Source: Maridesulfovibrio sp. (GTDB taxonomy: Bacteria; Desulfobacterota; Desulfovibrionia; Desulfovibrionales; Desulfovibrionaceae). From it: a DNA stretch of 64,000 nt. Below are positions 1-64,000 of this stretch, one piece after another; position 1 is the first letter of the stretch, and every line of letters starts with the position of its first letter. The position numbers were made by a program, and so were the translations under genes. The stretch covers positions 434,001 to 498,000 of the forward strand of contig NZ_OY763932.1 of NCBI RefSeq assembly GCF_963667685.1, in the 5' to 3' direction. A model generated the notes under the pieces. It saw nothing but the letters and a program-made list of their open reading frames with translations, was not told where the DNA came from and ran no database searches.

Positions 1-301
1 AGTGAAAGTTCTCACCGACAATAACGGAGCTGAAATCCGTGCCGGAATGCTGGCCCGTGTTTCCCTGCTGCGCCGCGTAGTCAAAAATGCGGTAACCACT
101 CCCCTTTCCGCCATCATTAATCAGGGTGGTGAACGTATCCTATACGTTGAAAAAGACGGTTTAGCCCATGTACGGACCATTGAACTGGGAGTTATCAGCG
201 GCGACCGCGCCCAGATAACCAAGGGCCTTGAAGCAGGTGAAATGCTGATCACAGCCGGGCATACAATGGTTGAAGACGGAATGAAGGTGGTAACCAAGTG
301 A
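1..301 (+). CDS. RND efflux periplasmic adaptor (membrane fusion protein), C-terminal part
   Basis: The reading frame is open from the left edge, so only the last ~100 residues are present; the GTG at position 2 is not a credible start. What remains looks like the membrane-proximal beta-barrel end of an RND adaptor (HlyD/AcrA-like): a segment with P-x-S-A-I-I-N, then the 'ILYVEKDGLAHVRTIELG' block and a closing 'LEAGEMLITAGHTMVEDGMKV'-type end. Such adaptors link an inner-membrane RND pump to an outer-membrane channel. The TGA stop overlaps the GTG start of the RND pump by 4 bases, so the two are translationally coupled. The substrate cannot be inferred. Confidence 0.85.
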   Translation, partial: VKVLTDNNGAEIRAGMLARVSLLRRVVKNAVTTPLSAIINQGGERILYVEKDGLAHVRTIELGVISGDRAQITKGLEAGEMLITAGHTMVEDGMKVVTK

Positions 302-3300
302 TTATCAATAAGGCGGCACTGAACAGGCAGTCAACCGTAATGGTCCTGCTTGTCTTCATCATTATTGCCGGGATTTCAAGCTATGCATCACTCCCCCGTG
401 AAAGTGACCCGGATATTACCATCCCCTATATATTTGTGCAGACGAATTTTGAAGGGGTTGCCCCGGAAGACATGGAAACCCTGATCACCATGCCCATTGA
501 GCGCAAACTCAAAGGGCTTTCAGGAACCAAGGAGATTTCATCCATTTCTGATGACGGAGTTTCAATCATCAAGGTTGAATTCAATCCCGATGTGGATATT
601 GACGACGCCCTTCAGAAAGTCCGTGATAAGGTGGATCAGGCCAAGCCGGACCTGCCCAGAGACCTGCCAGATGAACCGATCATCAACGAGGTCAACCTTT
701 CGGAACAACCCATCCTTAACGTTGTTCTCTCCGGTCCATTTTCCCTGAAACGGCTAAAAGTCTTTGCCGAACAGCTGGAAGACCGCATTGAATCAATACA
801 AGGCGTGCTTGATGCCAAGATCATCGGCGGTCTGGAACGTGAGATTCATGTTGAATTCGATATGGACCGCGTCGCCTATTACAACATCCCCATATCCAGT
901 CTGCTTAACGCACTGAAAAACGCCAACGTCAACACTCCCGGTGGATCGGTTGAAATCGGCAAATCAAAATATCTTGTACGTGTGCCGGAAGATTTCAAGC
1001 ACCCGGATGAGATTGATAAAATCGTGGTTTACGAAAAGGACGGCCGTCCCATCTATCTGCGCGATATAGCAACTATCCGTGACCACTACAAAGACCCTAC
1101 CTCCAAAAGCCGCTTCAACGGAATTCAAAGTGTGACCATTGAAGTCAAGAAAAGAGCCGGGGAAAATATCATCCGTATCATTGATACAACAAAGCAGATT
1201 CTCAAGGAAGAACAACAGATACTTCCGCCGACTTTAAAAATAAACCTGACTGCGGACCAATCCGATGAAATCCGCCAGATGGTTGCCGACCTGCAGAACA
1301 ACATAATCAGTGGACTGCTGCTGGTGCTCATTGTGGTATTCGCCTTCATCGGCGGACGCTCCGCCCTGTTCGTATCGCTGGCAATTCCACTGTCTATGCT
1401 GATTACCTTCACAGTGCTTGAGATTTTTTCTTACACACTTAATATGGTAATCCTCTTCTCGCTGATCCTTAGCCTCGGCATGCTGGTGGATAACGGTATC
1501 GTTGTTGTTGAAAACATCTACCGTCATATGGGCATGGGTAAATCCCGCTATCAGGCGGCTATGGATGCCACCGACGAAGTTGCATGGCCGGTAATCGCCT
1601 CTACCCTGACTACCGTCGGCGCTTTTTTCCCTATGATTTTCTGGCCCGGAATCATGGGAGAATTCATGAGTTACCTGCCGGTCACTGTTATAATCGCGCT
1701 GATTGCATCATTGTTTGTTGCGCTGGTCATCAATCCGGTACTTTCCGCAAAGTTTCAGGATATTCCCAAGCAGGAAAACAATGCTGCTCCCGGTTTTATC
1801 GACCGCATGATGGAAGCCACAAAGAACATCTACCGCCCGATTCTCGAATGGTCACTGGATCACAGGCTTCTGGTAGTGCTCTTCTCATTTGGCTTTCTGG
1901 TGGTATCAACAGTCAGCTTCGCAATGTTCGGGCGCGGGGTTGAATTTCTGCCCAAAACCGACCCCAAACGTTCGGACGTAAAGATCAAGGCTCCGGTAGG
2001 AACCAACCTTGAAGCCTCGGACCAGTTCGTTAAGGTGGTAGAGAAAATAGCTTCCGAATACCCTGATATCGAATACATAATAGCAAACACCGGTGAATCC
2101 GGACAGTCCGATGAAATAGGAACCCACTACAGCCTTGTAAAACTGGACTATCTGGACATTCAGGACCGCAGCCGTCCATCATCCGAAATCACCGATGAAA
2201 TACGTGAACGCTTGCAGAATGTAATCCGCGGGGCTGAGGTCCGCGCCGAACCGGAAAAGATGGGACCGCCAACAGGAAGTGCCATCAATATGGAGATATA
2301 CGGCAAGGACCTGCGACAGCTGGGCAAAATTACAGCTTCCTTCAAGCATGCCATCAAAAATATCCCCGGACTTGTTGACCTCAAGGACAACTATATCTCT
2401 GCCAAACCTGAAATCCGCGTGGATGTGGACAAAGAAAAAGCAGCGCTCATGGGTCTCGATGCCTTCACCATCGCACAAGCGGTAAAGACCGCCATTAACG
2501 GTTTCAAGGTCGGAGTATATCGCGAGGGCAAGGATGAATACGATATCGTCGCCCGGCTGCCCAAGGAGAACCGTGATTCACTTGAAGACATCCGCCGTAT
2601 TACCGTATCCGGTCCCAAAGGGGAGCCGATCCCCATCACAAGTCTTGCCAGCGTGACAATGGGCGGCGGCTTGGGCGGAATCAACCGCATCGACCAGAAA
2701 CGGGTAGTTACCATCTCCGCTGATGTTTCCGGCCGTCTGGCTGAAGAAGTCATTACTGACATCAACGCGGCGGTGTCTTCAATCGAACTGCCGCGCGGCT
2801 ATTCATATAAATTCACGGGGGAGCAGGAAGAACAGGCCAAGGCCTCCACATTTCTTGAAAAAGCATTTGCCGGGGCATTATTCCTTATCTTTATCGTGCT
2901 TGTTACCCAGTTTAACTCAATTGCCACTCCGTTCATCATCCTGACTGCGGTAATCCTCTCGCTTGGCGGGGTCATGGTCGGCCTGCTGATCACCGGGACC
3001 GCCTTCGGAGTCATCATGACCGGTGTAGGTGTACTCAGTCTTGCCGGGGTCGTTGTCAACAACGCTATCGTGCTTATCGACTACTATGAGCAGCTCAAGG
3101 AACAGGGACGATCCGCCCGTGAAGCTCTCATCGAAGCCGGACTGACCCGTTTCCGCCCGGTGCTGCTCACCGCAATCACAACCGTACTCGGCCTTATTCC
3201 CATGGCTACCGGTGTAAGCTTTGACTTTATCAACATGCGCCTCGACACGGGCAGTGAAACATCACAATGGTGGGGACCGATGGCAGTTGCGGTTATCTTC

Positions 3301-3426
3301 GGTCTTGCTATCGCCACGATACTCACGCTGGTGGTTGTTCCTACTCTCTGCTCTTTGCAGGAGAGCTGGAAAGAAAGGTCCGCCAGGCGCAAAACCGCAA
3401 AACTGACTGCGCAGACCACGAATTGA
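298..3426 (+). CDS. RND-family efflux pump permease (AcrB/MdtB-like)
   Basis: At 1042 residues this is the normal length for an RND pump. It has the usual plan: TM1 near residues 12-30, a first large periplasmic loop, TM2-6 around 338-495, a second loop, and TM8-12 toward 865-1025. The TM4 region reads LVDNGIVVVENIYRH, so the Asp-Asp pair of AcrB is Asp-Asn here, a variant common in the MdtB/acriflavin-type branch. Proton-driven export of lipophilic or toxic compounds is the family role. The GTG start overlaps the adaptor stop (GTGA). No outer-membrane channel gene follows, so it must lie upstream of the window or elsewhere. Confidence 0.93.
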   Translation: MIINKAALNRQSTVMVLLVFIIIAGISSYASLPRESDPDITIPYIFVQTNFEGVAPEDMETLITMPIERKLKGLSGTKEISSISDDGVSIIKVEFNPDVDIDDALQKVRDKVDQAKPDLPRDLPDEPIINEVNLSEQPILNVVLSGPFSLKRLKVFAEQLEDRIESIQGVLDAKIIGGLEREIHVEFDMDRVAYYNIPISSLLNALKNANVNTPGGSVEIGKSKYLVRVPEDFKHPDEIDKIVVYEKDGRPIYLRDIATIRDHYKDPTSKSRFNGIQSVTIEVKKRAGENIIRIIDTTKQILKEEQQILPPTLKINLTADQSDEIRQMVADLQNNIISGLLLVLIVVFAFIGGRSALFVSLAIPLSMLITFTVLEIFSYTLNMVILFSLILSLGMLVDNGIVVVENIYRHMGMGKSRYQAAMDATDEVAWPVIASTLTTVGAFFPMIFWPGIMGEFMSYLPVTVIIALIASLFVALVINPVLSAKFQDIPKQENNAAPGFIDRMMEATKNIYRPILEWSLDHRLLVVLFSFGFLVVSTVSFAMFGRGVEFLPKTDPKRSDVKIKAPVGTNLEASDQFVKVVEKIASEYPDIEYIIANTGESGQSDEIGTHYSLVKLDYLDIQDRSRPSSEITDEIRERLQNVIRGAEVRAEPEKMGPPTGSAINMEIYGKDLRQLGKITASFKHAIKNIPGLVDLKDNYISAKPEIRVDVDKEKAALMGLDAFTIAQAVKTAINGFKVGVYREGKDEYDIVARLPKENRDSLEDIRRITVSGPKGEPIPITSLASVTMGGGLGGINRIDQKRVVTISADVSGRLAEEVITDINAAVSSIELPRGYSYKFTGEQEEQAKASTFLEKAFAGALFLIFIVLVTQFNSIATPFIILTAVILSLGGVMVGLLITGTAFGVIMTGVGVLSLAGVVVNNAIVLIDYYEQLKEQGRSAREALIEAGLTRFRPVLLTAITTVLGLIPMATGVSFDFINMRLDTGSETSQWWGPMAVAVIFGLAIATILTLVVVPTLCSLQESWKERSARRKTAKLTAQTTN

Positions 3427-3599
3427 ACATAATTATGCTGAGTCCCCCATCTGTCCGGTATATTCATAGCTTTGGATTTCAGGAGCAGAAAACGAAATAA
3501 GCAATACGTTATATATTCGCATTGCTGGCAGCAGCCGGGATCTTCGCTGAGACCCCGGCTGCTAAGATGAGGCACCATCCTTCCATTGAGGAAAGCACT

Positions 3600-4577
3600 A
3601 TGTATGAAAAAACAGCCAATTTTCAAAACGGAATCTTTACCAACGAACATCCGGTAAACATGACAGCCGAAGGGCTCACCTTTATAAAAACGCTGAACTT
3701 CTTCTTTGATCTCAGCCGCAAGCCCAAAAAAAAATTTCCTGCCCGACAGCTCAGTAAGGATTCATTTCCTGCCACTCCGGCAGAATTGCAGGTGGTATGG
3801 CTGGGGCATTCATCCATGGTTCTCGACATTGATGGAGTTCGTCTTCTTATTGACCCTGTTTTCGGCAACGCTTCCCCTCTACCCTGCACAGTCAACCGTT
3901 TTCAGGCATCACCTATAAAACGGGAAGAACTGCCAGAACTGGACGCGGTAATAATCTCCCACGATCATTACGACCATTTGGAAATGTCCACCATCGGATA
4001 TCTAGCACCAAGGGTGAAACTATTCGTAGTACCTCTCGGTGTCGGCACATATCTGCGTAAATGGGGATGCAGCCCGGAACAGATTGTCGAACTGAACTGG
4101 GAAGATTCAATCATCATTCAAGATGTAGAAATCATTGCTGCTCCTTCACAACATTTCTCTGGCCGCGGTTTGGGAGATAGAAACAAAACTCTCTGGGCTT
4201 CCTATATTTTCATAGGCGAACGTCACCGCGCATACTATACCGGTGATGGGGGCTACACTGACCGGTTTAAGAAAATAGGCCAAGAATACGGCCCATTCGA
4301 CCTCACTATGATTGAATGTGGTGCTTACGATAAATTATGGCAACATGTTCATCTACTTCCCGGTGAATCCATTCAAGCGCATCTCGACCTACGAGGCGAA
4401 TACATGCTGCCGGTACACTGGGGAACGTACGACCTCGCTTTTCATAAGTGGGATGACCCCATCCGCGGGATCTCCGCTCTGGCAGCAGAACAAGGGATTA
4501 ATCTGCTGACCCCGCAGATGGGCGAAGTCTGCATTCCCGGCACAAGTTCCCATACCACATGGTGGGAGCCTGCCTAA
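3600..4577 (+). CDS. MBL-fold metal-dependent hydrolase (NAPE-PLD/UlaG-like)
   Basis: I start this at the ATG preceded by GAGGAAAG; the open frame extends upstream to 3522 but without a ribosome site. The 325-residue protein has the beta-lactamase-fold opening 'VVWLGHSSMVLDIDGVRLLI' and the metal-binding motif SHDHYDHL (HxHxDH, near residues 120-127), followed later by other His/Asp ligands (QHFSGRG, YYTGDGGYTD, PVHWGTYDLA). This pattern fits the branch containing N-acyl-phosphatidylethanolamine phospholipase D and UlaG lactonase. No signal peptide is seen, so it is probably cytoplasmic. The substrate is unknown. It stands alone, 173 bases after the RND pump. Confidence 0.88.
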   Translation: MYEKTANFQNGIFTNEHPVNMTAEGLTFIKTLNFFFDLSRKPKKKFPARQLSKDSFPATPAELQVVWLGHSSMVLDIDGVRLLIDPVFGNASPLPCTVNRFQASPIKREELPELDAVIISHDHYDHLEMSTIGYLAPRVKLFVVPLGVGTYLRKWGCSPEQIVELNWEDSIIIQDVEIIAAPSQHFSGRGLGDRNKTLWASYIFIGERHRAYYTGDGGYTDRFKKIGQEYGPFDLTMIECGAYDKLWQHVHLLPGESIQAHLDLRGEYMLPVHWGTYDLAFHKWDDPIRGISALAAEQGINLLTPQMGEVCIPGTSSHTTWWEPA

Positions 4578-4665
4578 AATAGAAAATTAATTACCGCTGA
4601 TTTATCTCATGCCCTGCAAACATAGCATACAATTCTCCCTTCCAAACCGCAGGAGACATCCTGAA

Positions 4666-5004
4666 TTAACAAAGTTTCGCACCGAGCGGCACTTCCTTAT
4701 CAGGTACGCAAAGAGCCACATCTCCGTTTTCATCATGAAATCCGGTTATGAGACATTCGGACATCAGCGGTCCAATCTGTTTCCGGGGAAAATTGACGAC
4801 TCCGATTACCAGCTTTCCGGGAAGCTCCTCCACAGAATACAGCTTTGTAATCTGCGCGCTTGATTTGCGCATGCCGATTTCAGGCCCGAAATCAACATGA
4901 AGAACGTAGGCAGGCACTCGTGCCTCTTCAAATACTCGCGCTTCGGTTATCTTTCCGACCCTGATCTCAACTTTTTCAAAATCATTCCATTCAATTGTAT
5001 CCAC
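4666..5004 (-). CDS. csaA: tRNA-binding / export chaperone CsaA
   Basis: A 112-residue single-domain protein matching CsaA along its whole length: 'FEKVEIRVGKITEARVFEEA' at the N-terminus, a central FGPEIGMRKSSAQIT block, and 'LVIGVVNFPRKQIGPLMSE' followed by a VPDKEVPLGAKLC ending. CsaA is an OB-fold protein related to the tRNA-binding domain of methionyl-tRNA synthetase and has been described as a SecB-like chaperone in Bacillus. The start is GTG with GAGGAG placed 5-6 bases upstream. It lies downstream of the AraC regulator on the same strand with no evident link. Confidence 0.93.
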   Translation of the reverse strand: MDTIEWNDFEKVEIRVGKITEARVFEEARVPAYVLHVDFGPEIGMRKSSAQITKLYSVEELPGKLVIGVVNFPRKQIGPLMSECLITGFHDENGDVALCVPDKEVPLGAKLC

Positions 5005-5086
5005 TATTTACTCCTCGAAAAATTGTTATCGTGAGGATGAAATAGCTATATCCTAATTATGAATATTGAATAAAATTGACATCAGA

Positions 5087-5887
5087 TCAAAAAGCTTTTT
5101 GATACTGCCGGGGAGTAAGTCCGTACCTGCTTTTGAATAAGCGGGTTAGATGGCTCTGGTCGGAAAAACCGCACTGAATGGCGGCATCAGCGATATCGGC
5201 TTTAGCGGCCAGCAGCGCGCGAGCTTTTTCGAGCCGCAGCTGAACAAGGAAGGAGTGCGGCGGCAGGCCTTTATGGCTCCGGAAAATGCGGATCAGATGA
5301 AATTCAGTACATCCGACTAAACCGGCAAGTTCTGCAAGTGACAGGTTGCTGTCGATATGGGCATGCAGATAATCTATAACCATGGCTACCCGTTTGTCTT
5401 CGCTGCCGGGGGGAAGATATTTGCCATCAATATTGTACATGCCGGAAAACACGGACAGGATGGATTCTTCGGTTTGCAATATTTCGTTATGATTCAGCAG
5501 CTGGTCATGCAGGACTGAAAGAGCTGACCAGAGCGACTTGTTTTTCAGCAGATTATTACGGAACGGTGAGGGGATATTTTCTTTGCCGAGCAATTTCAGG
5601 TTCAGGCTGCGTACGAAGTCCCCGGAAAAATAAAAACTCCGCAGGTGGCGCTGCTCGTAACAGCAAGGACTGTTGGAGTGAACGGTTTCCGGCTCGATTA
5701 TGCTGATGGAACCTGGCTGCAAAATATCCGAACATCCATGCAGCCGGTACTTTTCCCCGGATTCGGAATTAAGCCAAAGCACATAACCGTCATGCAGGTG
5801 GCTTTTAAATTCGCGGCCACTGCTACAGGAAAGGACTTCCAGCCCCTCAACGGGCGAAGAGTAAATTACGTCTTTATCAATAACCAT
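5087..5887 (-). CDS. AraC-family transcriptional regulator
   Basis: 266 residues. The N-terminal ~150 residues look like an AraC-type cupin sensor (HLHDGYVLWLN, then GSISIIEPETVHSN). The C-terminal ~100 residues carry two helix-turn-helix units: 'LSLAELAGLVGCTEFHLIRI' and the second with IADAAIQCGFSDQSHLTRLF, ending in the classical YGLTPRQYQ signature. The ribosome site ahead of the ATG is weak. A LysE-type exporter lies 238 bases upstream on the same strand; AraC/LysE pairs are common and usually control amino-acid or metabolite export. The effector is unknown. Confidence 0.92.
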   Translation of the reverse strand: MVIDKDVIYSSPVEGLEVLSCSSGREFKSHLHDGYVLWLNSESGEKYRLHGCSDILQPGSISIIEPETVHSNSPCCYEQRHLRSFYFSGDFVRSLNLKLLGKENIPSPFRNNLLKNKSLWSALSVLHDQLLNHNEILQTEESILSVFSGMYNIDGKYLPPGSEDKRVAMVIDYLHAHIDSNLSLAELAGLVGCTEFHLIRIFRSHKGLPPHSFLVQLRLEKARALLAAKADIADAAIQCGFSDQSHLTRLFKSRYGLTPRQYQKAF

Positions 5888-6125
5888 CCAGCGTTGCTTG
5901 TCCTGTTACTTAGCCAATACTTAATAAGCCGGTTGTTCATTTCTCAGGGTTCAAGATTGGAACACTAAGACAACAAACTCTCCAGAGTAGAAGACTCCCT
6001 GTTTCTAAATCTATAAGAGCTGACAGATCTGCAAGCCTAGTGATCTTGCCCTGCCTGGCACTGTAAGGGCCTATTTTAGTGCGGAACAAGTCCCGGACTT
6101 TTAGACAATCATTAATGTCTCAAAT

Positions 6126-6773
6126 CTAGCCGCTGAAAAAAATCAAACAGCCCAACAGGAACAAGATCACCCCGGTAACTCTATTAATTATGGTCACATA
6201 ATTTCCATAAACGCGCTGAACTATGGAAGTATTCAGCAAAAGCACGAATAGCCCCCATCCGAACAGGGCTTCCAGCACTATTACCGAGCCGTAAACAGCC
6301 TTCTCGCCCAAACCGGCATCCGGGCCGACCAACTGCATGAACACACTGAGAATGAACAGGGTTACTTTGGGATTAAGCAGGTTACAGAACAGACCGTCTT
6401 TGAGTCCCTGCGTAAATGTCACCGCTACACAATCCCCGGAGGTAGAACCGATCTCCAGCCTGCCACGGTCCATGAAACAGCGATAACCGATATAGAGCAG
6501 GTAAACGGCCCCGGCATAGCGCAGCATGTTGTAGAAAAAAGGATTACTCTTCAATACGAAAGCAAGCCCCAGTACGGAAAGGCTGACATGAAATGTAAGG
6601 CCGATGCAGACCCCTATTACGCATCCATAAGCTCCGGGTGCGCCGCGCAGGAAGCCGCGCCCTTCAGCTGTAGACGCGCATCCGGCATGGTGGATTAGCA
6701 GCATCATATCCGGGCCGGGACTCATGCGGGCCAGAAAGCATATAGTGAGCAAGGTTAAAACTGTTTCAAGCAT
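6126..6773 (-). CDS. LysE-family amino-acid/metabolite exporter
   Basis: 215 residues and about six hydrophobic helices, the standard LysE/RhtB size. The N-terminal SPGPDMMLLI motif in helix 1 and the helix 2 region 'GCVIGVCIGLTFHVSLSVLG' are typical. The middle (FTQGLKDGLFCNLLNPKVTL) contains the family-typical NP-K motif. The start is supported by AAGGAG a few bases before the ATG. LysE transporters export amino acids or related small molecules by proton exchange; the substrate cannot be read from sequence. The AraC regulator lies downstream on the same strand. Confidence 0.92.
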   Translation of the reverse strand: MLETVLTLLTICFLARMSPGPDMMLLIHHAGCASTAEGRGFLRGAPGAYGCVIGVCIGLTFHVSLSVLGLAFVLKSNPFFYNMLRYAGAVYLLYIGYRCFMDRGRLEIGSTSGDCVAVTFTQGLKDGLFCNLLNPKVTLFILSVFMQLVGPDAGLGEKAVYGSVIVLEALFGWGLFVLLLNTSIVQRVYGNYVTIINRVTGVILFLLGCLIFFSG

Positions 6774-6958
6774 TTTGATCTCCTTGAAGACAGTGATTAC
6801 CCGCCGCCAAGCATAATTTTAAATCATATTTCAGCATACAAGACAGGACTCTATGGCTTATCCAAAAGACTTCCCACTGGCAGTGCACTAAGCTCACTTC
6901 ATGCAGCTTTCCAGAAAACGCCGTCACACCGCTTCCTCATCGCTAAATGGGTACAGGA

Positions 6959-8692
6959 TTATTTAACCCCGTGGCTGTTAAGGAATGCAGTATACTTACG
7001 ATCTTCGCCCTGAATATGCTCCACAAGCCAATCCTTGAGAAAATGCATAACATCCATGGTGACTTTGGCCTTGCCGCTGATTAGCGCTGACTCAAATTCT
7101 CGAACCTGATCAACAAACTGGACATGCAGCTCTTTATGCGCGGGAGTCTGTGGATATCCGAAACGTTCAAAAAGCTTTTCTTCAGTGCTGAAGTGGTCGA
7201 CAGTGTAGTTCTTCAGTTCTTCCACGAGACGCTTCATGACAGTATCTGATGCGCGGTCGCGCATGGCTTTATGCAGACCGTTGATCATGCCGACCAGCTT
7301 TTTATGCTGCACGTCTATGGCCCGGACATTAACTGAGAAATCCTTGTCGTTCCAAGTCACCAGTTCATCACCGGATGCGGAGTCGAGACTGCCTGAGGAC
7401 ATTCCGTTGATGAGGGAATCAAGTTCCTGCACCAGACTGGAAACTTCAATAAGAATCTTGCGGGCATCCTCCATTTCATCAGCAGTTTCCTGAGCAACTC
7501 GTGTTACCTCGGAAACAGCCCTGTTGATTTCTTCACTGGTGGCGGACTGCTCTTCTGATGCGGTAGCAATGGACTCAACCTGCGCGGAAGTGGATTCAAT
7601 AATGGTTACAATTTCCTGCATATATTTTCCGGACTCAACTGCGGTTTCAGTTCCGGCCACAATGTCTTCAGCCGCACGGTCTACAGAGGCAACGTTGGTC
7701 TGTGCATGCTGCTGAATATCAGTAATCGCTTCACTTACTTCCTTAGTAGCTTCCATGGTTTTCTCAGCCAGTTTACGCACTTCATCCGCGACCACAGCAA
7801 ACCCGCGTCCGGCTTCCCCGGCTCTGGCAGCTTCAATCGCTGCGTTCAATGCAAGCAGGTTCGTCTGGTCAGCAATATCATTGATGACGTTGATAACCCG
7901 GTCGATATTTTCGGCCCGTCTACCAAGCTGGCTCATGGTTTCTTTAAGTGAAAGGACCTCAGCTTCAACCTTTTTAATCGCATCAACCGAATCTTTTACC
8001 CCGCGGGCACCTATCGCGGCATTTTCACGAGACTTATCTGCATTGCCCGCTGCAAGGGAAGCATTCTGGGCAACTTCAGCTACAGTAGAGTTCATTTCCT
8101 CCATAGCTGTAGCAGTTTCGGTCATGCGGTCACGCTGAATTTCCACTCCCCCACCGACCTTCTCTATGCTATCACTAAGGGAACTGATATCTGAAAAGAT
8201 TCTCTCCGAAGCATTCCCGGCCTTGTCAGCCACCTTGCGCATGGACTGCAAGAGCTGCTGCGTCTCAAGTTCCTTCTCCCGGCTGGTGCGCAAGGTAGAC
8301 TCAATCTGAGCAGCTTTTTCCTGAGCCTGAATATTCATTTCTTCGGCCCTTTTGTTGGCCTCATTCATGCTGGCTACCATGTCGCATACTGCAACCTTCA
8401 GCTCTTCAAGCTCATGCATGTAGAATCCGGAGCATTCGGAATTCTGTTTGCCTTTCTGAATATCCACGACATAGTTTTTAATATTCAGTATGGGCGTAAT
8501 GACATTGCGGCTGATGCTGTATACGATGAAGCCGGTTATCAATAAACTTGCAGCGACTCCGCAAGACAAGACAATCGTTGAAGAAGAATCAAATTTAAAA
8601 TCCGGACAGAAAGCCAAAAGGATCAATCCGATTAACAAAGGGATAACTCCCAGAACAAATGCTGAAAACTTTAAGCGACTAGAAATATTCAT
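6959..8692 (-). CDS. Methyl-accepting chemotaxis protein with C-terminal bacteriohemerythrin domain (DcrH-like)
   Basis: 577 residues. Two transmembrane helices (about 11-29 and 40-60) are separated by only a few residues, so there is no periplasmic ligand domain. A HAMP-like linker and coiled coil follow, then the MCP signalling hairpin near 160-420 with the hairpin tip '[20 protein letters not shown]'. The last ~135 residues are a bacteriohemerythrin: [16 protein letters not shown] (HxxxE), HKELH (HxxxH) and VEHIQGED (HxxxxD) give the full di-iron ligand set. In the family (DcrH of D. vulgaris) this domain senses oxygen. Here it is probably an intracellular O2 or redox sensor feeding the chemotaxis array. 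Confidence 0.94.
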
Positions 8693-9234
8693 TGTTTAAT
8701 TCCATCAGTTGTATTTCGGTTATGCCAAAACAAAAATATATTGTTGAAAGGAAATATCTAATTATTGGATACTGGTAAAGCGTCATCAGTAACTGTGGCC
8801 AGTTTGTAACATCAAGGCAACAACAGATGATATTATTTTCAAAAATCTAAGACAAGCTTTAACTATCTTCGATAATATGAGAAATCCTTAAACTAATTTT
8901 TTAAGAATCCACATAAAAGCTGTTTTGATTGAACAGATACTTAAAAAAATTAATATTTTATGCCTCTGTGCAACTTATTACGACCAGAAAAGTAGAAAGA
9001 GTATTAAGTCCCGACCGAACCGGAAACTTCTTAAACTGTATATATGCTTTATGAACAGATGACACAGCCTCAAGAGAATCAGCAGATACACGGAGCCTTC
9101 ATTCACTTCCTGACCACGGGACCCGTTTCAGTTTTTTTAAGTACTCCTTTGTTATAAAGTCAGGTTTAAATTTAAAGAAAAAATGTAAGCCCCCTTCTAA
9201 TTGACATTGGTTTAACAGCACTCTAATTTGCTAT
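8693..9234. promoter_or_regulatory. Divergent intergenic region between hemerythrin MCP and GGDEF-EAL gene
   Basis: 542 bases, AT-rich, holding the promoters of the two divergent genes. I could not identify a convincing sigma-28 or sigma-54 promoter by eye, nor any open frame with a ribosome site, nor a tRNA. Confidence 0.5.
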
Positions 9235-10899
9235 ATGCACTTTATAGAAAAACCAGAAACCGCTTTTTTCTTCGCCAGCGTATTCTCCGGGTTGCTAGTC
9301 CTTATTGGAGGCGCGTTCCTCTATATAAAACAGTTCAATAAGCTTCGTGCGGATGAACCTTTTCTATTTAAGACAACACGCAAAAGCTTCACCGTATTAA
9401 TCGCGCTTATCGTCACGTTTATCGGTGGTTATTCAGCAATTATTGCAGAAAAAGCCCTGCACTACCAGATCGATTTCAATTCCATCATCGGGCCGGTTCT
9501 ATTTCTCGGTTCGCTCTTCGTCCTTGCTACAGCGTATTTGACCGTATCAATGTTCAGACGGCAGTTAAAATCAAGAAAAATATTACGCAGACAAGCTTAC
9601 CATGACTACATGACAAGGCTTCCGAACCGTAGAATGTTTACCGAAGAACTGGAAAGGACTATCGCTGAAAGCAAAAAAACAGATGAGCTTTTCACCGTTA
9701 TATTTCTTGATCTGTTAAACTTTAAAAAAGTTAATGATAGCTTCGGCCATTACTTTGGCGATAAAATACTGATCAAGGTATCCAAAAGACTGCTTATGTC
9801 CTGCGGGAAAAATGCGCTTGTCAGCAGAATAGGCGGTGATGACTTTACCATTCTTTTCAAAGGGCTTAATCCGCACCAAAGCATCAAAAAACTAGAGACC
9901 GTACGGCATGAGCTGCTGCAGCCGTTCAAGATTGACGATATCAGATTCAGCCTTGATGCCAGCTACGGGGTATACACATCAATCCGCAAAGAAAATATCG
10001 GACCGAACGAGATAATAAACAGGGCCAACATAGCCATGCGCCGTTCAAAAAAACGCGGAAAAAACGTGCTCACAATCTACACGAAGGCTATGAACACCCC
10101 TACGTATGATATTCTCCAGTTTGAAAGCAATTTCAAAACAGCCATCAAGCAGGACCAGTTTAATCTGGTTTATCAACCCCAGTTCAATATACAGAACGGC
10201 ATAACACTTAGTGGATTTGAGGCCCTCGTCCGATGGCATCATCCGGAACGGGGAATGATCAGTCCTGCCGAATTTATACCTCAAGCTGAAGAAACCGGGC
10301 TTATTGTTGATCTTGACCGTTTAGTGCTTAAAAAAGCATGCAGCATGTGGAGCAGCTGTCTTGCTGATCGCGGTCCATGCAAAGGAATACATCTTTCAGT
10401 CAATTTCAGCGCCAAGCATATTACCGAACCAGCCATGCTAAAAGAAACAGAAGAAATAATTACTAAATTCGGGATTCCAGCTGAAACTCTGCACATCGAA
10501 CTGACCGAATCAGCATTTATCGGAAATCCGGAACTGGCTGCGATAAAATTGCGGGCATTGAATGAGTTCGGCGTGCACTGTGCAATTGACGATTTCGGGA
10601 CCGGATATTCATCATTGGCCTATCTAAGCAACTTTCCAAGCCAAAGCCTGAAAATTGACATGAGCTTTGTACAGGGAATCGAAACAGATACAAACAAAAG
10701 AAAACTGATCGAATCGATAATCAAACTAACTCACGGTTTAAACATGTCCGCAATTGCGGAAGGAGTTGAAACCGAGGAACAACTACAGATCCTTATTGAA
10801 CTTGGGTGTGATGTTGTCCAGGGATTTTATCTTGGCAAACCTCTTTCAGAACAGGAAGCGAAGGACCTGATGATCACATCAGAAAAAGCACCCGTCTGA
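9235..10899 (+). CDS. Membrane GGDEF-EAL protein, probable c-di-GMP phosphodiesterase
   Basis: 554 residues with about three N-terminal transmembrane helices (near 10-30, 48-68, 86-106), a GGDEF domain (~125-280) and an EAL domain (~295-545). The GGDEF signature is RIGGDDFTILF, i.e. GGDDF with Asp in place of the catalytic Glu, so cyclase activity is doubtful. The EAL half looks intact: FEALVRWHHP, the metal-binding Asn in SVNFSA, ELTES, DDFGTGYSS, the Lys in LKIDMSF, AEGVE and VVQGFYLG. The likely net role is c-di-GMP hydrolysis, perhaps with GTP regulation by the degenerate GGDEF. The ATG has no strong ribosome site. Confidence 0.92.
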   Translation: MHFIEKPETAFFFASVFSGLLVLIGGAFLYIKQFNKLRADEPFLFKTTRKSFTVLIALIVTFIGGYSAIIAEKALHYQIDFNSIIGPVLFLGSLFVLATAYLTVSMFRRQLKSRKILRRQAYHDYMTRLPNRRMFTEELERTIAESKKTDELFTVIFLDLLNFKKVNDSFGHYFGDKILIKVSKRLLMSCGKNALVSRIGGDDFTILFKGLNPHQSIKKLETVRHELLQPFKIDDIRFSLDASYGVYTSIRKENIGPNEIINRANIAMRRSKKRGKNVLTIYTKAMNTPTYDILQFESNFKTAIKQDQFNLVYQPQFNIQNGITLSGFEALVRWHHPERGMISPAEFIPQAEETGLIVDLDRLVLKKACSMWSSCLADRGPCKGIHLSVNFSAKHITEPAMLKETEEIITKFGIPAETLHIELTESAFIGNPELAAIKLRALNEFGVHCAIDDFGTGYSSLAYLSNFPSQSLKIDMSFVQGIETDTNKRKLIESIIKLTHGLNMSAIAEGVETEEQLQILIELGCDVVQGFYLGKPLSEQEAKDLMITSEKAPV

Positions 10900-10999
10900 C
10901 TCTAGAAATATTGGCATCAGATACGTATGGGCATTCTTCCGGCAGTACATTACTTAGTTGATGATGGAAAAATAAATTTCCGGCAGATGATCTGGATCT

Positions 11000-11039
11000 G
11001 CAAAATAAACAGGCCGGAAGAGTGAGCTTCCGGCCTGTT
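11000..11039 (-). terminator. Rho-independent terminator for the rnf-apbE operon
   Basis: A hairpin with an approximately 13-bp stem built from AACAGGCCGGAAG and its complement, closed by a 6-base loop. On the minus strand it is followed directly by TTTATTTTGC. It lies about 170 bases past the apbE stop, so the operon transcript would include the structured region at 11043-11207 as its 3' end. On the plus strand the run of T is absent. Confidence 0.75.
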
Positions 11040-11042
11040 CGG

Positions 11043-11207
11043 CTTTCATGGGGACGAGGTTGATCCCATGTATGAGGTCGTCGTATTTCCGGCGACTGCG
11101 TTGTTGCCCTGAACGGTACGAGAACCGTCCCTTGCAGTGTGGAAAGGACCTTTTCATTTAGGAGGTGCTTTTTAGCCCCCTCCCGCCGGAATCGACTTTT
11201 TTATCTA
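11043..11207 (+). ncRNA. Candidate structured RNA (unknown family)
   Basis: On the plus strand a stem GTCG..TTTCCGGCG (11082-11095) pairs with CGCCGGAATCGAC (11184-11196) and is followed by TTTTTT, like an intrinsic terminator closing a multi-hairpin RNA. Inside lie ACTGC/GCAGT enclosing ACGGT/ACCGT, a small GGAAA/TTTTC hairpin with one G-U pair, and GGAGG-(GCT/AGC)-CCTCC. Just 5' is CATGGG/CCCATG. I do not recognise it as 6S, SRP, tmRNA or a known riboswitch. It could equally be the folded 3' end of the rnf-apbE transcript read on the minus strand. The only open frame across it (minus strand, 67 codons) has no support. Confidence 0.4.
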
Positions 11208-11208
11208 T

Positions 11209-12255
11209 TTAATTGCCTATCATATATTCCCAATCATGGGAACACACATTCAAACCTGATGGACTGGAAATCAGACATCCACTATTTTTCTGCAAGTTAA
11301 TGAACTGAAGCGCATCCTTAGCATCCATGGCAAATGCAGCAGTGGATAGAGCATCAGCTTCCATCACTGTTGATGCTACAACAGAAACGCTGGATTCCTG
11401 ATATGGAGCCGCTGATGTTGAGGGGATTGGCACATGGTAGTGTGAACGTTCAACATCGAAGTAGAATTCCATTTTACCGGAAGTGGACACAGCAGAATCT
11501 TTAAGCTGTATTACAGCAGGATACGCACCCTTGCCGGAATGAGTCTTGATAACCACAACCCAAGGCTGTCCGGGTGCACTTTCACCACGGGCACGGATAT
11601 CGCCACCTGCACTTATCAGGTGGTTCTCCACACCCTGGGCGGCCAGAATATCGGAAGCACGGTCAACGATGAAGCCTCTGCCAATACCGTCTAAGGTAAC
11701 TGACATAGAGCTTTTTCCGAAACTTATTTTGCTTGCAGAAACTTCCACCAATTCAGAACCAACCAGAGCGAGCGCATCATCAAGATCGCTATGGCTGAGC
11801 ATGAGGCTCCCTTTTGAATCCGTATTGCTCTTAAGCATATCCAAAACAGGCAGCACAGTGGCATCAAACGTTCCGTTGGAGCGGTGATAAAAAGACTGCG
11901 CTTTTTCCATTACTTCAAACAGCTCCGGCGGAACATCCGTCAGCTTTCCGGTCTCATTTAGATGTGAAATCGGAGTATCAGAATTGTGGCGGTCAAAGAT
12001 TGCAGCGAGCCGTTCTATTTCATTAAAAGCCAGAGCTATGGCTGCATCAGCAGCATCTCTGGAACTATGCAGTGCAACGATCGTAACCTTTGTTCCCATA
12101 ATGAAACGATTAGCACGATACTTACGTTTCCTGTCACCGATACGCAGGGTGTCAGCCAGCAACATTGCCGCACCTAAGGGATGGGCCAATGTTGCTGCAC
12201 CGAAACCTATTGCGCCTAATGTTTTTGCAAAAGAACGGTTAACCGCGTTATCCAT
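11209..12255 (-). CDS. apbE: FAD:protein FMN transferase ApbE
   Basis: 348 residues and the last gene of the rnf operon. ApbE enzymes attach FMN covalently to threonine or serine of Rnf/Nqr subunits, using FAD. Family motifs are visible: FIMGTKVTIVALH near residue 50, LDGIGRGFIVD (the DxGGIAKGYAVD motif with one Gly lost), HLISAGGDIRARG, and EADALSTAAFAM near the end, corresponding to the Mg/FAD binding block. A hydrophobic N-terminus (residues ~10-35) suggests export or membrane anchoring, as expected because FMN attachment occurs outside the cytoplasm. Eleven bases separate it from rnfB. The obvious target is RnfG. Confidence 0.94.
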   Translation of the reverse strand: MDNAVNRSFAKTLGAIGFGAATLAHPLGAAMLLADTLRIGDRKRKYRANRFIMGTKVTIVALHSSRDAADAAIALAFNEIERLAAIFDRHNSDTPISHLNETGKLTDVPPELFEVMEKAQSFYHRSNGTFDATVLPVLDMLKSNTDSKGSLMLSHSDLDDALALVGSELVEVSASKISFGKSSMSVTLDGIGRGFIVDRASDILAAQGVENHLISAGGDIRARGESAPGQPWVVVIKTHSGKGAYPAVIQLKDSAVSTSGKMEFYFDVERSHYHVPIPSTSAAPYQESSVSVVASTVMEADALSTAAFAMDAKDALQFINLQKNSGCLISSPSGLNVCSHDWEYMIGN

Positions 12256-12266
12256 GACTGAAGTTC

Positions 12267-14381
12267 CTATTCCTTGCCCAGTTCGCTGAACTTCTGCACG
12301 TCTGAATCCTGAGCGTATTCTGCCCCGGCTTCAGCATCGTAGCAGGTCAGTCCGCAACGCAGACAACGGCTGCCCTCTTTGCGGGCTGCTTCATAAACGA
12401 TAGAGCCTTTAACTTCTTCCTTAAATGTAGACCTGCGTTCTTCAACAGTAATCTCGGGAACTTTAATTCTCGGGATGGTGTAAGTAACGTCCATATTCTT
12501 GAGGATGGACTCTGGAATAACACGCAACTGCGGGTTCTTGGGTTCGGGAATCTCACCTTCAGTGATAAAGTGGTGAATGCCGCGAGCAGCCATACGTCCG
12601 TCTGCGACGGCCTGAATGATGATCGAGCGACCGGTATGAACTTCACCGCCGACGAATACGTTTGGCATGCTGGTCTGCATGGAGGTCTTGTCGCAATCAA
12701 TACCACCGGTCTTCTTATCAAGCTTGAAGGGGATTTCACCTTCAGCATTCATGAACGGGGTCATGTCCGGGACACGGTCGGTAGCAACTACCACGATGTC
12801 AGCATCAATTGTCTTTTCGGTTCCTTCAACAGGCAGAGGGTCGCCAAGGGCCTTCTTGGGGTCCTTGTACTGGACTTCAATATATTCAACTCCGCTTACC
12901 TTGCCGTTTTCAGCAATAACGCGGGTGGGTTTGGTCAGGAAGAGAAGCTCGCTTCCGAGTTCGGAAGCACGTTTAACTTCGTTCTTGTTGGCGGACATCT
13001 TACGCTGGATGCAACCGACCAGAGAAGTCACATCGCAACCAAGGCGTGCAGCGCTGCGAACTACGTCCATAGCGGTGTTTGTATCACCGATAACAACAAC
13101 TTTCCTGCCCTTAAGATCCTTGATGGACTTACCGACTTCCTTAAGAAAGGTAACTGCGTCCATAACGCCTTCAGCATCGGCATTCTCAACTTCAAGAGCG
13201 GGAACTTTCCATGCCCCGGTAGCAATGAAGACAGCCTCGAACCCGTCTCGTTCGAGTGATTCCAGAGTGATGTCCTTGCCGAACTCAACTCCGTTTTTGA
13301 CTTCAACACCGAGATCGAGAATGGTCTGAACTTCCCAGTCTACAACTTTAGAAGGTAGACGGTACTCGGGAATAACACCCTTCATCATACCACCGATCTC
13401 TTCGCGCTTTTCAAAGATCACAGGATCGTGACCGATGCGGCGCAGGAAGTAGGCTGCGGAAAGTCCGGCAGGTCCGGCACCGATGATCGCTACTTTGTGG
13501 CCGGAAGACGGGTTGCAGTTCAGGTTGACACGGGAACCGGAATTCATTTCCCAGTCGGCAACAAAACGGTGCAGGGTATGGATAGCCACACCGTCGTCGG
13601 CAATGTTACGACGGCAGATGGTTTCACATGGAGCCGGGCAGAGACGGCCGACAGCCAGCGGCAGCGGGTTGCGTTCCTTCATGGTCAGCAGTGCACCGCG
13701 CATGTCGCCGTTTTTCATCTGGTTGATATAAGTACGTACGTCAATCTGGGCCGGGCATTTCTGCATGCAGGGGGCCAGACAATCGTCAATCTTGTTGAGA
13801 TGGAGCAGGTCCATGGTCATGCCGCTGACGCGGATAGCGCCGGTTGGACATACTTCTGCGCATTTACCGCAGGAGACACAGGCATTCATGTCTACAACAG
13901 GTACGCCGTCTTCGTTAAGACGGATAGCATCAAATCCGCAGACCTTTACGCAGGAACCGAGCCCGATACAACCGAGACCGCAGGACTTTTCCCCGCCGTA
14001 AAGCAATGCTTCGGCGCGGCAGTCTTCAACGCCTTCGTAGTCGAAGAGAAGATTCGCACGAGAACCGCCTGTGCAGATGTTGTTAGCGACCTTGGGTTCC
14101 TTGAAAGTAGCTTCAAGACCCATGATGGCGGCAATATTTTCAGCGATCTCGGGACCACCTGCTACGCAGATCTCGGGAGCAGCTTCACCCTTCACGATTG
14201 CGCCGGCAGCAGCACTGCAACCGGGGTATCCGCAACCACCGCAGTTCGCGCCGGGAAAGCATCCTTCAACCTCTGCAATGCGGGGATCTTCCTCAACATG
14301 CAGAACCTTGGATGCGGCAGCCAGAACGGCTGCGGCTGTTAGACCGAGCAGGAACAGGACCAGAATAGAAGAAGTAACCAT
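12267..14381 (-). CDS. rnfB: RnfB ferredoxin subunit fused to a GltD/NfnB-like FAD-NAD(P) oxidoreductase module
   Basis: 704 residues, against roughly 280-330 for a common RnfB. Residues 1-25 form the membrane anchor. Residues ~40-75 hold the four-Cys cluster of RnfB (PGANCGGCGYPGC then EICVAGG). A ferredoxin-like pair follows (CIGLGSCVKVC; CVSCGKCAEVCPTGAI). From ~200 the sequence becomes a glutamate-synthase small-subunit module: CLAPCMQKCPAQIDVRTYI, RLCPAPCETICRR, FAD motif IIGAGPAGLSAAYFLRR, a second Rossmann motif VVVIGDTNTAMD, and IIQAVADGRMAARGI. The second motif is degenerate (GDTNTA for GxGNTA), and the Arg-Arg pair usual after it is not seen, so NAD(P) binding there is uncertain. 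The C-terminus adds another CLRCGLTC motif. Confidence 0.95.
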   Translation of the reverse strand: MVTSSILVLFLLGLTAAAVLAAASKVLHVEEDPRIAEVEGCFPGANCGGCGYPGCSAAAGAIVKGEAAPEICVAGGPEIAENIAAIMGLEATFKEPKVANNICTGGSRANLLFDYEGVEDCRAEALLYGGEKSCGLGCIGLGSCVKVCGFDAIRLNEDGVPVVDMNACVSCGKCAEVCPTGAIRVSGMTMDLLHLNKIDDCLAPCMQKCPAQIDVRTYINQMKNGDMRGALLTMKERNPLPLAVGRLCPAPCETICRRNIADDGVAIHTLHRFVADWEMNSGSRVNLNCNPSSGHKVAIIGAGPAGLSAAYFLRRIGHDPVIFEKREEIGGMMKGVIPEYRLPSKVVDWEVQTILDLGVEVKNGVEFGKDITLESLERDGFEAVFIATGAWKVPALEVENADAEGVMDAVTFLKEVGKSIKDLKGRKVVVIGDTNTAMDVVRSAARLGCDVTSLVGCIQRKMSANKNEVKRASELGSELLFLTKPTRVIAENGKVSGVEYIEVQYKDPKKALGDPLPVEGTEKTIDADIVVVATDRVPDMTPFMNAEGEIPFKLDKKTGGIDCDKTSMQTSMPNVFVGGEVHTGRSIIIQAVADGRMAARGIHHFITEGEIPEPKNPQLRVIPESILKNMDVTYTIPRIKVPEITVEERRSTFKEEVKGSIVYEAARKEGSRCLRCGLTCYDAEAGAEYAQDSDVQKFSELGKE

Positions 14382-14408
14382 AACTATATATTCTCCTTGG
14401 TTTGCCTG

Positions 14409-14984
14409 TTAGGCAGCCATGCCCTTAAAGGCGAAAAAGACCAGGGACATGATTCCGGCAGTGATCAGTGCGATGGGTACGCCTCTGAAAACCTGCGGAA
14501 CCGGAGCAATATCAAGACGCTCACGGATGGACGAGATAATGACCAGGGCGACAAGAAAACCGATCCCGGAAGCCACCCCGAACATGATGGACTTGACGAA
14601 AGAGAATTCATTGCGTTGAACCATAATCGCTACACCGAGCACCGCACAGTTTGTGGTGATCAGGGGCAGGAAAAGACCCAGTGATTTGTACAGGGGCGGG
14701 ATGACTTTTTTAAGAAACATCTCGACGAACTGTACCAGAGAAGCAATGACCAGAATAAATACGATGGTCTGCAGATATTCAATACCGCAGGGAATCAGCA
14801 CATACTGGTGCAGGGGCCAGGTAATGGCAGTTGCCATCATGATAACGAATATGACCGCTCCGCCCATACCCATAGCAACATCAGTGGACTTGGATGTTCC
14901 CATGAAAGGACATGCGCCAAGGTACTGAACCAGTACGATGTTGTTGATGAAAATGGCGGAGATAAAAAGCAGGAAGTATTCCAT
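14409..14984 (-). CDS. rnfA: RnfA membrane subunit
   Basis: 191 residues, six predicted transmembrane helices, the normal RnfA/NqrE length. The two cysteines known to help hold the intramembrane iron-sulfur centre are seen in conserved settings: VQYLGACPFMGTS in helix 1 and TTNCAVLGVAI in helix 4. RnfA and RnfE form the inverted pair that carries electrons across the membrane. It sits between rnfE (14 bases upstream) and rnfB (27 bases downstream). Confidence 0.97.
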   Translation of the reverse strand: MEYFLLFISAIFINNIVLVQYLGACPFMGTSKSTDVAMGMGGAVIFVIMMATAITWPLHQYVLIPCGIEYLQTIVFILVIASLVQFVEMFLKKVIPPLYKSLGLFLPLITTNCAVLGVAIMVQRNEFSFVKSIMFGVASGIGFLVALVIISSIRERLDIAPVPQVFRGVPIALITAGIMSLVFFAFKGMAA

Positions 14985-14998
14985 TTTAACGCTCTCCC

Positions 14999-15685
14999 CT
15001 ATTTATCCTTGAGGTTTTCAATTCCACCGCAGGCACCGCAATGTGCACAGCCGGAATGCATTACATCCGGTGGAGTCTCACCCTTCTTACGGCTCTGATA
15101 CCGGTTGAAGGCATTCATGCCTGCGAGTATCACACCTAGGCACACAAAAGCACCGGGTGCCATAACCATGAATTGAGCGGGCTGAAAGCTGCTCCACATG
15201 ACCGGGACACCGAAAACGGTTCCGGCGCCGAGAATTTCGCGGATGGAACCGAGGAATGTCAGGGATGCGGTAAAGCCGATTCCCATACCCAGCGCATCGG
15301 CAATGGAGAGAATGACTCCGTTCTTGGAAGCGAACGCTTCAGCTCGGCCGAGGATCAGGCAGTTAACAACAATCAGCGGAACAAAGATGCCCAGCTTCTG
15401 ATAAAGCGGATATGCATACGCCTGCATAAGCAGCTCAACCATGACAACGAGTGACGCGGTGATGACGATAAAGCAGGCAATACGAACTTTCGCAGGAATG
15501 ACTTTTCTGATGCTGGAAATGATCAGGTTGGACATGGTCAGAACAAAGATGACCGCCAATCCCATTCCGAGGCCGTTCTCAGCAGTGGAGGTAACAGCCA
15601 ATGTGGGGCACAGACCGAGCAAAACCCTGAAAGGCGGGAGTTCGGCCCAGAGTCCTTTTGCAAATTCTTTTACTAAACGGCTCAT
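14999..15685 (-). CDS. rnfE: RnfE membrane subunit with a cysteine-rich C-terminal tail
   Basis: 228 residues, six helices. The helix 1 block LLGLCPTLAVTSTAENGLG and helix 4 block VVNCLILGRAEAFA carry the two conserved cysteines of the RnfA/RnfE iron-sulfur site. The protein is longer than the usual ~200-210 residues because of a hydrophilic tail after the last helix that contains GCAHCGACGG (C-x2-C-x2-C). That tail is not part of the core family and could bind metal or an additional cluster. It sits 8 bases after rnfG in the operon. Confidence 0.95.
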   Translation of the reverse strand: MSRLVKEFAKGLWAELPPFRVLLGLCPTLAVTSTAENGLGMGLAVIFVLTMSNLIISSIRKVIPAKVRIACFIVITASLVVMVELLMQAYAYPLYQKLGIFVPLIVVNCLILGRAEAFASKNGVILSIADALGMGIGFTASLTFLGSIREILGAGTVFGVPVMWSSFQPAQFMVMAPGAFVCLGVILAGMNAFNRYQSRKKGETPPDVMHSGCAHCGACGGIENLKDK

Positions 15686-15693
15686 GGTTTCTC

Positions 15694-16263
15694 CTAGGAG
15701 TTCTTCCAGATGTTGTTGATCTCAGGCTTGATGGACTGGTAGACTTCAATTGCCTTGCGCACAGCATCAACAGTACCAACGGATGAATACGTAGCACCGG
15801 CAATGGAATCGATGTCTCCACCTTTGGAGCTGAGCTGCATGGAATTCAATCCGTGCTTCTTGAACCTGTCGGTGAATGCCGGTTTCATAACCTTGGAACC
15901 GATACCGGGAGTTTCGGTCTGGGTGGTGATGCCGATTCCGAGCAACTCATCTTTATTCACATCAAAGCCAACCATGACGCCGATGTCGCCGGAATAACCG
16001 GGAGCAAAGGCTTCAAGAGCGATGCCGACCAGCTTTCCGTCCTTCATGGCCGGGAAGACTGTGACATCCTTGATTTTTACACGCTCTTTAATGGGATCGT
16101 TGTCACGATTATCAAGAACGGAGAGGAGAGCCGGCCCCTGCACATAGGTCAGGACCTGCTGTTCAATCTGTGATTTTGTAGCCTGCTTCAGGTTCACCAA
16201 AACTGCACCGGAAGTGGCGCAGATGATGGAGAGGACTACGATCATATGAAGTATTTCGCGCAT
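15694..16263 (-). CDS. rnfG: RnfG, covalent-FMN subunit
   Basis: 189 residues with one N-terminal membrane helix (about 5-25) and a periplasmic FMN-binding domain. The ApbE flavinylation motif is visible as DSIAGATYSS near residues 152-161, where the Thr of GAT would carry FMN. It also has the GFDVNKDELLGIGITTQTET block that precedes the site in RnfG/NqrC proteins. The start ATG overlaps or abuts the rnfD stop region (3 bases apart), indicating coupling. It is the expected substrate of ApbE encoded at the end of this operon. Confidence 0.96.
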   Translation of the reverse strand: MREILHMIVVLSIICATSGAVLVNLKQATKSQIEQQVLTYVQGPALLSVLDNRDNDPIKERVKIKDVTVFPAMKDGKLVGIALEAFAPGYSGDIGVMVGFDVNKDELLGIGITTQTETPGIGSKVMKPAFTDRFKKHGLNSMQLSSKGGDIDSIAGATYSSVGTVDAVRKAIEVYQSIKPEINNIWKNS

Positions 16264-16266
16264 GAC

Positions 16267-17238
16267 TTACTTGCCTCCAAAAGGTTTAGGACGCACGCGG
16301 TCCAGCAGGGGGGTAAGCAGGTTTGCCACCATGATGGCAAAGGGCACGCCGTCAGGATACATGCCGTAAACCCGGATAATAATAACCATGGCTCCGGCAA
16401 TAAGTCCGAAAAGGATCTGCGGGATCATACCCACCGGGCTGGAAGAAACGTCTGGAGCAAGAAAGAATGCGCCGAACATCACAGAGCCGGTCAGCAGGTG
16501 GAACACGGGGTTGGCGTAAACTTCAGGATCAATCACCCAGAAAATAGATGCGGTAGCGGCCACACCCACCAGAAAAGCAGCGGGGATGAAGATACGCACC
16601 CAGCCGGTGGCGATAAGGAAGATACCGCCGGCCAGCACTGCTATAATCTGCGAAGCACCCAATCCACCGAGCTGTTTGCCGAGAAAGAGGTCGCCGTAGC
16701 TGAACTGGCCGAGAGAGTCGAGACCGAAGTACTTAAGCTGATCCAGAGGAGCATTAATCATGAAGTGAGCAAGATTCAGGTCGATGTCCATTGCTGCAGG
16801 CCAGGAGAGGCGGCAGAAGGCCCATGCAACCAACGGCGCACAAATGGGGTTTGAGCCGAAGCCACCGAAAACAGTGCGGCCGAGAACGATGGTCAACGCA
16901 GCACCGCAGGCTACCATCCACCATGGAGCACCAGCAGGAAGCAGAAAGGCGAAAAGGATACCTTCATAAAGAGCGGTATAGTTGTCTACATTGATGTCCC
17001 GGTCCTGTAGCTTGAGGCAGCCGGCCTCTGTGAGGACAGCAACCGCACCTGCGATACCTACTGTAGATAAGGCGGACAGGCCGTACATATTGAAAGCCAT
17101 GAACAGAGCGGGAACCAGAGCCAGAAGATGAAACTGCATCATCTTCTCCACGGTGCGCTTGCTGCGCCAGTGGGGGGCAGGCGAAACCGTAAGTCTGACC
17201 GCAATGTCGGACATTGCTTTAATTACTGGAGGAGTCAT
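16267..17238 (-). CDS. rnfD: RnfD membrane subunit lacking the usual FMN-threonine motif
   Basis: 323 residues, eight to nine membrane helices, matching RnfD/NqrB in length and order (SPAPHWRSKRTVEKMMQFHL at the N-terminus, DNYTALYEGILFAFLLPAGA, FGGFGSNPICAPLVAWAFCR, the DVSSSPVGMIPQILFG block and a C-terminal RVYGMYPDGVPFAIMVANL). Where most RnfD proteins have S/T-G-A-T-P-L, the site of covalent FMN, the sequence reads INAPLDQLKYFG, so the flavinylated Thr appears absent. A 287-base gap with a repeat-like element separates it from rnfC upstream. Confidence 0.95.
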   Translation of the reverse strand: MTPPVIKAMSDIAVRLTVSPAPHWRSKRTVEKMMQFHLLALVPALFMAFNMYGLSALSTVGIAGAVAVLTEAGCLKLQDRDINVDNYTALYEGILFAFLLPAGAPWWMVACGAALTIVLGRTVFGGFGSNPICAPLVAWAFCRLSWPAAMDIDLNLAHFMINAPLDQLKYFGLDSLGQFSYGDLFLGKQLGGLGASQIIAVLAGGIFLIATGWVRIFIPAAFLVGVAATASIFWVIDPEVYANPVFHLLTGSVMFGAFFLAPDVSSSPVGMIPQILFGLIAGAMVIIIRVYGMYPDGVPFAIMVANLLTPLLDRVRPKPFGGK

Positions 17239-17525
17239 ATTTTAACCCTTGATACTTGTATGTTTAACCGCTTTACCAGCAGCCCTGTATGATTATTCAA
17301 TCAATATTTAGAGCAGGATAACCCGATGTTAAATTCTGATACCTTCGGCGACCATGCCGTGATCTATCCGAGAACCAAGAAAACTTTTATCAAGCTTCCC
17401 TGCCTCTTGCGGCAGAGATTGCAGTTTCCTAATTTAGTATTCAACCATCAGGTTTTCCAAAGGAGCTTAGTCGCTTTGGCCGCCGGAGGCGAAATCAAAT
17501 CATCAAATGCGCGAAGCGCAACCAC
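17239..17525 (-). repeat. rnfC-rnfD spacer with a dispersed GCCTCCGGCGGC element
   Basis: An unusually long gap inside a tight operon. On the minus strand it begins with GCGCTTCGCGC, then a T/A-rich stretch, GCCTCCGGCGGC (17479-17490) and an inverted CCAAAG/CTTTGG pair. The same 12-base core occurs in the opposite orientation at 34381-34392. From memory, intergenic sequences of this type are frequent in Desulfovibrio genomes and behave as REP-like dispersed elements. No open frame with a ribosome site is present. Confidence 0.45.
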
Positions 17526-18671
17526 TTATGCCTTTTCTGCCTGACCGCTGGCCAGGATCTGTTCCTTGGCAAAGCGGATGTACTGCAGGATCGGGCGTCT
17601 GACTGTACAGTTGAAGGAGCAGAGTCCGCATTCAAAACAGCTGTGCAGGTGATGCTTTTCAGCCATTTCAAACATTTCATACTCGGCGTAACGACTGAGC
17701 ATGTTCGGCTGAATTCTGGCCGGACAGCTAAGCACGCATTCACCGCAGTTAATGCAGGTTGCGTCTTCAATTGAAGGAAATGTGCCGGACGGAATTACGA
17801 ACAGGCCGTAATCGCCTTTCTTGACTCCTTCATCAAGGCTGTAGATAGCCTCACCCCGGAAAGGACCATCCAGAACAACCTTGTCTCCGGACTTCACATC
17901 AATGTCCAGCTCATCAAATATATGGCGGACCGGAGTTCCGAAAAGAACGCGGTAGTTCTTGCCGTTGATGGTCATAATGGTATCGGTGATGGGCATTCCA
18001 GTCTTAAAAACACGTCCAAGGTTATAGAGATCCATAACGCTGATAACTTTGGCGTTATCCGGAAATTCCTTTCCTGTGACTTTTTTTACCACGAGAGCGT
18101 CAAGGGAGTTTGGATACTTAGGCTTAACAAAAACACGTTCAGTACCGGCAAGCTCATATGAAGACCCTGCGGCAACAGCCAGAGTGGTGTTCATCGGAGT
18201 TATCATGGATTCCGCAAGGCGCAGACCGGCTTCAATGGTTTCTTTCTCATCCTTAAGCAACTGCTCTGCTACGGAAATACCAGGTTCCGGATTCAAACCG
18301 TTCACCACCAGGTTCTCTGCGTGTGAGGAAAGAACCGCAACATTTATACCGAGTTCCTGCAGGATGCGCAGCAGGTCTTTTCCCGGACCCATAGATTTTA
18401 TATCAATGGGCTCAACACATTCTTCACCACCATCAGATTTAATGGTCAGGTGATGATAGTTGACTGTGGTGGCTTTACCGGAAAGAGCCGCACTGCAGGC
18501 TGCTCCGTATTTTGAAGGACGCTCGGCAAGCAGTTGCCCTGCTAAGATCTTCTGGCCCTTTTTAATCTTAAGAATCTTGTTGCGCATGGAGATGTTAAGT
18601 TCCGCAGGCGCAGTGATGTCGGAGATGGCATTCTGAACATCTGATTCGAGGGAATAATGAATTCTAAGCAT
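17526..18671 (-). CDS. rnfC: RnfC-like subunit without the glycine-rich flavin/NADH loop
   Basis: 381 residues from the ATG preceded by GAGGTAG; an upstream TTG gives a less likely longer form. Two C-terminal 4Fe-4S motifs are clear: CINCGECVLSCP (~325) and CFECGLCSFNC (~364). A barrel-sandwich start and a later soluble-ligand-binding-like region (GKNYRVLFGTPVRHIFDEL) fit RnfC. The characteristic G-x-GGAGFPTHVK loop and the following GAECEPY motif, which bind FMN/NADH in common RnfC, are missing: the aligned stretch reads LGINVAVLSSHAENLVVNG then LNPEPGIS. Electron exchange with a cytochrome rather than NADH is therefore a reasonable inference. Confidence 0.93.
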   Translation of the reverse strand: MLRIHYSLESDVQNAISDITAPAELNISMRNKILKIKKGQKILAGQLLAERPSKYGAACSAALSGKATTVNYHHLTIKSDGGEECVEPIDIKSMGPGKDLLRILQELGINVAVLSSHAENLVVNGLNPEPGISVAEQLLKDEKETIEAGLRLAESMITPMNTTLAVAAGSSYELAGTERVFVKPKYPNSLDALVVKKVTGKEFPDNAKVISVMDLYNLGRVFKTGMPITDTIMTINGKNYRVLFGTPVRHIFDELDIDVKSGDKVVLDGPFRGEAIYSLDEGVKKGDYGLFVIPSGTFPSIEDATCINCGECVLSCPARIQPNMLSRYAEYEMFEMAEKHHLHSCFECGLCSFNCTVRRPILQYIRFAKEQILASGQAEKA

Positions 18672-18676
18672 GAGAA

Positions 18677-19153
18677 CTACCTCGCATGACAATCGTAACA
18701 GGAATCTTCACCGTAGGGGCCTCCATCACTTTCATGGCAACCCATACACTGGGAGTGGAAAGCTTCAGCCCGCAATGGAATGCTAGAGGTATCAGGCTTG
18801 TCCTCTTCTGCGAGGGGACCGGAAGGGACCTCATCGTGACAGCGCAGGCAGGCTTGATCACTGGGGAAATTCTTCTGGTGTTCAACCCTGAACTTGGCGT
18901 CAAAAGCAACCGGGTGACATGTGCCGCAGGCAATGGGTTTTTCTTGACCGATATCGTCGTGATGACAATCGGAACATTCATATCCATACTCCTCAGCATG
19001 TACAGAATGGGCGAAAATAACCCTGCCGCCACTGTTATCCATCACAACACGGGCAGGGCTTTCCTGTACCGCGGGCGGAAATAGAAAACCGGCTGCAGCC
19101 GCAACGGCCAAGACAGCAACAATTAAAGTTATTGGGATATATCTGTTCTTCAA
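18677..19153 (-). CDS. Periplasmic multiheme cytochrome c of the Rnf operon (five CXXCH)
   Basis: 158 residues beginning with a hydrophobic signal or anchor segment (residues ~5-28). Five heme c motifs are visible in order: CSDCH, CGTCH, CLRCH, CMGCH and CYDCH. Spacing resembles the cytochrome c3/c7 superfamily (class III), but with one motif more than tetraheme c3. The stop TAG overlaps the ribosome site of rnfC, so it is the first gene of the operon and tightly coupled. It very likely exchanges electrons between Rnf and the periplasmic c-type cytochrome pool, like the cytochromes reported beside rnfC in other Desulfovibrio and the MmcA of Methanosarcina. Confidence 0.95.
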   Translation of the reverse strand: MKNRYIPITLIVAVLAVAAAAGFLFPPAVQESPARVVMDNSGGRVIFAHSVHAEEYGYECSDCHHDDIGQEKPIACGTCHPVAFDAKFRVEHQKNFPSDQACLRCHDEVPSGPLAEEDKPDTSSIPLRAEAFHSQCMGCHESDGGPYGEDSCYDCHAR

Positions 19154-20219
19154 CGGATCAATCCTTAGATTTAGAAAGATTCAAGATTAAGGCACTAAGG
19201 CCGGAAACTAACGATTAGAAGCAAACCTATGCATCAATTTGCAGTTTCATCCTCCGGTAAATCTTTAAAAAGTGTATGGAACCCTCTATCCACAGCCTTT
19301 CGGAAAGATTCAGTCTGCCTCGCGATTCCACTTCCGCATCCTCTGGGAAAGGACACATATGGAAAACGGAATTGCGAGACAGCTAATGATTGGTCAATCA
19401 TTCAGTATTGATTTCGGAGTAACCCTTTTCAAAAAATACTGCCTGGGTCAAGTAGGAAATACTCTCTTAACCTAAGACCAGAGCCGATAATCAAAAGCAG
19501 AAACCATCAGCACCTGAACCACAAGTGCCGAATACGATTGATTATTTGTTCAGCAAAAGACATAAAGCAATTACCATACCACGCATTTATAAAATATAAC
19601 TTCGATAATTATTTTAACCACTCAAATCACTGAAATAAAACAAGTTAATATCGACAATAAAATATTGTGAAATTAATATTATAATCGTTGCTGAAAACTG
19701 CGGCAGTTTAACTTTGTACTTTTTTGCACAAAGTCTGAAATTTAAGAGTCTGAAAAACAAGACTACGCTGATAACATACTGTTTTAATAGTATTTACTCT
19801 ATAGAATTGGGCTTTATATTTTGTCCTTTTTTTTGGACTTAACATATTACAATAATCAAATATCTGTTTTTGATAAATTATTTCAGATAGATAACTTTTT
19901 ATACGCTCATTTCTAATAATGACTGTCTGAAATAGTGGAAACAGCCTAAAATTTGCCTCCTAGATACAAATTTCTACAAACTAAGTGCATATCTGCACAA
20001 TCTGATTCTGTTTCCCCTTTCCAAACATCGGTTTTTTTGATTTGTTTACAGAGGATTCAATGTATTTAATTATACTTGATTATGCGTGGAAAGGTTCTAT
20101 ATTATTTATACAAAAGCTGCATGTATTAGTAAGATAACATCATCAGCACATTCATAAGCGAATCTCAGGATGGTTCAGCCCATTTTGAGCTACTGCAATT
20201 TATAACTAAGGGGAAAGCC
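19154..20219. promoter_or_regulatory. Long regulatory region upstream of the rnf operon and an MCP
   Basis: About 1.07 kb without a supportable gene. It lies between two divergent start sites, so it contains the rnf operon promoter and that of the chemoreceptor at 20220. Most of it (19480-20150) is strongly AT-rich. The best-defined element is the near-perfect palindrome at 19385-19402. Two short plus-strand open frames (60 and 67 codons) have no ribosome site and no recognisable sequence. Confidence 0.5.
19385..19402. promoter_or_regulatory. Palindromic operator candidate upstream of rnf
   Basis: AATGATTG-GT-CAATCATT, a perfect 8-bp inverted repeat with a 2-base centre, 232-249 bases upstream of the cytochrome c start. 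It does not fit the FNR (TTGAT-N4-ATCAA) spacing. It could be an operator for a dimeric regulator of the rnf operon; no terminator-like T run follows. Confidence 0.35.
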
Positions 20220-22247
20220 GTGACTTTTTCAATTCGCAACAAAATAGTGTTGCTGGCAGTAGCAATTTCATTAATTACTGCCTCATCAATTTTCCTCACA
20301 CTTAATTATTATGTCGGGGAAGGGTTCACCGCGGAAGCAATCCGCAATATTTCGACCATGAAAAAAGTAGTCAACAACCATCTGGAAAATATGTCCAAGG
20401 GTTTTCGGGAAAAAGTTGAGCTGTTGGCGCACGATGTAGACCTGATCAATTCGATTAAACAAGGTGATCCGCAGGAGTTGAATAAGAAACTGCGAAAGCT
20501 GATGGCTGAAACGGAATCGGAATTTTTGACTCTGACCGACGCAGATGGAGTGGTTCTTGGCAGAGGGCATGCAGACAGCCTCGGCGACAATATTAAGGCA
20601 CACGGAACAGTGCGCAACGCTTTAAGCGGTAAAATCTCTTCCGGAATTATAAAAGGTAAAGAGGTTACATTCTCTCTGCGGGCAACAGCTCCCATAAAAT
20701 CAAACGGCCGGATTATCGGAACAATATCCCTTGGGACGTCTCTTTCAAATGCAGCCTTTGTTGATGAAGTAAAACGGTTCAGCAATCTGGAAGTAACTGT
20801 TTTTAACGGCGACACCAGAGAAATGACCACCATCGTAAAAAACGGACACAGGGCTGTCGGCACGAAAATAACCAACCATGAAGTTACCGCCACTGTAATT
20901 GATCGCGGCGAAACATTCCTCGCAACAAACAATATTCTCGGCATTGACTACCAGACAGCTTACTGGCCAATAAAAAGTATGGATGGTTCAAATATAGGTA
21001 TGTGGTTCATCGGCATGCCGATTAAAGCAATGGTAACATCACAGCGGAATATTGAAATCTCTTCACTGATGGTCATTTCCATCATCCTGCCGCTTATCAT
21101 GCTTGGAGCATGGCTATACGCGCGAAGCCTTTCAAAGCCAATCATCGATACAACTGAATACGCCAGTACCGTTGCTGAAGGAGTCCTGGACCATGACCTC
21201 AATGTTAAAACCAATGACGAAGTGGGGGTTCTAGCCGCAGCACTGCTATCCATGGTCAGCACGCTTAAAGAGAAAATCGGCGAAGCGCACGAACAGACCC
21301 GCCTTGCTGCCGAGGAGACGAAAAGAGCGCAACAGGCAACGCATGAAGCGGATGAAGCTCGCAGGCAGGCTGAAAATGCCAAACGCGAAGGAATGCTTCA
21401 GGCAGCAAGTGATCTGGAAGATGTTGTTGAAATCATTTCTACAGCTTCCGATGAACTTTTCGCCCAGATTGAGCAATCTGCAACCGGATCAGACATGCAA
21501 AGCGAACGAACAAGCGAAACTGCAACCGCAATGGAGCAGATGAACGCGTCCGTTCTGGAAGTTGCCCGCAACTCAGGACAGGCTTCATCAACAGCAGGCG
21601 ATGCGAGCAAAACGGCCACAGCTGGAGCTAAAGTTGTAAAAGAAATGGTTGAGGGCATCGGAACAGTGAAAAATTACTCCGAAGCCCTTGAAAAAGAGAT
21701 GGAAAGACTTGGCAGAAGCGCAAAAAAGATAGGTCAGATCATAGATGTTATTTCCGATATTGCAGACCAGACCAACCTTCTGGCTCTTAATGCCGCAATC
21801 GAAGCTGCCCGCGCAGGTGAGGCTGGACGCGGTTTCGCAGTTGTTGCCGACGAAGTCCGAAAACTAGCGGAAAAGACCATGACCGCCACCAACGAAGTAG
21901 AATCAGCCATCGGTGAGATTCAGCGTGGAGCGCAACAAAGCATCGGGCAATGTACAAACACTGTGCAGGAAATCAGCAACGTTTCATCAAAAGCCGAGGA
22001 TGCCGGTAACTCACTTAACGAAATCCTATCCCTGACTGATACTGTTTCCGAACAGATTCAGGGGATTGCTGCCGCATGTGAAGAACAGTCCGCAACTTCG
22101 GAACAGATCAACAGAGCCGTGGATGAAATCAACAATATCTCCACAGAAACCAACAATGCCATGCGCCAGTCTGCAAAAGCGACTTCAGAACTCGCCGCTC
22201 AGGCCCACCAGCTTAAGGCTATTATAGAACAGATGAAATCAGCATAA
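20220..22247 (+). CDS. Methyl-accepting chemotaxis protein, Cache sensor type
   Basis: 675 residues from a GTG preceded by AAGGGGAAAG. TM1 is near 8-28, a periplasmic region of about 245 residues follows that looks like a Cache-type sensor ([26 protein letters not shown]-like [19 protein letters not shown]), TM2 is near 283-303, and then HAMP, coiled coil and the MCP signalling hairpin (tip '[20 protein letters not shown]'). The 'ADGVVL..R.H' block is typical of Cache folds that bind small metabolites. The ligand is unknown. A terminator follows directly. Confidence 0.94.
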
Positions 22248-22250
22248 AAC

Positions 22251-22286
22251 AGAAGCCGGCGTACCTAAGGGGGCGTCGGCTTTTAT
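22251..22286. terminator. Shared terminator between convergent MCP and diguanylate cyclase
   Basis: AAGCCGGCG and CGTCGGCTT form the stem (one G-T opposition), followed by TTATC on the plus strand and by TTCTGTTTT on the minus strand. It lies just after the chemoreceptor stop and immediately past the stop of the convergent cyclase gene. Confidence 0.65.
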
Positions 22287-24227
22287 CTAGTTATTCTCAT
22301 CGCTATACGAGACAACCCTGTTCCTTCCTTCATCCTTAGCCTGATACAGACACTTATCCGCAAGTTTAAGTACTGTCTCAACATCTGTATCCCCACGGAC
22401 GGAAGTCAAACCAATGCTGACCGTACATTTTACAACATGACCACCAGCATGCACTTCAAGTGATTCAATATTCCTGCGTAGGCGTTCCGCAACCTGCTGT
22501 GCATCAGCTAGAGTTCCATGCACCAGCAAAGCGGCAAATTCTTCACCGCCGAGCCGTCCGAAAACATCAGATTTCCGCAAAGTTGCATGGCAGCACTTAA
22601 CGAATTCTTTCAGGACAAGATCACCTGTATTATGACCATAGGAGTCGTTGACATACTTGAAATGATCAATATCGAGCATCATAAGGAAAAGACCGCCGCC
22701 GTAACGCTGCAACCTTTCCATCTCCACTACGGCACGGTCCATGAAATACCGCCTGTTATTGGCTCCTGTAAGTGGATCAGTGCTTGCCAATAATTTTACT
22801 TTATCGAGCATCTTCTGCTGCTCTGTAATATCATGGGCTGTGATACTGACCAACCTCTCTTCATCCACGGAAGAATCAACAGGATGATAGGTAACAGAGA
22901 AATAGCGTTTCCCTAGGGACGGTACGTCTATCCATGCTTCAAAGCTTGTTATCTTCCCTGTAAAAGCTTCGTCAATCAATGCCTTGGTCTGGGTATCAAA
23001 AATTGTCCTGCCGACTATCTCATATACAGATTTGCCAAGAAAAAAACTTTTGGGCTTATTGAACAAGCGGACATAGGAATCATTAACCATTACATAGCAA
23101 TACTTGCGATCAATCAGGGAGACCAGATCCGGGCTGACCTCGACCAGCCTTTCAAACTGCCGCAACCTTTTTTCAACGGTCCTGCGCTGTCGGATCTCTT
23201 TTGAAATTTCTTTGTTAACACGACGCAGATCAGTCAGAGCGGAGCTTAATTCTTCAGTACGCTTTTCCACCATAGACTCCATTTCCGCATATGCATGCCT
23301 GAGAGCCTCCGCAGATTCCTTACGGCGGACTATATTCCACATCCCTTCCATCAACAGCGAGACCTGCCGGACATCTTCCTCTTGATACTCCTCTTCCTTA
23401 TTGGCCACCCCTGTAAGCAGGACAATTTTACCATCGTCAAAAAGAGGAACATTCATATGCCGGGAAATAGGGACATGCCCTTCAGGTAGCCCCTGCTTAC
23501 CTTCATAGCCTTCATAGTCATTCAGGATTACTGGCTTACGCTGCCTGATTGCATCGCCCCACACACCGGTATCTTCAACATTATAGCAATCAGGCACCAT
23601 TTCCACGGCACACATGGGCATAACTTTTTTAGACCACGCATAAAGTCTGAGCTGGGTTTCATCCTCGTTAAGAAAGTAAACATATCCGATATCACTTCTG
23701 GTAATCCTGACGGCGGCTTCCAGCGTGAAATCATACAACTCTCCTAGAGGAGCTTCTGACATACCTGCAAGTCTACTCAGAGTATCAAACCTGATTTCAT
23801 TCAGACGCCCTTTCTTCTCGCCCTTAAGCAGCTTAGCTTCGGTCTTCTTACGCTCTGAAATATCCCTCAATGTTGAGATATAAACAGTACGCTCAGCATG
23901 ATCCATGCTGGAAAGACTAAGGCTGACAAACACAGAATCACCTGAGGCATTGATAAACTCAGTTTCAAAATTATGAACAGGGTTGCCTTCCTCCAAAAGG
24001 TCAAAAAGTCTCTTCCGGTCCTCTGAGAACTTATAGCAGATTGAAGCATTCTCAGGTATTTCAGAAACCTTCGCATAACCTAACATCGCCGCAGCTCTTG
24101 AATTTCCGGCAAGCACACTCCCTTGCGCATCCGTGATGGCAATGGCATCAGGTGTAGCTTCTACAAATTTTCTGCACAATGTGTTTTCGGAGAATAACCC
24201 TTCAAAAATTTTATCAAAGTAAAACAA
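22287..24227 (-). CDS. PAS-GAF-PAS-GGDEF diguanylate cyclase
   Basis: 646 residues, no membrane helix. Order: PAS (~15-130, with 'LRDISERKKTEAKLLKGEKK' as the PAS-linker), a GAF domain (~150-315, similar to GAFs in sensor kinases), a coiled coil ('MESMVEKRTEELSSALTDLR'), a second PAS (~365-480), and a GGDEF domain (~485-640). The active-site motif is RLGGEEFAALL (GGEEF, complete), and the inhibitory RxxD site is present as RKSD just before it. It should be a functional, product-inhibited c-di-GMP synthase controlled by cytoplasmic signals. It converges with the chemoreceptor upstream of it. Confidence 0.94.
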   Translation of the reverse strand: MFYFDKIFEGLFSENTLCRKFVEATPDAIAITDAQGSVLAGNSRAAAMLGYAKVSEIPENASICYKFSEDRKRLFDLLEEGNPVHNFETEFINASGDSVFVSLSLSSMDHAERTVYISTLRDISERKKTEAKLLKGEKKGRLNEIRFDTLSRLAGMSEAPLGELYDFTLEAAVRITRSDIGYVYFLNEDETQLRLYAWSKKVMPMCAVEMVPDCYNVEDTGVWGDAIRQRKPVILNDYEGYEGKQGLPEGHVPISRHMNVPLFDDGKIVLLTGVANKEEEYQEEDVRQVSLLMEGMWNIVRRKESAEALRHAYAEMESMVEKRTEELSSALTDLRRVNKEISKEIRQRRTVEKRLRQFERLVEVSPDLVSLIDRKYCYVMVNDSYVRLFNKPKSFFLGKSVYEIVGRTIFDTQTKALIDEAFTGKITSFEAWIDVPSLGKRYFSVTYHPVDSSVDEERLVSITAHDITEQQKMLDKVKLLASTDPLTGANNRRYFMDRAVVEMERLQRYGGGLFLMMLDIDHFKYVNDSYGHNTGDLVLKEFVKCCHATLRKSDVFGRLGGEEFAALLVHGTLADAQQVAERLRRNIESLEVHAGGHVVKCTVSIGLTSVRGDTDVETVLKLADKCLYQAKDEGRNRVVSYSDENN

Positions 24228-24337
24228 TAAGCCCTCCGGACTGTAACAACGTCTTTAGAGGTTAGGCACATCAACAATCAAAGGATTACTTTATTTCCCA
24301 AGACATTAAATTATTAATCCTCAAAGATATCATTATA

Positions 24338-25132
24338 TCATCCTTTCCTCCTACCCGTGAGCAGGGTCATAGCAGGCGAAAAACAACGGCTGCGGACCAA
24401 CAGCAAGACCAGAATTGACGAAAGCGCAGTGGAAGCCACAAGCATGAACATAACAACCATCTGGTAACGAACCGCTTCTTCCGGATCTGCACCCGCTAGA
24501 ATCTGACCTGTCATCATCCCCGGAAGGGAAACCAGCCCCACCCCCATCAAAGAATTAATCGACGGAATCATCCCGGCGCGTAAGGCCTCGCGGAAAATTT
24601 CTGCTGTAGCCTCTTTGTAGTTTGCCCCGTGACAAAGCATCATCTCAACTTCATCCCGACGACTTTTTAACTCCGAGAAGAAACGCTCCAATGACAACGC
24701 CAGTGAGTTCATTGAATTCCCTGCTATCATTCCGCCAATGGGAATAAAGTATTGCGGGTCCCACCATGGTTGCGCACCGATAACAATTTTTGTAACCAGA
24801 ACTGTAACCAGCGAATAACTGACCATAACCGCCAAACCGGTCGGCATCAGGTAAGAAATATTCTTCTCCTTGACCCGACCATGAATAATATTGACCGAAA
24901 ACAGGGTCATAGCCAGATAGAGGCCCAGCACCAGAATCGCGCTGTTCAGGCCAAACAGAATCTTAAGCAGGTAGCCCATAGTCAAGAGCTGCACGAAAGC
25001 GCGCAGAACGCCGACAATCAGATCTTTTTCAAGCTTGAGTTTATAATAGACGGAAAGAATCCCAGAAACTGAAACAAGGGCAACGGCAATCAGCAATTGA
25101 ATCCAGCTTATGGGAATAAATGTGCTGGTCAT
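24338..25132 (-). CDS. fetB: FetB/YbbM-family ABC exporter permease
   Basis: 264 residues, seven to eight membrane helices, UPF0014 family. Typical segments: WIQLLIAVALVSVSGILSVY at the N-terminus, FIPIGGMIAGNSMNSLALSL in the middle (the strongly conserved GNSMN motif) and 'LMGVGLVSLPGMMTGQILAG'. FetAB of E. coli has been linked to iron export and resistance to oxidative stress. The ATG overlaps the TGA of the ATPase gene (ATGA), so the pair is coupled. Confidence 0.93.
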   Translation of the reverse strand: MTSTFIPISWIQLLIAVALVSVSGILSVYYKLKLEKDLIVGVLRAFVQLLTMGYLLKILFGLNSAILVLGLYLAMTLFSVNIIHGRVKEKNISYLMPTGLAVMVSYSLVTVLVTKIVIGAQPWWDPQYFIPIGGMIAGNSMNSLALSLERFFSELKSRRDEVEMMLCHGANYKEATAEIFREALRAGMIPSINSLMGVGLVSLPGMMTGQILAGADPEEAVRYQMVVMFMLVASTALSSILVLLLVRSRCFSPAMTLLTGRRKG

Positions 25133-25821
25133 GGAAGAACCTCAACCAATCCTCCTGATACCGTCAGGAGCATATGCGGACAAGCTGGATGATAGTTTGT
25201 ATGATTGACCATAAGAATGCAGACCCCTTCTGCTGCAAGTTCTTCGGCTATTTGCTCCACCTTTTCCCTGCTTTCAATATCCAGAGCACTGGTTGGTTCA
25301 TCAAAACAGATTACCACAGGTTTTGGCAATAAGGATCTAATAAGACACAACCTTTGACGCTGCCCTACGGAAAGTTCAGCTGCTTCGCTGTCAAGGGCAA
25401 CATCATCAAGTGCCAGCCTCCCTAGCCAATCGTAAAGCTCATCATCTCCGGGAAGGCTGCTGCTCTTTCTTATTTCAAGGTTGAAAGGCATCAGCAGGTT
25501 CTCACGCACTGTCCCCGGAAGCACTGTGGGTGTCTGCTGCACAAAGCTTATCCGGGTCCTCAATTCCGGTGGGTATATGGATTTGAAAGGTTCCCCATGA
25601 ATAAAAATTTCCCCCTGAGTCGGCTCTTCAAGTCGCACGGCCAGCCGTAGCAGTGTGGATTTTCCGGAACCGGACGGTCCGGAAATCAATACAAACTGCC
25701 CCGCAGGTACAGCAAATGAGACACCACTCAATCCCTTTCCGCCAGGCCAACTGAACGAGACATTTTTAAATTCAAGAACAGGAATCTCGCCAGCAACGTC
25801 ACCACAAGGGGGAGTTTTCAA
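25129..25821 (-). CDS. fetA: FetA/YbbL-family ABC exporter ATPase
   Basis: 230 residues with the full ABC ATPase set: Walker A GPSGSGKST, Q-loop FVQQTP, signature LSVGQRQR, Walker B VICFDEPTSALD, and the H-loop in MVNHTNY. Its partner is the FetB-like permease encoded by the overlapping downstream gene. Sequence and pairing fit FetA, part of a putative iron exporter. The ATG has no obvious strong ribosome site. A 197-base AT-rich region lies upstream. Confidence 0.93.
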   Translation of the reverse strand: MKTPPCGDVAGEIPVLEFKNVSFSWPGGKGLSGVSFAVPAGQFVLISGPSGSGKSTLLRLAVRLEEPTQGEIFIHGEPFKSIYPPELRTRISFVQQTPTVLPGTVRENLLMPFNLEIRKSSSLPGDDELYDWLGRLALDDVALDSEAAELSVGQRQRLCLIRSLLPKPVVICFDEPTSALDIESREKVEQIAEELAAEGVCILMVNHTNYHPACPHMLLTVSGGLVEVLP

Positions 25822-26018
25822 TTTATTACTCCATCTTTCAGTTTGTAAAAGGCTTAAAAACAGGCCTGCTCATTCTCGTAATCATAACGCATAAATTTTT
25901 ATTCAGTCATTTTTATACTAATCAACATATATTAGTAACAGATACTAGTTACAAGTATACTAAAACATGAAAATAATAACTGACCTTACACTCTTTTCCA
26001 AACTTTGCATTAGAACTT

Positions 26019-28343
26019 TTATACTATGACTTTTACCCGCAAAGCCCGGAGGCCGTGTACTCCCTGCAGATCTTCCAGCACATGATTTTCAATTTCCCCT
26101 TCGATCAGCCCTTTGTCCGCAAGATATTCCAAGTAGCTTGTATACTCCCGCCACTCCTTATCCTGAGTGTAGATAACAGAAAGCATTCCTGGCCGCGTGA
26201 GCCGCTCACCACTGCCAAGAATCCTAGACTTATCGATACGTTTCTTAATTATTTCATAACGGATATTGTAAGTTCCCTCGACTTCAAATCTCTTTTCATC
26301 AACCCGGAAGAGGATCGTCAAGGGAGCGGAATGGACCAGAATAAGCGGCGAGCAGCTTAGCTTAACCTTCAATTTAGGCAAAAGGGATTCTGTGAGCCTG
26401 ACCATTTCACACATCTTAATCACCTGCCAAACCCGCAGATTTTTAAGCTGAACATCATCAAACTTAACATCCCTGACCATGGATTCGCCTACATAAATAT
26501 TATACTCAACTCCGTCAGTACGGTATTTTTCAAAATAGTGGGGGAAAATTTTCTGTGCCCTTACTTCCTCCTGATCAAGAAAAGTGGTCAACGAACGGTT
26601 CAGCAATGAAACCGACTCTTCGTAATCACGACGTCGCTGATAGATAACACCCATCTCCGGATTCATTTCCATGAAATATTTATCAATCTTGGCCGTATAT
26701 TTTTCTGATGTTTTACAAAGATATCTAAAAAAAGGTTCTACCCGCTGCTGTAGGAATTCAATAATATTAATCTCATCCCCGGAATTGAGTCCTTCACAAA
26801 CAGCGGCGGCATAGCGCGCGAGGGTTGTATAATAATAGTCAGCTATGGGAATAGCACGGTTACGGTAGATTGCACTCAGAGCCTGTGACGCAAAATCCAG
26901 CTGCTTGAGCAGGTCATCCTGAATAGCCTGATTGCGTTCATCTGAGGAACTGCGGATATCCATGCTCCCGTAAAGCGGGTAGACATCGGGGAAAACAATA
27001 TCTTCGAAACGGGATTCACCGTCTTCTCCATTGCTGCTCAGAAAATTATAGGCCGCTTCCTCAAACCTCCATGACACACTGGGATGTATAGCCGTACAGT
27101 AGTCTTTAATGACGCGGTCCATGCGAGACTCCAGCCGACTCATTTCCCGCCGTACAGCGACACTCAGAACAGGAAACAGCTCAGCAAGCTTACGCACTGA
27201 ATTAGAGCTTATCATATCTTTAGTATCTGAAAGCAGTTCCAGCACAGCGATAACCATGTCACCGTCCTTTAGAGGGATAAGACCCAAACTGCGCGCACCT
27301 TCCCGGTACAGGTAATCGACAAAACCGTTATGCCCTTTACACTGAATAATTTCAGTTATGAAATATGGCTCACCGTTTTTAAAAACCTGAGCATAAATCT
27401 CTTCAAACAAGCCGGCTGCTTTACCGGGATAATCCCGCAAAACACTACGCGATATGGCTTCCCGGTTACCCTGTGTTACCCGGTAACGCAAAACAAGGCC
27501 CACGCGCAGGTCTTCGATCTTTAAAATAGAACGCAGGCGGTGCTTTACTGCCGCAATATTATGCTTTCTACGCAAAGAACCGTTTTCCACAAGCTCGGAC
27601 TTTAGCTGAGATATGTTTTCCTTTTCGGTTACCTCGGAAAATCTGACAGTAATCAACCCCTTAAAACTGACACCGTCCAAAGGCATAAGCCGCTCAAGAG
27701 TTTCCCGGTCACGCATAATCAGCATCCGGGAAAACTGCTCCCGCTCCAGAATTTTAAGCCCACCGGCATCGACATCCACAAAACGGAAAGAGTAATCTGC
27801 CAGAAAATAGCGATCCACTTTCTGCTGCCTATCGGGCATTTTCATAATCACTTCTGCCATTTCGTGATTAAGCTGGTAGTATATATCGAAAAGCATTGTG
27901 TAGGCGAAAAGCAGATTTTCGCTATATAAATCGCCTAAGCCCATCAGCAGACTTTCGCTCAACTCAAGTTCGACACCGGGTTCCTCAAACATCTGCCTGT
28001 ACCGAGTGGTCGCGAAAATATGATCATGGGTGAAGGGAGCCTGTGCCTTACATATACATTCAGCATCATCGAGATCAGGAAAAACCAAACGCATAAGAAA
28101 ATTTATTTCATCTGAATACCTTTGCAGATTTTCAGATGAAACAACACCACGAAGGACCTCTTTGCCCTCCATGGAATCCAGAATCTTGCTTATCTGTCTG
28201 CTGTACTGGTTTCCTGAAACGGACATCATTGAGCGGGCGTTACGAAACAAAGGCTCAAAACTCAATTCTGCCGTAAAAGGCAGTGCCGCGTATGCTTTCA
28301 TGACTTCTTCGCGCAAGGGAGCCTCCCCTTTTAGACTGAACAC
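26019..28343 (-). CDS. Large uncharacterised GAF-containing protein
   Basis: 774 residues in the longest form, from GTG at 28343. A TTG at 28316 has a much better ribosome site (GGGGAGG with five bases spacing) and may be the true start. No signal peptide or membrane helix is seen. A GAF-like region is likely near residues 300-425 (EEIYAQVFKNGEPYFITEII, then REGARSLGLIPLKDGDMVIA), followed by a block containing CTAIHPSVSWRFEEAA that I associate with a family of GAF proteins found mainly in Bacteroidetes; that link is from memory. The rest matches nothing I know. It is divergent from the M48 protease gene. The function is unknown. Confidence 0.8.
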   Translation of the reverse strand: MFSLKGEAPLREEVMKAYAALPFTAELSFEPLFRNARSMMSVSGNQYSRQISKILDSMEGKEVLRGVVSSENLQRYSDEINFLMRLVFPDLDDAECICKAQAPFTHDHIFATTRYRQMFEEPGVELELSESLLMGLGDLYSENLLFAYTMLFDIYYQLNHEMAEVIMKMPDRQQKVDRYFLADYSFRFVDVDAGGLKILEREQFSRMLIMRDRETLERLMPLDGVSFKGLITVRFSEVTEKENISQLKSELVENGSLRRKHNIAAVKHRLRSILKIEDLRVGLVLRYRVTQGNREAISRSVLRDYPGKAAGLFEEIYAQVFKNGEPYFITEIIQCKGHNGFVDYLYREGARSLGLIPLKDGDMVIAVLELLSDTKDMISSNSVRKLAELFPVLSVAVRREMSRLESRMDRVIKDYCTAIHPSVSWRFEEAAYNFLSSNGEDGESRFEDIVFPDVYPLYGSMDIRSSSDERNQAIQDDLLKQLDFASQALSAIYRNRAIPIADYYYTTLARYAAAVCEGLNSGDEINIIEFLQQRVEPFFRYLCKTSEKYTAKIDKYFMEMNPEMGVIYQRRRDYEESVSLLNRSLTTFLDQEEVRAQKIFPHYFEKYRTDGVEYNIYVGESMVRDVKFDDVQLKNLRVWQVIKMCEMVRLTESLLPKLKVKLSCSPLILVHSAPLTILFRVDEKRFEVEGTYNIRYEIIKKRIDKSRILGSGERLTRPGMLSVIYTQDKEWREYTSYLEYLADKGLIEGEIENHVLEDLQGVHGLRALRVKVIV

Positions 28344-28458
28344 TATTAATATACATTAATTAATCATACTGGTGAAGCTCCGGACAACGAAAAGGGAAAC
28401 AGTTGCCAAGAAAAACGAGCGGATATATCTTAATCAGAATATTTCATTTGGAGGAATT

Positions 28459-29781
28459 ATGGGGCAAAACAATAAAACAGAATTAATTTCCAGACGACAG
28501 GCATTTAAACTGACTGCTGGAGGTGTTCTCGGCATACTGAGCGGCTGTGCCATCAACCCGGTAACAGGACAGCAGCAATTGATGCTGGTATCCGAGCAGC
28601 AGGAAATCCAGATGGACCGCCAGAATTCCCCCCACCAGTTTTCCGCTGACTACGGAGCCGTTCAGGATAAACATGTAAACGACTACGTAACCAAAGTCGG
28701 AATAACCCTTTCTTCAAGCAGCCACAGACCGGACATGCCCTATTCCTTTCGCTGCGTGAATGCCAACTACGTAAACGCCTACGCTTTTCCCGGTGGCAGT
28801 ATCGCCTGCACCCGCGGTATTCTGGTTACTCTCGATAATGAAGCTGAGCTGGCCGCCCTGCTGGGGCACGAAATAGGGCATGTTAATGCCAGACACACTG
28901 CATCACGCATGAGTTCCGCCATGGCAGTGCAAGGTATTGTAGCCATCGGAGTAGGAGTTGCCGGCACTCAGGACAGCCGGCTGGTCCCTCTGGCTGCAGG
29001 TCTTGGCGGAATTGGAGCCGGAATGCTGCTGGCAAGCTATTCCCGCTCTGACGAACGACAGGCGGACAGCCTCGGCATGCAATACATGGATAACGCCGAC
29101 TATGACCCGGAAGGTATGGTCGGCCTGATGGAAGAGCTCAACAAACTGAACAAGAGCAAGCCGTCATTCGTACAGCAGATGTTTGCCTCACATCCCATGA
29201 GTTCTGAAAGGTACGCTACGGCCGTAAAAAAACGCGATACAGTATATGCTGACAGCAAAGGAAAACTTTTGCGCGAAAGGTTTATGGACAACACCGCTTC
29301 GGTGCGCAGAATAAAACCCGCAATCATCGAGATGCAAAAAGGAGAAGGGGCAATGGGGAAAAAGAGCTACCATGAAGCAGAGGAACACTTTGCAAAGGCT
29401 CTGCGCATTGCACCCAATGATTACGCAGGGCTGCTGCTTATGTCCAAATGCCAACTAGCTCAAGGTAAGTCTGCCGAAGGATTGCAATATGCCGAGCAGG
29501 CTAAGAACAGGTATCCGCAAGAAGCGCAAGCTTTGCACATGACCGGAATGCTGAGTATGGAAACGGGCGATTTCCGTCAGGCGGTTTCCAACTTCAATGC
29601 TTATGAAAAACGTTTGCCCGGCAACCCCATGACCACTTTTTTCAAAGGAGTGTCATACGAAGCTCTCGGAAACCGTAACATGGCTGCAAATGAATACTAC
29701 CGTTTTCTTAAGGCCACCAATCAGGGTAGCTATGCAAAGCACGCATACGGCCGGCTGACAGATTGGGGATATCTTAAATAA
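28459..29781 (+). CDS. M48-family metalloprotease lipoprotein with TPR repeats (BepA/YcaL-like)
   Basis: 440 residues from the ATG behind GGAGG; the frame is open further upstream but lacks support. The N-terminus has a twin-arginine-like SRRQAFKL and a lipobox LSGC, so it is probably a Tat- or Sec-exported lipoprotein. The zinc protease core is LLGHEIGHVNARHTASRM (HExxH) with the third ligand in SDERQADSLGMQYM. TPR-like helices occupy the C-terminal third (KALRIAPNDYAGLLLMSKCQ and two further units). The family (BepA, YcaL) performs outer-membrane protein quality control in the periplasm. Confidence 0.92.
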   Translation: MGQNNKTELISRRQAFKLTAGGVLGILSGCAINPVTGQQQLMLVSEQQEIQMDRQNSPHQFSADYGAVQDKHVNDYVTKVGITLSSSSHRPDMPYSFRCVNANYVNAYAFPGGSIACTRGILVTLDNEAELAALLGHEIGHVNARHTASRMSSAMAVQGIVAIGVGVAGTQDSRLVPLAAGLGGIGAGMLLASYSRSDERQADSLGMQYMDNADYDPEGMVGLMEELNKLNKSKPSFVQQMFASHPMSSERYATAVKKRDTVYADSKGKLLRERFMDNTASVRRIKPAIIEMQKGEGAMGKKSYHEAEEHFAKALRIAPNDYAGLLLMSKCQLAQGKSAEGLQYAEQAKNRYPQEAQALHMTGMLSMETGDFRQAVSNFNAYEKRLPGNPMTTFFKGVSYEALGNRNMAANEYYRFLKATNQGSYAKHAYGRLTDWGYLK

Positions 29782-30174
29782 TCCAATATAGAAATAAGAT
29801 TTCAGTACCGGACCGCAAATAGCCGCCAGATAAATAAAACCTCCATGACATGTCGGAACTCGGTACTGTTTCTCCCTTTAATTTTTTTACCTTATCTAAA
29901 AACAAAATAATTTTATTAATTCGCTAACTGTTGCAACTACACTACAACAAAAAAATATTTTTTATGAAAAAATAAAGATAAACATATTATCTAGTATTTT
30001 AGAAACAAGCTGGCTAAATATAAATATACATTTTCCAAACACTATCAACGCAATGCACTCTGCACATTATTGACAACTAAATGCCCAACATTTAGTAATG
30101 GCGTCCAATTAATTCATAACATTGAAAGTTATCAGGAACACTGCAACTTTCTTCCAATAATAGGGGGGTGGAGA
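29782..30174. other. Intergenic region between M48 protease and MCP
   Basis: 393 bases. CAGTACCG (29802-29809) and CGGTACTG (29864-29871) can pair across a 54-base loop, followed by TTTCTCCC and then T-rich sequence, a weak terminator candidate for the protease gene. The remainder is AT-rich and should hold the promoter for the chemoreceptor at 30175. I see no gene in it. Confidence 0.4.
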
Positions 30175-32607
30175 ATGCTTAAAAATATGAAAGTCGCTAC
30201 TAAGATAGCTTCGGGATTCGGGCTACTTATGCTTCTTCTGGCAGCAACAGCCGGCCAGGGGATTTTAAAACTTACAGACAATTCACACGGGTTCACAGAG
30301 TACCGTGGACTGGCCCGGCAGACGAACCTGACCGGTCGTATTCAAGCCAACATCCTGCAGGCCAGCATAGGAGCCATTGCATATATCAACTCCGGCTCAC
30401 AAGATTCTCTGGAACAATACAAAGCCAGACTGCAAAAGCTTGAAGATTTACTCAACACCGCTGACAACGAAGTGACTGATCCAGAACGAGCTTCTCTTGT
30501 CACCAAGCTCAGGCATGAAATTGATACGTACAGAAACACGTTCAAAAAATTTCAGGATGCAAAAAAAATAGAATTAGGATCACTGGAGAAGGCAACTGAA
30601 AACAGTAAAATACTGAATGAAGGGCTTAATACCCTGATACAAAGCGCAAAAGAACGTGACGACAGCTTTCTCATGGCTATGATTGAAAAAAGCAGAGCTG
30701 CCCTCTTTGAAGCAAGACTGGCCAACTTCATCTTTATTTTTAAAACAAAGAATCAGGAAGACGGTAAAAAAGCAGTTATCCTGTTCAACAATTTCAGTAA
30801 AGGCATCGGAGACATCCAGAATGTTCTTTACTCCCCTGCCGACCTCGCTCTAATCAATGAACTCACTGAAAACACAAAACTTTATGTCAGCCACACAGAG
30901 TCAATTATTGCGGCAAATTCAGCCCAGATTACTGCTGAAGAAAAGTTGAAATCACTTGCTCCAATCTTGGCTGAACACATTGACAATCTTAAGTTGTCCA
31001 TCATGAAACAGCAGGATGAACTGGGGCCGCGCATGCAGAGTGCCATTGCTGCCGCAGCAAAAAATATGACTATAACCTCGGGTGTTACCCTTCTCGTAGC
31101 TATCATACTCGCGTACTTCATTTCACGCAGCATAACCATCCCCCTTGCAAAGGCCCGGACATTTGTGCAGGAGCTGGCCGGCGGCAATCTCAACTGCAAG
31201 ATGGAAGTTGACCAGAAGGATGAAGTGGGCATGATATGTAAAGACATGTCTCAGGTTGAAAGAACCCTGAGAAACGTAATGTCCGAAATTGATAATACCA
31301 TAACCGGAATTGAAGTCGGCAAAATCGACAGCCGTGCCGACAGCTCCAACTTTCAGGGAAGTTATGCCGAACTAATTAACCGCACGAACATGGCAATGAC
31401 CGTGATGCGGTCATTTATCGATTCAGTTCCGGTTCCGATTATGACCATGGACCGTGACATGAAGATTCTGTTCATGAACGACACAGGTATTAAACTCCTC
31501 AACAAGCCGCTGGAAGAGTTGAAAAAAGGGAAATGCTCCACAACCATCAGCACTCCTGATTGCGGTACAGGAAACTGTGCCTGTGCCAAATCTTTCACTT
31601 CCGGGAAACCTGAAAGCGGAGTTACGGTAGCCGTAACCCCTGCCGGAAAACTTGATATCGATTACATTGCCGTCCCCATTAAAAAGGACGGGAAGGTCGT
31701 AGGCGCCATGGAAGTCATTCTCGACCAGACATCCGTCCGCACTGCGCAGCGCACCATGCAGGATGTGGCTGCACGGACTCAGATAGTTTCCGAACAGCTT
31801 TCATCCGCAAGTGAAGAACTGGCCGCACAGGTAGAGCAGATCAGCAACGGTTCTAAAATTCAGCATGAAAGAATAACCTCGACTGCCACCGCCATGGAGC
31901 AGATGAACAGCACAATCATGGAAGTTGCCCGCAGTGCCTCCAGTGCTTCCGGTAAAAGCATGGAAGCGCGACAGCAGGCGGAGCAAGGATCGAAAATTGT
32001 ATCCGAGGCAATCGAATCCATCACCGAAGTCAACAGTATCGCCAATGAACTACGCGCTAATATGTCCAACCTCAGTAAACAGACAGAGTCAATAGGCACG
32101 GTCATGGAAGTGATTTCCGACATTGCCGACCAGACCAACCTGCTGGCACTGAATGCCGCCATTGAAGCAGCCAGAGCTGGAGAAGCAGGACGCGGATTCG
32201 CCGTGGTTGCTGATGAAGTACGAAAACTGGCTGAAAAAACAATGTCCGCTACCCACGAAGTCGGAAGCAATGTGGAAAGCATCCAGCAGGCCATGCGTTC
32301 CAATATGCAGGAAGTTGAAAATGCAGTTGCTGCTGTGCAAAAAACCACCAAACTGGCCTCCCGCTCCGGTGATTCTCTGGAAACAATCGTCAGCACCGTT
32401 GATTACTGCGCTGATCAGATCGAAGGAATTGCCACTGCTTCTGAAGAACAGTCCAGTGCCTCAGAGCAAATCAATGTCTCAGTAACCGAGATAAACAACA
32501 TCACGCGGGAAACAACTAAAGGAATCCAGGAGTCCGCCAAGGCAGTTCAGGAACTGGCAACAATGTCCAGTGAACTGAGTGAACTGATTAAGGAACTTCA
32601 ATCATAA
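30175..32607 (+). CDS. Methyl-accepting chemotaxis protein with cysteine-rich PAS domain
   Basis: 810 residues from the ATG behind GGGGGGTGGAG; an upstream ATG at 30070 lacks a ribosome site. TM1 ~9-28 and TM2 ~300-320 bracket a helical-bundle sensor of about 270 residues (four-helix-bundle type, [20 protein letters not shown]). HAMP (~320-375) is followed by a PAS-like domain (~405-515) with the cluster [20 protein letters not shown] (C-x8-C-x4-C-x-C), then the MCP signalling hairpin. The cysteines could make this a redox- or metal-sensing receptor. A strong terminator follows. Confidence 0.94.
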
Positions 32608-32631
32608 CAAATGATCTCGCTCTAACATTCC

Positions 32632-32664
32632 AAGCCCGTCTGCTGCAGCAGACGGGCTTTTTTT
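32632..32664 (+). terminator. Rho-independent terminator after the PAS chemoreceptor
   Basis: AAGCCCGTCTGCTG followed by CAGCAGACGGGCTT, a 14-bp stem with essentially no loop beyond the turn, then TTTTTTT. A textbook terminator 25 bases after the MCP stop. Confidence 0.9.
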
Positions 32665-32747
32665 ATTCATCAAAATCACAAAATATCCTTTCCACTGGAA
32701 GAAAACATGAGTTCATGCTTAACTGATTTACAAAAACAGGAGTGTGT

Positions 32748-34265
32748 ATGGAAAAATCCATTCTGACATTTATAGTTGCGGCTATACTAACCTGCCCAGC
32801 AACAGTATGGGCCGGAAACTATCCCATTGTGGACAGTGGACAGGAAGCCTGTTTCGACAACTCCAGCCAGATTCAGTGTCCGGCCAAGGGGGATTCATTT
32901 TACGGGCAGGACGCCCAATACAAAGGCAACCAACCCCGCTACAAAGATAACGGCGACGGAACTATCTCCGATATCGTTACCGGATTGATGTGGGTGAAAG
33001 CCCGTGGCGACAAGCAGTCATGGCAGGCAGCAATTGATGGAGCCGAAGCCTGCCGAGTTGGAGGCTATAGCGACTGGCGCGCCCCGACTATCAAGGAACT
33101 ATACTCACTTATTGATTTCAATGGCCGGGTCATGGGCGCGGGATCAGTATTAACACCGTTCATTGATACGGACTACTTTGATTTCAAACTCGGTGACAGT
33201 TCAAAGGGCAAACGCTTGATCGACTGTCAGGATTGGTCCGCAACCACTTATGTAGGGCAAACCATGGGCGGTAATCCCACCGCATTCGGGGTTAACTTTG
33301 CGGACGGACGCATCAAAGGGTATGGCAAAACAGGTCGCGGCAGCCACAGCATAAAATATATACGCTACGTGCGCGGCAACCCAGACTACGGTAAAAACGC
33401 TTTTGTAAACCTGAAAAATGGTACAGTTGAAGATAAAGCCACCGGGCTGATCTGGCAGCAGCAAGACAGCGCCAAAAAACTCAACTGGCAGGAAGCCTTG
33501 AATTACTGCGAAAACCTGAATTCTGCCGGACGTATAGACTGGCGCCTACCGAACGTAAAAGAACTGCAATCAATTGTGGATTACACTCGCAGCCCAAAAA
33601 CCAGCGGTAGCGCAGCAATTAATCCGATTTTTAAAGTTACGGACCAGGAATCCTACTACTGGTCCTCAACCACCCACATGGACGGGCCTATGGGCACCGA
33701 CCATGCGGCGTACATAGCTTTCGGCCGAGGCATGGGCTACTTCGCCCCTCCGCGAAGTACCTCAAAGAAATGGATTGACGTCCACGGAGCCGGGGCACAG
33801 CGCAGCGATCCCAAGGCCGGTAATCCTGATAACTTTCCTAATGGACGCGGCCCACAGGGCGACGACATCCGCATATACAACTACGCCCGCTGCGTAACCG
33901 CAGGAACGGCCAAGCCGTATGATCCGCCCTACATTCAAATTGAATCTCTGAACATGAGCAGACCCGGTTCAGGCATGGGTGTAATGGGCGGCAACAGACA
34001 GGGATTTCAAAGAAAACAAGGTATGAATTACGACATGAACCAAGGTAAAATGGGGCAATCTCAGGGCATGGGACAAGGACGCAACCGCCAAGGACCGCCG
34101 CCGGAAGCCTTCACAGCCTGCATCGGAAAATCACAAGGGGATGACTGCACAGTACAAACCCCGCGGGGAAAGCTTTCCGGCACATGTATAAGCCGCAACG
34201 GACAACCATTCTGCGCACCAAGTGGACGCCGGCAAGGTGGAATGGGCAGAAAACCTATGCAATAA
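32748..34265 (+). CDS. Secreted DUF1566 (Lcl C-terminal domain) protein, two repeats
   Basis: 505 residues from the ATG preceded by AGGAG. A signal peptide of about 24 residues ends VWAGN. Two DUF1566 domains occupy roughly residues 55-220 (DNGDGTISDIVTGLMWVKA, APTIKELYSLIDF) and 220-390 (NLKNGTVEDKATGLIWQQQ, WRLPNVKELQSIVDY). The tail is a low-complexity Met/Gly/Gln/Arg-rich linker (about 400-450) followed by a small Cys-containing end with ACIGKSQGDDC. DUF1566 is common in exported or surface proteins of Deltaproteobacteria, and its function is unknown. Confidence 0.9.
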   Translation: MEKSILTFIVAAILTCPATVWAGNYPIVDSGQEACFDNSSQIQCPAKGDSFYGQDAQYKGNQPRYKDNGDGTISDIVTGLMWVKARGDKQSWQAAIDGAEACRVGGYSDWRAPTIKELYSLIDFNGRVMGAGSVLTPFIDTDYFDFKLGDSSKGKRLIDCQDWSATTYVGQTMGGNPTAFGVNFADGRIKGYGKTGRGSHSIKYIRYVRGNPDYGKNAFVNLKNGTVEDKATGLIWQQQDSAKKLNWQEALNYCENLNSAGRIDWRLPNVKELQSIVDYTRSPKTSGSAAINPIFKVTDQESYYWSSTTHMDGPMGTDHAAYIAFGRGMGYFAPPRSTSKKWIDVHGAGAQRSDPKAGNPDNFPNGRGPQGDDIRIYNYARCVTAGTAKPYDPPYIQIESLNMSRPGSGMGVMGGNRQGFQRKQGMNYDMNQGKMGQSQGMGQGRNRQGPPPEAFTACIGKSQGDDCTVQTPRGKLSGTCISRNGQPFCAPSGRRQGGMGRKPMQ

Positions 34266-34266
34266 A

Positions 34267-34303
34267 GAAATCCCGGAATGGAGCTCCATTCCGGGATTTC
34301 TTC
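34267..34303 (+). terminator. Terminator after DUF1566 gene
   Basis: AAATCCCGGAATGGAG and CTCCATTCCGGGATTT form a perfect 16-bp inverted repeat, followed by CTTCT. It sits 3 bases after the stop codon. Confidence 0.8.
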
Positions 34304-34380
34304 TCTGAACTATTTATAAATAACTGCGGCTAAGCCTGATAAATATTTTGGGATTCTAAACCCCTTTACAAAATGTTTTA

Positions 34381-34392
34381 GCCTCCGGCGGC
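34381..34392. repeat. Second copy of the GCCTCCGGCGGC intergenic element
   Basis: Twelve bases identical, in inverse orientation, to the core at 17479-17490 in the rnfC-rnfD gap. The flanks differ. Read with that copy, it supports a short dispersed repeat family. Confidence 0.35.
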
Positions 34393-34432
34393 AAACCCTT
34401 CGTATCAAAAAGTAAAGCGTATCACCCAATTA

Positions 34433-35656
34433 TTACAAACCTTCCACGTAATCCATAATAGCCTGTGCGGAATTTTTGGAACAGCGCACGGCTTCGGCAA
34501 CAGTTCTGGCTCCGGTGACAACATCACCGGATGCGAAAATGCCTTCACGGGTAGTGCGGCCTTCTTCATCGGTGATAACCAGTCCGGTCCTGCCGATCTC
34601 GATCCCGGTAAGATTGTTACGCGGCGCCTGACTTACGGCGATGAATACGGAATCGGCCTGTTCCAGCTTTTCGGAACCTTCCACAGTAACAAGTCTAACT
34701 TTGCCGTCTTCCGCGGTTTCTTTTTCCGTGCGCACACAGACAACACCATGTTCATTCAGCTCCAGCGGAGAATGGAAAAACTTGAAACGCACCCCGTCCA
34801 ATTTGGCGTATTCATACTCATACTTGGTGGCGGACATATCTTCCTGCCCCCGGCGGTAAAGCACAGTTACTTCCTGTGCCCCTTTGCGCAAAGCTGTCCG
34901 GGCCACATCCATAGCCACGTTCCCGGCTCCGATAACCGCAACTTTGCTGCCGAGCTGATATACATCAGGGTTCTTAAGATAGTTAATGGCATAATGAACA
35001 TGTCCTAGAGTCTCGCCTTTCAGCCGCAAGGGGCGCGGATTCCAGACCCCGGTTCCGATGAAGATAGCCTTATAGCCGTCACTCAGCAGATCATCGAGAG
35101 ATATGACCGGACCGATAAGCATATTGGGTCTGATTTTTACTCCCAACTGAATTAGGACATCGCGCAACTTTTCGAGAATATCCTTGGGCAAACGGAATTC
35201 GGGGATACCGTACTGCAGTACTCCACCGATTTTGTCCTCGGATTCAAAGATGGTCACCTCATACCCTTTCAGGGCAAGGATGAAAGCCACGGTAATTCCG
35301 GCAGGTCCGGAACCTACAACCGCAATACGTTCTTTGCGTTTTTCTGCTTTCTGAGGCGCAAACTGAGCCAGATAGTAGCGTGAAATATAGTTTTCAATAT
35401 CACTGCACTGCACCGGGGAACTCTTTCGTCCCAGAATACAGTGTCCTTCACAGAAATTTTCGTGAGGGCATATGAGAGAACAGACCACAGAAAGCGGGTT
35501 GTTCTCAAAAAGCATGGCCCCGGCCTCCTGCATTTTTCCATCAAGCAGGAGTTGGATCATTTTATTAATTGGTGTGCCTAGCGGACAGCCCTTGCTGCAA
35601 AGAGGTTTCTTGCATTGCAGGCAGCGGGTAGCCTCTTCAATGATGTGTTTTCCCAT
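34433..35656 (-). CDS. GltD/NfnB-like NAD(P)-dependent flavoprotein oxidoreductase
   Basis: 407 residues. The N-terminal Cys-rich domain (CLQCKKPLCSKGCPLGTPI; SLICPHENFCEGHCILG) is that of glutamate synthase small subunits. The FAD motif is VVGSGPAGITVAFILALKG, the NAD(P) Rossmann motif is VIGAGNVAMDVARTALRKG (complete), followed by YRRGQEDMSA with the Arg pair that contacts nucleotide phosphate. Compared with the second half of the RnfB fusion this copy has intact nucleotide sites. No glutamate synthase large subunit is nearby, so its partner may be another iron-sulfur enzyme. The ATG at 35656 has a poor ribosome site. An RNA leader with tandem hairpins lies upstream. Confidence 0.93.
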   Translation of the reverse strand: MGKHIIEEATRCLQCKKPLCSKGCPLGTPINKMIQLLLDGKMQEAGAMLFENNPLSVVCSLICPHENFCEGHCILGRKSSPVQCSDIENYISRYYLAQFAPQKAEKRKERIAVVGSGPAGITVAFILALKGYEVTIFESEDKIGGVLQYGIPEFRLPKDILEKLRDVLIQLGVKIRPNMLIGPVISLDDLLSDGYKAIFIGTGVWNPRPLRLKGETLGHVHYAINYLKNPDVYQLGSKVAVIGAGNVAMDVARTALRKGAQEVTVLYRRGQEDMSATKYEYEYAKLDGVRFKFFHSPLELNEHGVVCVRTEKETAEDGKVRLVTVEGSEKLEQADSVFIAVSQAPRNNLTGIEIGRTGLVITDEEGRTTREGIFASGDVVTGARTVAEAVRCSKNSAQAIMDYVEGL

Positions 35657-35747
35657 ATGAATAATGTGTGGTTTGGTCCTTGAATTAAGCGGACCTTATT
35701 TTATGAGGGGATTGGAAAATAGTGCGTGGAACACGGTTAATAGCAAG

Positions 35748-35804
35748 GGTAGCCTAGAAGGTCAAAGCCTTATGGCTACCGGAGAGTTCCAAAGTACTCT
35801 CCGG
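35748..35804 (-). promoter_or_regulatory. Tandem hairpins in the GltD-like gene leader
   Basis: Two perfect stems abut: GGTAGCC (35748-35754) with GGCTACC (35774-35780), containing an inner AAGG/CCTT, and CCGGAGAGT (35779-35787) with ACTCTCCGG (35796-35804). Two bases are shared, so the hairpins compete at the junction. No T run follows in either direction, which argues against simple terminators. They lie 92-148 bases upstream of the GltD-like start. I do not recognise a known riboswitch. Confidence 0.4.
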
Positions 35805-35848
35805 AAAACCATTCAGGTCGACGTCTTCAATAATTCACAGTCAGTAAA

Positions 35849-37018
35849 CTATTTACCGTAGTAGGATTCCATGAACAGCTCTTTCATCTGCTCAACGGAA
35901 ATCTCACGAGGATTTGTGCTGGTGCAGGGATCTCCGCATGCGCCCTCGGAAATCTTATCGAGGTTGGCAAGGAATTCGTCTTCTTTCACGCCGAACTCTT
36001 TAAGAGTTGCAGGAATCTGCATATCCACGTTAAGTTTTTTCACAAAGTTGATCAGTGATTCAACCAGATCTTCAGTGCTGGAACCACAAAGACCGAGTCT
36101 CTTGGCAGCATCTGCGTATTTTTCACCGGCTTTTTCAGCGTTAAAGCGAATAGCTGCCGGAAGATAGATTGCATTGGCGCAGCCGTGAGGGATGCCGAAA
36201 AGGTGCCCGGTCTTGTGCGCCATGCTGTGGACTATGCCTAGGATTGCGTTGGAGAAAGACATACCGGCAAGGCACTGGGATATATGCATTTTATCACGAG
36301 CTTCCTTGTTTCCTTTGTAGGATTCAACCAGTTCATCCTGAATCATTTCCATGGATTTCATGGCGAGGCAGTCAGTCAGTTCATTAGACATGATGGAAAC
36401 GTAAGCTTCCAGAGCATGTGTCAATGCATCCATACCTGTGTATGCGACAAGACTTGCAGGCATTGACTGTGCCAGATCACTGTCCACAATTGCCAGATCA
36501 GGGGTGATGTTGAAGTCGGCAATGGGAAACTTCAGTTCAGTATCATTGTCGGTGATGATGGAGAACGCTGTTACCTCCGTTCCAGTACCACTAGTGGTTG
36601 GTACTGCTGCGAAATGCGCTTTCTTGCGCAGTTCAGGAAGGTTGAAAGGCTTTGCAGCTTCTTCAAAGGTGAAATCAGGGTTCTCGTAAAAAATCCACAT
36701 GGCCTTTGCTGCATCGATGGGGGAACCGCCTCCCACACCGATAATCCAGTCCGGCTGAAAATCATTCATCAGTTCAACGCCACGACGTACAGTAGAAACA
36801 GAGGGGTCAGCCTCAACACCTTCGAAAAGTGTGGTTTCGATTCCGGCTTCTTTCAGAAATCCTTCTATTTTATCGAGAGCACCGTTTCTCTTTACAGAAC
36901 CGCCGCTGATAACAATTACAGCTTTAGAGCCTTTAATATTTTTGAGTTCTTCAATGCTTCCTGCACCGAAATAGACTTCACGGGGGATAGTAAATCTTGC
37001 CATTATAGCTTTCTCCAT
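35849..37018 (-). CDS. Iron-containing alcohol dehydrogenase
   Basis: 389 residues (or 384 if the internal ATG at 37003 is used; both have a plausible AGGA/GGAG ahead). Family signatures: GGGSPIDAAKAMW for NAD binding, TSGTGTEVTAFSII, and the iron-ligand region with DALTHALEAYVS then SMAHKTGHLFGIPHG. It oxidises short-chain alcohols or reduces aldehydes with NAD(P)H; such enzymes support ethanol metabolism in Desulfovibrio. It is divergent from an HxlR regulator that may control it. Confidence 0.95.
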   Translation of the reverse strand: MEKAIMARFTIPREVYFGAGSIEELKNIKGSKAVIVISGGSVKRNGALDKIEGFLKEAGIETTLFEGVEADPSVSTVRRGVELMNDFQPDWIIGVGGGSPIDAAKAMWIFYENPDFTFEEAAKPFNLPELRKKAHFAAVPTTSGTGTEVTAFSIITDNDTELKFPIADFNITPDLAIVDSDLAQSMPASLVAYTGMDALTHALEAYVSIMSNELTDCLAMKSMEMIQDELVESYKGNKEARDKMHISQCLAGMSFSNAILGIVHSMAHKTGHLFGIPHGCANAIYLPAAIRFNAEKAGEKYADAAKRLGLCGSSTEDLVESLINFVKKLNVDMQIPATLKEFGVKEDEFLANLDKISEGACGDPCTSTNPREISVEQMKELFMESYYGK

Positions 37019-37423
37019 TGATCTTCCTAAGAAACTAAAAACTTGGGAAAATTATTAAGATTTGGAATAGAACAAACATAGTCTGAATATTAACTCATAC
37101 TGTTTTAAAACAGACTAAAATATAAGTTTGTAAAAACTGGAAACGTTTCCCGGACATTGGGTGAGAAGCTTTAAACACAAAAAAAATTTTCCTGTAAAGT
37201 ACGCACCTTTTGGTCTCATAGTTTACAACTGGTTAGTAGTTCCCATTTGGTAACTACCTATTAGATTAAATAGAAAACTGCACAAAAGTATTAAATCTGG
37301 TAAGTTGAAAGCTTCGCTGTATTGATCGCAATTTTTAGAGATTACAAAATACGCCTTAAATTTATTTTAAATTTTAATTTTTCCGGGTAGCGGCCGGAGT
37401 TCGGCGCAATGAATGGAGAGAAA
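37019..37423. promoter_or_regulatory. Divergent promoter region between alcohol dehydrogenase and HxlR regulator
   Basis: 405 bases with two inverted repeats: CTGTTTTAAAACAG (37100-37113, perfect 14-bp palindrome) and GTAGTT-N10-AACTAC (37236-37257). The second has the arm-spacer geometry reported for HxlR-family operators (short dyad with a 7-10 base centre). No gene is evident in this interval. Confidence 0.5.
37236..37257. promoter_or_regulatory. Candidate HxlR operator
   Basis: GTAGTT-N10-AACTAC, a 6-bp dyad 167 bases upstream of the HxlR start. It resembles the short dyads bound by HxlR/YodB regulators and could mediate autoregulation and control of the divergent dehydrogenase gene. Inferred from position only. 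Confidence 0.35.
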
Positions 37424-37780
37424 ATGCCTGAAGACAGAACCCACAAAGTAAGCTGCAACAGCTTCACATATGAATTGGAAGTGGCTTTTGAAATATTATC
37501 CGGCAAATGGGTGCCGTTGATCATACTGCATCTTGCGGACGGAGAACCCAAGAGATTCGGTGAAATGCGCAGACTGATGCCCAAGGTCACCCAGAAAATG
37601 CTGACCCAGCAACTACGAAGCCTTGAAAAATACGGGCTGGTAAACCGCAAAGTTTATCAGGAAGTGCCCCCGGCGGTAGAATACTCGCTCACCGAAATGG
37701 GACTAAAGCTTATCCCCATCTTCGAGAACGTGAATGAGTGGGCTGTGGAATATCTGGAGAAACGGAAGGATGAAGAATAA
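37424..37780 (+). CDS. HxlR-family transcriptional regulator
   Basis: 118 residues from the ATG behind GGAGAG; an in-frame ATG 15 bases upstream lacks a ribosome site. HxlR core: FEILSGKWVPLIILHLADG (the GGKW-type motif), FGEMRRLMPKVTQKMLTQQL and a wing ending VEYSLTEMG. A single cysteine at about residue 10 (HKVSCNSF) sits where HxlR-type regulators such as HypR/YodB carry a redox-sensitive Cys. It probably regulates the divergent iron alcohol dehydrogenase, perhaps in response to aldehydes or quinone/redox stress. Confidence 0.92.
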   Translation: MPEDRTHKVSCNSFTYELEVAFEILSGKWVPLIILHLADGEPKRFGEMRRLMPKVTQKMLTQQLRSLEKYGLVNRKVYQEVPPAVEYSLTEMGLKLIPIFENVNEWAVEYLEKRKDEE

Positions 37781-37792
37781 ACGAAATGACAA

Positions 37793-37829
37793 AAAAAGGC
37801 GGATTCCCGATCGGGAACCCGCCTTTTAA
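37793..37829. terminator. Bidirectional terminator between HxlR and sulfite reductase genes
   Basis: AAAGGCGG-A-TTCCCGA and TCGGGAA-C-CCGCCTTT, with T runs on both sides (TTTT on plus, TTTTTTT on minus). Serves the two convergent genes. Confidence 0.88.
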
Positions 37830-37848
37830 ATCGTCTTTTACGACAAAA

Positions 37849-38505
37849 CTATTTCAGCACTTCAAGTAAAGCTTCTTCACCGATGCGGTTAACAAAGCCG
37901 CTGGTGCGCTCACGTTTACGACCGTTTTCTTTGTAGAAAGCAAGCGCCTTTTCAACTAGTGCGAGAGCTTCATCGTCACCCAGCTTGGAGCCGATTGTTA
38001 CGCCTCCGCGCACGTTGCGCACTGCACCGCCGCCGAAAAGGACATCCCAGCCTTTGGGAGTTCCTATAAGGCCGATGTCGCGAACATTGCTGAATCCGCA
38101 ACCTATCTTACAACCGGAAACACCGCTTTTGATCTTGAAAGGATAGGGAGCATTCTGTTTGATCACTTCAAGCAGTTTCTTACCCATGCCGCGGCTGTCC
38201 TGAACGCCGAATTTACAGATGCCCACACCGGTACAGACTCCGACAGTCGGCGGTGCCTTCTTAACGGAAGAACCTATGCTGGCAACAACTTCATCCAGTT
38301 TATCCTTGGGAATGCCTTCCAGATTCAAACGCTGGCCGGTGGTCACGCGAAGTGAGATCAGGTTGAACTTAGTCATGGTTTCCATGACAGTCTTCATCAT
38401 ACCGGGAGTAAATTCTCCCTGTGAAAGACATATGCGCAAGGCGTATGTATCATTCTTACGCTCAACAGGCATCACCACAACAGGTTCAGCAACAATATTA
38501 TCCAT
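37849..38505 (-). CDS. Assimilatory-type low-spin sulfite/nitrite reductase
   Basis: 218 residues from the ATG behind AAGGAG. The siroheme-[4Fe-4S] ligand set is clear: CTGVGICKFGV (C-x5-C) near residue 90 and GCKIGCGFSNVRDIGLIG (C-x3-C) near 135. The short single-subunit form of about 218 residues matches the D. vulgaris assimilatory-type sulfite reductase, not the DsrAB enzyme. It catalyses six-electron reduction of sulfite (or nitrite) using reduced donor proteins. Cytoplasmic; monocistronic as far as can be seen. Confidence 0.92.
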   Translation of the reverse strand: MDNIVAEPVVVMPVERKNDTYALRICLSQGEFTPGMMKTVMETMTKFNLISLRVTTGQRLNLEGIPKDKLDEVVASIGSSVKKAPPTVGVCTGVGICKFGVQDSRGMGKKLLEVIKQNAPYPFKIKSGVSGCKIGCGFSNVRDIGLIGTPKGWDVLFGGGAVRNVRGGVTIGSKLGDDEALALVEKALAFYKENGRKRERTSGFVNRIGEEALLEVLK

Positions 38506-38665
38506 AAAAAACTCCTTAGTCTGTTTAGTCATTGTTCATTTACAATAGAGCGTCCAGTTCTGCAAACAAGGATTTAGCGGCAAAAGTTAGCATATAAATA
38601 ACACAGAAGCTTGCTTATCCACGGTCCTACTTTATTTTTGCCACCAAATTACGTAGTAGATTGAA

Positions 38666-39430
38666 ATGCAGCACACCTTTAGCCTTATTGTTATAATACT
38701 CAGCCTGAGTATCGGGGCTACCGCAAGCCTTGCGCAAGAAGTTATCGTTCCTGTCAATCACTATCCACCGTGGAGAATTGTAAACACCAGCGAAGATATC
38801 GGTGGCATAAATATTAAATTAATGGATACCCTACTCAGTAAGATCGGCCTGAAAGCTACATATGTTGTGCGTCCTTGGAAACGAGGACAAAGGATGATGA
38901 AAACTGGTACAGCAGATATAATGAATGGGTTGCTTAAGAATAAAGAACGCGAAGAATCAATGATATTCCTTGCCCCACCATACAAAACAAAAAGCACAAA
39001 GGCATTCTACGTTTTAAAGAACAGTCAAATTAAAATAAACTCTTATAACGACCTGTATAAATATAAAATTGGTGTTTCACTCGGCTCACATTTTTTCCCT
39101 CAATTCGATAATGATGTCCGATTAACAAAGGACTCTGGCAATGATGCTCTTAACAACCTAATTAAATTAAAGTTCCACAGAATTGACACCTTCATAATGA
39201 CTGAAACGGTAGGTGACTATTTGTGCAATAAAGAAGAATACCGAGGTTTATTTAAAAAAGCTGAATATAAGTATAACAAACCTCTTGCAGTATACTTTGC
39301 TGTTTCCAAAAAATCACCATTGGCCCAAAGAGTACCGGAGTTGAACGCAGCATTGAAAGGTATGGTCGAATCCGGGCAAGCCCAAAAGATAATAACCGAA
39401 TTCATTTACGGGAAAAATTATACGAACTGA
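38666..39430 (+). CDS. Orphan periplasmic solute-binding protein (SBP_bac_3 type)
   Basis: 254 residues with a signal peptide (residues 1-~23, ending SLAQE). The mature part follows the amino-acid-binding fold: YPPWRIVNTSEDIGGINIKL, a hinge with DIMNGLLKNKEREESMIFL, KIGVSLGSHFFPQF, and a final TEFIYGKNY. Such orphan binding proteins without a permease are frequent in Desulfovibrio and may serve as sensors or scavengers. The ribosome site is weak. The ligand is unknown. Confidence 0.88.
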   Translation: MQHTFSLIVIILSLSIGATASLAQEVIVPVNHYPPWRIVNTSEDIGGINIKLMDTLLSKIGLKATYVVRPWKRGQRMMKTGTADIMNGLLKNKEREESMIFLAPPYKTKSTKAFYVLKNSQIKINSYNDLYKYKIGVSLGSHFFPQFDNDVRLTKDSGNDALNNLIKLKFHRIDTFIMTETVGDYLCNKEEYRGLFKKAEYKYNKPLAVYFAVSKKSPLAQRVPELNAALKGMVESGQAQKIITEFIYGKNYTN

Positions 39431-39519
39431 CCTCTTCCGTAATTTCATCTGTATGGTAATCCAGTTTGACATATTCAGATTTCGGGTGAAGGATACATTC
39501 TTTCCAAAGGAGAGCTTAC

Positions 39520-40293
39520 ATGCGTATATATATGGGATTCGATGATACTGATGACAAAGACGCCGCCATGGGTACAGGGCGCCTTGTCCGTGAATTTGTC
39601 TACAAACTGGACAGTTACTGCCATATAATCGGAATTGTCCGTCACCAACTTCCCAGACTGGAGAACATCCCATACACGTCCAACAACAGCTCCGCCTGTG
39701 CTATTATTGACATTCCTGATGGAGATAATCTTGACTATCTGCGCGAACAGGCCACAAGACATCTAAAAGAGTTCTGCGCTCCGGGCAGTGACCCCGGCTT
39801 ATGCATTGCCCGTGAGGATGAAGTCTCCAGCGAGATTATAACGTTCTCCAAATCCGTAACCGGCCGCAGGCATACGCAAAAAGAAGCCCTGCACGCTGCC
39901 CGCGAAATCGAACTGTACGGACTTGGAGGCACCAACGATGGCATCATCGGTGCCACTGCTGCTGTTGGATTGACAGTTTACGGCTGGTGCGGACGTTTTA
40001 TTGAATACGGACGACTGCGCGAGCTGGGGCGTGATCTTCACGTACAGGACCTCTTTGAAGCCGGGATCGACGTTATTTCAACCGACCGCGACCCTCTCGT
40101 ACCGCTCCCCGGTGACGAAATCCGTAATGCGACATGGATCAGGCCCTCACTTTGGGGCGGACGCCCTGTTCTACAGGTCAAACGTATTGATTACGGAGTA
40201 TGGGAACCCGCACACGGCAAGCGTAAAAAAGGGCACGCCATGCAGCCGGGTTCACAAAACCGTGCTACACACTCTCCTTGTAGCGGACAATAA
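39520..40293 (+). CDS. TiaS-like (tRNA-Ile2 agmatinylcytidine synthetase N-terminal related) protein
   Basis: 257 residues from the ATG behind AAGGAG. The N-terminus has the catalytic-like MRIYMGFDDTDDKDAAMGTG, resembling the 'GIDDTD...GTT' kinase-like motif of archaeal TiaS, followed by LENIPYTSNNSSACAI, and later 'LGGTNDGIIGATAAVGLTVY', also TiaS-like. It lacks the OB-fold and zinc-ribbon C-terminus of TiaS. Bacteria use TilS/lysidine for tRNA-Ile2, so this is probably a related ATP-dependent enzyme on another substrate. Its 3' end overlaps the convergent PadR gene by 29 bases. Confidence 0.75.
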   Translation: MRIYMGFDDTDDKDAAMGTGRLVREFVYKLDSYCHIIGIVRHQLPRLENIPYTSNNSSACAIIDIPDGDNLDYLREQATRHLKEFCAPGSDPGLCIAREDEVSSEIITFSKSVTGRRHTQKEALHAAREIELYGLGGTNDGIIGATAAVGLTVYGWCGRFIEYGRLRELGRDLHVQDLFEAGIDVISTDRDPLVPLPGDEIRNATWIRPSLWGGRPVLQVKRIDYGVWEPAHGKRKKGHAMQPGSQNRATHSPCSGQ

Positions 40294-40612
40294 AACTTTC
40301 CAGAGCGTCACGCTGACGCTCCATGTGAATTATCCACGCTTCCAATATTTCCAAGCCTTCCGGGGTGATGGAATAGACTCTTTTTGCCGGCCCGTCTCCT
40401 TCGGCATCCCATTTTGACTCTACAAGACCCTCTTCGTCCATCTGCCGCAAATGGCGGTAGATCATACCCGGAGGGGCTTCTCCACGCAAAAATCCATATC
40501 CGCTAATGGTCTGAATCAACTCGTAACCATATGAAGGTCCTGACTTTAGTGCCATCAACAACGAGGGCTGCACATAGCGCTGGGGCTTACCCCCACCTGC
40601 TTTTTTCGACAT
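40265..40612 (-). CDS. PadR-family transcriptional regulator
   Basis: 115 residues. PadR core: LLMALKSGPSYGYELIQTIS, GMIYRHLRQMDEEGLVESKW, and the wing RVYSITPEGLEILEAW, with a C-terminal helix for dimerisation. It is divergent from the small gene at 40708. The short intergenic region holds GGATAT (40648-40653) and ATATCC (40671-40676), an inverted pair that may be its operator. The 3' end overlaps the TiaS-like gene tail to tail. Confidence 0.92.
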   Translation of the reverse strand: MSKKAGGGKPQRYVQPSLLMALKSGPSYGYELIQTISGYGFLRGEAPPGMIYRHLRQMDEEGLVESKWDAEGDGPAKRVYSITPEGLEILEAWIIHMERQRDALESFIVRYKESV

Positions 40613-40628
40613 TTTTCACCTGTTCTTC

Positions 40629-40676
40629 TTGACTATATGTTCTTAGAGGATATATATCTAGTATAGACGAATATCC
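40629..40676 (+). promoter_or_regulatory. Candidate promoter/operator of the small gene at 40708
   Basis: TTGACT (40629-40634) and TATATA (40651-40656) at 16-base spacing resemble a sigma-70 promoter reading toward the 68-residue gene. The dyad GGATAT...ATATCC overlaps its downstream half and could be the PadR binding site controlling both divergent genes. Confidence 0.4.
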
Positions 40677-40707
40677 ATAAAGACACAACAAACCAGAGGA
40701 GAGCTTT

Positions 40708-40914
40708 ATGAAAATCTTCGTAAGAGAAAGAGCAAGGGCAGACGAAGGAACCAAGCGCCCCCGCTACCGTGTTGTTGGCGTACAGGGCGAAGGGCTGACC
40801 ATCAAGGTCAAGCGCATCCGCAAATGTGAGCTCAATCAAATTGCTGAGCACACAGGAGCTGAGATTGTATACCTTGAACGTGATGGCAAAGGCAGCGAAG
40901 GAAAGAAGGACTAG
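40708..40914 (+). CDS. Small basic protein, unknown
   Basis: 68 residues, rich in Lys/Arg and Glu, starting MKIFVRERARADEGTKRPRY and ending in a charged tail. GAGGAGAG stands before the ATG and a strong terminator follows, so it is a real transcription unit. I know no family for it; a small nucleic-acid-binding or scaffold role is possible from composition only. It is divergent from the PadR gene, which suggests PadR control. Confidence 0.7.
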   Translation: MKIFVRERARADEGTKRPRYRVVGVQGEGLTIKVKRIRKCELNQIAEHTGAEIVYLERDGKGSEGKKD

Positions 40915-40915
40915 A

Positions 40916-40958
40916 ACAACCGGGGACCATGCTCAGCAGGGTCCCCGGTTTTAATTTT
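40916..40958. terminator. Terminator shared by small gene and MoSto-like gene
   Basis: AACCGGGGACC and GGTCCCCGGTT form an 11-bp stem with an 11-base loop, followed on the plus strand by TTAATTTT. On the minus strand the trailing sequence is GTTCTAG, so it works mainly for the plus-strand gene. Confidence 0.85.
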
Positions 40959-41805
40959 ATTTATATACGATGGTTCCGACATGCTCTCCGCGCAATGCGG
41001 CATGAACACATTCGGGATCGTGCAATACATCAATAATCTGGAACTGCTTGAGTGTCTTGGCATTTTTTAGGAAGGTCAGGACTGCCCGTTCCACAATCAG
41101 ATCATCGAGATCCATTTCAATCAGTTCGTCCACATGGATGCGGTCATAGAACTTGAGGGTTTCGCGATCCTTGGCCTTTTTGGGGTCGTCCTCGTAAAGT
41201 CCTTTCTCATCTTTCAGATAAATAACTGACTTTGCACCGATGTTTTCTGCCAGCAGGAAAGCACCGGAGTCTGTACGGTGCGGCGGGATGGACCCGACTT
41301 CAGCGGGATGCTCGAAAAAACCGTAGGGCGGGATACCGGTGGTAATAGGCAGGTAGCCGAGCTGGCAGTACATATTAAGCTGCTCTAGATGCTCACCATG
41401 CCCGATCTTTACGCCGCCGTGCTTAGCCAAAAGTATGGAAAGCATTTCCGCATTCTGCCACGAAACCTTATCGCCTAACTTTGAAAGAACCCCGGTAGGC
41501 ATGCCGAGGTCAATGCCAATGTTGTAGACGTGACGGGCTCGGGTTCCGCCCCCGGTCATGAGCAGAATCTTGTGCTCTTCCTTGGCCTTGACCAGCTCAT
41601 CAAGGATGGGAAAAAGTGCTTTAGCACCGCGGTCCATGATGGACTGCCCACCGATTTTCAGCACATTAACTTCCGGCTGCATATGGAAATACTCGTCTGC
41701 TTCTGTATTACGCAAACAATCTTTCCCCACAAGGGATTCACCCAACAGTTTGGTTTCTATGTGCAGACGGCCCTTCTCACCATCTTCCTTAATCAACTTA
41801 CCCAT
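40957..41805 (-). CDS. Molybdenum storage protein-like (MoSto) amino-acid-kinase-fold protein
   Basis: 282 residues from the ATG behind GGAGGG; a longer upstream frame is unlikely. It is an amino-acid-kinase fold protein of the molybdenum-storage branch rather than UMP kinase: VNVLKIGGQSIMDRGAKALF, LLMTGGGTRARHVYNIGIDL, 'PPYGFFEHPAEVGSIPPHRT', DSGAFLLAENIGAKSVIYLK and DEKGLYEDDPKKAK. MoSto of Azotobacter packs polyoxomolybdate clusters inside an alpha3beta3 cage using ATP. Only one MoSto-type gene is present here, so a homohexamer would be needed. The MOT1-type transporter directly upstream supports a molybdenum role. Confidence 0.85.
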   Translation of the reverse strand: MGKLIKEDGEKGRLHIETKLLGESLVGKDCLRNTEADEYFHMQPEVNVLKIGGQSIMDRGAKALFPILDELVKAKEEHKILLMTGGGTRARHVYNIGIDLGMPTGVLSKLGDKVSWQNAEMLSILLAKHGGVKIGHGEHLEQLNMYCQLGYLPITTGIPPYGFFEHPAEVGSIPPHRTDSGAFLLAENIGAKSVIYLKDEKGLYEDDPKKAKDRETLKFYDRIHVDELIEMDLDDLIVERAVLTFLKNAKTLKQFQIIDVLHDPECVHAALRGEHVGTIVYK

Positions 41806-41880
41806 AAGACCCTCCGTTTTATCAAAATTGTCCCCCCCGTTGATTTGATAGGGGGAGACAAGATTATAAACCATTTCCTA

Positions 41881-43074
41881 CTATTGAAACACCTTAAATT
41901 TTATAAAAACCATACTCAACACAATCCCGGCCCCGAATGCCCATGCGAGATTGCTGATCAAAGTAACTACCAGCATGAGGACGATTACGGCCTGTGCGGG
42001 GCGTCCAGTTATATCGCGCGCAGCCATTATCAATTGCAGTCCGGCGAAAACAAGCAGCACACCGAGCACCCCCATAGGAATAAGTTGCAGAACTTTTACC
42101 GACTCTGGACCGAATCCAATTGCCAGCAGAACAAAAAGCACACCGATAATAATATTTGAACCGCAGGTGCGCGCTCCGAAACGGTAATGCGCAGCAAGCC
42201 CCCCCGCACCATGGCAAACCGGCATACCACCCACCATGGCAGCAAAGCCATTGGCAAGCCCCATGCTTATACACAAAGCCCGGTCTGTTACCCTGCGTCC
42301 TTCATCGCCGAAATATTCATAACTCAAGTCGCGGTTGGCAATAACGGCATTTCCAAGCGTCATTGGTATCTGGGGTAAAACAAGAGCCAGCAAGGCGAAT
42401 GAAAACTCCTCACCGGAAGGAAAACCAAAAGGAAACAACTGCGGCAGATGAAACCCCAGACTAAGATCAGCCAGCCCCCGCCATGCACCAAGAAAACCGC
42501 CGAGAATCGCCCCGAAACCGACAACTACAAGACCTGCCGGAACACGTTTACTGTTGATCAATTTAAGGGTGACTAATCCGAAAATTAAACCGAAGACCAG
42601 GCTGAGCGGAATCGGACCTAGTGCCTGATACGACAAAAAAGGCTCAACTTTGCCCAAAGTCTCCTGCAGACCGCTTGTGCCGGCCGCAAGATAAACCCCT
42701 TTAAGCAGAAGCAGTATTCCTGTCGAAACCTGCACGCCACGGATAACAGGCAATGGAATCAATCGGGAAGCCTTGTTGACCAATCCGCTTGCGCCAAGGA
42801 AAAACAGGAATACGGCGACAATCATCCCGGACGCGCTTATCACCGCCGGGCTTAGCGACTGGGCGATAGCATAAGCTGAAATCACTTTCATGGGCTGCAC
42901 CGCAATGGGAACCCGATAGTACATACCGCCTAAAAGATAGAAAACTCCTACTGTTAGAAACAGCCCTGTAGCGGAAAGCCCGTTAACAATTATCATGGCA
43001 AAAGCCAGAGGCAGCATGGCACCCAGATCACCGACAGAACCGGCCCATTCCATCCTGTTTAAACTTATACGCAC
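41881..43074 (-). CDS. MOT1-type molybdate/sulfate transporter
   Basis: 397 residues, ten or more helices, GTG start behind GAGGGA. MOT1/SulP-like signatures are visible: MEWAGSVGDLGAMLPLAF at the N-terminus (G-D-L-G-x-x-x-P) and VPIAVQPMKVISAYA (the PVQPMK-type motif), with a repeat of the inner motif around ALVLPQIPMTLGNAVIA. MOT1 proteins carry molybdate at high affinity in plants, algae and some bacteria. Immediately downstream on the same strand (75 bases) is the MoSto-like gene, so uptake and storage are probably co-expressed. Confidence 0.88.
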   Translation of the reverse strand: MRISLNRMEWAGSVGDLGAMLPLAFAMIIVNGLSATGLFLTVGVFYLLGGMYYRVPIAVQPMKVISAYAIAQSLSPAVISASGMIVAVFLFFLGASGLVNKASRLIPLPVIRGVQVSTGILLLLKGVYLAAGTSGLQETLGKVEPFLSYQALGPIPLSLVFGLIFGLVTLKLINSKRVPAGLVVVGFGAILGGFLGAWRGLADLSLGFHLPQLFPFGFPSGEEFSFALLALVLPQIPMTLGNAVIANRDLSYEYFGDEGRRVTDRALCISMGLANGFAAMVGGMPVCHGAGGLAAHYRFGARTCGSNIIIGVLFVLLAIGFGPESVKVLQLIPMGVLGVLLVFAGLQLIMAARDITGRPAQAVIVLMLVVTLISNLAWAFGAGIVLSMVFIKFKVFQ

Positions 43075-43367
43075 TGCGATCCCTCTATTTCTATCATCTC
43101 AGGTTACATTAATACTGTATTATACTATAAAATAACAATGTTTTTAAAAGATGACACTGTAGACATAATTTCATCAGACATTTCCACATACATATAAGAG
43201 ACTCCCGGACGTTTTAGCACACCGGGAGTTTCACAAATTGAATCAGGAACATGACAAGACATATCTTCCCAAGTAACCATAAATGACAACTTACTTGAAT
43301 GTAACATGTTCAAATAAAAAAAGTCACCCTGATTTGGGTGACTTTTTAAGATTCCATCGTTTCAATA
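43075..43367 (-). promoter_or_regulatory. MOT1 leader region with hairpin
   Basis: 293 bases. An 8-bp hairpin ACTCCCGG...CCGGGAGT (43201-43229, 13-base loop) lies about 130-150 bases upstream of the MOT1 start, within the expected leader. It is not followed by a T run. I do not recognise a Moco or other riboswitch. A 62-codon minus-strand open frame (43125-43313) crosses the hairpin but has no ribosome site. Confidence 0.35.
43316..43347 (-). terminator. Terminator after the 91-residue gene
   Basis: AAAAAGTCACCC-TGATTT-GGGTGACTTTTT, a perfect 12-bp stem with A and T runs on either side, 21 bases past the stop of the gene ending at 43368. Confidence 0.88.
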
Positions 43368-43643
43368 CTACCACGGCATCGGGTCGGGCAGGATTACGTC
43401 ATCGGAATAATCATACTGATCGAATTGCTCCGAAAACCAGTCGAAGAATTCAAAATAGGGAAAAATCTTTCGCCCGGCTTCCACCTTATCCAGGGCCTTC
43501 TCGCCGTCAATATCAATTGCCTTGGAATCAAGGGCCATGATGGGCACCAGATCCTGTGGGCAGACATAGGCAACATTACCCACAACATAGTAACGAATTT
43601 CGTACTTTTTATAGGTAACTTTTTTTACAACCGTTTTGCTCAT
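43368..43643 (-). CDS. Small hypothetical acidic protein
   Basis: 91 residues from the ATG preceded by GAGAGG. Starts MSKTVVKKVTYKKYEIRYYV and ends in an acidic, Asp/Tyr-rich tail with DQYDYSDDVILPDPMPW. No motif or homologue recognised. It has its own terminator downstream and follows methylglyoxal synthase on the same strand by 68 bases. Cytoplasmic by composition. Confidence 0.65.
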   Translation of the reverse strand: MSKTVVKKVTYKKYEIRYYVVGNVAYVCPQDLVPIMALDSKAIDIDGEKALDKVEAGRKIFPYFEFFDWFSEQFDQYDYSDDVILPDPMPW

Positions 43644-43711
43644 ACACACCTCTCACTTGATCTCTCAAAATTCAGCAGGTCATAAATCAAATGGAGACAC
43701 TGTTCAACAGC

Positions 43712-44185
43712 TTAAATTTTGCGCTGGATATAGTCCCTGAAATCAGTTTCCTTCCGTTGAAACTTCCCTTCAAAAAAAGGTGAAGAAATGAGGAATTCAG
43801 CGGTCGAACGGTTGCTGGCAGTCGGGATATTATATAGGACAGCCAGACGCAGCAGGGCTTTCACGTCAACATCATGCGGTTGCGGTTGCATGGGGTCCCA
43901 AAAAAAGATCAGCACATCAATTTTACCTTCGGAGATCATAGCCCCTAACTGCTGATCTCCACCCAGCGGACCGGATTTCAATTTGTTTACCGATTTGAAA
44001 TCATAACTATCATCATTCTTCTGGGTCACCCTTTCCTTGATCATTGCTTCTACCAGTCCCCCAGTGGTCCCGGTAGCCACAAGGTTATGTCTGGACAATA
44101 TCATATGGTTGCAGTCCACGAAGTCGAGCAATTCTTTTTTACAATTATCGTGTGCGACTACGGCTATATTTTTTACTATGCTCAT
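43712..44185 (-). CDS. mgsA: Methylglyoxal synthase
   Basis: 157 residues. The start is the ATG at 44185 with AAGAGG 9 bases upstream; the ATG nine bases earlier would place the ribosome site too close. Family motifs: IAVVAHDNCKKELLDFVD, ATGTTGGLVEAMI, LKSGPLGGDQQLGAMISEG, and FFWDPMQPQPHDVDVKALLR with the catalytic Asp/His region, ending with IPTASNRSTAEFLI. It converts dihydroxyacetone phosphate to methylglyoxal and phosphate, a bypass for excess triose phosphate. Confidence 0.96.
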   Translation of the reverse strand: MSIVKNIAVVAHDNCKKELLDFVDCNHMILSRHNLVATGTTGGLVEAMIKERVTQKNDDSYDFKSVNKLKSGPLGGDQQLGAMISEGKIDVLIFFWDPMQPQPHDVDVKALLRLAVLYNIPTASNRSTAEFLISSPFFEGKFQRKETDFRDYIQRKI

Positions 44186-44276
44186 GGCTGTCATCCTCTT
44201 GAAGTTAAAAGATAATCAATATTCAACACTATGCCATGAGCTAAAAAGAATGTCACTTCAGCAATGTTAAGAGTGT

Positions 44277-44311
44277 AAAAACAAAAAGGGCTGCCGAAAA
44301 TTCAGCAGCCC
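44277..44311 (-). terminator. Terminator after the selenocysteine ArsC/Spx gene
   Basis: GGGCTGC (44288-44294) and GCAGCCC (44305-44311) form a stem with a 10-base loop, followed on the minus strand by TTTTTGTTTTT. Confidence 0.85.
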
Positions 44312-44333
44312 GAAAAATTCATAGATCCGATCC

Positions 44334-44681
44334 TTAAAAATGCTCTTCCCACTCTTTAAGTTTGAAGCCGATAAGGACAAAGTTGTCTGCGACAAGAACT
44401 GGCCGCTTGCAAAGCATTCCGTCACCGGAAAGAAGCTCGAAAAGATCAGAGTCAGACATGGAGTCTATTGTTTCTTTCAGCCCCATTTCCTTATATTTTT
44501 TACCATTGGTATTAACAAACTTCTTTTTATCCACTCCGGAAATTTTCTGCCAGCTGAGAAATTCATCTTTTGTCGGGGTCTCTTTAACAATATGGCGGAT
44601 AGTGAAATCCACCCCTTTCTCTTCAAGCCAAGCCTTGGCTTTGCGGGAAGTGGTTCAGCTCGGATAATGCATTAGAATCAT
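44334..44681 (-). CDS. Selenocysteine-containing ArsC/Spx-family protein
   Basis: 115 codons if the in-frame TGA at 44655-44657 is read as selenocysteine. The frame starts at ATG 44681, with GGAGAA about 10 bases upstream. The text around TGA is M-I-L-M-H-Y-P-S-U-TTSRKAKAWLEEKG, which aligns with the 'YPxCSTCRKAKKWL' active site of ArsC/Spx proteins with Sec at the catalytic cysteine; the second CxxC position is Ser. The rest is a complete family domain (SGVDKKKFVNTNGKKYKEMG, CKRPVLVADNFVLIGFK). Total length is the family norm. Downstream of TGA, AAGCCAA-GGC-TTGGCTT forms a SECIS-like hairpin. Reading only from the next start would lose the active site. A thiol-dependent reductase or redox role is likely. 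Confidence 0.82.
44625..44641 (-). promoter_or_regulatory. Candidate bacterial SECIS element
   Basis: On the minus strand AAGCCAA-GGC-TTGGCTT makes a perfect 7-bp stem with a GGC loop. The stem begins 13 bases after the TGA and the loop lies about 20 bases after it. Bacterial SECIS elements are small hairpins in that distance range with a G among the first loop bases. Matches both requirements. Confidence 0.7.
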
Positions 44682-44787
44682 GTTTTTTATTCTCCGTCTT
44701 AAGATTGCGGACAATCCTGAATATTTTTCACATAGATATCATAAATAAGTACAAGCTACAAGCATAGACAAAAACAGCACAAAGAAA

Positions 44788-44817
44788 AAGGCCCCCATGA
44801 AACCCATGGGGACCTTT
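44788..44817 (-). terminator. Terminator after chemoreceptor gene
   Basis: AAAGGNCCCCATG and CATGGGGNCCTTT pair around a short loop, followed on the minus strand by TTTCTTTG. It lies 25 bases past the MCP stop. Confidence 0.85.
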
Positions 44818-44841
44818 CCGCTTTTATAAGGGGATAATTAT

Positions 44842-46854
44842 TTAAAACTTTTCAAAATCACTGTCATCGGCTTCCATATCCAGTGAGAGTCCGCCGAAAC
44901 CGGACTCGGCTTTCGATCCAGTTGCTGGCGTCTGCCGTGATTTCGGGCGCGCCGGAGCTGCAGTAGGAACGTGTGCTGGTTCTGCATGTCTTGCAGTGCT
45001 CACCGGTAAAGCTCTAGGCTGTGCATAGGAGGAGTGACCATAGCCGCCAACCTTGAAAAAGGACATGGTGTTTTCAAGCATGGCACTCTGCGAGGATAGC
45101 TGTTCACTGGTAGACGCCATCTCTTCCGATGCAGAAGCATTCTGTTGAATAACAGAATCAAGTTGGGAAATAGCCTTGCTGATCTGCCCTGCTCCTGTGT
45201 TCTGCTCCGCACTGGCGGAAGAGATTTCCTGAACCAGCTCTGCGGTCTTCTGAATATTTGGGACAAGGTTTTCAAGCATTTCCCCTGCCTTCTCCGCAAC
45301 TGTCACGGTTGAGGAAGAAAGCTCACTGATTTCCCCGGCGGCATTACCACTGCGCTCGGCCAACTTGCGGACCTCGGCGGCAACAACGGCAAATCCCTTA
45401 CCATGTTCTCCGGCGCGGGCCGCTTCAATTGCTGCGTTCAAAGCCAGCAGATTGGTCTGGCGGGCAATTTCTTCGATAATGGAAATCTTTTCAGCAATAT
45501 TCTTCATAGCCGCTACAGCTTCAGAAACAGCGGAACCGCTTTCCTGGGCATCTGCAGCAGACTTGAGAGCAATCTCCTCAGTGGTCTGCGCGTTAAGAGT
45601 ATTCTGCTTAATGTTGCTGGCCATCTCCTCAATGGATGCGGAAACTTCTTCAATAGAAGCGGCCTGTTCTGTAGCTCCCTGGGAAAGGCCTTCGGCAGAA
45701 GCTGAAAGCTCGGTGCTGCCGGAAGCCACATTGCTTGCCCCTGCGCGCACGTCTGAGACAACCCTTGTAAGCTGGGCCGCCATTTCACGCATATTTCCGT
45801 AAACACCTATGGCTGGTTCATTAAATTTAAGATCTAGATCACCGCCTGCAATACTCTGGGCAACATGGGCAATGTCCGCGGGGTCACTTCCGAGCTGCCT
45901 GCTGATGGTTCTGATGATCAGAATAGCCGTAATAATACCCACCGCAATAGCAATAATGCTGATAACTATCGCCAGCATTACCGCCTGGCTGTTAGCTGCT
46001 TGAAGTTTCGGACCAAGGGCTTCCTGCTCCGTCATGACTGAAAGTTTAACTTCCTCGACATTGTTAGCGATATTCGGTCCAAGTATGTCCAGATGATTCT
46101 GCGTGATATCATTGCGATTGCTGACGACTTTCGTCAGTTTGACAAAAGTTGATGCATACTTTTCCTCAAGCTCTATTATTTCCGCAAGCAATCTGCGCCG
46201 CCCCGGATTTTGCAGACCGCGGTCAAGATCGCCGAGCATCTTTTTCAATTCATCCATTTCGACTCCAACCCGTTCTATATGCTCTTTGGCATTATTCTCC
46301 ATAAATTTCAGGACGTACAAACGGGCCAACAGCAGGTTACGCATAGCATGTCCGGCTTTTACCGCCGCAATCATATCATTATCTTGTTCAGCTGTTTCGA
46401 GAATCCGGGTCAGCTTCTTTTCCATAAGCGGTCCAGCTACATTGAGCACATTTTTGAAATAACCATCCCGCTCTGCGCGTAACTTCTTAATCTTTTCGAA
46501 ATATTCACCATAAGATTTTATATCATTATTCACTTTCGCAATAAGACTGGCACGTTCAGGTGACTTGATTTCTGCAAGAGCTTCATTAATGAATTCAGTC
46601 ATTTTAGCAAAATACTCATCATAATGCTTAATATCAGCATCGCTTCCAGTAAGGATAAAATCCTTAACATTCATACGCACCATGAGCATATTTGCCTGTA
46701 GATTTCCACTGAGATTGGTATCTATTGCCAACCCCCTGTAATCTTTGAACCCCTCACTGGAATTTCCAAGAGCCCAAAAGGAGATTGCCGCCAACAAAAG
46801 CAGTAAGCCCAGAACAGAACCGAACCCGAGCATCAATTTAGCCGATAATTTCAT
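44842..46854 (-). CDS. Methyl-accepting chemotaxis protein, helical-bundle sensor type
   Basis: 670 residues from the ATG preceded by GGGGGAAA; an upstream ATG adds an unsupported tail. TM1 ~8-28 and TM2 ~300-325 bracket a four-helix-bundle-like sensor ([20 protein letters not shown]), which shares its 'YRGLA...TNLSG' region with the chemoreceptor at 30175. After HAMP the signalling hairpin has the tip '[20 protein letters not shown]' followed by [19 protein letters not shown], a different class from the other three receptors here (which have [13 protein letters not shown]). The C-terminus is long and Pro/Ala-rich, ending in an acidic segment. Confidence 0.94.
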
Positions 46855-47015
46855 ATTTCCCCCCAATAAGCAGTTTTTCTCCAGCCAGTAAACATAGCCG
46901 AGTATGACACTAGAACCCTTAGCGTACACTACTCTGATACTTTATTTAAGATAAAAAATGCATTGAACTGAAGAAAGACGAGTAAATTTGCAAGAAATTG
47001 AAATTCTCCAATATA

Positions 47016-47048
47016 AAAAGGGTGGCTGAAAATTCAGCCACCCTTCTT
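47016..47048 (-). terminator. Terminator after the iron-sulfur flavoprotein gene
   Basis: AAAAAGGGTGGCTGA and TCAGCCACCCTTCTTT form a 10-bp GC-rich stem with a 4-base loop; on the minus strand it is followed by TTTTTATATT. Confidence 0.88.
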
Positions 47049-47078
47049 TATTCATGAATTGTTTGGCTACAGACCAGG

Positions 47079-47693
47079 TTAGCCATGCGAATTATCAACC
47101 TTGGGAAAACTGTCCAAATGAGGCTTGATGGCCTTTCCGAGCCACGCAATACATTCGCCAAGATTATACATATTGACCATACCTTCTCCATCTTCTTTTA
47201 CTTCACCTTTATCCAAGCCATACCCCATATTCCAGTAAGTGGCGCCGGGAATAATCATTCCACTGATCTGGTAAAGATGGTTGATGGTATCAAATACGTG
47301 GGTTGCCCCTCCTCGGCGTACGGCTACAACCGCTCCGCCAATCTTACCTGCGAGCTGGCGGTCATTAGCGATAGCCACCAGTCCAGAACGGTCTATTAAA
47401 GCTTTGATTTCTGCGGTGACATCAGTGAAATATGTTGGGGAACCAATTACAATAGCATCGGCACGGACCATTTTCTCGTAAACTTCATTTAATTTATCGG
47501 AGTCTACCGCACATTTTCCATTCTTATTTTCAAAACATTTCATGCAGGCGATACAACCGCGAATATTCTTACCGCCAAGTTGATAAAGTTCGGTTTCCCA
47601 ACCTGCCTTGTCGAGTGGTTCAAGGACCTTGTTCAGCAGAACTTCAGTATTGCCGCCCTTACGCGGGCTGCCATTAATAGCAAGTACGTACAT
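47079..47693 (-). CDS. Iron-sulfur flavoprotein / NADPH-dependent FMN reductase family
   Basis: 204 residues from the ATG preceded by AGGAGAAGG. The flavodoxin-like start VLAINGSPRKGGNTEVLLNK binds FMN phosphate. A compact cysteine motif CIACMKCFENKNGKC (C-x2-C-x2-C-x7-C) near residue 47 matches the [4Fe-4S] site of archaeal/anaerobe iron-sulfur flavoproteins, and 'IVIGSPTYFTDVTAEIKALI' completes the fold. Such proteins shuttle electrons in anaerobes, often in oxygen defence. Monocistronic with its own terminator. Confidence 0.9.
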   Translation of the reverse strand: MYVLAINGSPRKGGNTEVLLNKVLEPLDKAGWETELYQLGGKNIRGCIACMKCFENKNGKCAVDSDKLNEVYEKMVRADAIVIGSPTYFTDVTAEIKALIDRSGLVAIANDRQLAGKIGGAVVAVRRGGATHVFDTINHLYQISGMIIPGATYWNMGYGLDKGEVKEDGEGMVNMYNLGECIAWLGKAIKPHLDSFPKVDNSHG

Positions 47694-48439
47694 TTCCTTC
47701 TCCTGTATTTTATAAGAATTCACACTTAAGCATACCAATTAAAATCACCGATAATCTTCTCCACACCATAATACAATTTAACATTCAATCCTCTATGACA
47801 CCATTATTTTGCAGTCTTTCAGGTCCCAGTAATGGAACCACAGACCCGCCTGCAAAAGGTTTAAGAATTCTAACTATTGCTGCACGGCTTCACCGGACGA
47901 TAATGGAATATTATTCTTGGCAATTTGAGGACTTAAAACGACATAGCTATATGCTGTTCAATCTAATCTTCACTATTTTACACAGCATTGATCAGAGTAG
48001 TGTATGGATACTGATTCTACTCACGATATTAGGTAAGCTAAACCAGTATATCCGGATAGCTTTACGGTGTTTATCAACTGACATAAAAAAGTAACAATCT
48101 ATGTTAAAAATTCTACTATAATGCTGAGCATCATAATATAATTTTTTTAAATATTATCGATACCGCGTGGCTTGGTGCATACTAAACAATATATCTCAGC
48201 ATATCTTGCCAGATGCAGCATGATCGAGGAGAAAGGAAGATATTCTCCTGAGTTTACCTTAACAGTTACCATGATTAGTTTCAATATAACCACATGGCCG
48301 CAGTCCAAGAGTCAAAATAATATGCTAGTGTATAACTGATCCATATGCTATTACCTCTGGCGCATAGAGAACCTAGATGTGTTGATCCCAAAAAACACGT
48401 TTCTTCTGACAACCTCACGAGAACAATGGATTATAAAGA
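47694..48439. other. Intergenic region upstream of the EAL-HDOD gene
   Basis: 746 bases, AT-rich in its second half. A 99-codon plus-strand frame at 47795-48094 contains a hydrophobic segment but has no ribosome site and no recognisable sequence, so I do not call it. No repeat, tRNA or sigma-54 site stands out. Confidence 0.4.
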
Positions 48440-49666
48440 ATGAAAACTGCGTATCGCCCTATCTTTGTAGCCCGGCAACCAATATTTGACCGCAACGGAG
48501 ACGTCTGGGGCTACGAGTTGCTCTACAGGGCAAGCAACACCGTATCTATGGACGGAAGCTCACCCAGCACCGCCACATCGCGTGTTATCTCAGACGGCCT
48601 GTCACTAGCATTGGACTCAGTCACAGACTCCAAAAAAATTCTTATAAATTTTTCCCGGCATATGCTTCTAGTGGAATCCGCTACTGTGCTACCCCCGGAA
48701 ATCTGTATCCCCGAAGTTCTTGAGGATGTGGGCATTACTCCGGAAATCGTATCTGCGGTAAAAAGGCTGAAAAAGGCAGGGTATTTGATAGCGGTAGACG
48801 ATTATGTCGGCCAGCCCGGAATGGAGCCTATGCTGAAGCTGGCTGATATCGTCAAGGTTGATATGCTGGGCATGAAGCTCAGCGAGGTTGAAAAGCTAAG
48901 CCGCACTCTTACAAAATACAACTGCAAGCTGCTGGCCGAAAAAGTCGAAAACAGAGGAATGTTTGATCTGGCAGTATCCTTGGATTATTCATATTTCCAA
49001 GGATTCTATTTTGCAAAACCTGAACTGATTGAAGGCCGCAAGATCAGCAGCTGTGCACTTACAAGATTCCAGCTCATGAAAGATCTCTCTTCTCCAGACT
49101 ATTGTGTTAATGATGTTGCTAAAACAATATCGCATGATGTAGGGCTGAGTCATAGACTGCTTCGATATGTTTCTGCCGTATCACATTACGCGAAGATACG
49201 TTCCCTCAGTCACGCTGTTGCTATGCTCGGGCTCTGGCCGCTGAAGCAATGGCTGATGATAACCATGCTGTCCGACACCTCGCGGGAGGACCGCAGCCAA
49301 GAACTGATCTACCAATCAGCGTGCAGGGGGAAATTCATGGAAATTATAGCTGACTCAATTGCCGGAAATAAATTTGACCGTGATTCACTTTTTCTGCTCG
49401 GACTTTTCTCAAACCTTGATGCTCTGCTCGGCCTGCCCATGGCTGAAATTACGGGACATCTTCCGTTAGACGATACCCTGAACAATACCCTCTGCGGAGA
49501 AGAGACTCCACTCAGCGGCCTGCTGAATATGCTCAAAGCCGTAGAAGCTGCGGACTGGGCGACTGTGGCAGCGGCACTTCAGCAATACTCAATCCCAGAG
49601 ACCGATGCAGCCGAAGCATACACCAAGGCCGGAGCATGGGCGCATAAAACTCTGGCCGCAGGATAA
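48440..49666 (+). CDS. EAL-HDOD signalling protein (YuxH type)
   Basis: 408 residues. The N-terminal half is a degenerate EAL domain: VARQPIFDRNGDVWGYELLY in place of the E-A-L motif, and LIAVDDYVGQPG in place of DDFGTG, so it should not hydrolyse c-di-GMP. The C-terminal half is an HDOD domain (SSPDYCVNDVAKTISHDVGL, LRYVSAVSHYAKIRSLSHAV). Proteins with this architecture act in c-di-GMP signalling or motility control. No membrane segment is seen. The start ATG at 48440 has no strong ribosome site. Confidence 0.92.
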   Translation: MKTAYRPIFVARQPIFDRNGDVWGYELLYRASNTVSMDGSSPSTATSRVISDGLSLALDSVTDSKKILINFSRHMLLVESATVLPPEICIPEVLEDVGITPEIVSAVKRLKKAGYLIAVDDYVGQPGMEPMLKLADIVKVDMLGMKLSEVEKLSRTLTKYNCKLLAEKVENRGMFDLAVSLDYSYFQGFYFAKPELIEGRKISSCALTRFQLMKDLSSPDYCVNDVAKTISHDVGLSHRLLRYVSAVSHYAKIRSLSHAVAMLGLWPLKQWLMITMLSDTSREDRSQELIYQSACRGKFMEIIADSIAGNKFDRDSLFLLGLFSNLDALLGLPMAEITGHLPLDDTLNNTLCGEETPLSGLLNMLKAVEAADWATVAAALQQYSIPETDAAEAYTKAGAWAHKTLAAG

Positions 49667-50011
49667 TAACACCAAGCCTGATCAAAAAAGCATAACCCTG
49701 CCCTATCTATCCAGAATCAACCACGCATTTAGTGCTGGGCCATCCGCATTCTTTTGTGCCATCACCGAACAGTTGACCGCAAAAGAAAAGGCGCCCTCCG
49801 ATAGAACGGACAACGCCTCAAGCAAATAGACATGATTGCAGCAGCTATATATAGATACTGAACTGAAAAAACAGCGTAAAAAGAGAAAATCAACACTCTT
49901 CTGAATCCTTGCTGAAAAGGAAAAGACACAAGCAAGCATTGACCGCAGCTGTCTGAGACCGGTGCTTTAGCTTTTTCAGCAGGATGTCAGACTACAGAGA
50001 GATAAACCTGA
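49667..50011. other. Intergenic region between EAL-HDOD gene and small gene
   Basis: 345 bases. I see no terminator, repeat or supported open frame; shadows of neighbouring frames only. The 3' ends of two convergent genes face it. Confidence 0.4.
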
Positions 50012-50248
50012 TTAGAGATACTGCCAGACCCTGTCCCTGTTAGTATCCAAAACAGCAACAGCACAAAGATCAGTATAGGCTACCTGAACAACCTCAGCCC
50101 GAAATCTATCTTCCACACGATTCTTATTATAGTCTTCCATCAACTCCATTGATTCACTGAGTGAACGGGATTTGGGGGAACTACCATCTTTTGTCCGAGG
50201 GTGATATCCGATATAAATAAGATCCAGTTTATCCTGTGCGCAATTCAT
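50012..50248 (-). CDS. Small hypothetical protein
   Basis: 78 residues with a good ribosome site (GTGAGGACTTGAT before ATG). Starts MNCAQDKLDLIYIGYHPRTK, then a Ser-rich stretch and a basic/acidic helix-like segment (SMELMEDYNKNRVEDRF), ending DTNRDRVWQYL. No known motif. It is probably real, with an unknown role. Confidence 0.55.
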   Translation of the reverse strand: MNCAQDKLDLIYIGYHPRTKDGSSPKSRSLSESMELMEDYNKNRVEDRFRAEVVQVAYTDLCAVAVLDTNRDRVWQYL

Positions 50249-50445
50249 ATCAAGTCCTCACTGTTTTACGGTTGATCGTTAATATATTTATTTTCTGACC
50301 CATTCATAATCCAAAACATACCAACAATCCACGACAAATTATGCTCAAATCAGCATAACCCTAAAAAAACTATTAAAGAAGATTGATACGACACATAAGC
50401 ACCTCTCCATCCCTACTGCCGATCAACCAGAATTCCTGCAGCTCA

Positions 50446-51747
50446 TCATTGAAAAACCACACGAAATTCGGTACCTGCGCCCAAGGTGCTCTCAACTTCA
50501 ATATGGGCTTTATGGGCTTTAATAATTGTATGGCTGAGATAAAGACCCAAGCCATACCCGCCGGTTTCGCGGGTACGCGATTGGTCGACGCGGTAGAAAG
50601 GATCAAAGATAAAATTGACTGACTCTTCCGGGATGCCTATTCCGTGGTCTTTTATGGTAATACAGAACCCGGAATTTAGTCTGTGCAGCGAGACTTCAAC
50701 AGGCGGACTGTCCGGTGATGAATATTTCATTGCGTTATCCATCAAGGTACTCAAAGCCATAATCATCTTTGCGTTGTCGACTATCGCCATGAGCGGCTGA
50801 TCAGGGAGATCTGATGTAATTCCCGGAGGCTGCGCTCGATAACCGTCTACAACCCGGGCTACAAGCCGGGTCATATCTGTCAACTCCGGCTTGATACCAC
50901 CTATTCCGTGGTGCATTTTTGCTGTTTCCAGCAACGATGTAATCATGGATTCCATTTGTCGCACATCTTGCTTGATTGCCGAGGTGTCTACCTCTGCTCC
51001 CAGCATTTCAAAACGAAGCTTGAGACGGGTGAGAGGAGTGCGTAACTCATGGCTGACGGCCAGTAGCAAATCCCGTTGTCCTACTACAAGGTTTTCCAGT
51101 CGAACTGTCATCTGGTTGAAAGTTTCACATAGCGCCCGGAGTTGCCCTGATCCACGTGTCTGTACACGGGTTGATAAATCGCCGTCCCTGACAGCCTCAG
51201 CTCCTTCTGTAAGCCATTCAATGGGCCTAAGAATACCCCTCAAAACAATATATATCGCCACCATTATCAGACAGGAGCCAACGAGAGAATATATCCCGAA
51301 TTGCCGCAGCGCAGAACGTTCAGAAGTAGTGGAAAACAAATCAAAGGTTAGAAACTCGTTTGGTGCAAGTGAAACACGCAACCTGTAATTCTCATGAAGG
51401 TCGAGGGCCTCTACCCCGGATTGATGAAAACGCGGCAGCAGGTATCTCTCAGGAAAATACCGCTCTGTTTCTCCTGCTACCCATGAGGTTTCACCTGTGT
51501 AGGTAATGCGCATGGGACGCTGACTCGCAAGCTTTTCGGCTTTATCCTTGTCTGGCGGTGTTCCCACCTGGCTTGCAAGATGACGGGCATATTGCATCAA
51601 ACTCTGATTTAGAGTTGTATCGTGTTCACGTTTCTGGTTGGCGTAAAGGTGCATAGTAACAGCGTTGATAGCCACCACCCCCAGAAAGAGCACCAAAGCC
51701 AGCTTAGTAAACAGGGACTGTCTGATTCTTCGGCATACTTTAGTCAT
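50446..51747 (-). CDS. Sensor histidine kinase (CpxA-like)
   Basis: 433 residues from the ATG that overlaps the response-regulator stop (ATGACTAA). TM1 ~10-30, a periplasmic loop of about 120 residues, TM2 ~150-172, HAMP, then HisKA with LLAVSHELRTPLTRLKLRFE, and HATPase with DNAMKYSS and GGYGLGLYLSH. It phosphorylates the partner regulator in response to an envelope signal. The pair and a CpxP-like lipoprotein form a Cpx-type envelope-stress cluster. Confidence 0.92.
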   Translation of the reverse strand: MTKVCRRIRQSLFTKLALVLFLGVVAINAVTMHLYANQKREHDTTLNQSLMQYARHLASQVGTPPDKDKAEKLASQRPMRITYTGETSWVAGETERYFPERYLLPRFHQSGVEALDLHENYRLRVSLAPNEFLTFDLFSTTSERSALRQFGIYSLVGSCLIMVAIYIVLRGILRPIEWLTEGAEAVRDGDLSTRVQTRGSGQLRALCETFNQMTVRLENLVVGQRDLLLAVSHELRTPLTRLKLRFEMLGAEVDTSAIKQDVRQMESMITSLLETAKMHHGIGGIKPELTDMTRLVARVVDGYRAQPPGITSDLPDQPLMAIVDNAKMIMALSTLMDNAMKYSSPDSPPVEVSLHRLNSGFCITIKDHGIGIPEESVNFIFDPFYRVDQSRTRETGGYGLGLYLSHTIIKAHKAHIEVESTLGAGTEFRVVFQ

Positions 51748-52432
51748 CTTTTCCATACCCAATAAACACATAACCGGTTCCCCACACTGTTTTGATGTAT
51801 CTGGGGAGCTTTGGGTCGTCGCCGAGTTTCTGCCGAATGCGGCTCATTGTGATGTCAATTGAACGGTTGTACGAATCGCTTTCAAGACCCCGCAATTCTT
51901 GAATAAGATCGTCTCTGTTAAATGTCTTTCCCGGATTTCTGGCCAGCACTGCGAGGGCATTGAATTCATTGGTGGTCAGACCAATATCTTTCCCTTTAAT
52001 TAATGCGGCACGAGCATCAAAGTCGATATAAAGTTCACCGAAATTTACTGTTTCGTGTGTTGAACTTTGCTGACTGCGCCGAAGAATGGATTGGATACGG
52101 GCGACCAGTTCACGCGGTTCAAAAGGTTTTGGAAGATAGTCGTCTGCACCGATTTCAAGTCCTGCAACACGGTCCATGACATCGCCTCGTGCGGTAAGCA
52201 TGATGACCGGTACTTGGGAATCCTGACGGATACGACGACAGACCTCGAAGCCGTTCATTCCGGGCAGCATGACATCCAGAATTATCAGGTCGGGGGAAAG
52301 GGACTTGAAAGCACTCAACCCCTTTTCAGGGGATCCTTCAGAGTGAACTGTATAACCAAATCCAGCGAGATACTCGCTCAGTAGTTGCTGGATATCAGCG
52401 TCATCTTCGATGACCAAAATAGAATTTGCCAT
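51740..52432 (-). CDS. OmpR-family response regulator (CpxR-like)
   Basis: 230 residues from the ATG with GGCGAAG upstream; longer upstream frames look unlikely. Receiver domain with LVIEDDADIQQLLSEYL, the phosphoacceptor in LIILDVMLPGMNG, and VIMLTARGD; OmpR winged-helix with LTTNEFNALAVLARNPGKTF and SRIRQKLGDDPKLPRYIKTV near the end. It overlaps the kinase gene by 8 bases. Confidence 0.93.
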   Translation of the reverse strand: MANSILVIEDDADIQQLLSEYLAGFGYTVHSEGSPEKGLSAFKSLSPDLIILDVMLPGMNGFEVCRRIRQDSQVPVIMLTARGDVMDRVAGLEIGADDYLPKPFEPRELVARIQSILRRSQQSSTHETVNFGELYIDFDARAALIKGKDIGLTTNEFNALAVLARNPGKTFNRDDLIQELRGLESDSYNRSIDITMSRIRQKLGDDPKLPRYIKTVWGTGYVFIGYGKDD

Positions 52433-52499
52433 TATTGCTTCGCCTGATATGGAAAATGAGTATAAGCCCAGCTTGGCAAGGCTTATACCCAGTAACATG

Positions 52500-52958
52500 T
52501 TAGTATCCGCCGTGCCACCCTTTCTTGCCATGATCCAGAATCAACTGAGCCAGGGCCTCCCTTTGCTTTGCCGTCAGGCTTGCGTGGAATGCTGCGAAAT
52601 CGGCCTTCTCTTCTTCAAAGATATTATGAAAAAGCTGCATACGTTCTTTGATCAATTCTTCCATCTTTTCCATATCAAACTGCGGCTTGCGCACCGTGTC
52701 AGCCATCCTTTTGCGAAGCCCTTCGGTTTCAGGACGCTGTGCAAGTGCCTTTGCGGCCATGCTCTCCACAATCGCCTTGAAATGATCACGCTGATCACTG
52801 GTCAGATCCAGCCGATCATCCGTCTTTTCAACAAGATACTCCACGAAAGCAATGTTGACTTCATTTCCATCAAACGGCCCTTTCATGGCTGCAAATTTAG
52901 TGCAGGCCCCAAGCATGACGACACTGGACAATACCGCTATAATCAAGATCTTTCTCAT
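52500..52958 (-). CDS. Spy/CpxP-family periplasmic lipoprotein
   Basis: 152 residues. A lipobox LGAC follows a short signal peptide (cleavage after residue ~18). Two LTxxQ motifs, LTSDQRDHFKAIVE and LTAKQREALAQLIL, mark the Spy/CpxP family, which binds unfolded periplasmic proteins and, for CpxP, restrains the Cpx kinase. It lies 67 bases upstream of the response regulator, so the three genes form a Cpx-like operon (lipoprotein, regulator, kinase). Confidence 0.85.
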   Translation of the reverse strand: MRKILIIAVLSSVVMLGACTKFAAMKGPFDGNEVNIAFVEYLVEKTDDRLDLTSDQRDHFKAIVESMAAKALAQRPETEGLRKRMADTVRKPQFDMEKMEELIKERMQLFHNIFEEEKADFAAFHASLTAKQREALAQLILDHGKKGWHGGY

Positions 52959-53174
52959 ATAATCCTCCTTGGACGGTTACTAATTACACTCTGTTATTAG
53001 CAGCGGCAGCCATCCAAGGCTTTTCCCATCTGAAACTAATTGTATCCAATTGTTTCTGCCCCCCTGAAACAATTAGTTACATCACGTTGCAATTCAGAAA
53101 TGAATTTCTGGACGTCTGGCGTATTATATCTTCAACGTCGTTACAGAACGCAGTATTTCTAAAGAGAGGTCATT

Positions 53175-53378
53175 ATGAAAACCGAAAAGTATAGACCGGT
53201 GATGTCTTGCGACACCTGCAAATTGAGAAAGGTCGCGGAAAAGTCGCCTTCGTCATTCCTTGGCAGAATTTGGATCTGGCATACAGCCTTTTGTCCCGGT
53301 TGGAAACGGTATGTAAAGACTATGCGCGCATACGGAGAACATCCGCCAGCCATCGGGCATCAACGTGGGGCGTGGTAA
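53175..53378 (+). CDS. Small cysteine/tryptophan-rich hypothetical protein
   Basis: 67 residues with a strong ribosome site (AGAGAGGTCATT before ATG). Starts MKTEKYRPVMSCDTCKLRK (a C-x2-C motif) and holds IWIWHTAFCPGWKRY. A short protein with this W-WHT-x-CPGWK pattern is familiar from Desulfovibrio genomes (from memory). It could bind a metal or small ligand. Its last 59 bases overlap the antisense frame at 53320. Confidence 0.6.
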   Translation: MKTEKYRPVMSCDTCKLRKVAEKSPSSFLGRIWIWHTAFCPGWKRYVKTMRAYGEHPPAIGHQRGAW

Positions 53379-53604
53379 GAGTAATTGGAATTTTAGATCT
53401 GGCCTCATTTAGAAGACCCCGCTCAACTGCTAGATTAATTTTAATCTGCAGATTCTGACCTTCAGAAAGTTTATAGGGCTGCGCAGCAAAATTTCTACCT
53501 AGATGGCTGTCTATGATTTTGATGCAATGACGCTTGCCTCCCTCCTTGCCCTTTATTCGGAGGCATCCTGAAAAGAGAACTTCGGTGTGCTTAATATAAG
53601 ACAT
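53320..53604 (-). CDS. Possible small protein antisense to the preceding gene
   Basis: 94 residues starting MSYIKHTEVLFSGCLRIKGK and ending in a basic helix (DARWLADVLRMRA). The composition looks like a folded protein, but the ribosome site is weak (TTGGA) and it overlaps another likely gene tail to tail. It may be a PilZ-like or unknown domain; I do not recognise it. Kept at low confidence. Confidence 0.35.
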   Translation of the reverse strand: MSYIKHTEVLFSGCLRIKGKEGGKRHCIKIIDSHLGRNFAAQPYKLSEGQNLQIKINLAVERGLLNEARSKIPITLTTPHVDARWLADVLRMRA

Positions 53605-53657
53605 TCCAAGTAAATATTAATAAAGTTCAACCGCAACCTTTTAACGAGGAGAAAACA

Positions 53658-54020
53658 ATGAAATCTGTTGATAAATCAGTTCTGGAAGCCTTTGATACAA
53701 TGTGGGGACTCTACCCTGAGCCAGTGTTGCTTGTACACGCCTGCCGAGATATTCTGGCAGTCAATCAAAAGGCAGAGGAAGTGGGTATCCCCACCGGCAT
53801 AAAATGCTATTCCATGCATCCAAGTGATCGGCCCTGTCCCGGCTGTCTGGCCAATAAAATGCTTAAATCAGGCAAAGCCACACGAAGAGGTGCCCTCAAT
53901 GAGCGCTCCGGCAAATTCCTTGACGGATACTGGATTCCAGTCAAAGGAGTAGAGAAAGTGTATGTGCACCTTGGTAACGATATAAGCGAATTTGTCAAAC
54001 CGGAACTGCTGATCAAGTAA
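53658..54020 (+). CDS. Single-domain PAS-like protein with CPGC motif
   Basis: 120 residues with a good ribosome site (GAGGAG). The text LVHACRDILAVNQKAEEVG and 'IKCYSMHPSDRPCPGCLANK' followed by MLKSGKATRRGAL is typical of PAS domains that carry C-x9-C-x2-C and occur in Deltaproteobacterial sensors. No output domain is attached, so it may be a stand-alone redox or ligand sensor or a remnant. A terminator lies downstream. Confidence 0.7.
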   Translation: MKSVDKSVLEAFDTMWGLYPEPVLLVHACRDILAVNQKAEEVGIPTGIKCYSMHPSDRPCPGCLANKMLKSGKATRRGALNERSGKFLDGYWIPVKGVEKVYVHLGNDISEFVKPELLIK

Positions 54021-54092
54021 CGTCCAGCTAAGATCCCATAATCAATCCGTACCGCAGGACAGTCTATAAAAGCGGGGGTTTAACACCAACGT

Positions 54093-54130
54093 AAAAAGCC
54101 TAGTTATCAAAATAGATAACTAGGCTTTTT
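54093..54130. terminator. Bidirectional terminator between PAS-like gene and GFA gene
   Basis: AAAAAGCCTAGTTATC and GATAACTAGGCTTTTT form a 16-bp stem with a 6-base loop; on both strands it ends in a T run. It lies between two convergent genes. Confidence 0.92.
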
Positions 54131-54141
54131 ACTTAAATCCT

Positions 54142-54549
54142 TTAATCATTACTCTCTTCAGGAAGCCTGTCAAAAAAAGGGATGTTCTCTAATCCTGCAT
54201 CCCAATTAGCCCTGTTTGCATGAAATATGTGCCCATCCGGTCTGATCGGTACATCACTATCAAGGCTTCCGGCCGGAACGACAAGCATAGTTTGATCCAT
54301 CTGCAGATTTGGAAGAGCGGAACCGCAGTTGGAGCAAAAACTTTTAATATGTCCTTCCAAATCAAATACGCGGACATATTCTTCTCCTGACAACCACCTC
54401 AAATCAGCCGAGGAAGAAAATAAATTAGCAGCATGCGCAGATCCTGAATCTTTCCTGCAACGCTCACAATGGCAAAGATAGAAATTCTCAAAATCGCCTT
54501 CAACTTCAAAAGCAACTTTGCCGCATAAACAACTTCCCTTATGTACCAT
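54142..54549 (-). CDS. GFA-family zinc protein
   Basis: 135 residues with the GFA/CENP-V zinc motifs: GSCLCGKVAFEVEG, LCHCERCRKDSGSA and SFCSNCGSALP, providing the Cys ligands of two zinc sites. The family was named for glutathione-dependent formaldehyde activation, but many members have other or unknown substrates. Cytoplasmic. Ends close to the terminator at 54093-54130. Confidence 0.9.
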   Translation of the reverse strand: MVHKGSCLCGKVAFEVEGDFENFYLCHCERCRKDSGSAHAANLFSSSADLRWLSGEEYVRVFDLEGHIKSFCSNCGSALPNLQMDQTMLVVPAGSLDSDVPIRPDGHIFHANRANWDAGLENIPFFDRLPEESND

Positions 54550-54652
54550 TGTCCACCCTCTATATTTAAATAATATAATTTAATTCATCAGACAGGAACT
54601 CATTTTATGGTCTTTTACGGGATTAGCAAAAGTGAATGGTTCCCCATATTTT

Positions 54653-56290
54653 TTACCTGCAATGAATGTTCATCTTCTTTATACGCGTTGCAAGAGTTGT
54701 CGGTTTCAAACCCAGCAATTTCGCAGCTCCATCAGAACCATAAATCTTACCTCGACACAGTTTAAGGGCTCTTTCAATGTTTTCTTTCTGCTGCATAACC
54801 ATCTCCTGTTCGGTTAGAATCTGGTCATTGGAATCTCTGATGCGGGATTGCTCTGCCGAAGGGGGATCTGACCTAAGGCTGTTGAAGAAATCAAGATTCA
54901 TGGGGTCTGAACTGGAGGTGATTGCAAAACGTTCGACAATATTTTGAAGCTCTCTAACATTACCGGGCCACGGATACTGAGCCAACTTTTGCAGTTGCGC
55001 ATTTGTGAATTGAAATACGGGGCGTTTCATTTCTAAAAGAAATTGCTTTAAGAAATGATTTGCCAGGAGCGTAATATCTTCTTTTCTCTCTCGTAGCGGA
55101 GGCACATCAATAGGAAAGACATTAAGCCTAAAATAAAGATCTTCCCTGAACCGACCGTTTTCAACCTCGGTTTTGAGATTCTTGTTGGTTGCCGCAATAA
55201 TCCTTACGTCAACCTTACGTGTTTTTTCCTCCCCGACACGTTCGTATTCTCCTTCCTGTAAGATTCTGAGGAGATGGGCCTGCTGTTCAAGAGGGATTTC
55301 CCCTATTTCATCAAGAAACAGCGTCCCCTTGTGTGCAGCACCGAATTTACCGACCCTGTTCTCAACAGCACCGGAAAAGGCCCCTTTGACATGGCCGAAA
55401 AATTCACTTGAGAATAAATCCTTGGGAATGGAGGCGCAGTTGACTTTGATCATGGGACTGCTTCGCCGCGCGCTTCTCTGGTGAAGCTCCCGGGCGACCA
55501 GCTCTTTGCCTGTTCCAGATTCTCCAAGTACCAGCACGCTGGCATCTGTGGCAGCAACTAGATCTATCTGCTGAATAATTCTTTGCAGTGGTGCACTTTG
55601 GCCAATAAACCCGCCAAAAGAGGTTGAACTCAATAATTCTTCGCGTAAATAGCTGTTTTCAGCTTTAAGCCGACGGTGAAGTTCTTCTATTTTCTCAAAA
55701 GCCCGTGCGTTAACAAGTGCAGCTGCAGCATGATTAGAGATAATGTTCAATATATCAAGGGCAGGCTGGGCTATTTCGCTCTTTGTAAAAACAGCCAGAA
55801 CGCCCATCGTCTTACCATGGTAAACCATTGGTTGACCGGCAAATCCATTTATGCCTTCCCGCTTTGCCCATTCCTGATGGAGTATCCATTTGGAGTCTCT
55901 GGAGATTGACTTCACTATGACGGGGGTTCCTGTAGCTGCGATATGTCCGACCTTTCTGGCTCCCAGAGGGAAACGCCGGTGGTCACCGTCAATACGAGTC
56001 CAGTCTACAGCAGAGTCCAAAACGGACTGTCCTGCGCTTGCAACCAAGTGCAGGCACTCTTTTTGATTCAGGCACTCATCCTGTAAAGGGCATGAGGTAC
56101 AGATGTCACCATTTTTAATCAGCCAGATTCGGGCGAGTGAAATATTCGGAAATTGGGCGAGTCGATTTACGATAAGAGAAAAAAGAGATTCAGTGGATCT
56201 TTGTTGTCCCATTTCAAGCAAAAGGGATTGTATTTTCTCATTCCTGAAGTGAAAAATTTTTTCGTCAGCCATACCTGAAATTCTAAACAT
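54653..56290 (-). CDS. Sigma-54-dependent activator with cysteine-rich GAF domain
   Basis: 545 residues from the ATG at 56290; a longer frame to 56320 and a shorter Met (56272) are less plausible. GAF domain (~20-180) with CTSCPLQDECLNQKECLHL (C-x2-C-x5-C-x5-C), a possible metal or redox site. AAA+ domain (~225-465) with Walker A LGESGTGKELVARELH, a GAFSGA variant of the GAFTGA loop (HVKGAFSGAVENR), and Walker B TLFLDEIGEI. Fis-type HTH at the end (GAAKLLGLKPTTLATRIKKM). It is the likely activator of the -24/-12 promoter ahead of cooS. Confidence 0.92.
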   Translation of the reverse strand: MFRISGMADEKIFHFRNEKIQSLLLEMGQQRSTESLFSLIVNRLAQFPNISLARIWLIKNGDICTSCPLQDECLNQKECLHLVASAGQSVLDSAVDWTRIDGDHRRFPLGARKVGHIAATGTPVIVKSISRDSKWILHQEWAKREGINGFAGQPMVYHGKTMGVLAVFTKSEIAQPALDILNIISNHAAAALVNARAFEKIEELHRRLKAENSYLREELLSSTSFGGFIGQSAPLQRIIQQIDLVAATDASVLVLGESGTGKELVARELHQRSARRSSPMIKVNCASIPKDLFSSEFFGHVKGAFSGAVENRVGKFGAAHKGTLFLDEIGEIPLEQQAHLLRILQEGEYERVGEEKTRKVDVRIIAATNKNLKTEVENGRFREDLYFRLNVFPIDVPPLRERKEDITLLANHFLKQFLLEMKRPVFQFTNAQLQKLAQYPWPGNVRELQNIVERFAITSSSDPMNLDFFNSLRSDPPSAEQSRIRDSNDQILTEQEMVMQQKENIERALKLCRGKIYGSDGAAKLLGLKPTTLATRIKKMNIHCR

Positions 56291-56445
56291 AATTATTCCG
56301 ACTGACAATAGAAATAGCAATGCACATGAAATTTGGGGCAGGACATGGGGATATTTTTTTTGAGGTTGGTAGGTATATCTCAGGTTACAAACATCCGATA
56401 ATCCATGCCCTGCCCTTTATTAATTTCTAATGACAATCCCTCCTT

Positions 56446-57210
56446 TTAACTGACTTGGGATGATATTTTGAAATGATGTGTGCCCAGAATTACGATTCCT
56501 GCAGCCATGCCGCATAGACCGGATATTCTAAAAACCGGGGACACAAGTTGAAAAGACATAATTACACAACTGGCTATACATATCGCTACACCTGCAATTT
56601 GGACCTTTTCCATGTATAGACCAGCATTTTTGACGTAGTTATCAATATCTCTGGCGGGAAATTCAAACCAGACTCTATTCCAGATAAACGCGAAAACCAC
56701 GGTTATTGTTGCTCCCCATGCCATGTGCAATGGGAGCAAATACCACGGCATGGGGAGCGGGAGTATTGCCGGTATGGCTGCAGTGGCGGCTGCAGGTGGG
56801 TGGTCGGCATCAAATATCTGCATGAATACAGCTGCCAGCACGACGGAAAGTCCAAGTTTCAAGGGGATTATGAATTCGGCTCCCGGGTCAATATAATTTC
56901 CTATCCAGACTCCAGCCAGTCCGCAGATTGAAGCTACCGTATGTCCAATAATCACTGACTTTGGGCGTGCGACACGCAAATAAACACAGGTCGTATTTAT
57001 AAAACATGTTGCGGCAAGAGGCGGGTAAAGAACTTTAATTCCTGTTTGACTGGAAAGAATTGCGATAAGCCCCAACAACAATCCCCCCCCCAATGAGCCC
57101 CATACAATACGGGTCAGGGAAATAACTCCCGGACGGTATAATTCCTTTGAAAATTCTTCGCGACTTAGTTTGGATAATCTGAACTGTACCGAAGTTGATC
57201 TGAAATTCAT
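56446..57210 (-). CDS. HPP-family membrane protein
   Basis: 254 residues with six to seven helices and the HPP-family text 'VFMQIFDADHPPAAATAAIP' and 'PLPMPWYLLPLHMAWGATIT'. Some HPP proteins have been proposed to transport nitrite; no substrate can be read here. It is located between cooS and the sigma-54 activator on the same strand, suggesting co-transcription from the cooS promoter. Confidence 0.88.
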   Translation of the reverse strand: MNFRSTSVQFRLSKLSREEFSKELYRPGVISLTRIVWGSLGGGLLLGLIAILSSQTGIKVLYPPLAATCFINTTCVYLRVARPKSVIIGHTVASICGLAGVWIGNYIDPGAEFIIPLKLGLSVVLAAVFMQIFDADHPPAAATAAIPAILPLPMPWYLLPLHMAWGATITVVFAFIWNRVWFEFPARDIDNYVKNAGLYMEKVQIAGVAICIASCVIMSFQLVSPVFRISGLCGMAAGIVILGTHHFKISSQVS

Positions 57211-57351
57211 CTGTTACCCCAAGGAAGTCATTACTATTGCTGCGACAGGAAACGTTATGGCTGCACAGCCGACCCCGGCTATCAATTGTCGGAAAACCAA
57301 GATCGACTGCACAGTCTATCAAACTAAAAACAAACGTTGTTGCAAATGGAA
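57211..57351 (-). other. cooS-HPP spacer with possible gene relic
   Basis: 141 bases. A minus-strand frame with GTG gives a hydrophobic run (ILVFRQLIAGVGCAAITFPV) ending in TAA just before the HPP start, without a ribosome site. It could be the remains of a membrane-protein 3' end or chance. Confidence 0.25.
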
Positions 57352-59352
57352 TTATGACCGCCAGCAGACATTTGATCTTGCTTCTTCAAAATCCCTGAGG
57401 ATCATTGCGGCTACTTTTGCAGGATCGGGATCAACATTCATGCAGGAGCCGAGCAATTCCTTTGTGCCGCTATAAAGAAATTCTTCAACTTTTCTAGACC
57501 CCTGAACAGGAGCATGAACGCAATGATAGGAATTGAAACCGAGCATGCGATAAGCGAGAGCTGCTCCCACACCTTTTTCATTGGACCATTCCGGGGTCAC
57601 TTCAGCAAAGGGCAGATCTTTCAAATGGCGTCCGGTATATTTTGCTATTTCCCTGAACACTGAGACCGCGTGGGCATTGTCAATACATTCACCAAAATGC
57701 CAGACCGGAGGCATCTTGGGACCAAGGAATTTAAGCAGCTTGTCGCCGCACTTTTCCTGTCCTTTGCTGGAACAGTATCCCAACTTGGCCATAGGAAAGG
57801 ACGCACATCCGTTGGTAAAAACCAATACGTTATTTTTTAAGAGAATATCAACGATATCCACTATGGCCTTTTCAAATACGATTCTTGTATTTGTGCATCC
57901 TGCGAGGTTGATAATCCCTTTGATCTTCCCTTCAATCAGAGCTGAGGCAATTGTTGAAAGTGAACCATAACGGGCCTTGAGTGTTTCAAGATTAAATCCA
58001 ACTTCAGCCTCAACCTCATGACCGGGAATATGTCTTTTTACATCGCGCCTATTCTTAAAGCTTTCAATTGCTCGGGTAACAATACGCTCTGCCAGCTCAG
58101 GTAGTTTATTCAGATCAGAAAGGTCCCGTTTATAACCGATATGCTCTGCTCCGGGGAGACGGTTTGACTCATTGGTAGTCACGACTACAGTCTTGTAGCA
58201 ATTAGCAACGTCCATAATGCCCGGAAATATTTCTTGAATATCAGCCAGCCAAAGATCAAGTGCACCTGTTGCGAGAACAAGTTCCGATCCGTTGGCATTA
58301 GAAAGGGGAATTACTCCGCCAAGTCTGTACAGGGACGACAATCCGGAACAGCATATACCGTAAAACTGAATACCAGTTGCTCCCGCTTCTTTCGCCATTT
58401 CGACGAACTTTTCACTACGGGCGGTCTTTATCACTTCCATTGCCATCTGGGGGGCATGCCCATGGACGGCGATGTTTACTGTGTCTGTTCTCAAAGCTCC
58501 CAGATTAGCTTTGACCGTGGTTCGCTGAGGAACACCGTAAAGGCAATCGCTTGCAATAGAACCACCAACCACGCTGTTCATGGAAAATGCGACACCAAGA
58601 CGCATAAATTGGTCCATAGCCTTACGCCAGTCACCCTGAGTGCCTACTGTAGTCTGGTGCAGAGCTTCAAATACTTCATGATATGATCCTACCGGAAGCA
58701 AATCGAGATCTTCCCAGACTCTTTTCCGTTCATACGTAGCCACTGCATCAAGTGTCTTGTGAGTTCCGGGTACGGCCCGGCTCAAGTCTTCCAGTAGTAT
58801 ATCAGCAATTTGTCCGGCCAGTTCTTCAATCGTACTGTTCTTAATATCAAGATTGAACATGTCGGCAACAGCCTTGACTTTGTTCACGCCTTCAATGGGC
58901 AGGTTTACATCTCCTTCCGCTGCTTTCTTCAGCGTAAGAATGATTTCCCGTGCACGTGCACCATGTGCAGCAACGCCACCCGCTGCGGACCTGACCAAAT
59001 TGCGGGCAACAATAAGATCAGCATCAGCTCCGCAGGTTCCTCGCGGAGAACGTTCAGTAATCTTACAGGGACCCAGCGAGCAGATTTTGCAACACACACC
59101 GGCCAGTCCGAATGTACAGTGCGGTTTCTGTTTGTCGAAACGGTCAAAACAGTTTTCTACCCCCTGTTCATCCATATATTTAACCATATCCCGGACAGCC
59201 GGATCAGGAGCCTGATCCATTACATCCTGTTTGCTGGCAAAGGACTGACGATATTCTTTGACCGCATTCTTATAGTCAGTGAAATCGTTATGGTTATGAT
59301 GATGGTGCCCATGGTTATGATCATGATCGTGTACGTGGTGTTCTTTTCCCAT
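57352..59352 (-). CDS. cooS: CooS-type carbon monoxide dehydrogenase catalytic subunit, atypical C-cluster
   Basis: 666 residues. B- and D-cluster cysteines are present (HCTFGLAGVCCKICSLGPC, GTCGADADLIVARN). Most C-cluster ligands are seen: VHGHAP (His), GICCSG, AGCTNTR, TNGCAS and GECIDN, plus the Lys in NEKG. The Cys normally in D-x-Q-C is Glu (ADIQEIFPG), and the histidines that follow the first His of the proton channel are replaced (AAHGARAREI). The head is histidine-rich (HHVHDHDHNHGHHHHNH, 12 His), a likely nickel-binding tail. ATG start with GAGG upstream. No CooF or CooC in the window. Confidence 0.9.
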   Translation of the reverse strand: MGKEHHVHDHDHNHGHHHHNHNDFTDYKNAVKEYRQSFASKQDVMDQAPDPAVRDMVKYMDEQGVENCFDRFDKQKPHCTFGLAGVCCKICSLGPCKITERSPRGTCGADADLIVARNLVRSAAGGVAAHGARAREIILTLKKAAEGDVNLPIEGVNKVKAVADMFNLDIKNSTIEELAGQIADILLEDLSRAVPGTHKTLDAVATYERKRVWEDLDLLPVGSYHEVFEALHQTTVGTQGDWRKAMDQFMRLGVAFSMNSVVGGSIASDCLYGVPQRTTVKANLGALRTDTVNIAVHGHAPQMAMEVIKTARSEKFVEMAKEAGATGIQFYGICCSGLSSLYRLGGVIPLSNANGSELVLATGALDLWLADIQEIFPGIMDVANCYKTVVVTTNESNRLPGAEHIGYKRDLSDLNKLPELAERIVTRAIESFKNRRDVKRHIPGHEVEAEVGFNLETLKARYGSLSTIASALIEGKIKGIINLAGCTNTRIVFEKAIVDIVDILLKNNVLVFTNGCASFPMAKLGYCSSKGQEKCGDKLLKFLGPKMPPVWHFGECIDNAHAVSVFREIAKYTGRHLKDLPFAEVTPEWSNEKGVGAALAYRMLGFNSYHCVHAPVQGSRKVEEFLYSGTKELLGSCMNVDPDPAKVAAMILRDFEEARSNVCWRS

Positions 59353-59474
59353 TTATGCGTTCCTCGATGGCTGTTTCACCTAAGGTAGACACTTTGAGCA
59401 ACACAAGACGATTATTGTTATTACTCTGAGATACCCCGAAGGCTTTTGGCTAAAATTAGTTTCTTTAGTCATAA

Positions 59475-59490
59475 GGCAAAAGCTGTGCCT
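59475..59490 (-). promoter_or_regulatory. Sigma-54 (-24/-12) promoter of cooS
   Basis: On the minus strand AGGCAC-AGCTT-TTGCC: GG and GC exactly 10 bases apart, close to the TGGCAC-N5-TTGCA consensus. It lies about 123-138 bases upstream of cooS. The expected start of transcription is near 59464. Confidence 0.7.
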
Positions 59491-59556
59491 ACGAGAGAAA
59501 ACTACATAACCACCTAAAATATTATTAGATTTTATTTTAAACCCCCAAAAGGCAAC

Positions 59557-59570
59557 AACGGTTTTCCGTT
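59557..59570. promoter_or_regulatory. Candidate upstream activator site
   Basis: AACGG-TTTT-CCGTT dyad, about 100 bases upstream of the predicted transcription start of cooS, with a further ACAACGG nearby (59574-59580). Position and spacing suit the enhancer of the sigma-54 activator encoded downstream. Confidence 0.4.
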
Positions 59571-59771
59571 TACACAACGGAATTCAGAGCATTAATAATG
59601 AAATTTCGTTGTATGAGAACAGCGGTCAGCTGAATTTTAAGAGCAATTATGTGGGTAGTCTGGACGAGGAGTTCCGGTTGGAGATTCAATGATTCGATCT
59701 TTTGCCCAGCGGAATGAGCTCCATTGATGTCCTGAATTCAAGAGTCTTGATGAATCTAACTCTGTAATCAT

Positions 59772-59889
59772 GTTCCAAACTGAGAGAAGGCGATTCTTTC
59801 GAATATGCTGCAAAGACAATAGCAGCTGGGATAGAAGGCAGCATAAAAGCGGATTATGATGAGATCAGGAAATGCCTGATAACAAAATA
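59772..59889 (+). pseudogene. Possible gene remnant
   Basis: A coding-like stretch ending in a TAG: LREGDSFEYAAKTIAAGIEG then SIKADYDEIRKCLITK. A TAA stop lies in frame immediately upstream, so no intact gene. I cannot name the parent family. Confidence 0.3.
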
Positions 59890-60093
59890 GACATTATAAA
59901 TTACACTGACGAGTAATATAAAACGCACTGACGTAAAGATTTAGTTTTTAATTTACTTGGAATGCACAAGGCGACAGCATATCCTGCTTGCATAAAAGTC
60001 ACAATTTGCGATAATAATTATCCATATTTTTATGAGAATTTAACATCCTTACTACTCGATAACAATGTGCTTTTGCAAATTAAGGAGCAACAA

Positions 60094-61203
60094 ATGTCTG
60101 TCTCAAAAGTTAAATATCTAACAGCTATTTTTTTCTTCTTCGTTGTTACATGTATTTTACAAAACTCCTCTTCGGCCTGCACTGGCATTCAAGTAAAAGC
60201 AAAAGATGGAGCAGTCGTCTGGGCTCGTTCAATGGAATTTGGCAGCTATATAGATTCAGCTCTAATGGTTTCCCCACTTGGAATGAAGTGGACCTCTCCA
60301 GCACCTAATGAAGCTAAGGGATTACATTGGACAGCAAAATACGGTTTTGTTGGACCAGATGGGTTCAATCTTCATGTTCCGCTTGAAGGTATGAATGAAA
60401 AAGGTCTGTATGTTGGCGGATTCTGGATGAAAGAAGGAGAAACAAAATTTCCTGATGTTAAACAGAAAGACTATTCCAGGACTGTTGCTCAAACTCATTT
60501 TGTAGTCTGGGCATTAACAAATTTTTCTACTGTTGATGAACTCAAAGCTGCACTCCCCAAAATAACGATTGCGGGATTAAAAGTTGCGTCAATAAACAAG
60601 GTTATTTATTGCCACTGGTCTGTGATGGATTCCACAGGTAAAATCGCTGCCATTGAATCTATAAACGGAAAAGTCACTATCACAGACAATCCTGTCGGCG
60701 TATTCACCAACTCACCTTCCTTTGAATGGCATTTAAAGAACCTGAGCCAATACATTAATTTAAGGCCTGAAAATGTAGCTTCAACAAAACTTGGAAAATA
60801 CAAAGTTCTTTCACTTGGAGAAGGAACTGGTTTACTTGGACTACCTGGAGACTTTACCCCTCCGTCCAGATTTGTTCGCGCAGCTATACTGGCAAATTCG
60901 GTATTGCAACCCGAGAACGCGGATAGCGCTGTCAACGTAGCCATGAACCTTATCGCAGGAACGAACATCACACGGGGAATTTCCAAGGGAATAACTGATA
61001 ATGGTCAGCCTGAATACGATTATACTCAGTGGACCACTGTATATGATACCTCACGCAAAGCTGTGTACGTGCGAACATATGAAGACCAAAACTACAAGGT
61101 AGTCCATTTCAACAAACTATCTTTTGCAGGAAAAAAGAATCTGACAATCCCACTCGGGCAGGCATATGGTTCTTATGACGACATAAGCAATCAAGCAAAA
61201 TAG
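60094..61203 (+). CDS. Exported linear-amide hydrolase (choloylglycine hydrolase/penicillin V acylase family)
   Basis: 369 residues from the ATG behind AAGGAG. A signal peptide ends SSA, leaving Cys at the mature N-terminus (CTGIQVKAKDG), as needed for an N-terminal-nucleophile hydrolase. Family features: VVWARSMEFG (the Asp/Arg region), GMNEKGLYVGGFWM, and AAIESINGKVTI, VFTNSPSFEWHLKNL (Asn/Arg region). It may cleave N-acyl homoserine lactones, bile-salt-like amides or acylated amino acids; the substrate is unknown. Periplasmic or secreted. Confidence 0.92.
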   Translation: MSVSKVKYLTAIFFFFVVTCILQNSSSACTGIQVKAKDGAVVWARSMEFGSYIDSALMVSPLGMKWTSPAPNEAKGLHWTAKYGFVGPDGFNLHVPLEGMNEKGLYVGGFWMKEGETKFPDVKQKDYSRTVAQTHFVVWALTNFSTVDELKAALPKITIAGLKVASINKVIYCHWSVMDSTGKIAAIESINGKVTITDNPVGVFTNSPSFEWHLKNLSQYINLRPENVASTKLGKYKVLSLGEGTGLLGLPGDFTPPSRFVRAAILANSVLQPENADSAVNVAMNLIAGTNITRGISKGITDNGQPEYDYTQWTTVYDTSRKAVYVRTYEDQNYKVVHFNKLSFAGKKNLTIPLGQAYGSYDDISNQAK

Positions 61204-61505
61204 GAATGAGAACCTAGTGATTATTTCTCGGCATGGAAGCCATAATATCTAGCCGAACAAATGAAATTATAACAATGCAATGACCTTTAAATAACCAAAA
61301 GGCTTGGATAACTATCCAAGCCTTTATTTTTTACGGCAAACCTTCAGACTATATTATTTTGAAACTAGCCACATACAGATAATGCAGGACATATCTCATA
61401 ACTTATTCATTCAAAACAAGTTGCATATACATTTCAAAATGACCTGCTTTACATTAGTTAAGCAAACAGCACTTCATACAACAATAAAAAACAGGCTTAA
61501 CTTGC
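61204..61505. other. Intergenic region between convergent Ntn hydrolase and FAD oxidoreductase genes
   Basis: 302 bases. Apart from the terminator at 61297-61332 I see nothing in it. Confidence 0.5.
61297..61332 (+). terminator. Terminator after Ntn hydrolase gene
   Basis: AAAGGCTTGGATA and ATCCAAGCCTTT around a short ACT loop, followed by ATTTTTT. It lies 94 bases past the stop. Confidence 0.85.
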
Positions 61506-62630
61506 CTACTTCCTGTCGGCAAACCGATCATAACCAAGGTCACAGATATCGATGGAAGGCATTTCGTCGCAGGCCAATTCGGATAGGACTGTACCAACGG
61601 AAGGAGCGATTCCGAACCCATGGCCGGAAAAACCACAGGCCAGAATCAATCCGGGAACTCCTTTAACATGATCAAGGACCGGAACTTTATCCTCGCACCA
61701 ATCAATGAAACCGACCCACGCCCGAACCACCTTTGCATGTTTCAACGCTGGTATATAGCTTAGAATCCCTTTGCATGTCGCTGCTGTCGCTTTTGCCTGA
61801 GGATGGTTTGCAACACTCTTAATGCTGTCATCCAGAGGAGACCCTCCGCCAAACACAAAGGAGCCGTGTGTCGTTTGATGACCGTAAAAATCAGCCATGG
61901 CTGTTCCAAGCATCTGATAAAACATGGGCGGCTGTGCATTGGTGACCAGAGTGTCCAGAGCTACGCGCTTCATGGGAACATCCACTCCTACGGTATTAGA
62001 GATAGCACGGCTCTCATAGCCCGCAGCCAGAACAATTTTTTCCGCCTCGAACTCCTCGTTTGTAGTGACAACCTTTCTCGCCCGGCCCGCAACCGTCTTG
62101 ATTGAAAGTACACTTTGCTCAAAGAGGAATGAGACTCCAAGCTGACGAGCTTTTTTATAGAATGCCGATGTTGTCAGCAGAGGATTTGCGTGACCGTCAC
62201 TTTTGCACCAACTGGCCCCGGTTACCTCATTAGAAAGGTGCGGACAAATTTCCCTGACCTCATCGCCACTTATCATCTTCACATCAAGCCCCAGGGAAAC
62301 CGCTACGTCGGTAAGTCCGCCTAAAATCTTAAGGTGCTCATCATTTTTACCCAGCCTGAGGTTTCCGTGCTGGTAGTATTCCACGTCCATCCCAAGCTCT
62401 TCGGATAAGTTCGGCCAGAGGTTCTGTACTCCGTACATGGCCAGAGGCAGCTCTCTTTTGTCCCGGCCTGATTGGCGCACTCCGCCTCCATTACGCCCTG
62501 AACCGCCATATCCGATACCCTTTCCTTTCTCCAGAACGATGACCGTTTTACCTTTTTTGGCCAGATAATAGGCAGTCGAACAACCGATAATACCGCCACC
62601 TATAATGATGACATCTGCATGCTTTTTCAT
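61506..62630 (-). CDS. FAD-dependent amino-acid oxidoreductase (HcnC/glycine-oxidase-like beta subunit)
   Basis: 374 residues from the ATG behind GAGGAAAC; an upstream frame is open but unsupported. FAD motif ADVIIIGGGIIGCSTAYYLA, GGSGRNGGGVRQSGRDKREL near residue 50, and AKVVRAWVGFIDWCEDKVPV and CGFSGHGFGIAPSVGTVL at the C-terminus, typical of DAO-family sarcosine/opine/hydroxyproline dehydrogenase beta subunits. The upstream gene encodes an alpha-type partner with a 2Fe-2S motif, so the two form a heteromeric dye-linked dehydrogenase. The substrate (D-amino acid, opine or glycine) is not resolved. Confidence 0.9.
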   Translation of the reverse strand: MKKHADVIIIGGGIIGCSTAYYLAKKGKTVIVLEKGKGIGYGGSGRNGGGVRQSGRDKRELPLAMYGVQNLWPNLSEELGMDVEYYQHGNLRLGKNDEHLKILGGLTDVAVSLGLDVKMISGDEVREICPHLSNEVTGASWCKSDGHANPLLTTSAFYKKARQLGVSFLFEQSVLSIKTVAGRARKVVTTNEEFEAEKIVLAAGYESRAISNTVGVDVPMKRVALDTLVTNAQPPMFYQMLGTAMADFYGHQTTHGSFVFGGGSPLDDSIKSVANHPQAKATAATCKGILSYIPALKHAKVVRAWVGFIDWCEDKVPVLDHVKGVPGLILACGFSGHGFGIAPSVGTVLSELACDEMPSIDICDLGYDRFADRK

Positions 62631-62741
62631 GTTTCCTCTATTCCTGAGTAGATGCAGGTAAATCAAATCCCGCGTATCTGTACTCTCAAATTATTTGTAA
62701 TGGCTTCTCGTGTAATCTCCCGCAATTGAGAAAAACAAGCA

Positions 62742-64000
62742 TCAACTGCTCTCTCCCAATTCCAAACTTGCAAACTGTTCTATGGTCAAGGACTGTTGAG
62801 GAGATCTGGTCTTATGCAAGCCAATCGTTGTAATATCAAGCGAGCAACTATCTGCAATCATTTCGGTAATGGTTGTTGCACACATTCGCCCCTGACAAGG
62901 GCCCATCCCGGCTCGTGTTTGTATTTTGATTTGAGAAGGATGGCGGGCTCCCTGCGCTATGGCTTCCCGGATTTGTCCTGCTGTCAATTCTTCACAGCGA
63001 CAGACAACAGTTTCATCATCAGGGGGAACCAGCGCCTGCCGGTTGGGTGGAAAGACATGGTCGAGAAATGGGCGGATCAACTTTTCGCATTTGGCCTTGT
63101 TCAGATACGGCTGAGCCAAACGGTCACGTTCCGAATCAGTAAATTTATCCAGTTGATAGGCAATGTTGATTGCAGCTATATGTCCTGCAACTTCCGCAAC
63201 CTTCCCACCGAAAATTCCGCCGCCGTCGCCAGCTACAGAAATACCGGGAACACTCGTCCGCCCCCACTGGTCAAGCACAGGTCTCCAGTACCGCTGCGGG
63301 GCGTACCATTCGTGCTCACAATTGAGCAGCTGGGTAAGACGCAGGTTCGGGATTACCCCTTCGTGCAGCAGAACAGTTGCTGCGGCCACTTCCTGCTTTT
63401 TACCACGGCAGGTGAAACGCAAACCTTCTGCCTGTTCCTTGCCGATTATAGAGAGATCGCGGCATCCTGTGTACACCGGCACGCCTGCGCGTTTAACCGC
63501 GTATTTCATCTGTAAACCTTTAAAAAGGTAGCTGCTTCGGCGCAGTGCCCCGGGCAGGTGGGGGATCGCCTTAAGATAATCTCGCATACCGGAAGTTTCG
63601 ACCATTGCGGCAATCTCAACTCCGTTATCAATAAGGTGGCAGGCTGCCAGCAGCAACAGCGGTCCGCTGCCTGCCAGAACAACAGGACCTTCAGGCACCA
63701 TATCTGCTGACTTGAACAGAATGTCCGCAGCTGCGGCACCCATAACTCCGGGAAGCGTCCAGTTAGGAATCGGAACCGGTCGTTCCACTGCCCCGACGCT
63801 GAACAGCAGTTGACGGGCACGCACTCGATGCAGTGTGTCTGTGACTACAGTATCAACATTGAATGAGTCTTCGATATTCCAGACAGTGTTGTTCGGCATA
63901 TAGACAGCACCTGAAGCACGAAACTCGTCAACCAACTGCTTGCCTGCGAAATAATCCTTGCCAAGAACATGGGCGTTTTCCGGGAGACTCCTTTCAATTG
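62742..64000 (-). CDS. FAD/2Fe-2S oxidoreductase alpha subunit (HcnB/OoxA-like), partial
   Basis: The reading frame is open through the right edge (at least 419 residues visible), so the start lies outside. NAD(P)/FAD Rossmann fold with GPVVLAGSGPLLLLAACHLI, TSVPGISVAGDGGGIFGGKV, and a C-terminal BFD-like cluster domain CRCEELTAGQIREAI with RAGMGPCQGRMCATTI. Same order as HcnB-HcnC in hydrogen-cyanide synthase and in opine/D-hydroxyproline dehydrogenases. The first (small, 2Fe-2S) subunit is expected just beyond the window. It lies 111 bases upstream of the beta subunit gene. Confidence 0.88.
   Translation of the reverse strand, partial: IERSLPENAHVLGKDYFAGKQLVDEFRASGAVYMPNNTVWNIEDSFNVDTVVTDTLHRVRARQLLFSVGAVERPVPIPNWTLPGVMGAAAADILFKSADMVPEGPVVLAGSGPLLLLAACHLIDNGVEIAAMVETSGMRDYLKAIPHLPGALRRSSYLFKGLQMKYAVKRAGVPVYTGCRDLSIIGKEQAEGLRFTCRGKKQEVAAATVLLHEGVIPNLRLTQLLNCEHEWYAPQRYWRPVLDQWGRTSVPGISVAGDGGGIFGGKVAEVAGHIAAINIAYQLDKFTDSERDRLAQPYLNKAKCEKLIRPFLDHVFPPNRQALVPPDDETVVCRCEELTAGQIREAIAQGARHPSQIKIQTRAGMGPCQGRMCATTITEMIADSCSLDITTIGLHKTRSPQQSLTIEQFASLELGESS

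Follow-up and report, generated by a model that had tools for sequence, protein, structure and literature searches.

The window analysed here is a 64,000-nucleotide stretch of Maridesulfovibrio sp. DNA. A predicted gene of 115 codons, interrupted by a single in-frame TGA, lies on its minus strand between a chemotaxis-receptor gene and a gene for a methylglyoxal synthase-like (MGS-like) protein. The features of the locus are as follows.

44842..46929, minus strand: methyl-accepting chemotaxis protein gene, the upstream neighbour (context)
44785..44819, minus strand: terminator-like hairpin that follows the chemotaxis-receptor gene upstream
44334..44681, minus strand: predicted ArsC-like selenoprotein gene, from ATG at 44681 to TAA at 44334, 115 amino acids with putative selenocysteine (Sec) as residue 9
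44655..44657, minus strand: in-frame TGA that occupies the active-site position (U9); TGA in 16 of the 17 carriers of the order and TGT in one
44625..44641, minus strand: hairpin resembling a bacterial SECIS element (bSECIS), AAGCCAA-GGC-UUGGCUU, with a 7-bp stem and a GGC loop; core GCCAAGGYUUGGCU (Y = C or U) the same in 16 distinct Sec sequences
44278..44311, minus strand: intrinsic-terminator-like site downstream of the Sec gene, a 10-pair stem (44311-44288) followed by a T run
43712..44194, minus strand: gene for a protein with an MGS-like domain, the downstream neighbour (context)

Codon 9 is the sole in-frame TGA (44657-44655) of the frame 44681-44334 and stands in the context YPS-U-TTSRKAKAWLEEK. 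The frame exceeded the Pfam ArsC cut-off in a six-frame search, and the TGA codon aligned with the active-site Cys of homologues; the original prediction, which had placed the TGA of this minus-strand frame exactly at that position, is thus borne out by both the frame and the alignment. Open reading frames listed with standard stops include one of 92 amino acids at 44612-44334, which opens with GTG at 44612 and begins past the active site; gene-finding software that relies on the standard stops would therefore report the selenoprotein gene in truncated form. Two antisense open reading frames (44340-44675 and 44362-44667) lie opposite the gene on the plus strand, and long antisense frames recur in most of the related sequences. 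The frame of the former acquires 6 stops in the one relative with a Cys codon, and that of the latter is largely open in all sequences; as genes, both were rejected and read as probable by-products of the coding strand.

A scan for a promoter-like site upstream of the Sec gene found none, and the position of the gene between two terminator-like sites suggests that it is transcribed alone. Surroundings of 18 kb were compared for each carrier of the gene, and the adjacent open reading frames of ten loci were read by eye. An MGS-like gene was found within 3 kb in 8 of 10 carriers of the same genus (the window's own genome excluded), the other two having other neighbours in common. Among the six carriers in genera g37 and g32, of which two have the gene on a short contig, no neighbours were convincingly shared. 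Since neighbours differ between genera, they were rejected as a functional clue. A Pfam scan of nine neighbouring window proteins gave no match pointing to arsenic. Further along the window, at 40957-43074, an AA_kinase-fold protein is encoded beside a MOT1-type molybdate transporter (PF16983), and such a pair was also found near the Sec gene in 9 of the 10 same-genus carriers fetched; it looks like a system for molybdenum uptake and, we presume, storage. A conserved protein of 93 amino acids, with no Pfam match at 1e-5, is encoded beside the MGS-like gene at 43368-43649 and recurred in all 10 of these carriers.

The search for Sec genes proposed by the original prediction located the whole set in the window's genome, every match being over its cut-off: selB (C2:385644-387533, 390 bits), selA directly upstream of it (C2:382678-384045, 611 bits), the tRNA-Sec (C2:911456-911545, 82.5 bits) and selD (C1:2122201-2123124, 335 bits). 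The lack of SelB and SelC genes that the prediction had named as an argument against itself is therefore not what was found and, judged by gene content, the host is able to make selenocysteine. When 22 genomes were checked for SelB, 21 had a match over cut-off, comprising 15 of the 16 carriers and all 6 non-carriers; the tRNA-Sec was found in 10 of 10 genomes. The remaining carrier, G236, is a draft of about 430 contigs in which the tRNA-Sec is present and matches to the SelB model are partial and below cut-off. As a separate observation, selD itself (L048 1501-2424, equal to C1:2122201-2123124) has one in-frame TGA with a strong hairpin behind it (-24 kcal/mol in 48 nt).

An order-wide search at E 1e-5 or better found the gene in 17 of 348 genomes and 3 of 59 genera: 11 genomes of the window's genus (its own included), five of g37 and one of g32. 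The active-site codon is TGA in 16 of these carriers and TGT in one (G271); in each of the 16, the reading frame continues intact beyond the TGA. A scan of genome contigs added two CxxC homologues and four TGA records from Desulfovibrionaceae (L002-L005), whose coding sequences equal those of four genome rows. With these four identical rows counted once, the set comprised 17 distinct coding sequences, 16 of them with TGA. L008 and L009, which are a different protein with only a short stretch in common, were left out, as were the incomplete second copies of the gene in G313 and G303 (L043-L045).

These comparisons bear on the possibility that the gene is a pseudogene, with the TGA a nonsense mutation in a once Cys-coding sequence whose remainder is decaying. 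Decay does occur: at C1:2536354-2536577, G313 carries a second copy of the gene split over two frames (L043 and L045), with one TGA in its first part, and the window's genus includes 6 genomes, out of 16 besides its own, that had no ArsC match at all. Against this, an intact frame 3' of the TGA in all 16 TGA carriers, with synonymous change along its length, and an identical TGA in 16 genomes of three genera make no pattern of decay, and a pseudogene is exceedingly improbable. The decayed downstream sequence in relatives that the original prediction had foreseen as a counter-sign was likewise not encountered in the 17 carriers, the second copy in G313 apart. Nor is the sequencing error that it had considered a reasonable explanation, because the TGA recurs in 16 genomes. 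In G303, a second, cut-off gene start was observed at a contig end (C315:1-123, L044); its residues match the main copy over the part seen, and it may be an assembly duplicate.

The sequence on the 5' side of the TGA was compared in the same way. The four residues HYPS encoded before the TGA are invariant in the 16 distinct TGA sequences, with synonymous differences in 40-64% of sequence pairs, and codons 3' of the TGA show synonymous variation like that of codons 5' of it. GGAG precedes the start in 17 of 17 distinct sequences, four of which have their ATG two codons further upstream and none at the window's start position. Given this synonymous drift on both flanks and the GGAG before the start, both sides look like parts of one protein. 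Here, the alternative is that translation starts at GTG 44612 to give a 92-residue protein that lacks the active site, the TGA being untranslated or the stop of a tiny leader. Such an open reading frame does exist in the mechanical listing. The short form, however, would be missing the fold's first strand (residues 2-5) and its first helix (residues 10-21), between which U9 lies in the predicted model (AlphaFold; mean pLDDT just 62-67 in four of five models), and it leaves the conservation of residues 5-8 and of the TGA position, the synonymous drift ahead of the TGA and the universal GGAG before the upstream start without a role. A downstream start is accordingly very unlikely.

The 7-bp hairpin with a GGC loop that the original prediction described at 44625-44641 is present; the distance of about 20 bases given for it fits the loop, which lies 20 nt after the UGA, and the stem starts 13 nt after it. 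This geometry (GGC loop, 7-bp stem, 20 nt) agrees with the bSECIS model as printed in the text of PMC13188914, where an energy limit of -7.5 kcal/mol is given. Against this limit, minimum free energies for the window gene were -7.4 kcal/mol in a 30-nt stretch and -13.1 kcal/mol in the 45 nt after the UGA. Across the 16 Sec sequences, values ranged from -5.2 to -7.4 kcal/mol for the 30-nt stretch with the hairpin and from -9.3 to -15.6 kcal/mol for the 45 nt, the latter fold being formed by other pairs in L037. Folding of the region after the UGA, which had been suggested as a check, did not favour the hairpin by itself: the single-sequence z-score was -0.47, and 56 of 200 shuffles folded at least as well. 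The two strands of the window together contain 2557 TGA triplets, codon 9 of the gene included, and 24 of these are followed by a Watson-Crick stem of at least 7 pairs in the same geometry, rising to 142 if G-U pairs are allowed. Given the 24 matches among 2557 and the z-score, the hairpin alone was set aside as weak evidence. An Rfam search of 43500-45500 returned two matches, both below their gathering scores, one (44777-44819) overlapping the upstream terminator and the other (44448-44519) inside the Sec gene.

Nucleotide conservation was then considered across the 16 distinct TGA sequences. The five inner pairs of the hairpin are invariant, and the two outer pairs are broken in two and four sequences. 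When third-position changes were counted on a tree built without codons 9-22, codons 15, 16 and 17 (GCC AAG GYT) had 0 changes, compared with a mean of 4.6 per codon. Codon 17 alternates between Ala and Val (GCT/GTT) while its final T is kept; codon 18 encodes Trp and is uninformative for third-position constraint. No pair had changes on both sides in the 16 sequences because the stem core does not vary, so that support for the helix comes from constraint and from geometry, without covariation. On these sequence comparisons, it is not a matter of chance that the TGA, the frame on either side of it and the hairpin nucleotides are all conserved.

Near-cognate read-through, with Trp or Cys, for instance, inserted at the UGA, would be in keeping with the modest energy of the isolated hairpin. 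It would, on the other hand, have to be set against a complete Sec machinery, the alignment of the TGA with the Cys of homologues and a nucleotide constraint located exactly where a SECIS element is expected, and it is a scarcely credible reading. Comparative conservation strongly supports UGA as a selenocysteine codon with a bacterial SECIS element.

The single carrier with a Cys codon provides a further comparison. In G271, the active-site codon is TGT with Ser at +3 (CxxS), and the gene neighbourhood is as in most copies of the genus. In codons 15-17, the sole difference is GCT to GCC, by which the loop-closing A-U becomes A-C; a 6-bp hairpin is kept at the same place, the 45-nt energy (-16.9 kcal/mol) is the lowest of the set, and the genome still has SelB and the tRNA-Sec. 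In a protein tree that includes CxxC homologues, this sequence (L034 in trees) falls among the Sec sequences with weak support (83/64) and a long end branch (0.3). In a coding-sequence tree with no outgroup, it joins L037 and L005, which are different Sec partners from those in the protein tree. Its position among Sec sequences suggests a reversal, and this single sequence looks like a one-base change from Sec to Cys, after which the SECIS constraint eased.

With regard to family, the window protein scored 59.9 bits against PF03960 (ArsC fold; gathering score 24) and 100 bits against TIGR01617 (arsC_related; cut-off 75.05). It fell below the cut-offs of TIGR00014, the glutaredoxin-type arsenate reductase (51 bits against 106.05), and of NF041106, ArsC_rel_Se_1 (24.8 against 85). 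Other TGA-bearing sequences also fell short of these catalogue cut-offs (L077 with 99.8 against 106, L066 with 39.4 and L064 with 26.6 against 85), and L066 too passes TIGR01617 (80 against 75.05). The cut-offs alone therefore do not make the window gene a separate family, and the tree is the better argument.

Across the phylum, a search with the family profile at E 1e-10 matched 3 of 395 genomes, namely the window's own, G600 and G389, the latter two without a stop in the gene. ArsC matches of any kind in the 395 genomes drawn occurred at 33 places in 30 genomes. Besides the window's gene, ten of these places have one internal TGA, and in an eleventh (L063) a TGA stands just before the matched part. 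The motif is UxxC in L063, L064, L066, L067 and L069-L073, and canonical-type UxxS in L077 and L078. The latter pair (G582 and G658) are canonical-type ArsC sequences with HNPSUGKSR around the in-frame TGA and are arsenate-reductase-like; the UxxC sequences are possibly further uncatalogued Sec subfamilies.

A protein tree was built from 44 sequences, with L062 (wrong frame) and L063, L082 and L083 (partial) left out; it is midpoint-rooted, carries a long-branch warning and leaves 9 of its 41 inner branches open. The Sec label requires at least seven changes on it, four of them forced by well-supported branches, a count that is blind to gain versus loss. The window clade joins the CxxC homologues L006, L007 and L059, apart from the other TGA-bearing ArsC sequences of the phylum. 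Given this placement, Sec in the window clade probably arose separately within the ArsC fold, with the second Cys lost.

Published selenoproteins offer several points of comparison. A UxxS arsenate reductase selenoprotein (COG1393/TIGR00014) is described from Sargasso Sea and GOS surveys in the texts of PMC1088965, PMC2398784 and PMC13188914. It belongs to the ArsC family and has Sec with Ser at +3, as in the window protein. The window protein nevertheless scores below TIGR00014, and the canonical-type L077 and L078 stand elsewhere in the tree, the survey proteins being known by description. The 2026 prokaryotic selenoprotein catalogue lists, in its text, the UxxS arsenate reductase (TIGR00014) and a UxxC arsenate reductase-like protein (NF041106), and TIGR01617, PF03960 and cd03036 are absent from that text (PMC13188914). 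The NF041106 protein is ArsC-related with Sec at the same place; its motif is UxxC, in contrast to UxxS or UxxA in the window group, and the window protein misses its cut-off. The statement in the original prediction that ArsC-like selenoproteins had been noted in marine surveys thus holds for the UXXS arsenate reductase as printed in PMC1088965, and does not extend to the window protein, which is below both catalogued ArsC models. The UxxC sequences of the phylum share the fold family and the place of Sec with the window protein and differ in their motif and, for those other than L063, in occupying a separate part of the tree. In PMC1794560, ArsC-like selenoproteins are tabulated under Deltaproteobacteria for Desulfotalea psychrophila and Desulfuromonas acetoxidans; its tables give no such protein for Desulfovibrio vulgaris or D. 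desulfuricans; these proteins resemble the window protein by tabulated description only. A literature search found no description of an ArsC-like selenoprotein from Desulfovibrionaceae, and tables or supplements may well list one. The window gene is a predicted ArsC-fold selenoprotein gene of a kind already known, within a subfamily that probably arose separately.

The closest proteins in sequence and structure are the CxxC proteins 3gkx (Bacteroides fragilis), 3fz4 (Streptococcus mutans) and 2m46 (Staphylococcus aureus), together with L006, L007 and L059. These carry Cys where the window protein has Sec, and another Cys at +3, where the 16 distinct Sec sequences have Ser (11) or Ala (5); position 12 of the window protein is Ser, as had been predicted. 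Sec is the sole Cys/Sec residue in 12 of these 16 sequences. The Sec-only mechanism proposed originally accords with these relatives and less well with the window protein, which also has C91. The adjoining K92-R93-P94 is invariant in 19 aligned sequences.

Canonical glutaredoxin-linked arsenate reductases use an HX3CX3R active-site motif. H5-U9-R13 of the window protein matches this spacing with U for C, R13 being Lys in L004. Arsenate as a substrate is possible but not favoured, because the TIGR00014 score is about half the cut-off and no neighbour has a Pfam match pointing to arsenic.

Spx uses a CxxC disulfide as a redox switch, and Spx/SpxA regulators have the same fold as the window protein. 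It is conceivable that the latter is likewise a regulator that binds RNA polymerase, with Sec as the redox switch, and not an enzyme; a lone Sec in place of CxxC would then report thiol or selenium status to RNA polymerase. The scores against the Spx models PRK01655, PRK12559 and PRK13344 (58.8, 54.3 and 37.7 bits) are nevertheless far below the cut-offs of 123, 159 and 152, the non-Spx ArsC-related proteins 3gkx, 2m46 and 3fz4 match better in sequence and structure, and a CxxC disulfide cannot form in a group in which all Sec members are UxxS or UxxA. Such a selenium-based transcription switch is thus unlikely. An ArsC-fold subfamily that is Sec-dependent on its own, Cys-free in most members and with at least one reversion to Cys is the more likely description.

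The reading that we favour, with a probability of about 0.93, is that the locus is a functional gene, probably monocistronic, and encodes a small selenoprotein with a thioredoxin fold that belongs to the ArsC-related (TIGR01617) group and acts as a monoselenol oxidoreductase, the UGA being decoded by SelB. As judged from conservation, SelB and the Sec-tRNA would insert selenocysteine at UGA 44657-44655, with the hairpin at 44641-44625 as their guide. The protein would then act as a UxxS/UxxA monoselenol oxidoreductase in which the substrate attacked by U9 is a disulfide or a small oxidised molecule. Because a second Cys is missing from the motif, and any Cys from most relatives, we infer an external resolving thiol, and the selenenyl intermediate would be released by such a thiol or by a thioredoxin-type protein. 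As the trees suggest, the lineage probably derives from CxxC homologues, and one or more of its members have probably reverted from Sec to Cys.

In summary, the finding is convincing for gene-finding and unsurprising as biology, its points for the specialist being a Cys-free selenoprotein and a likely reversal. The ArsC fold gains a Sec branch that probably arose separately. With its CxxC homologues, its UxxS and UxxA members and a single probable CxxS revertant, this branch forms a series suited to the question of what leads Sec to be retained or lost, and to that of how an enzyme functions when a selenol is the only chalcogen it has.
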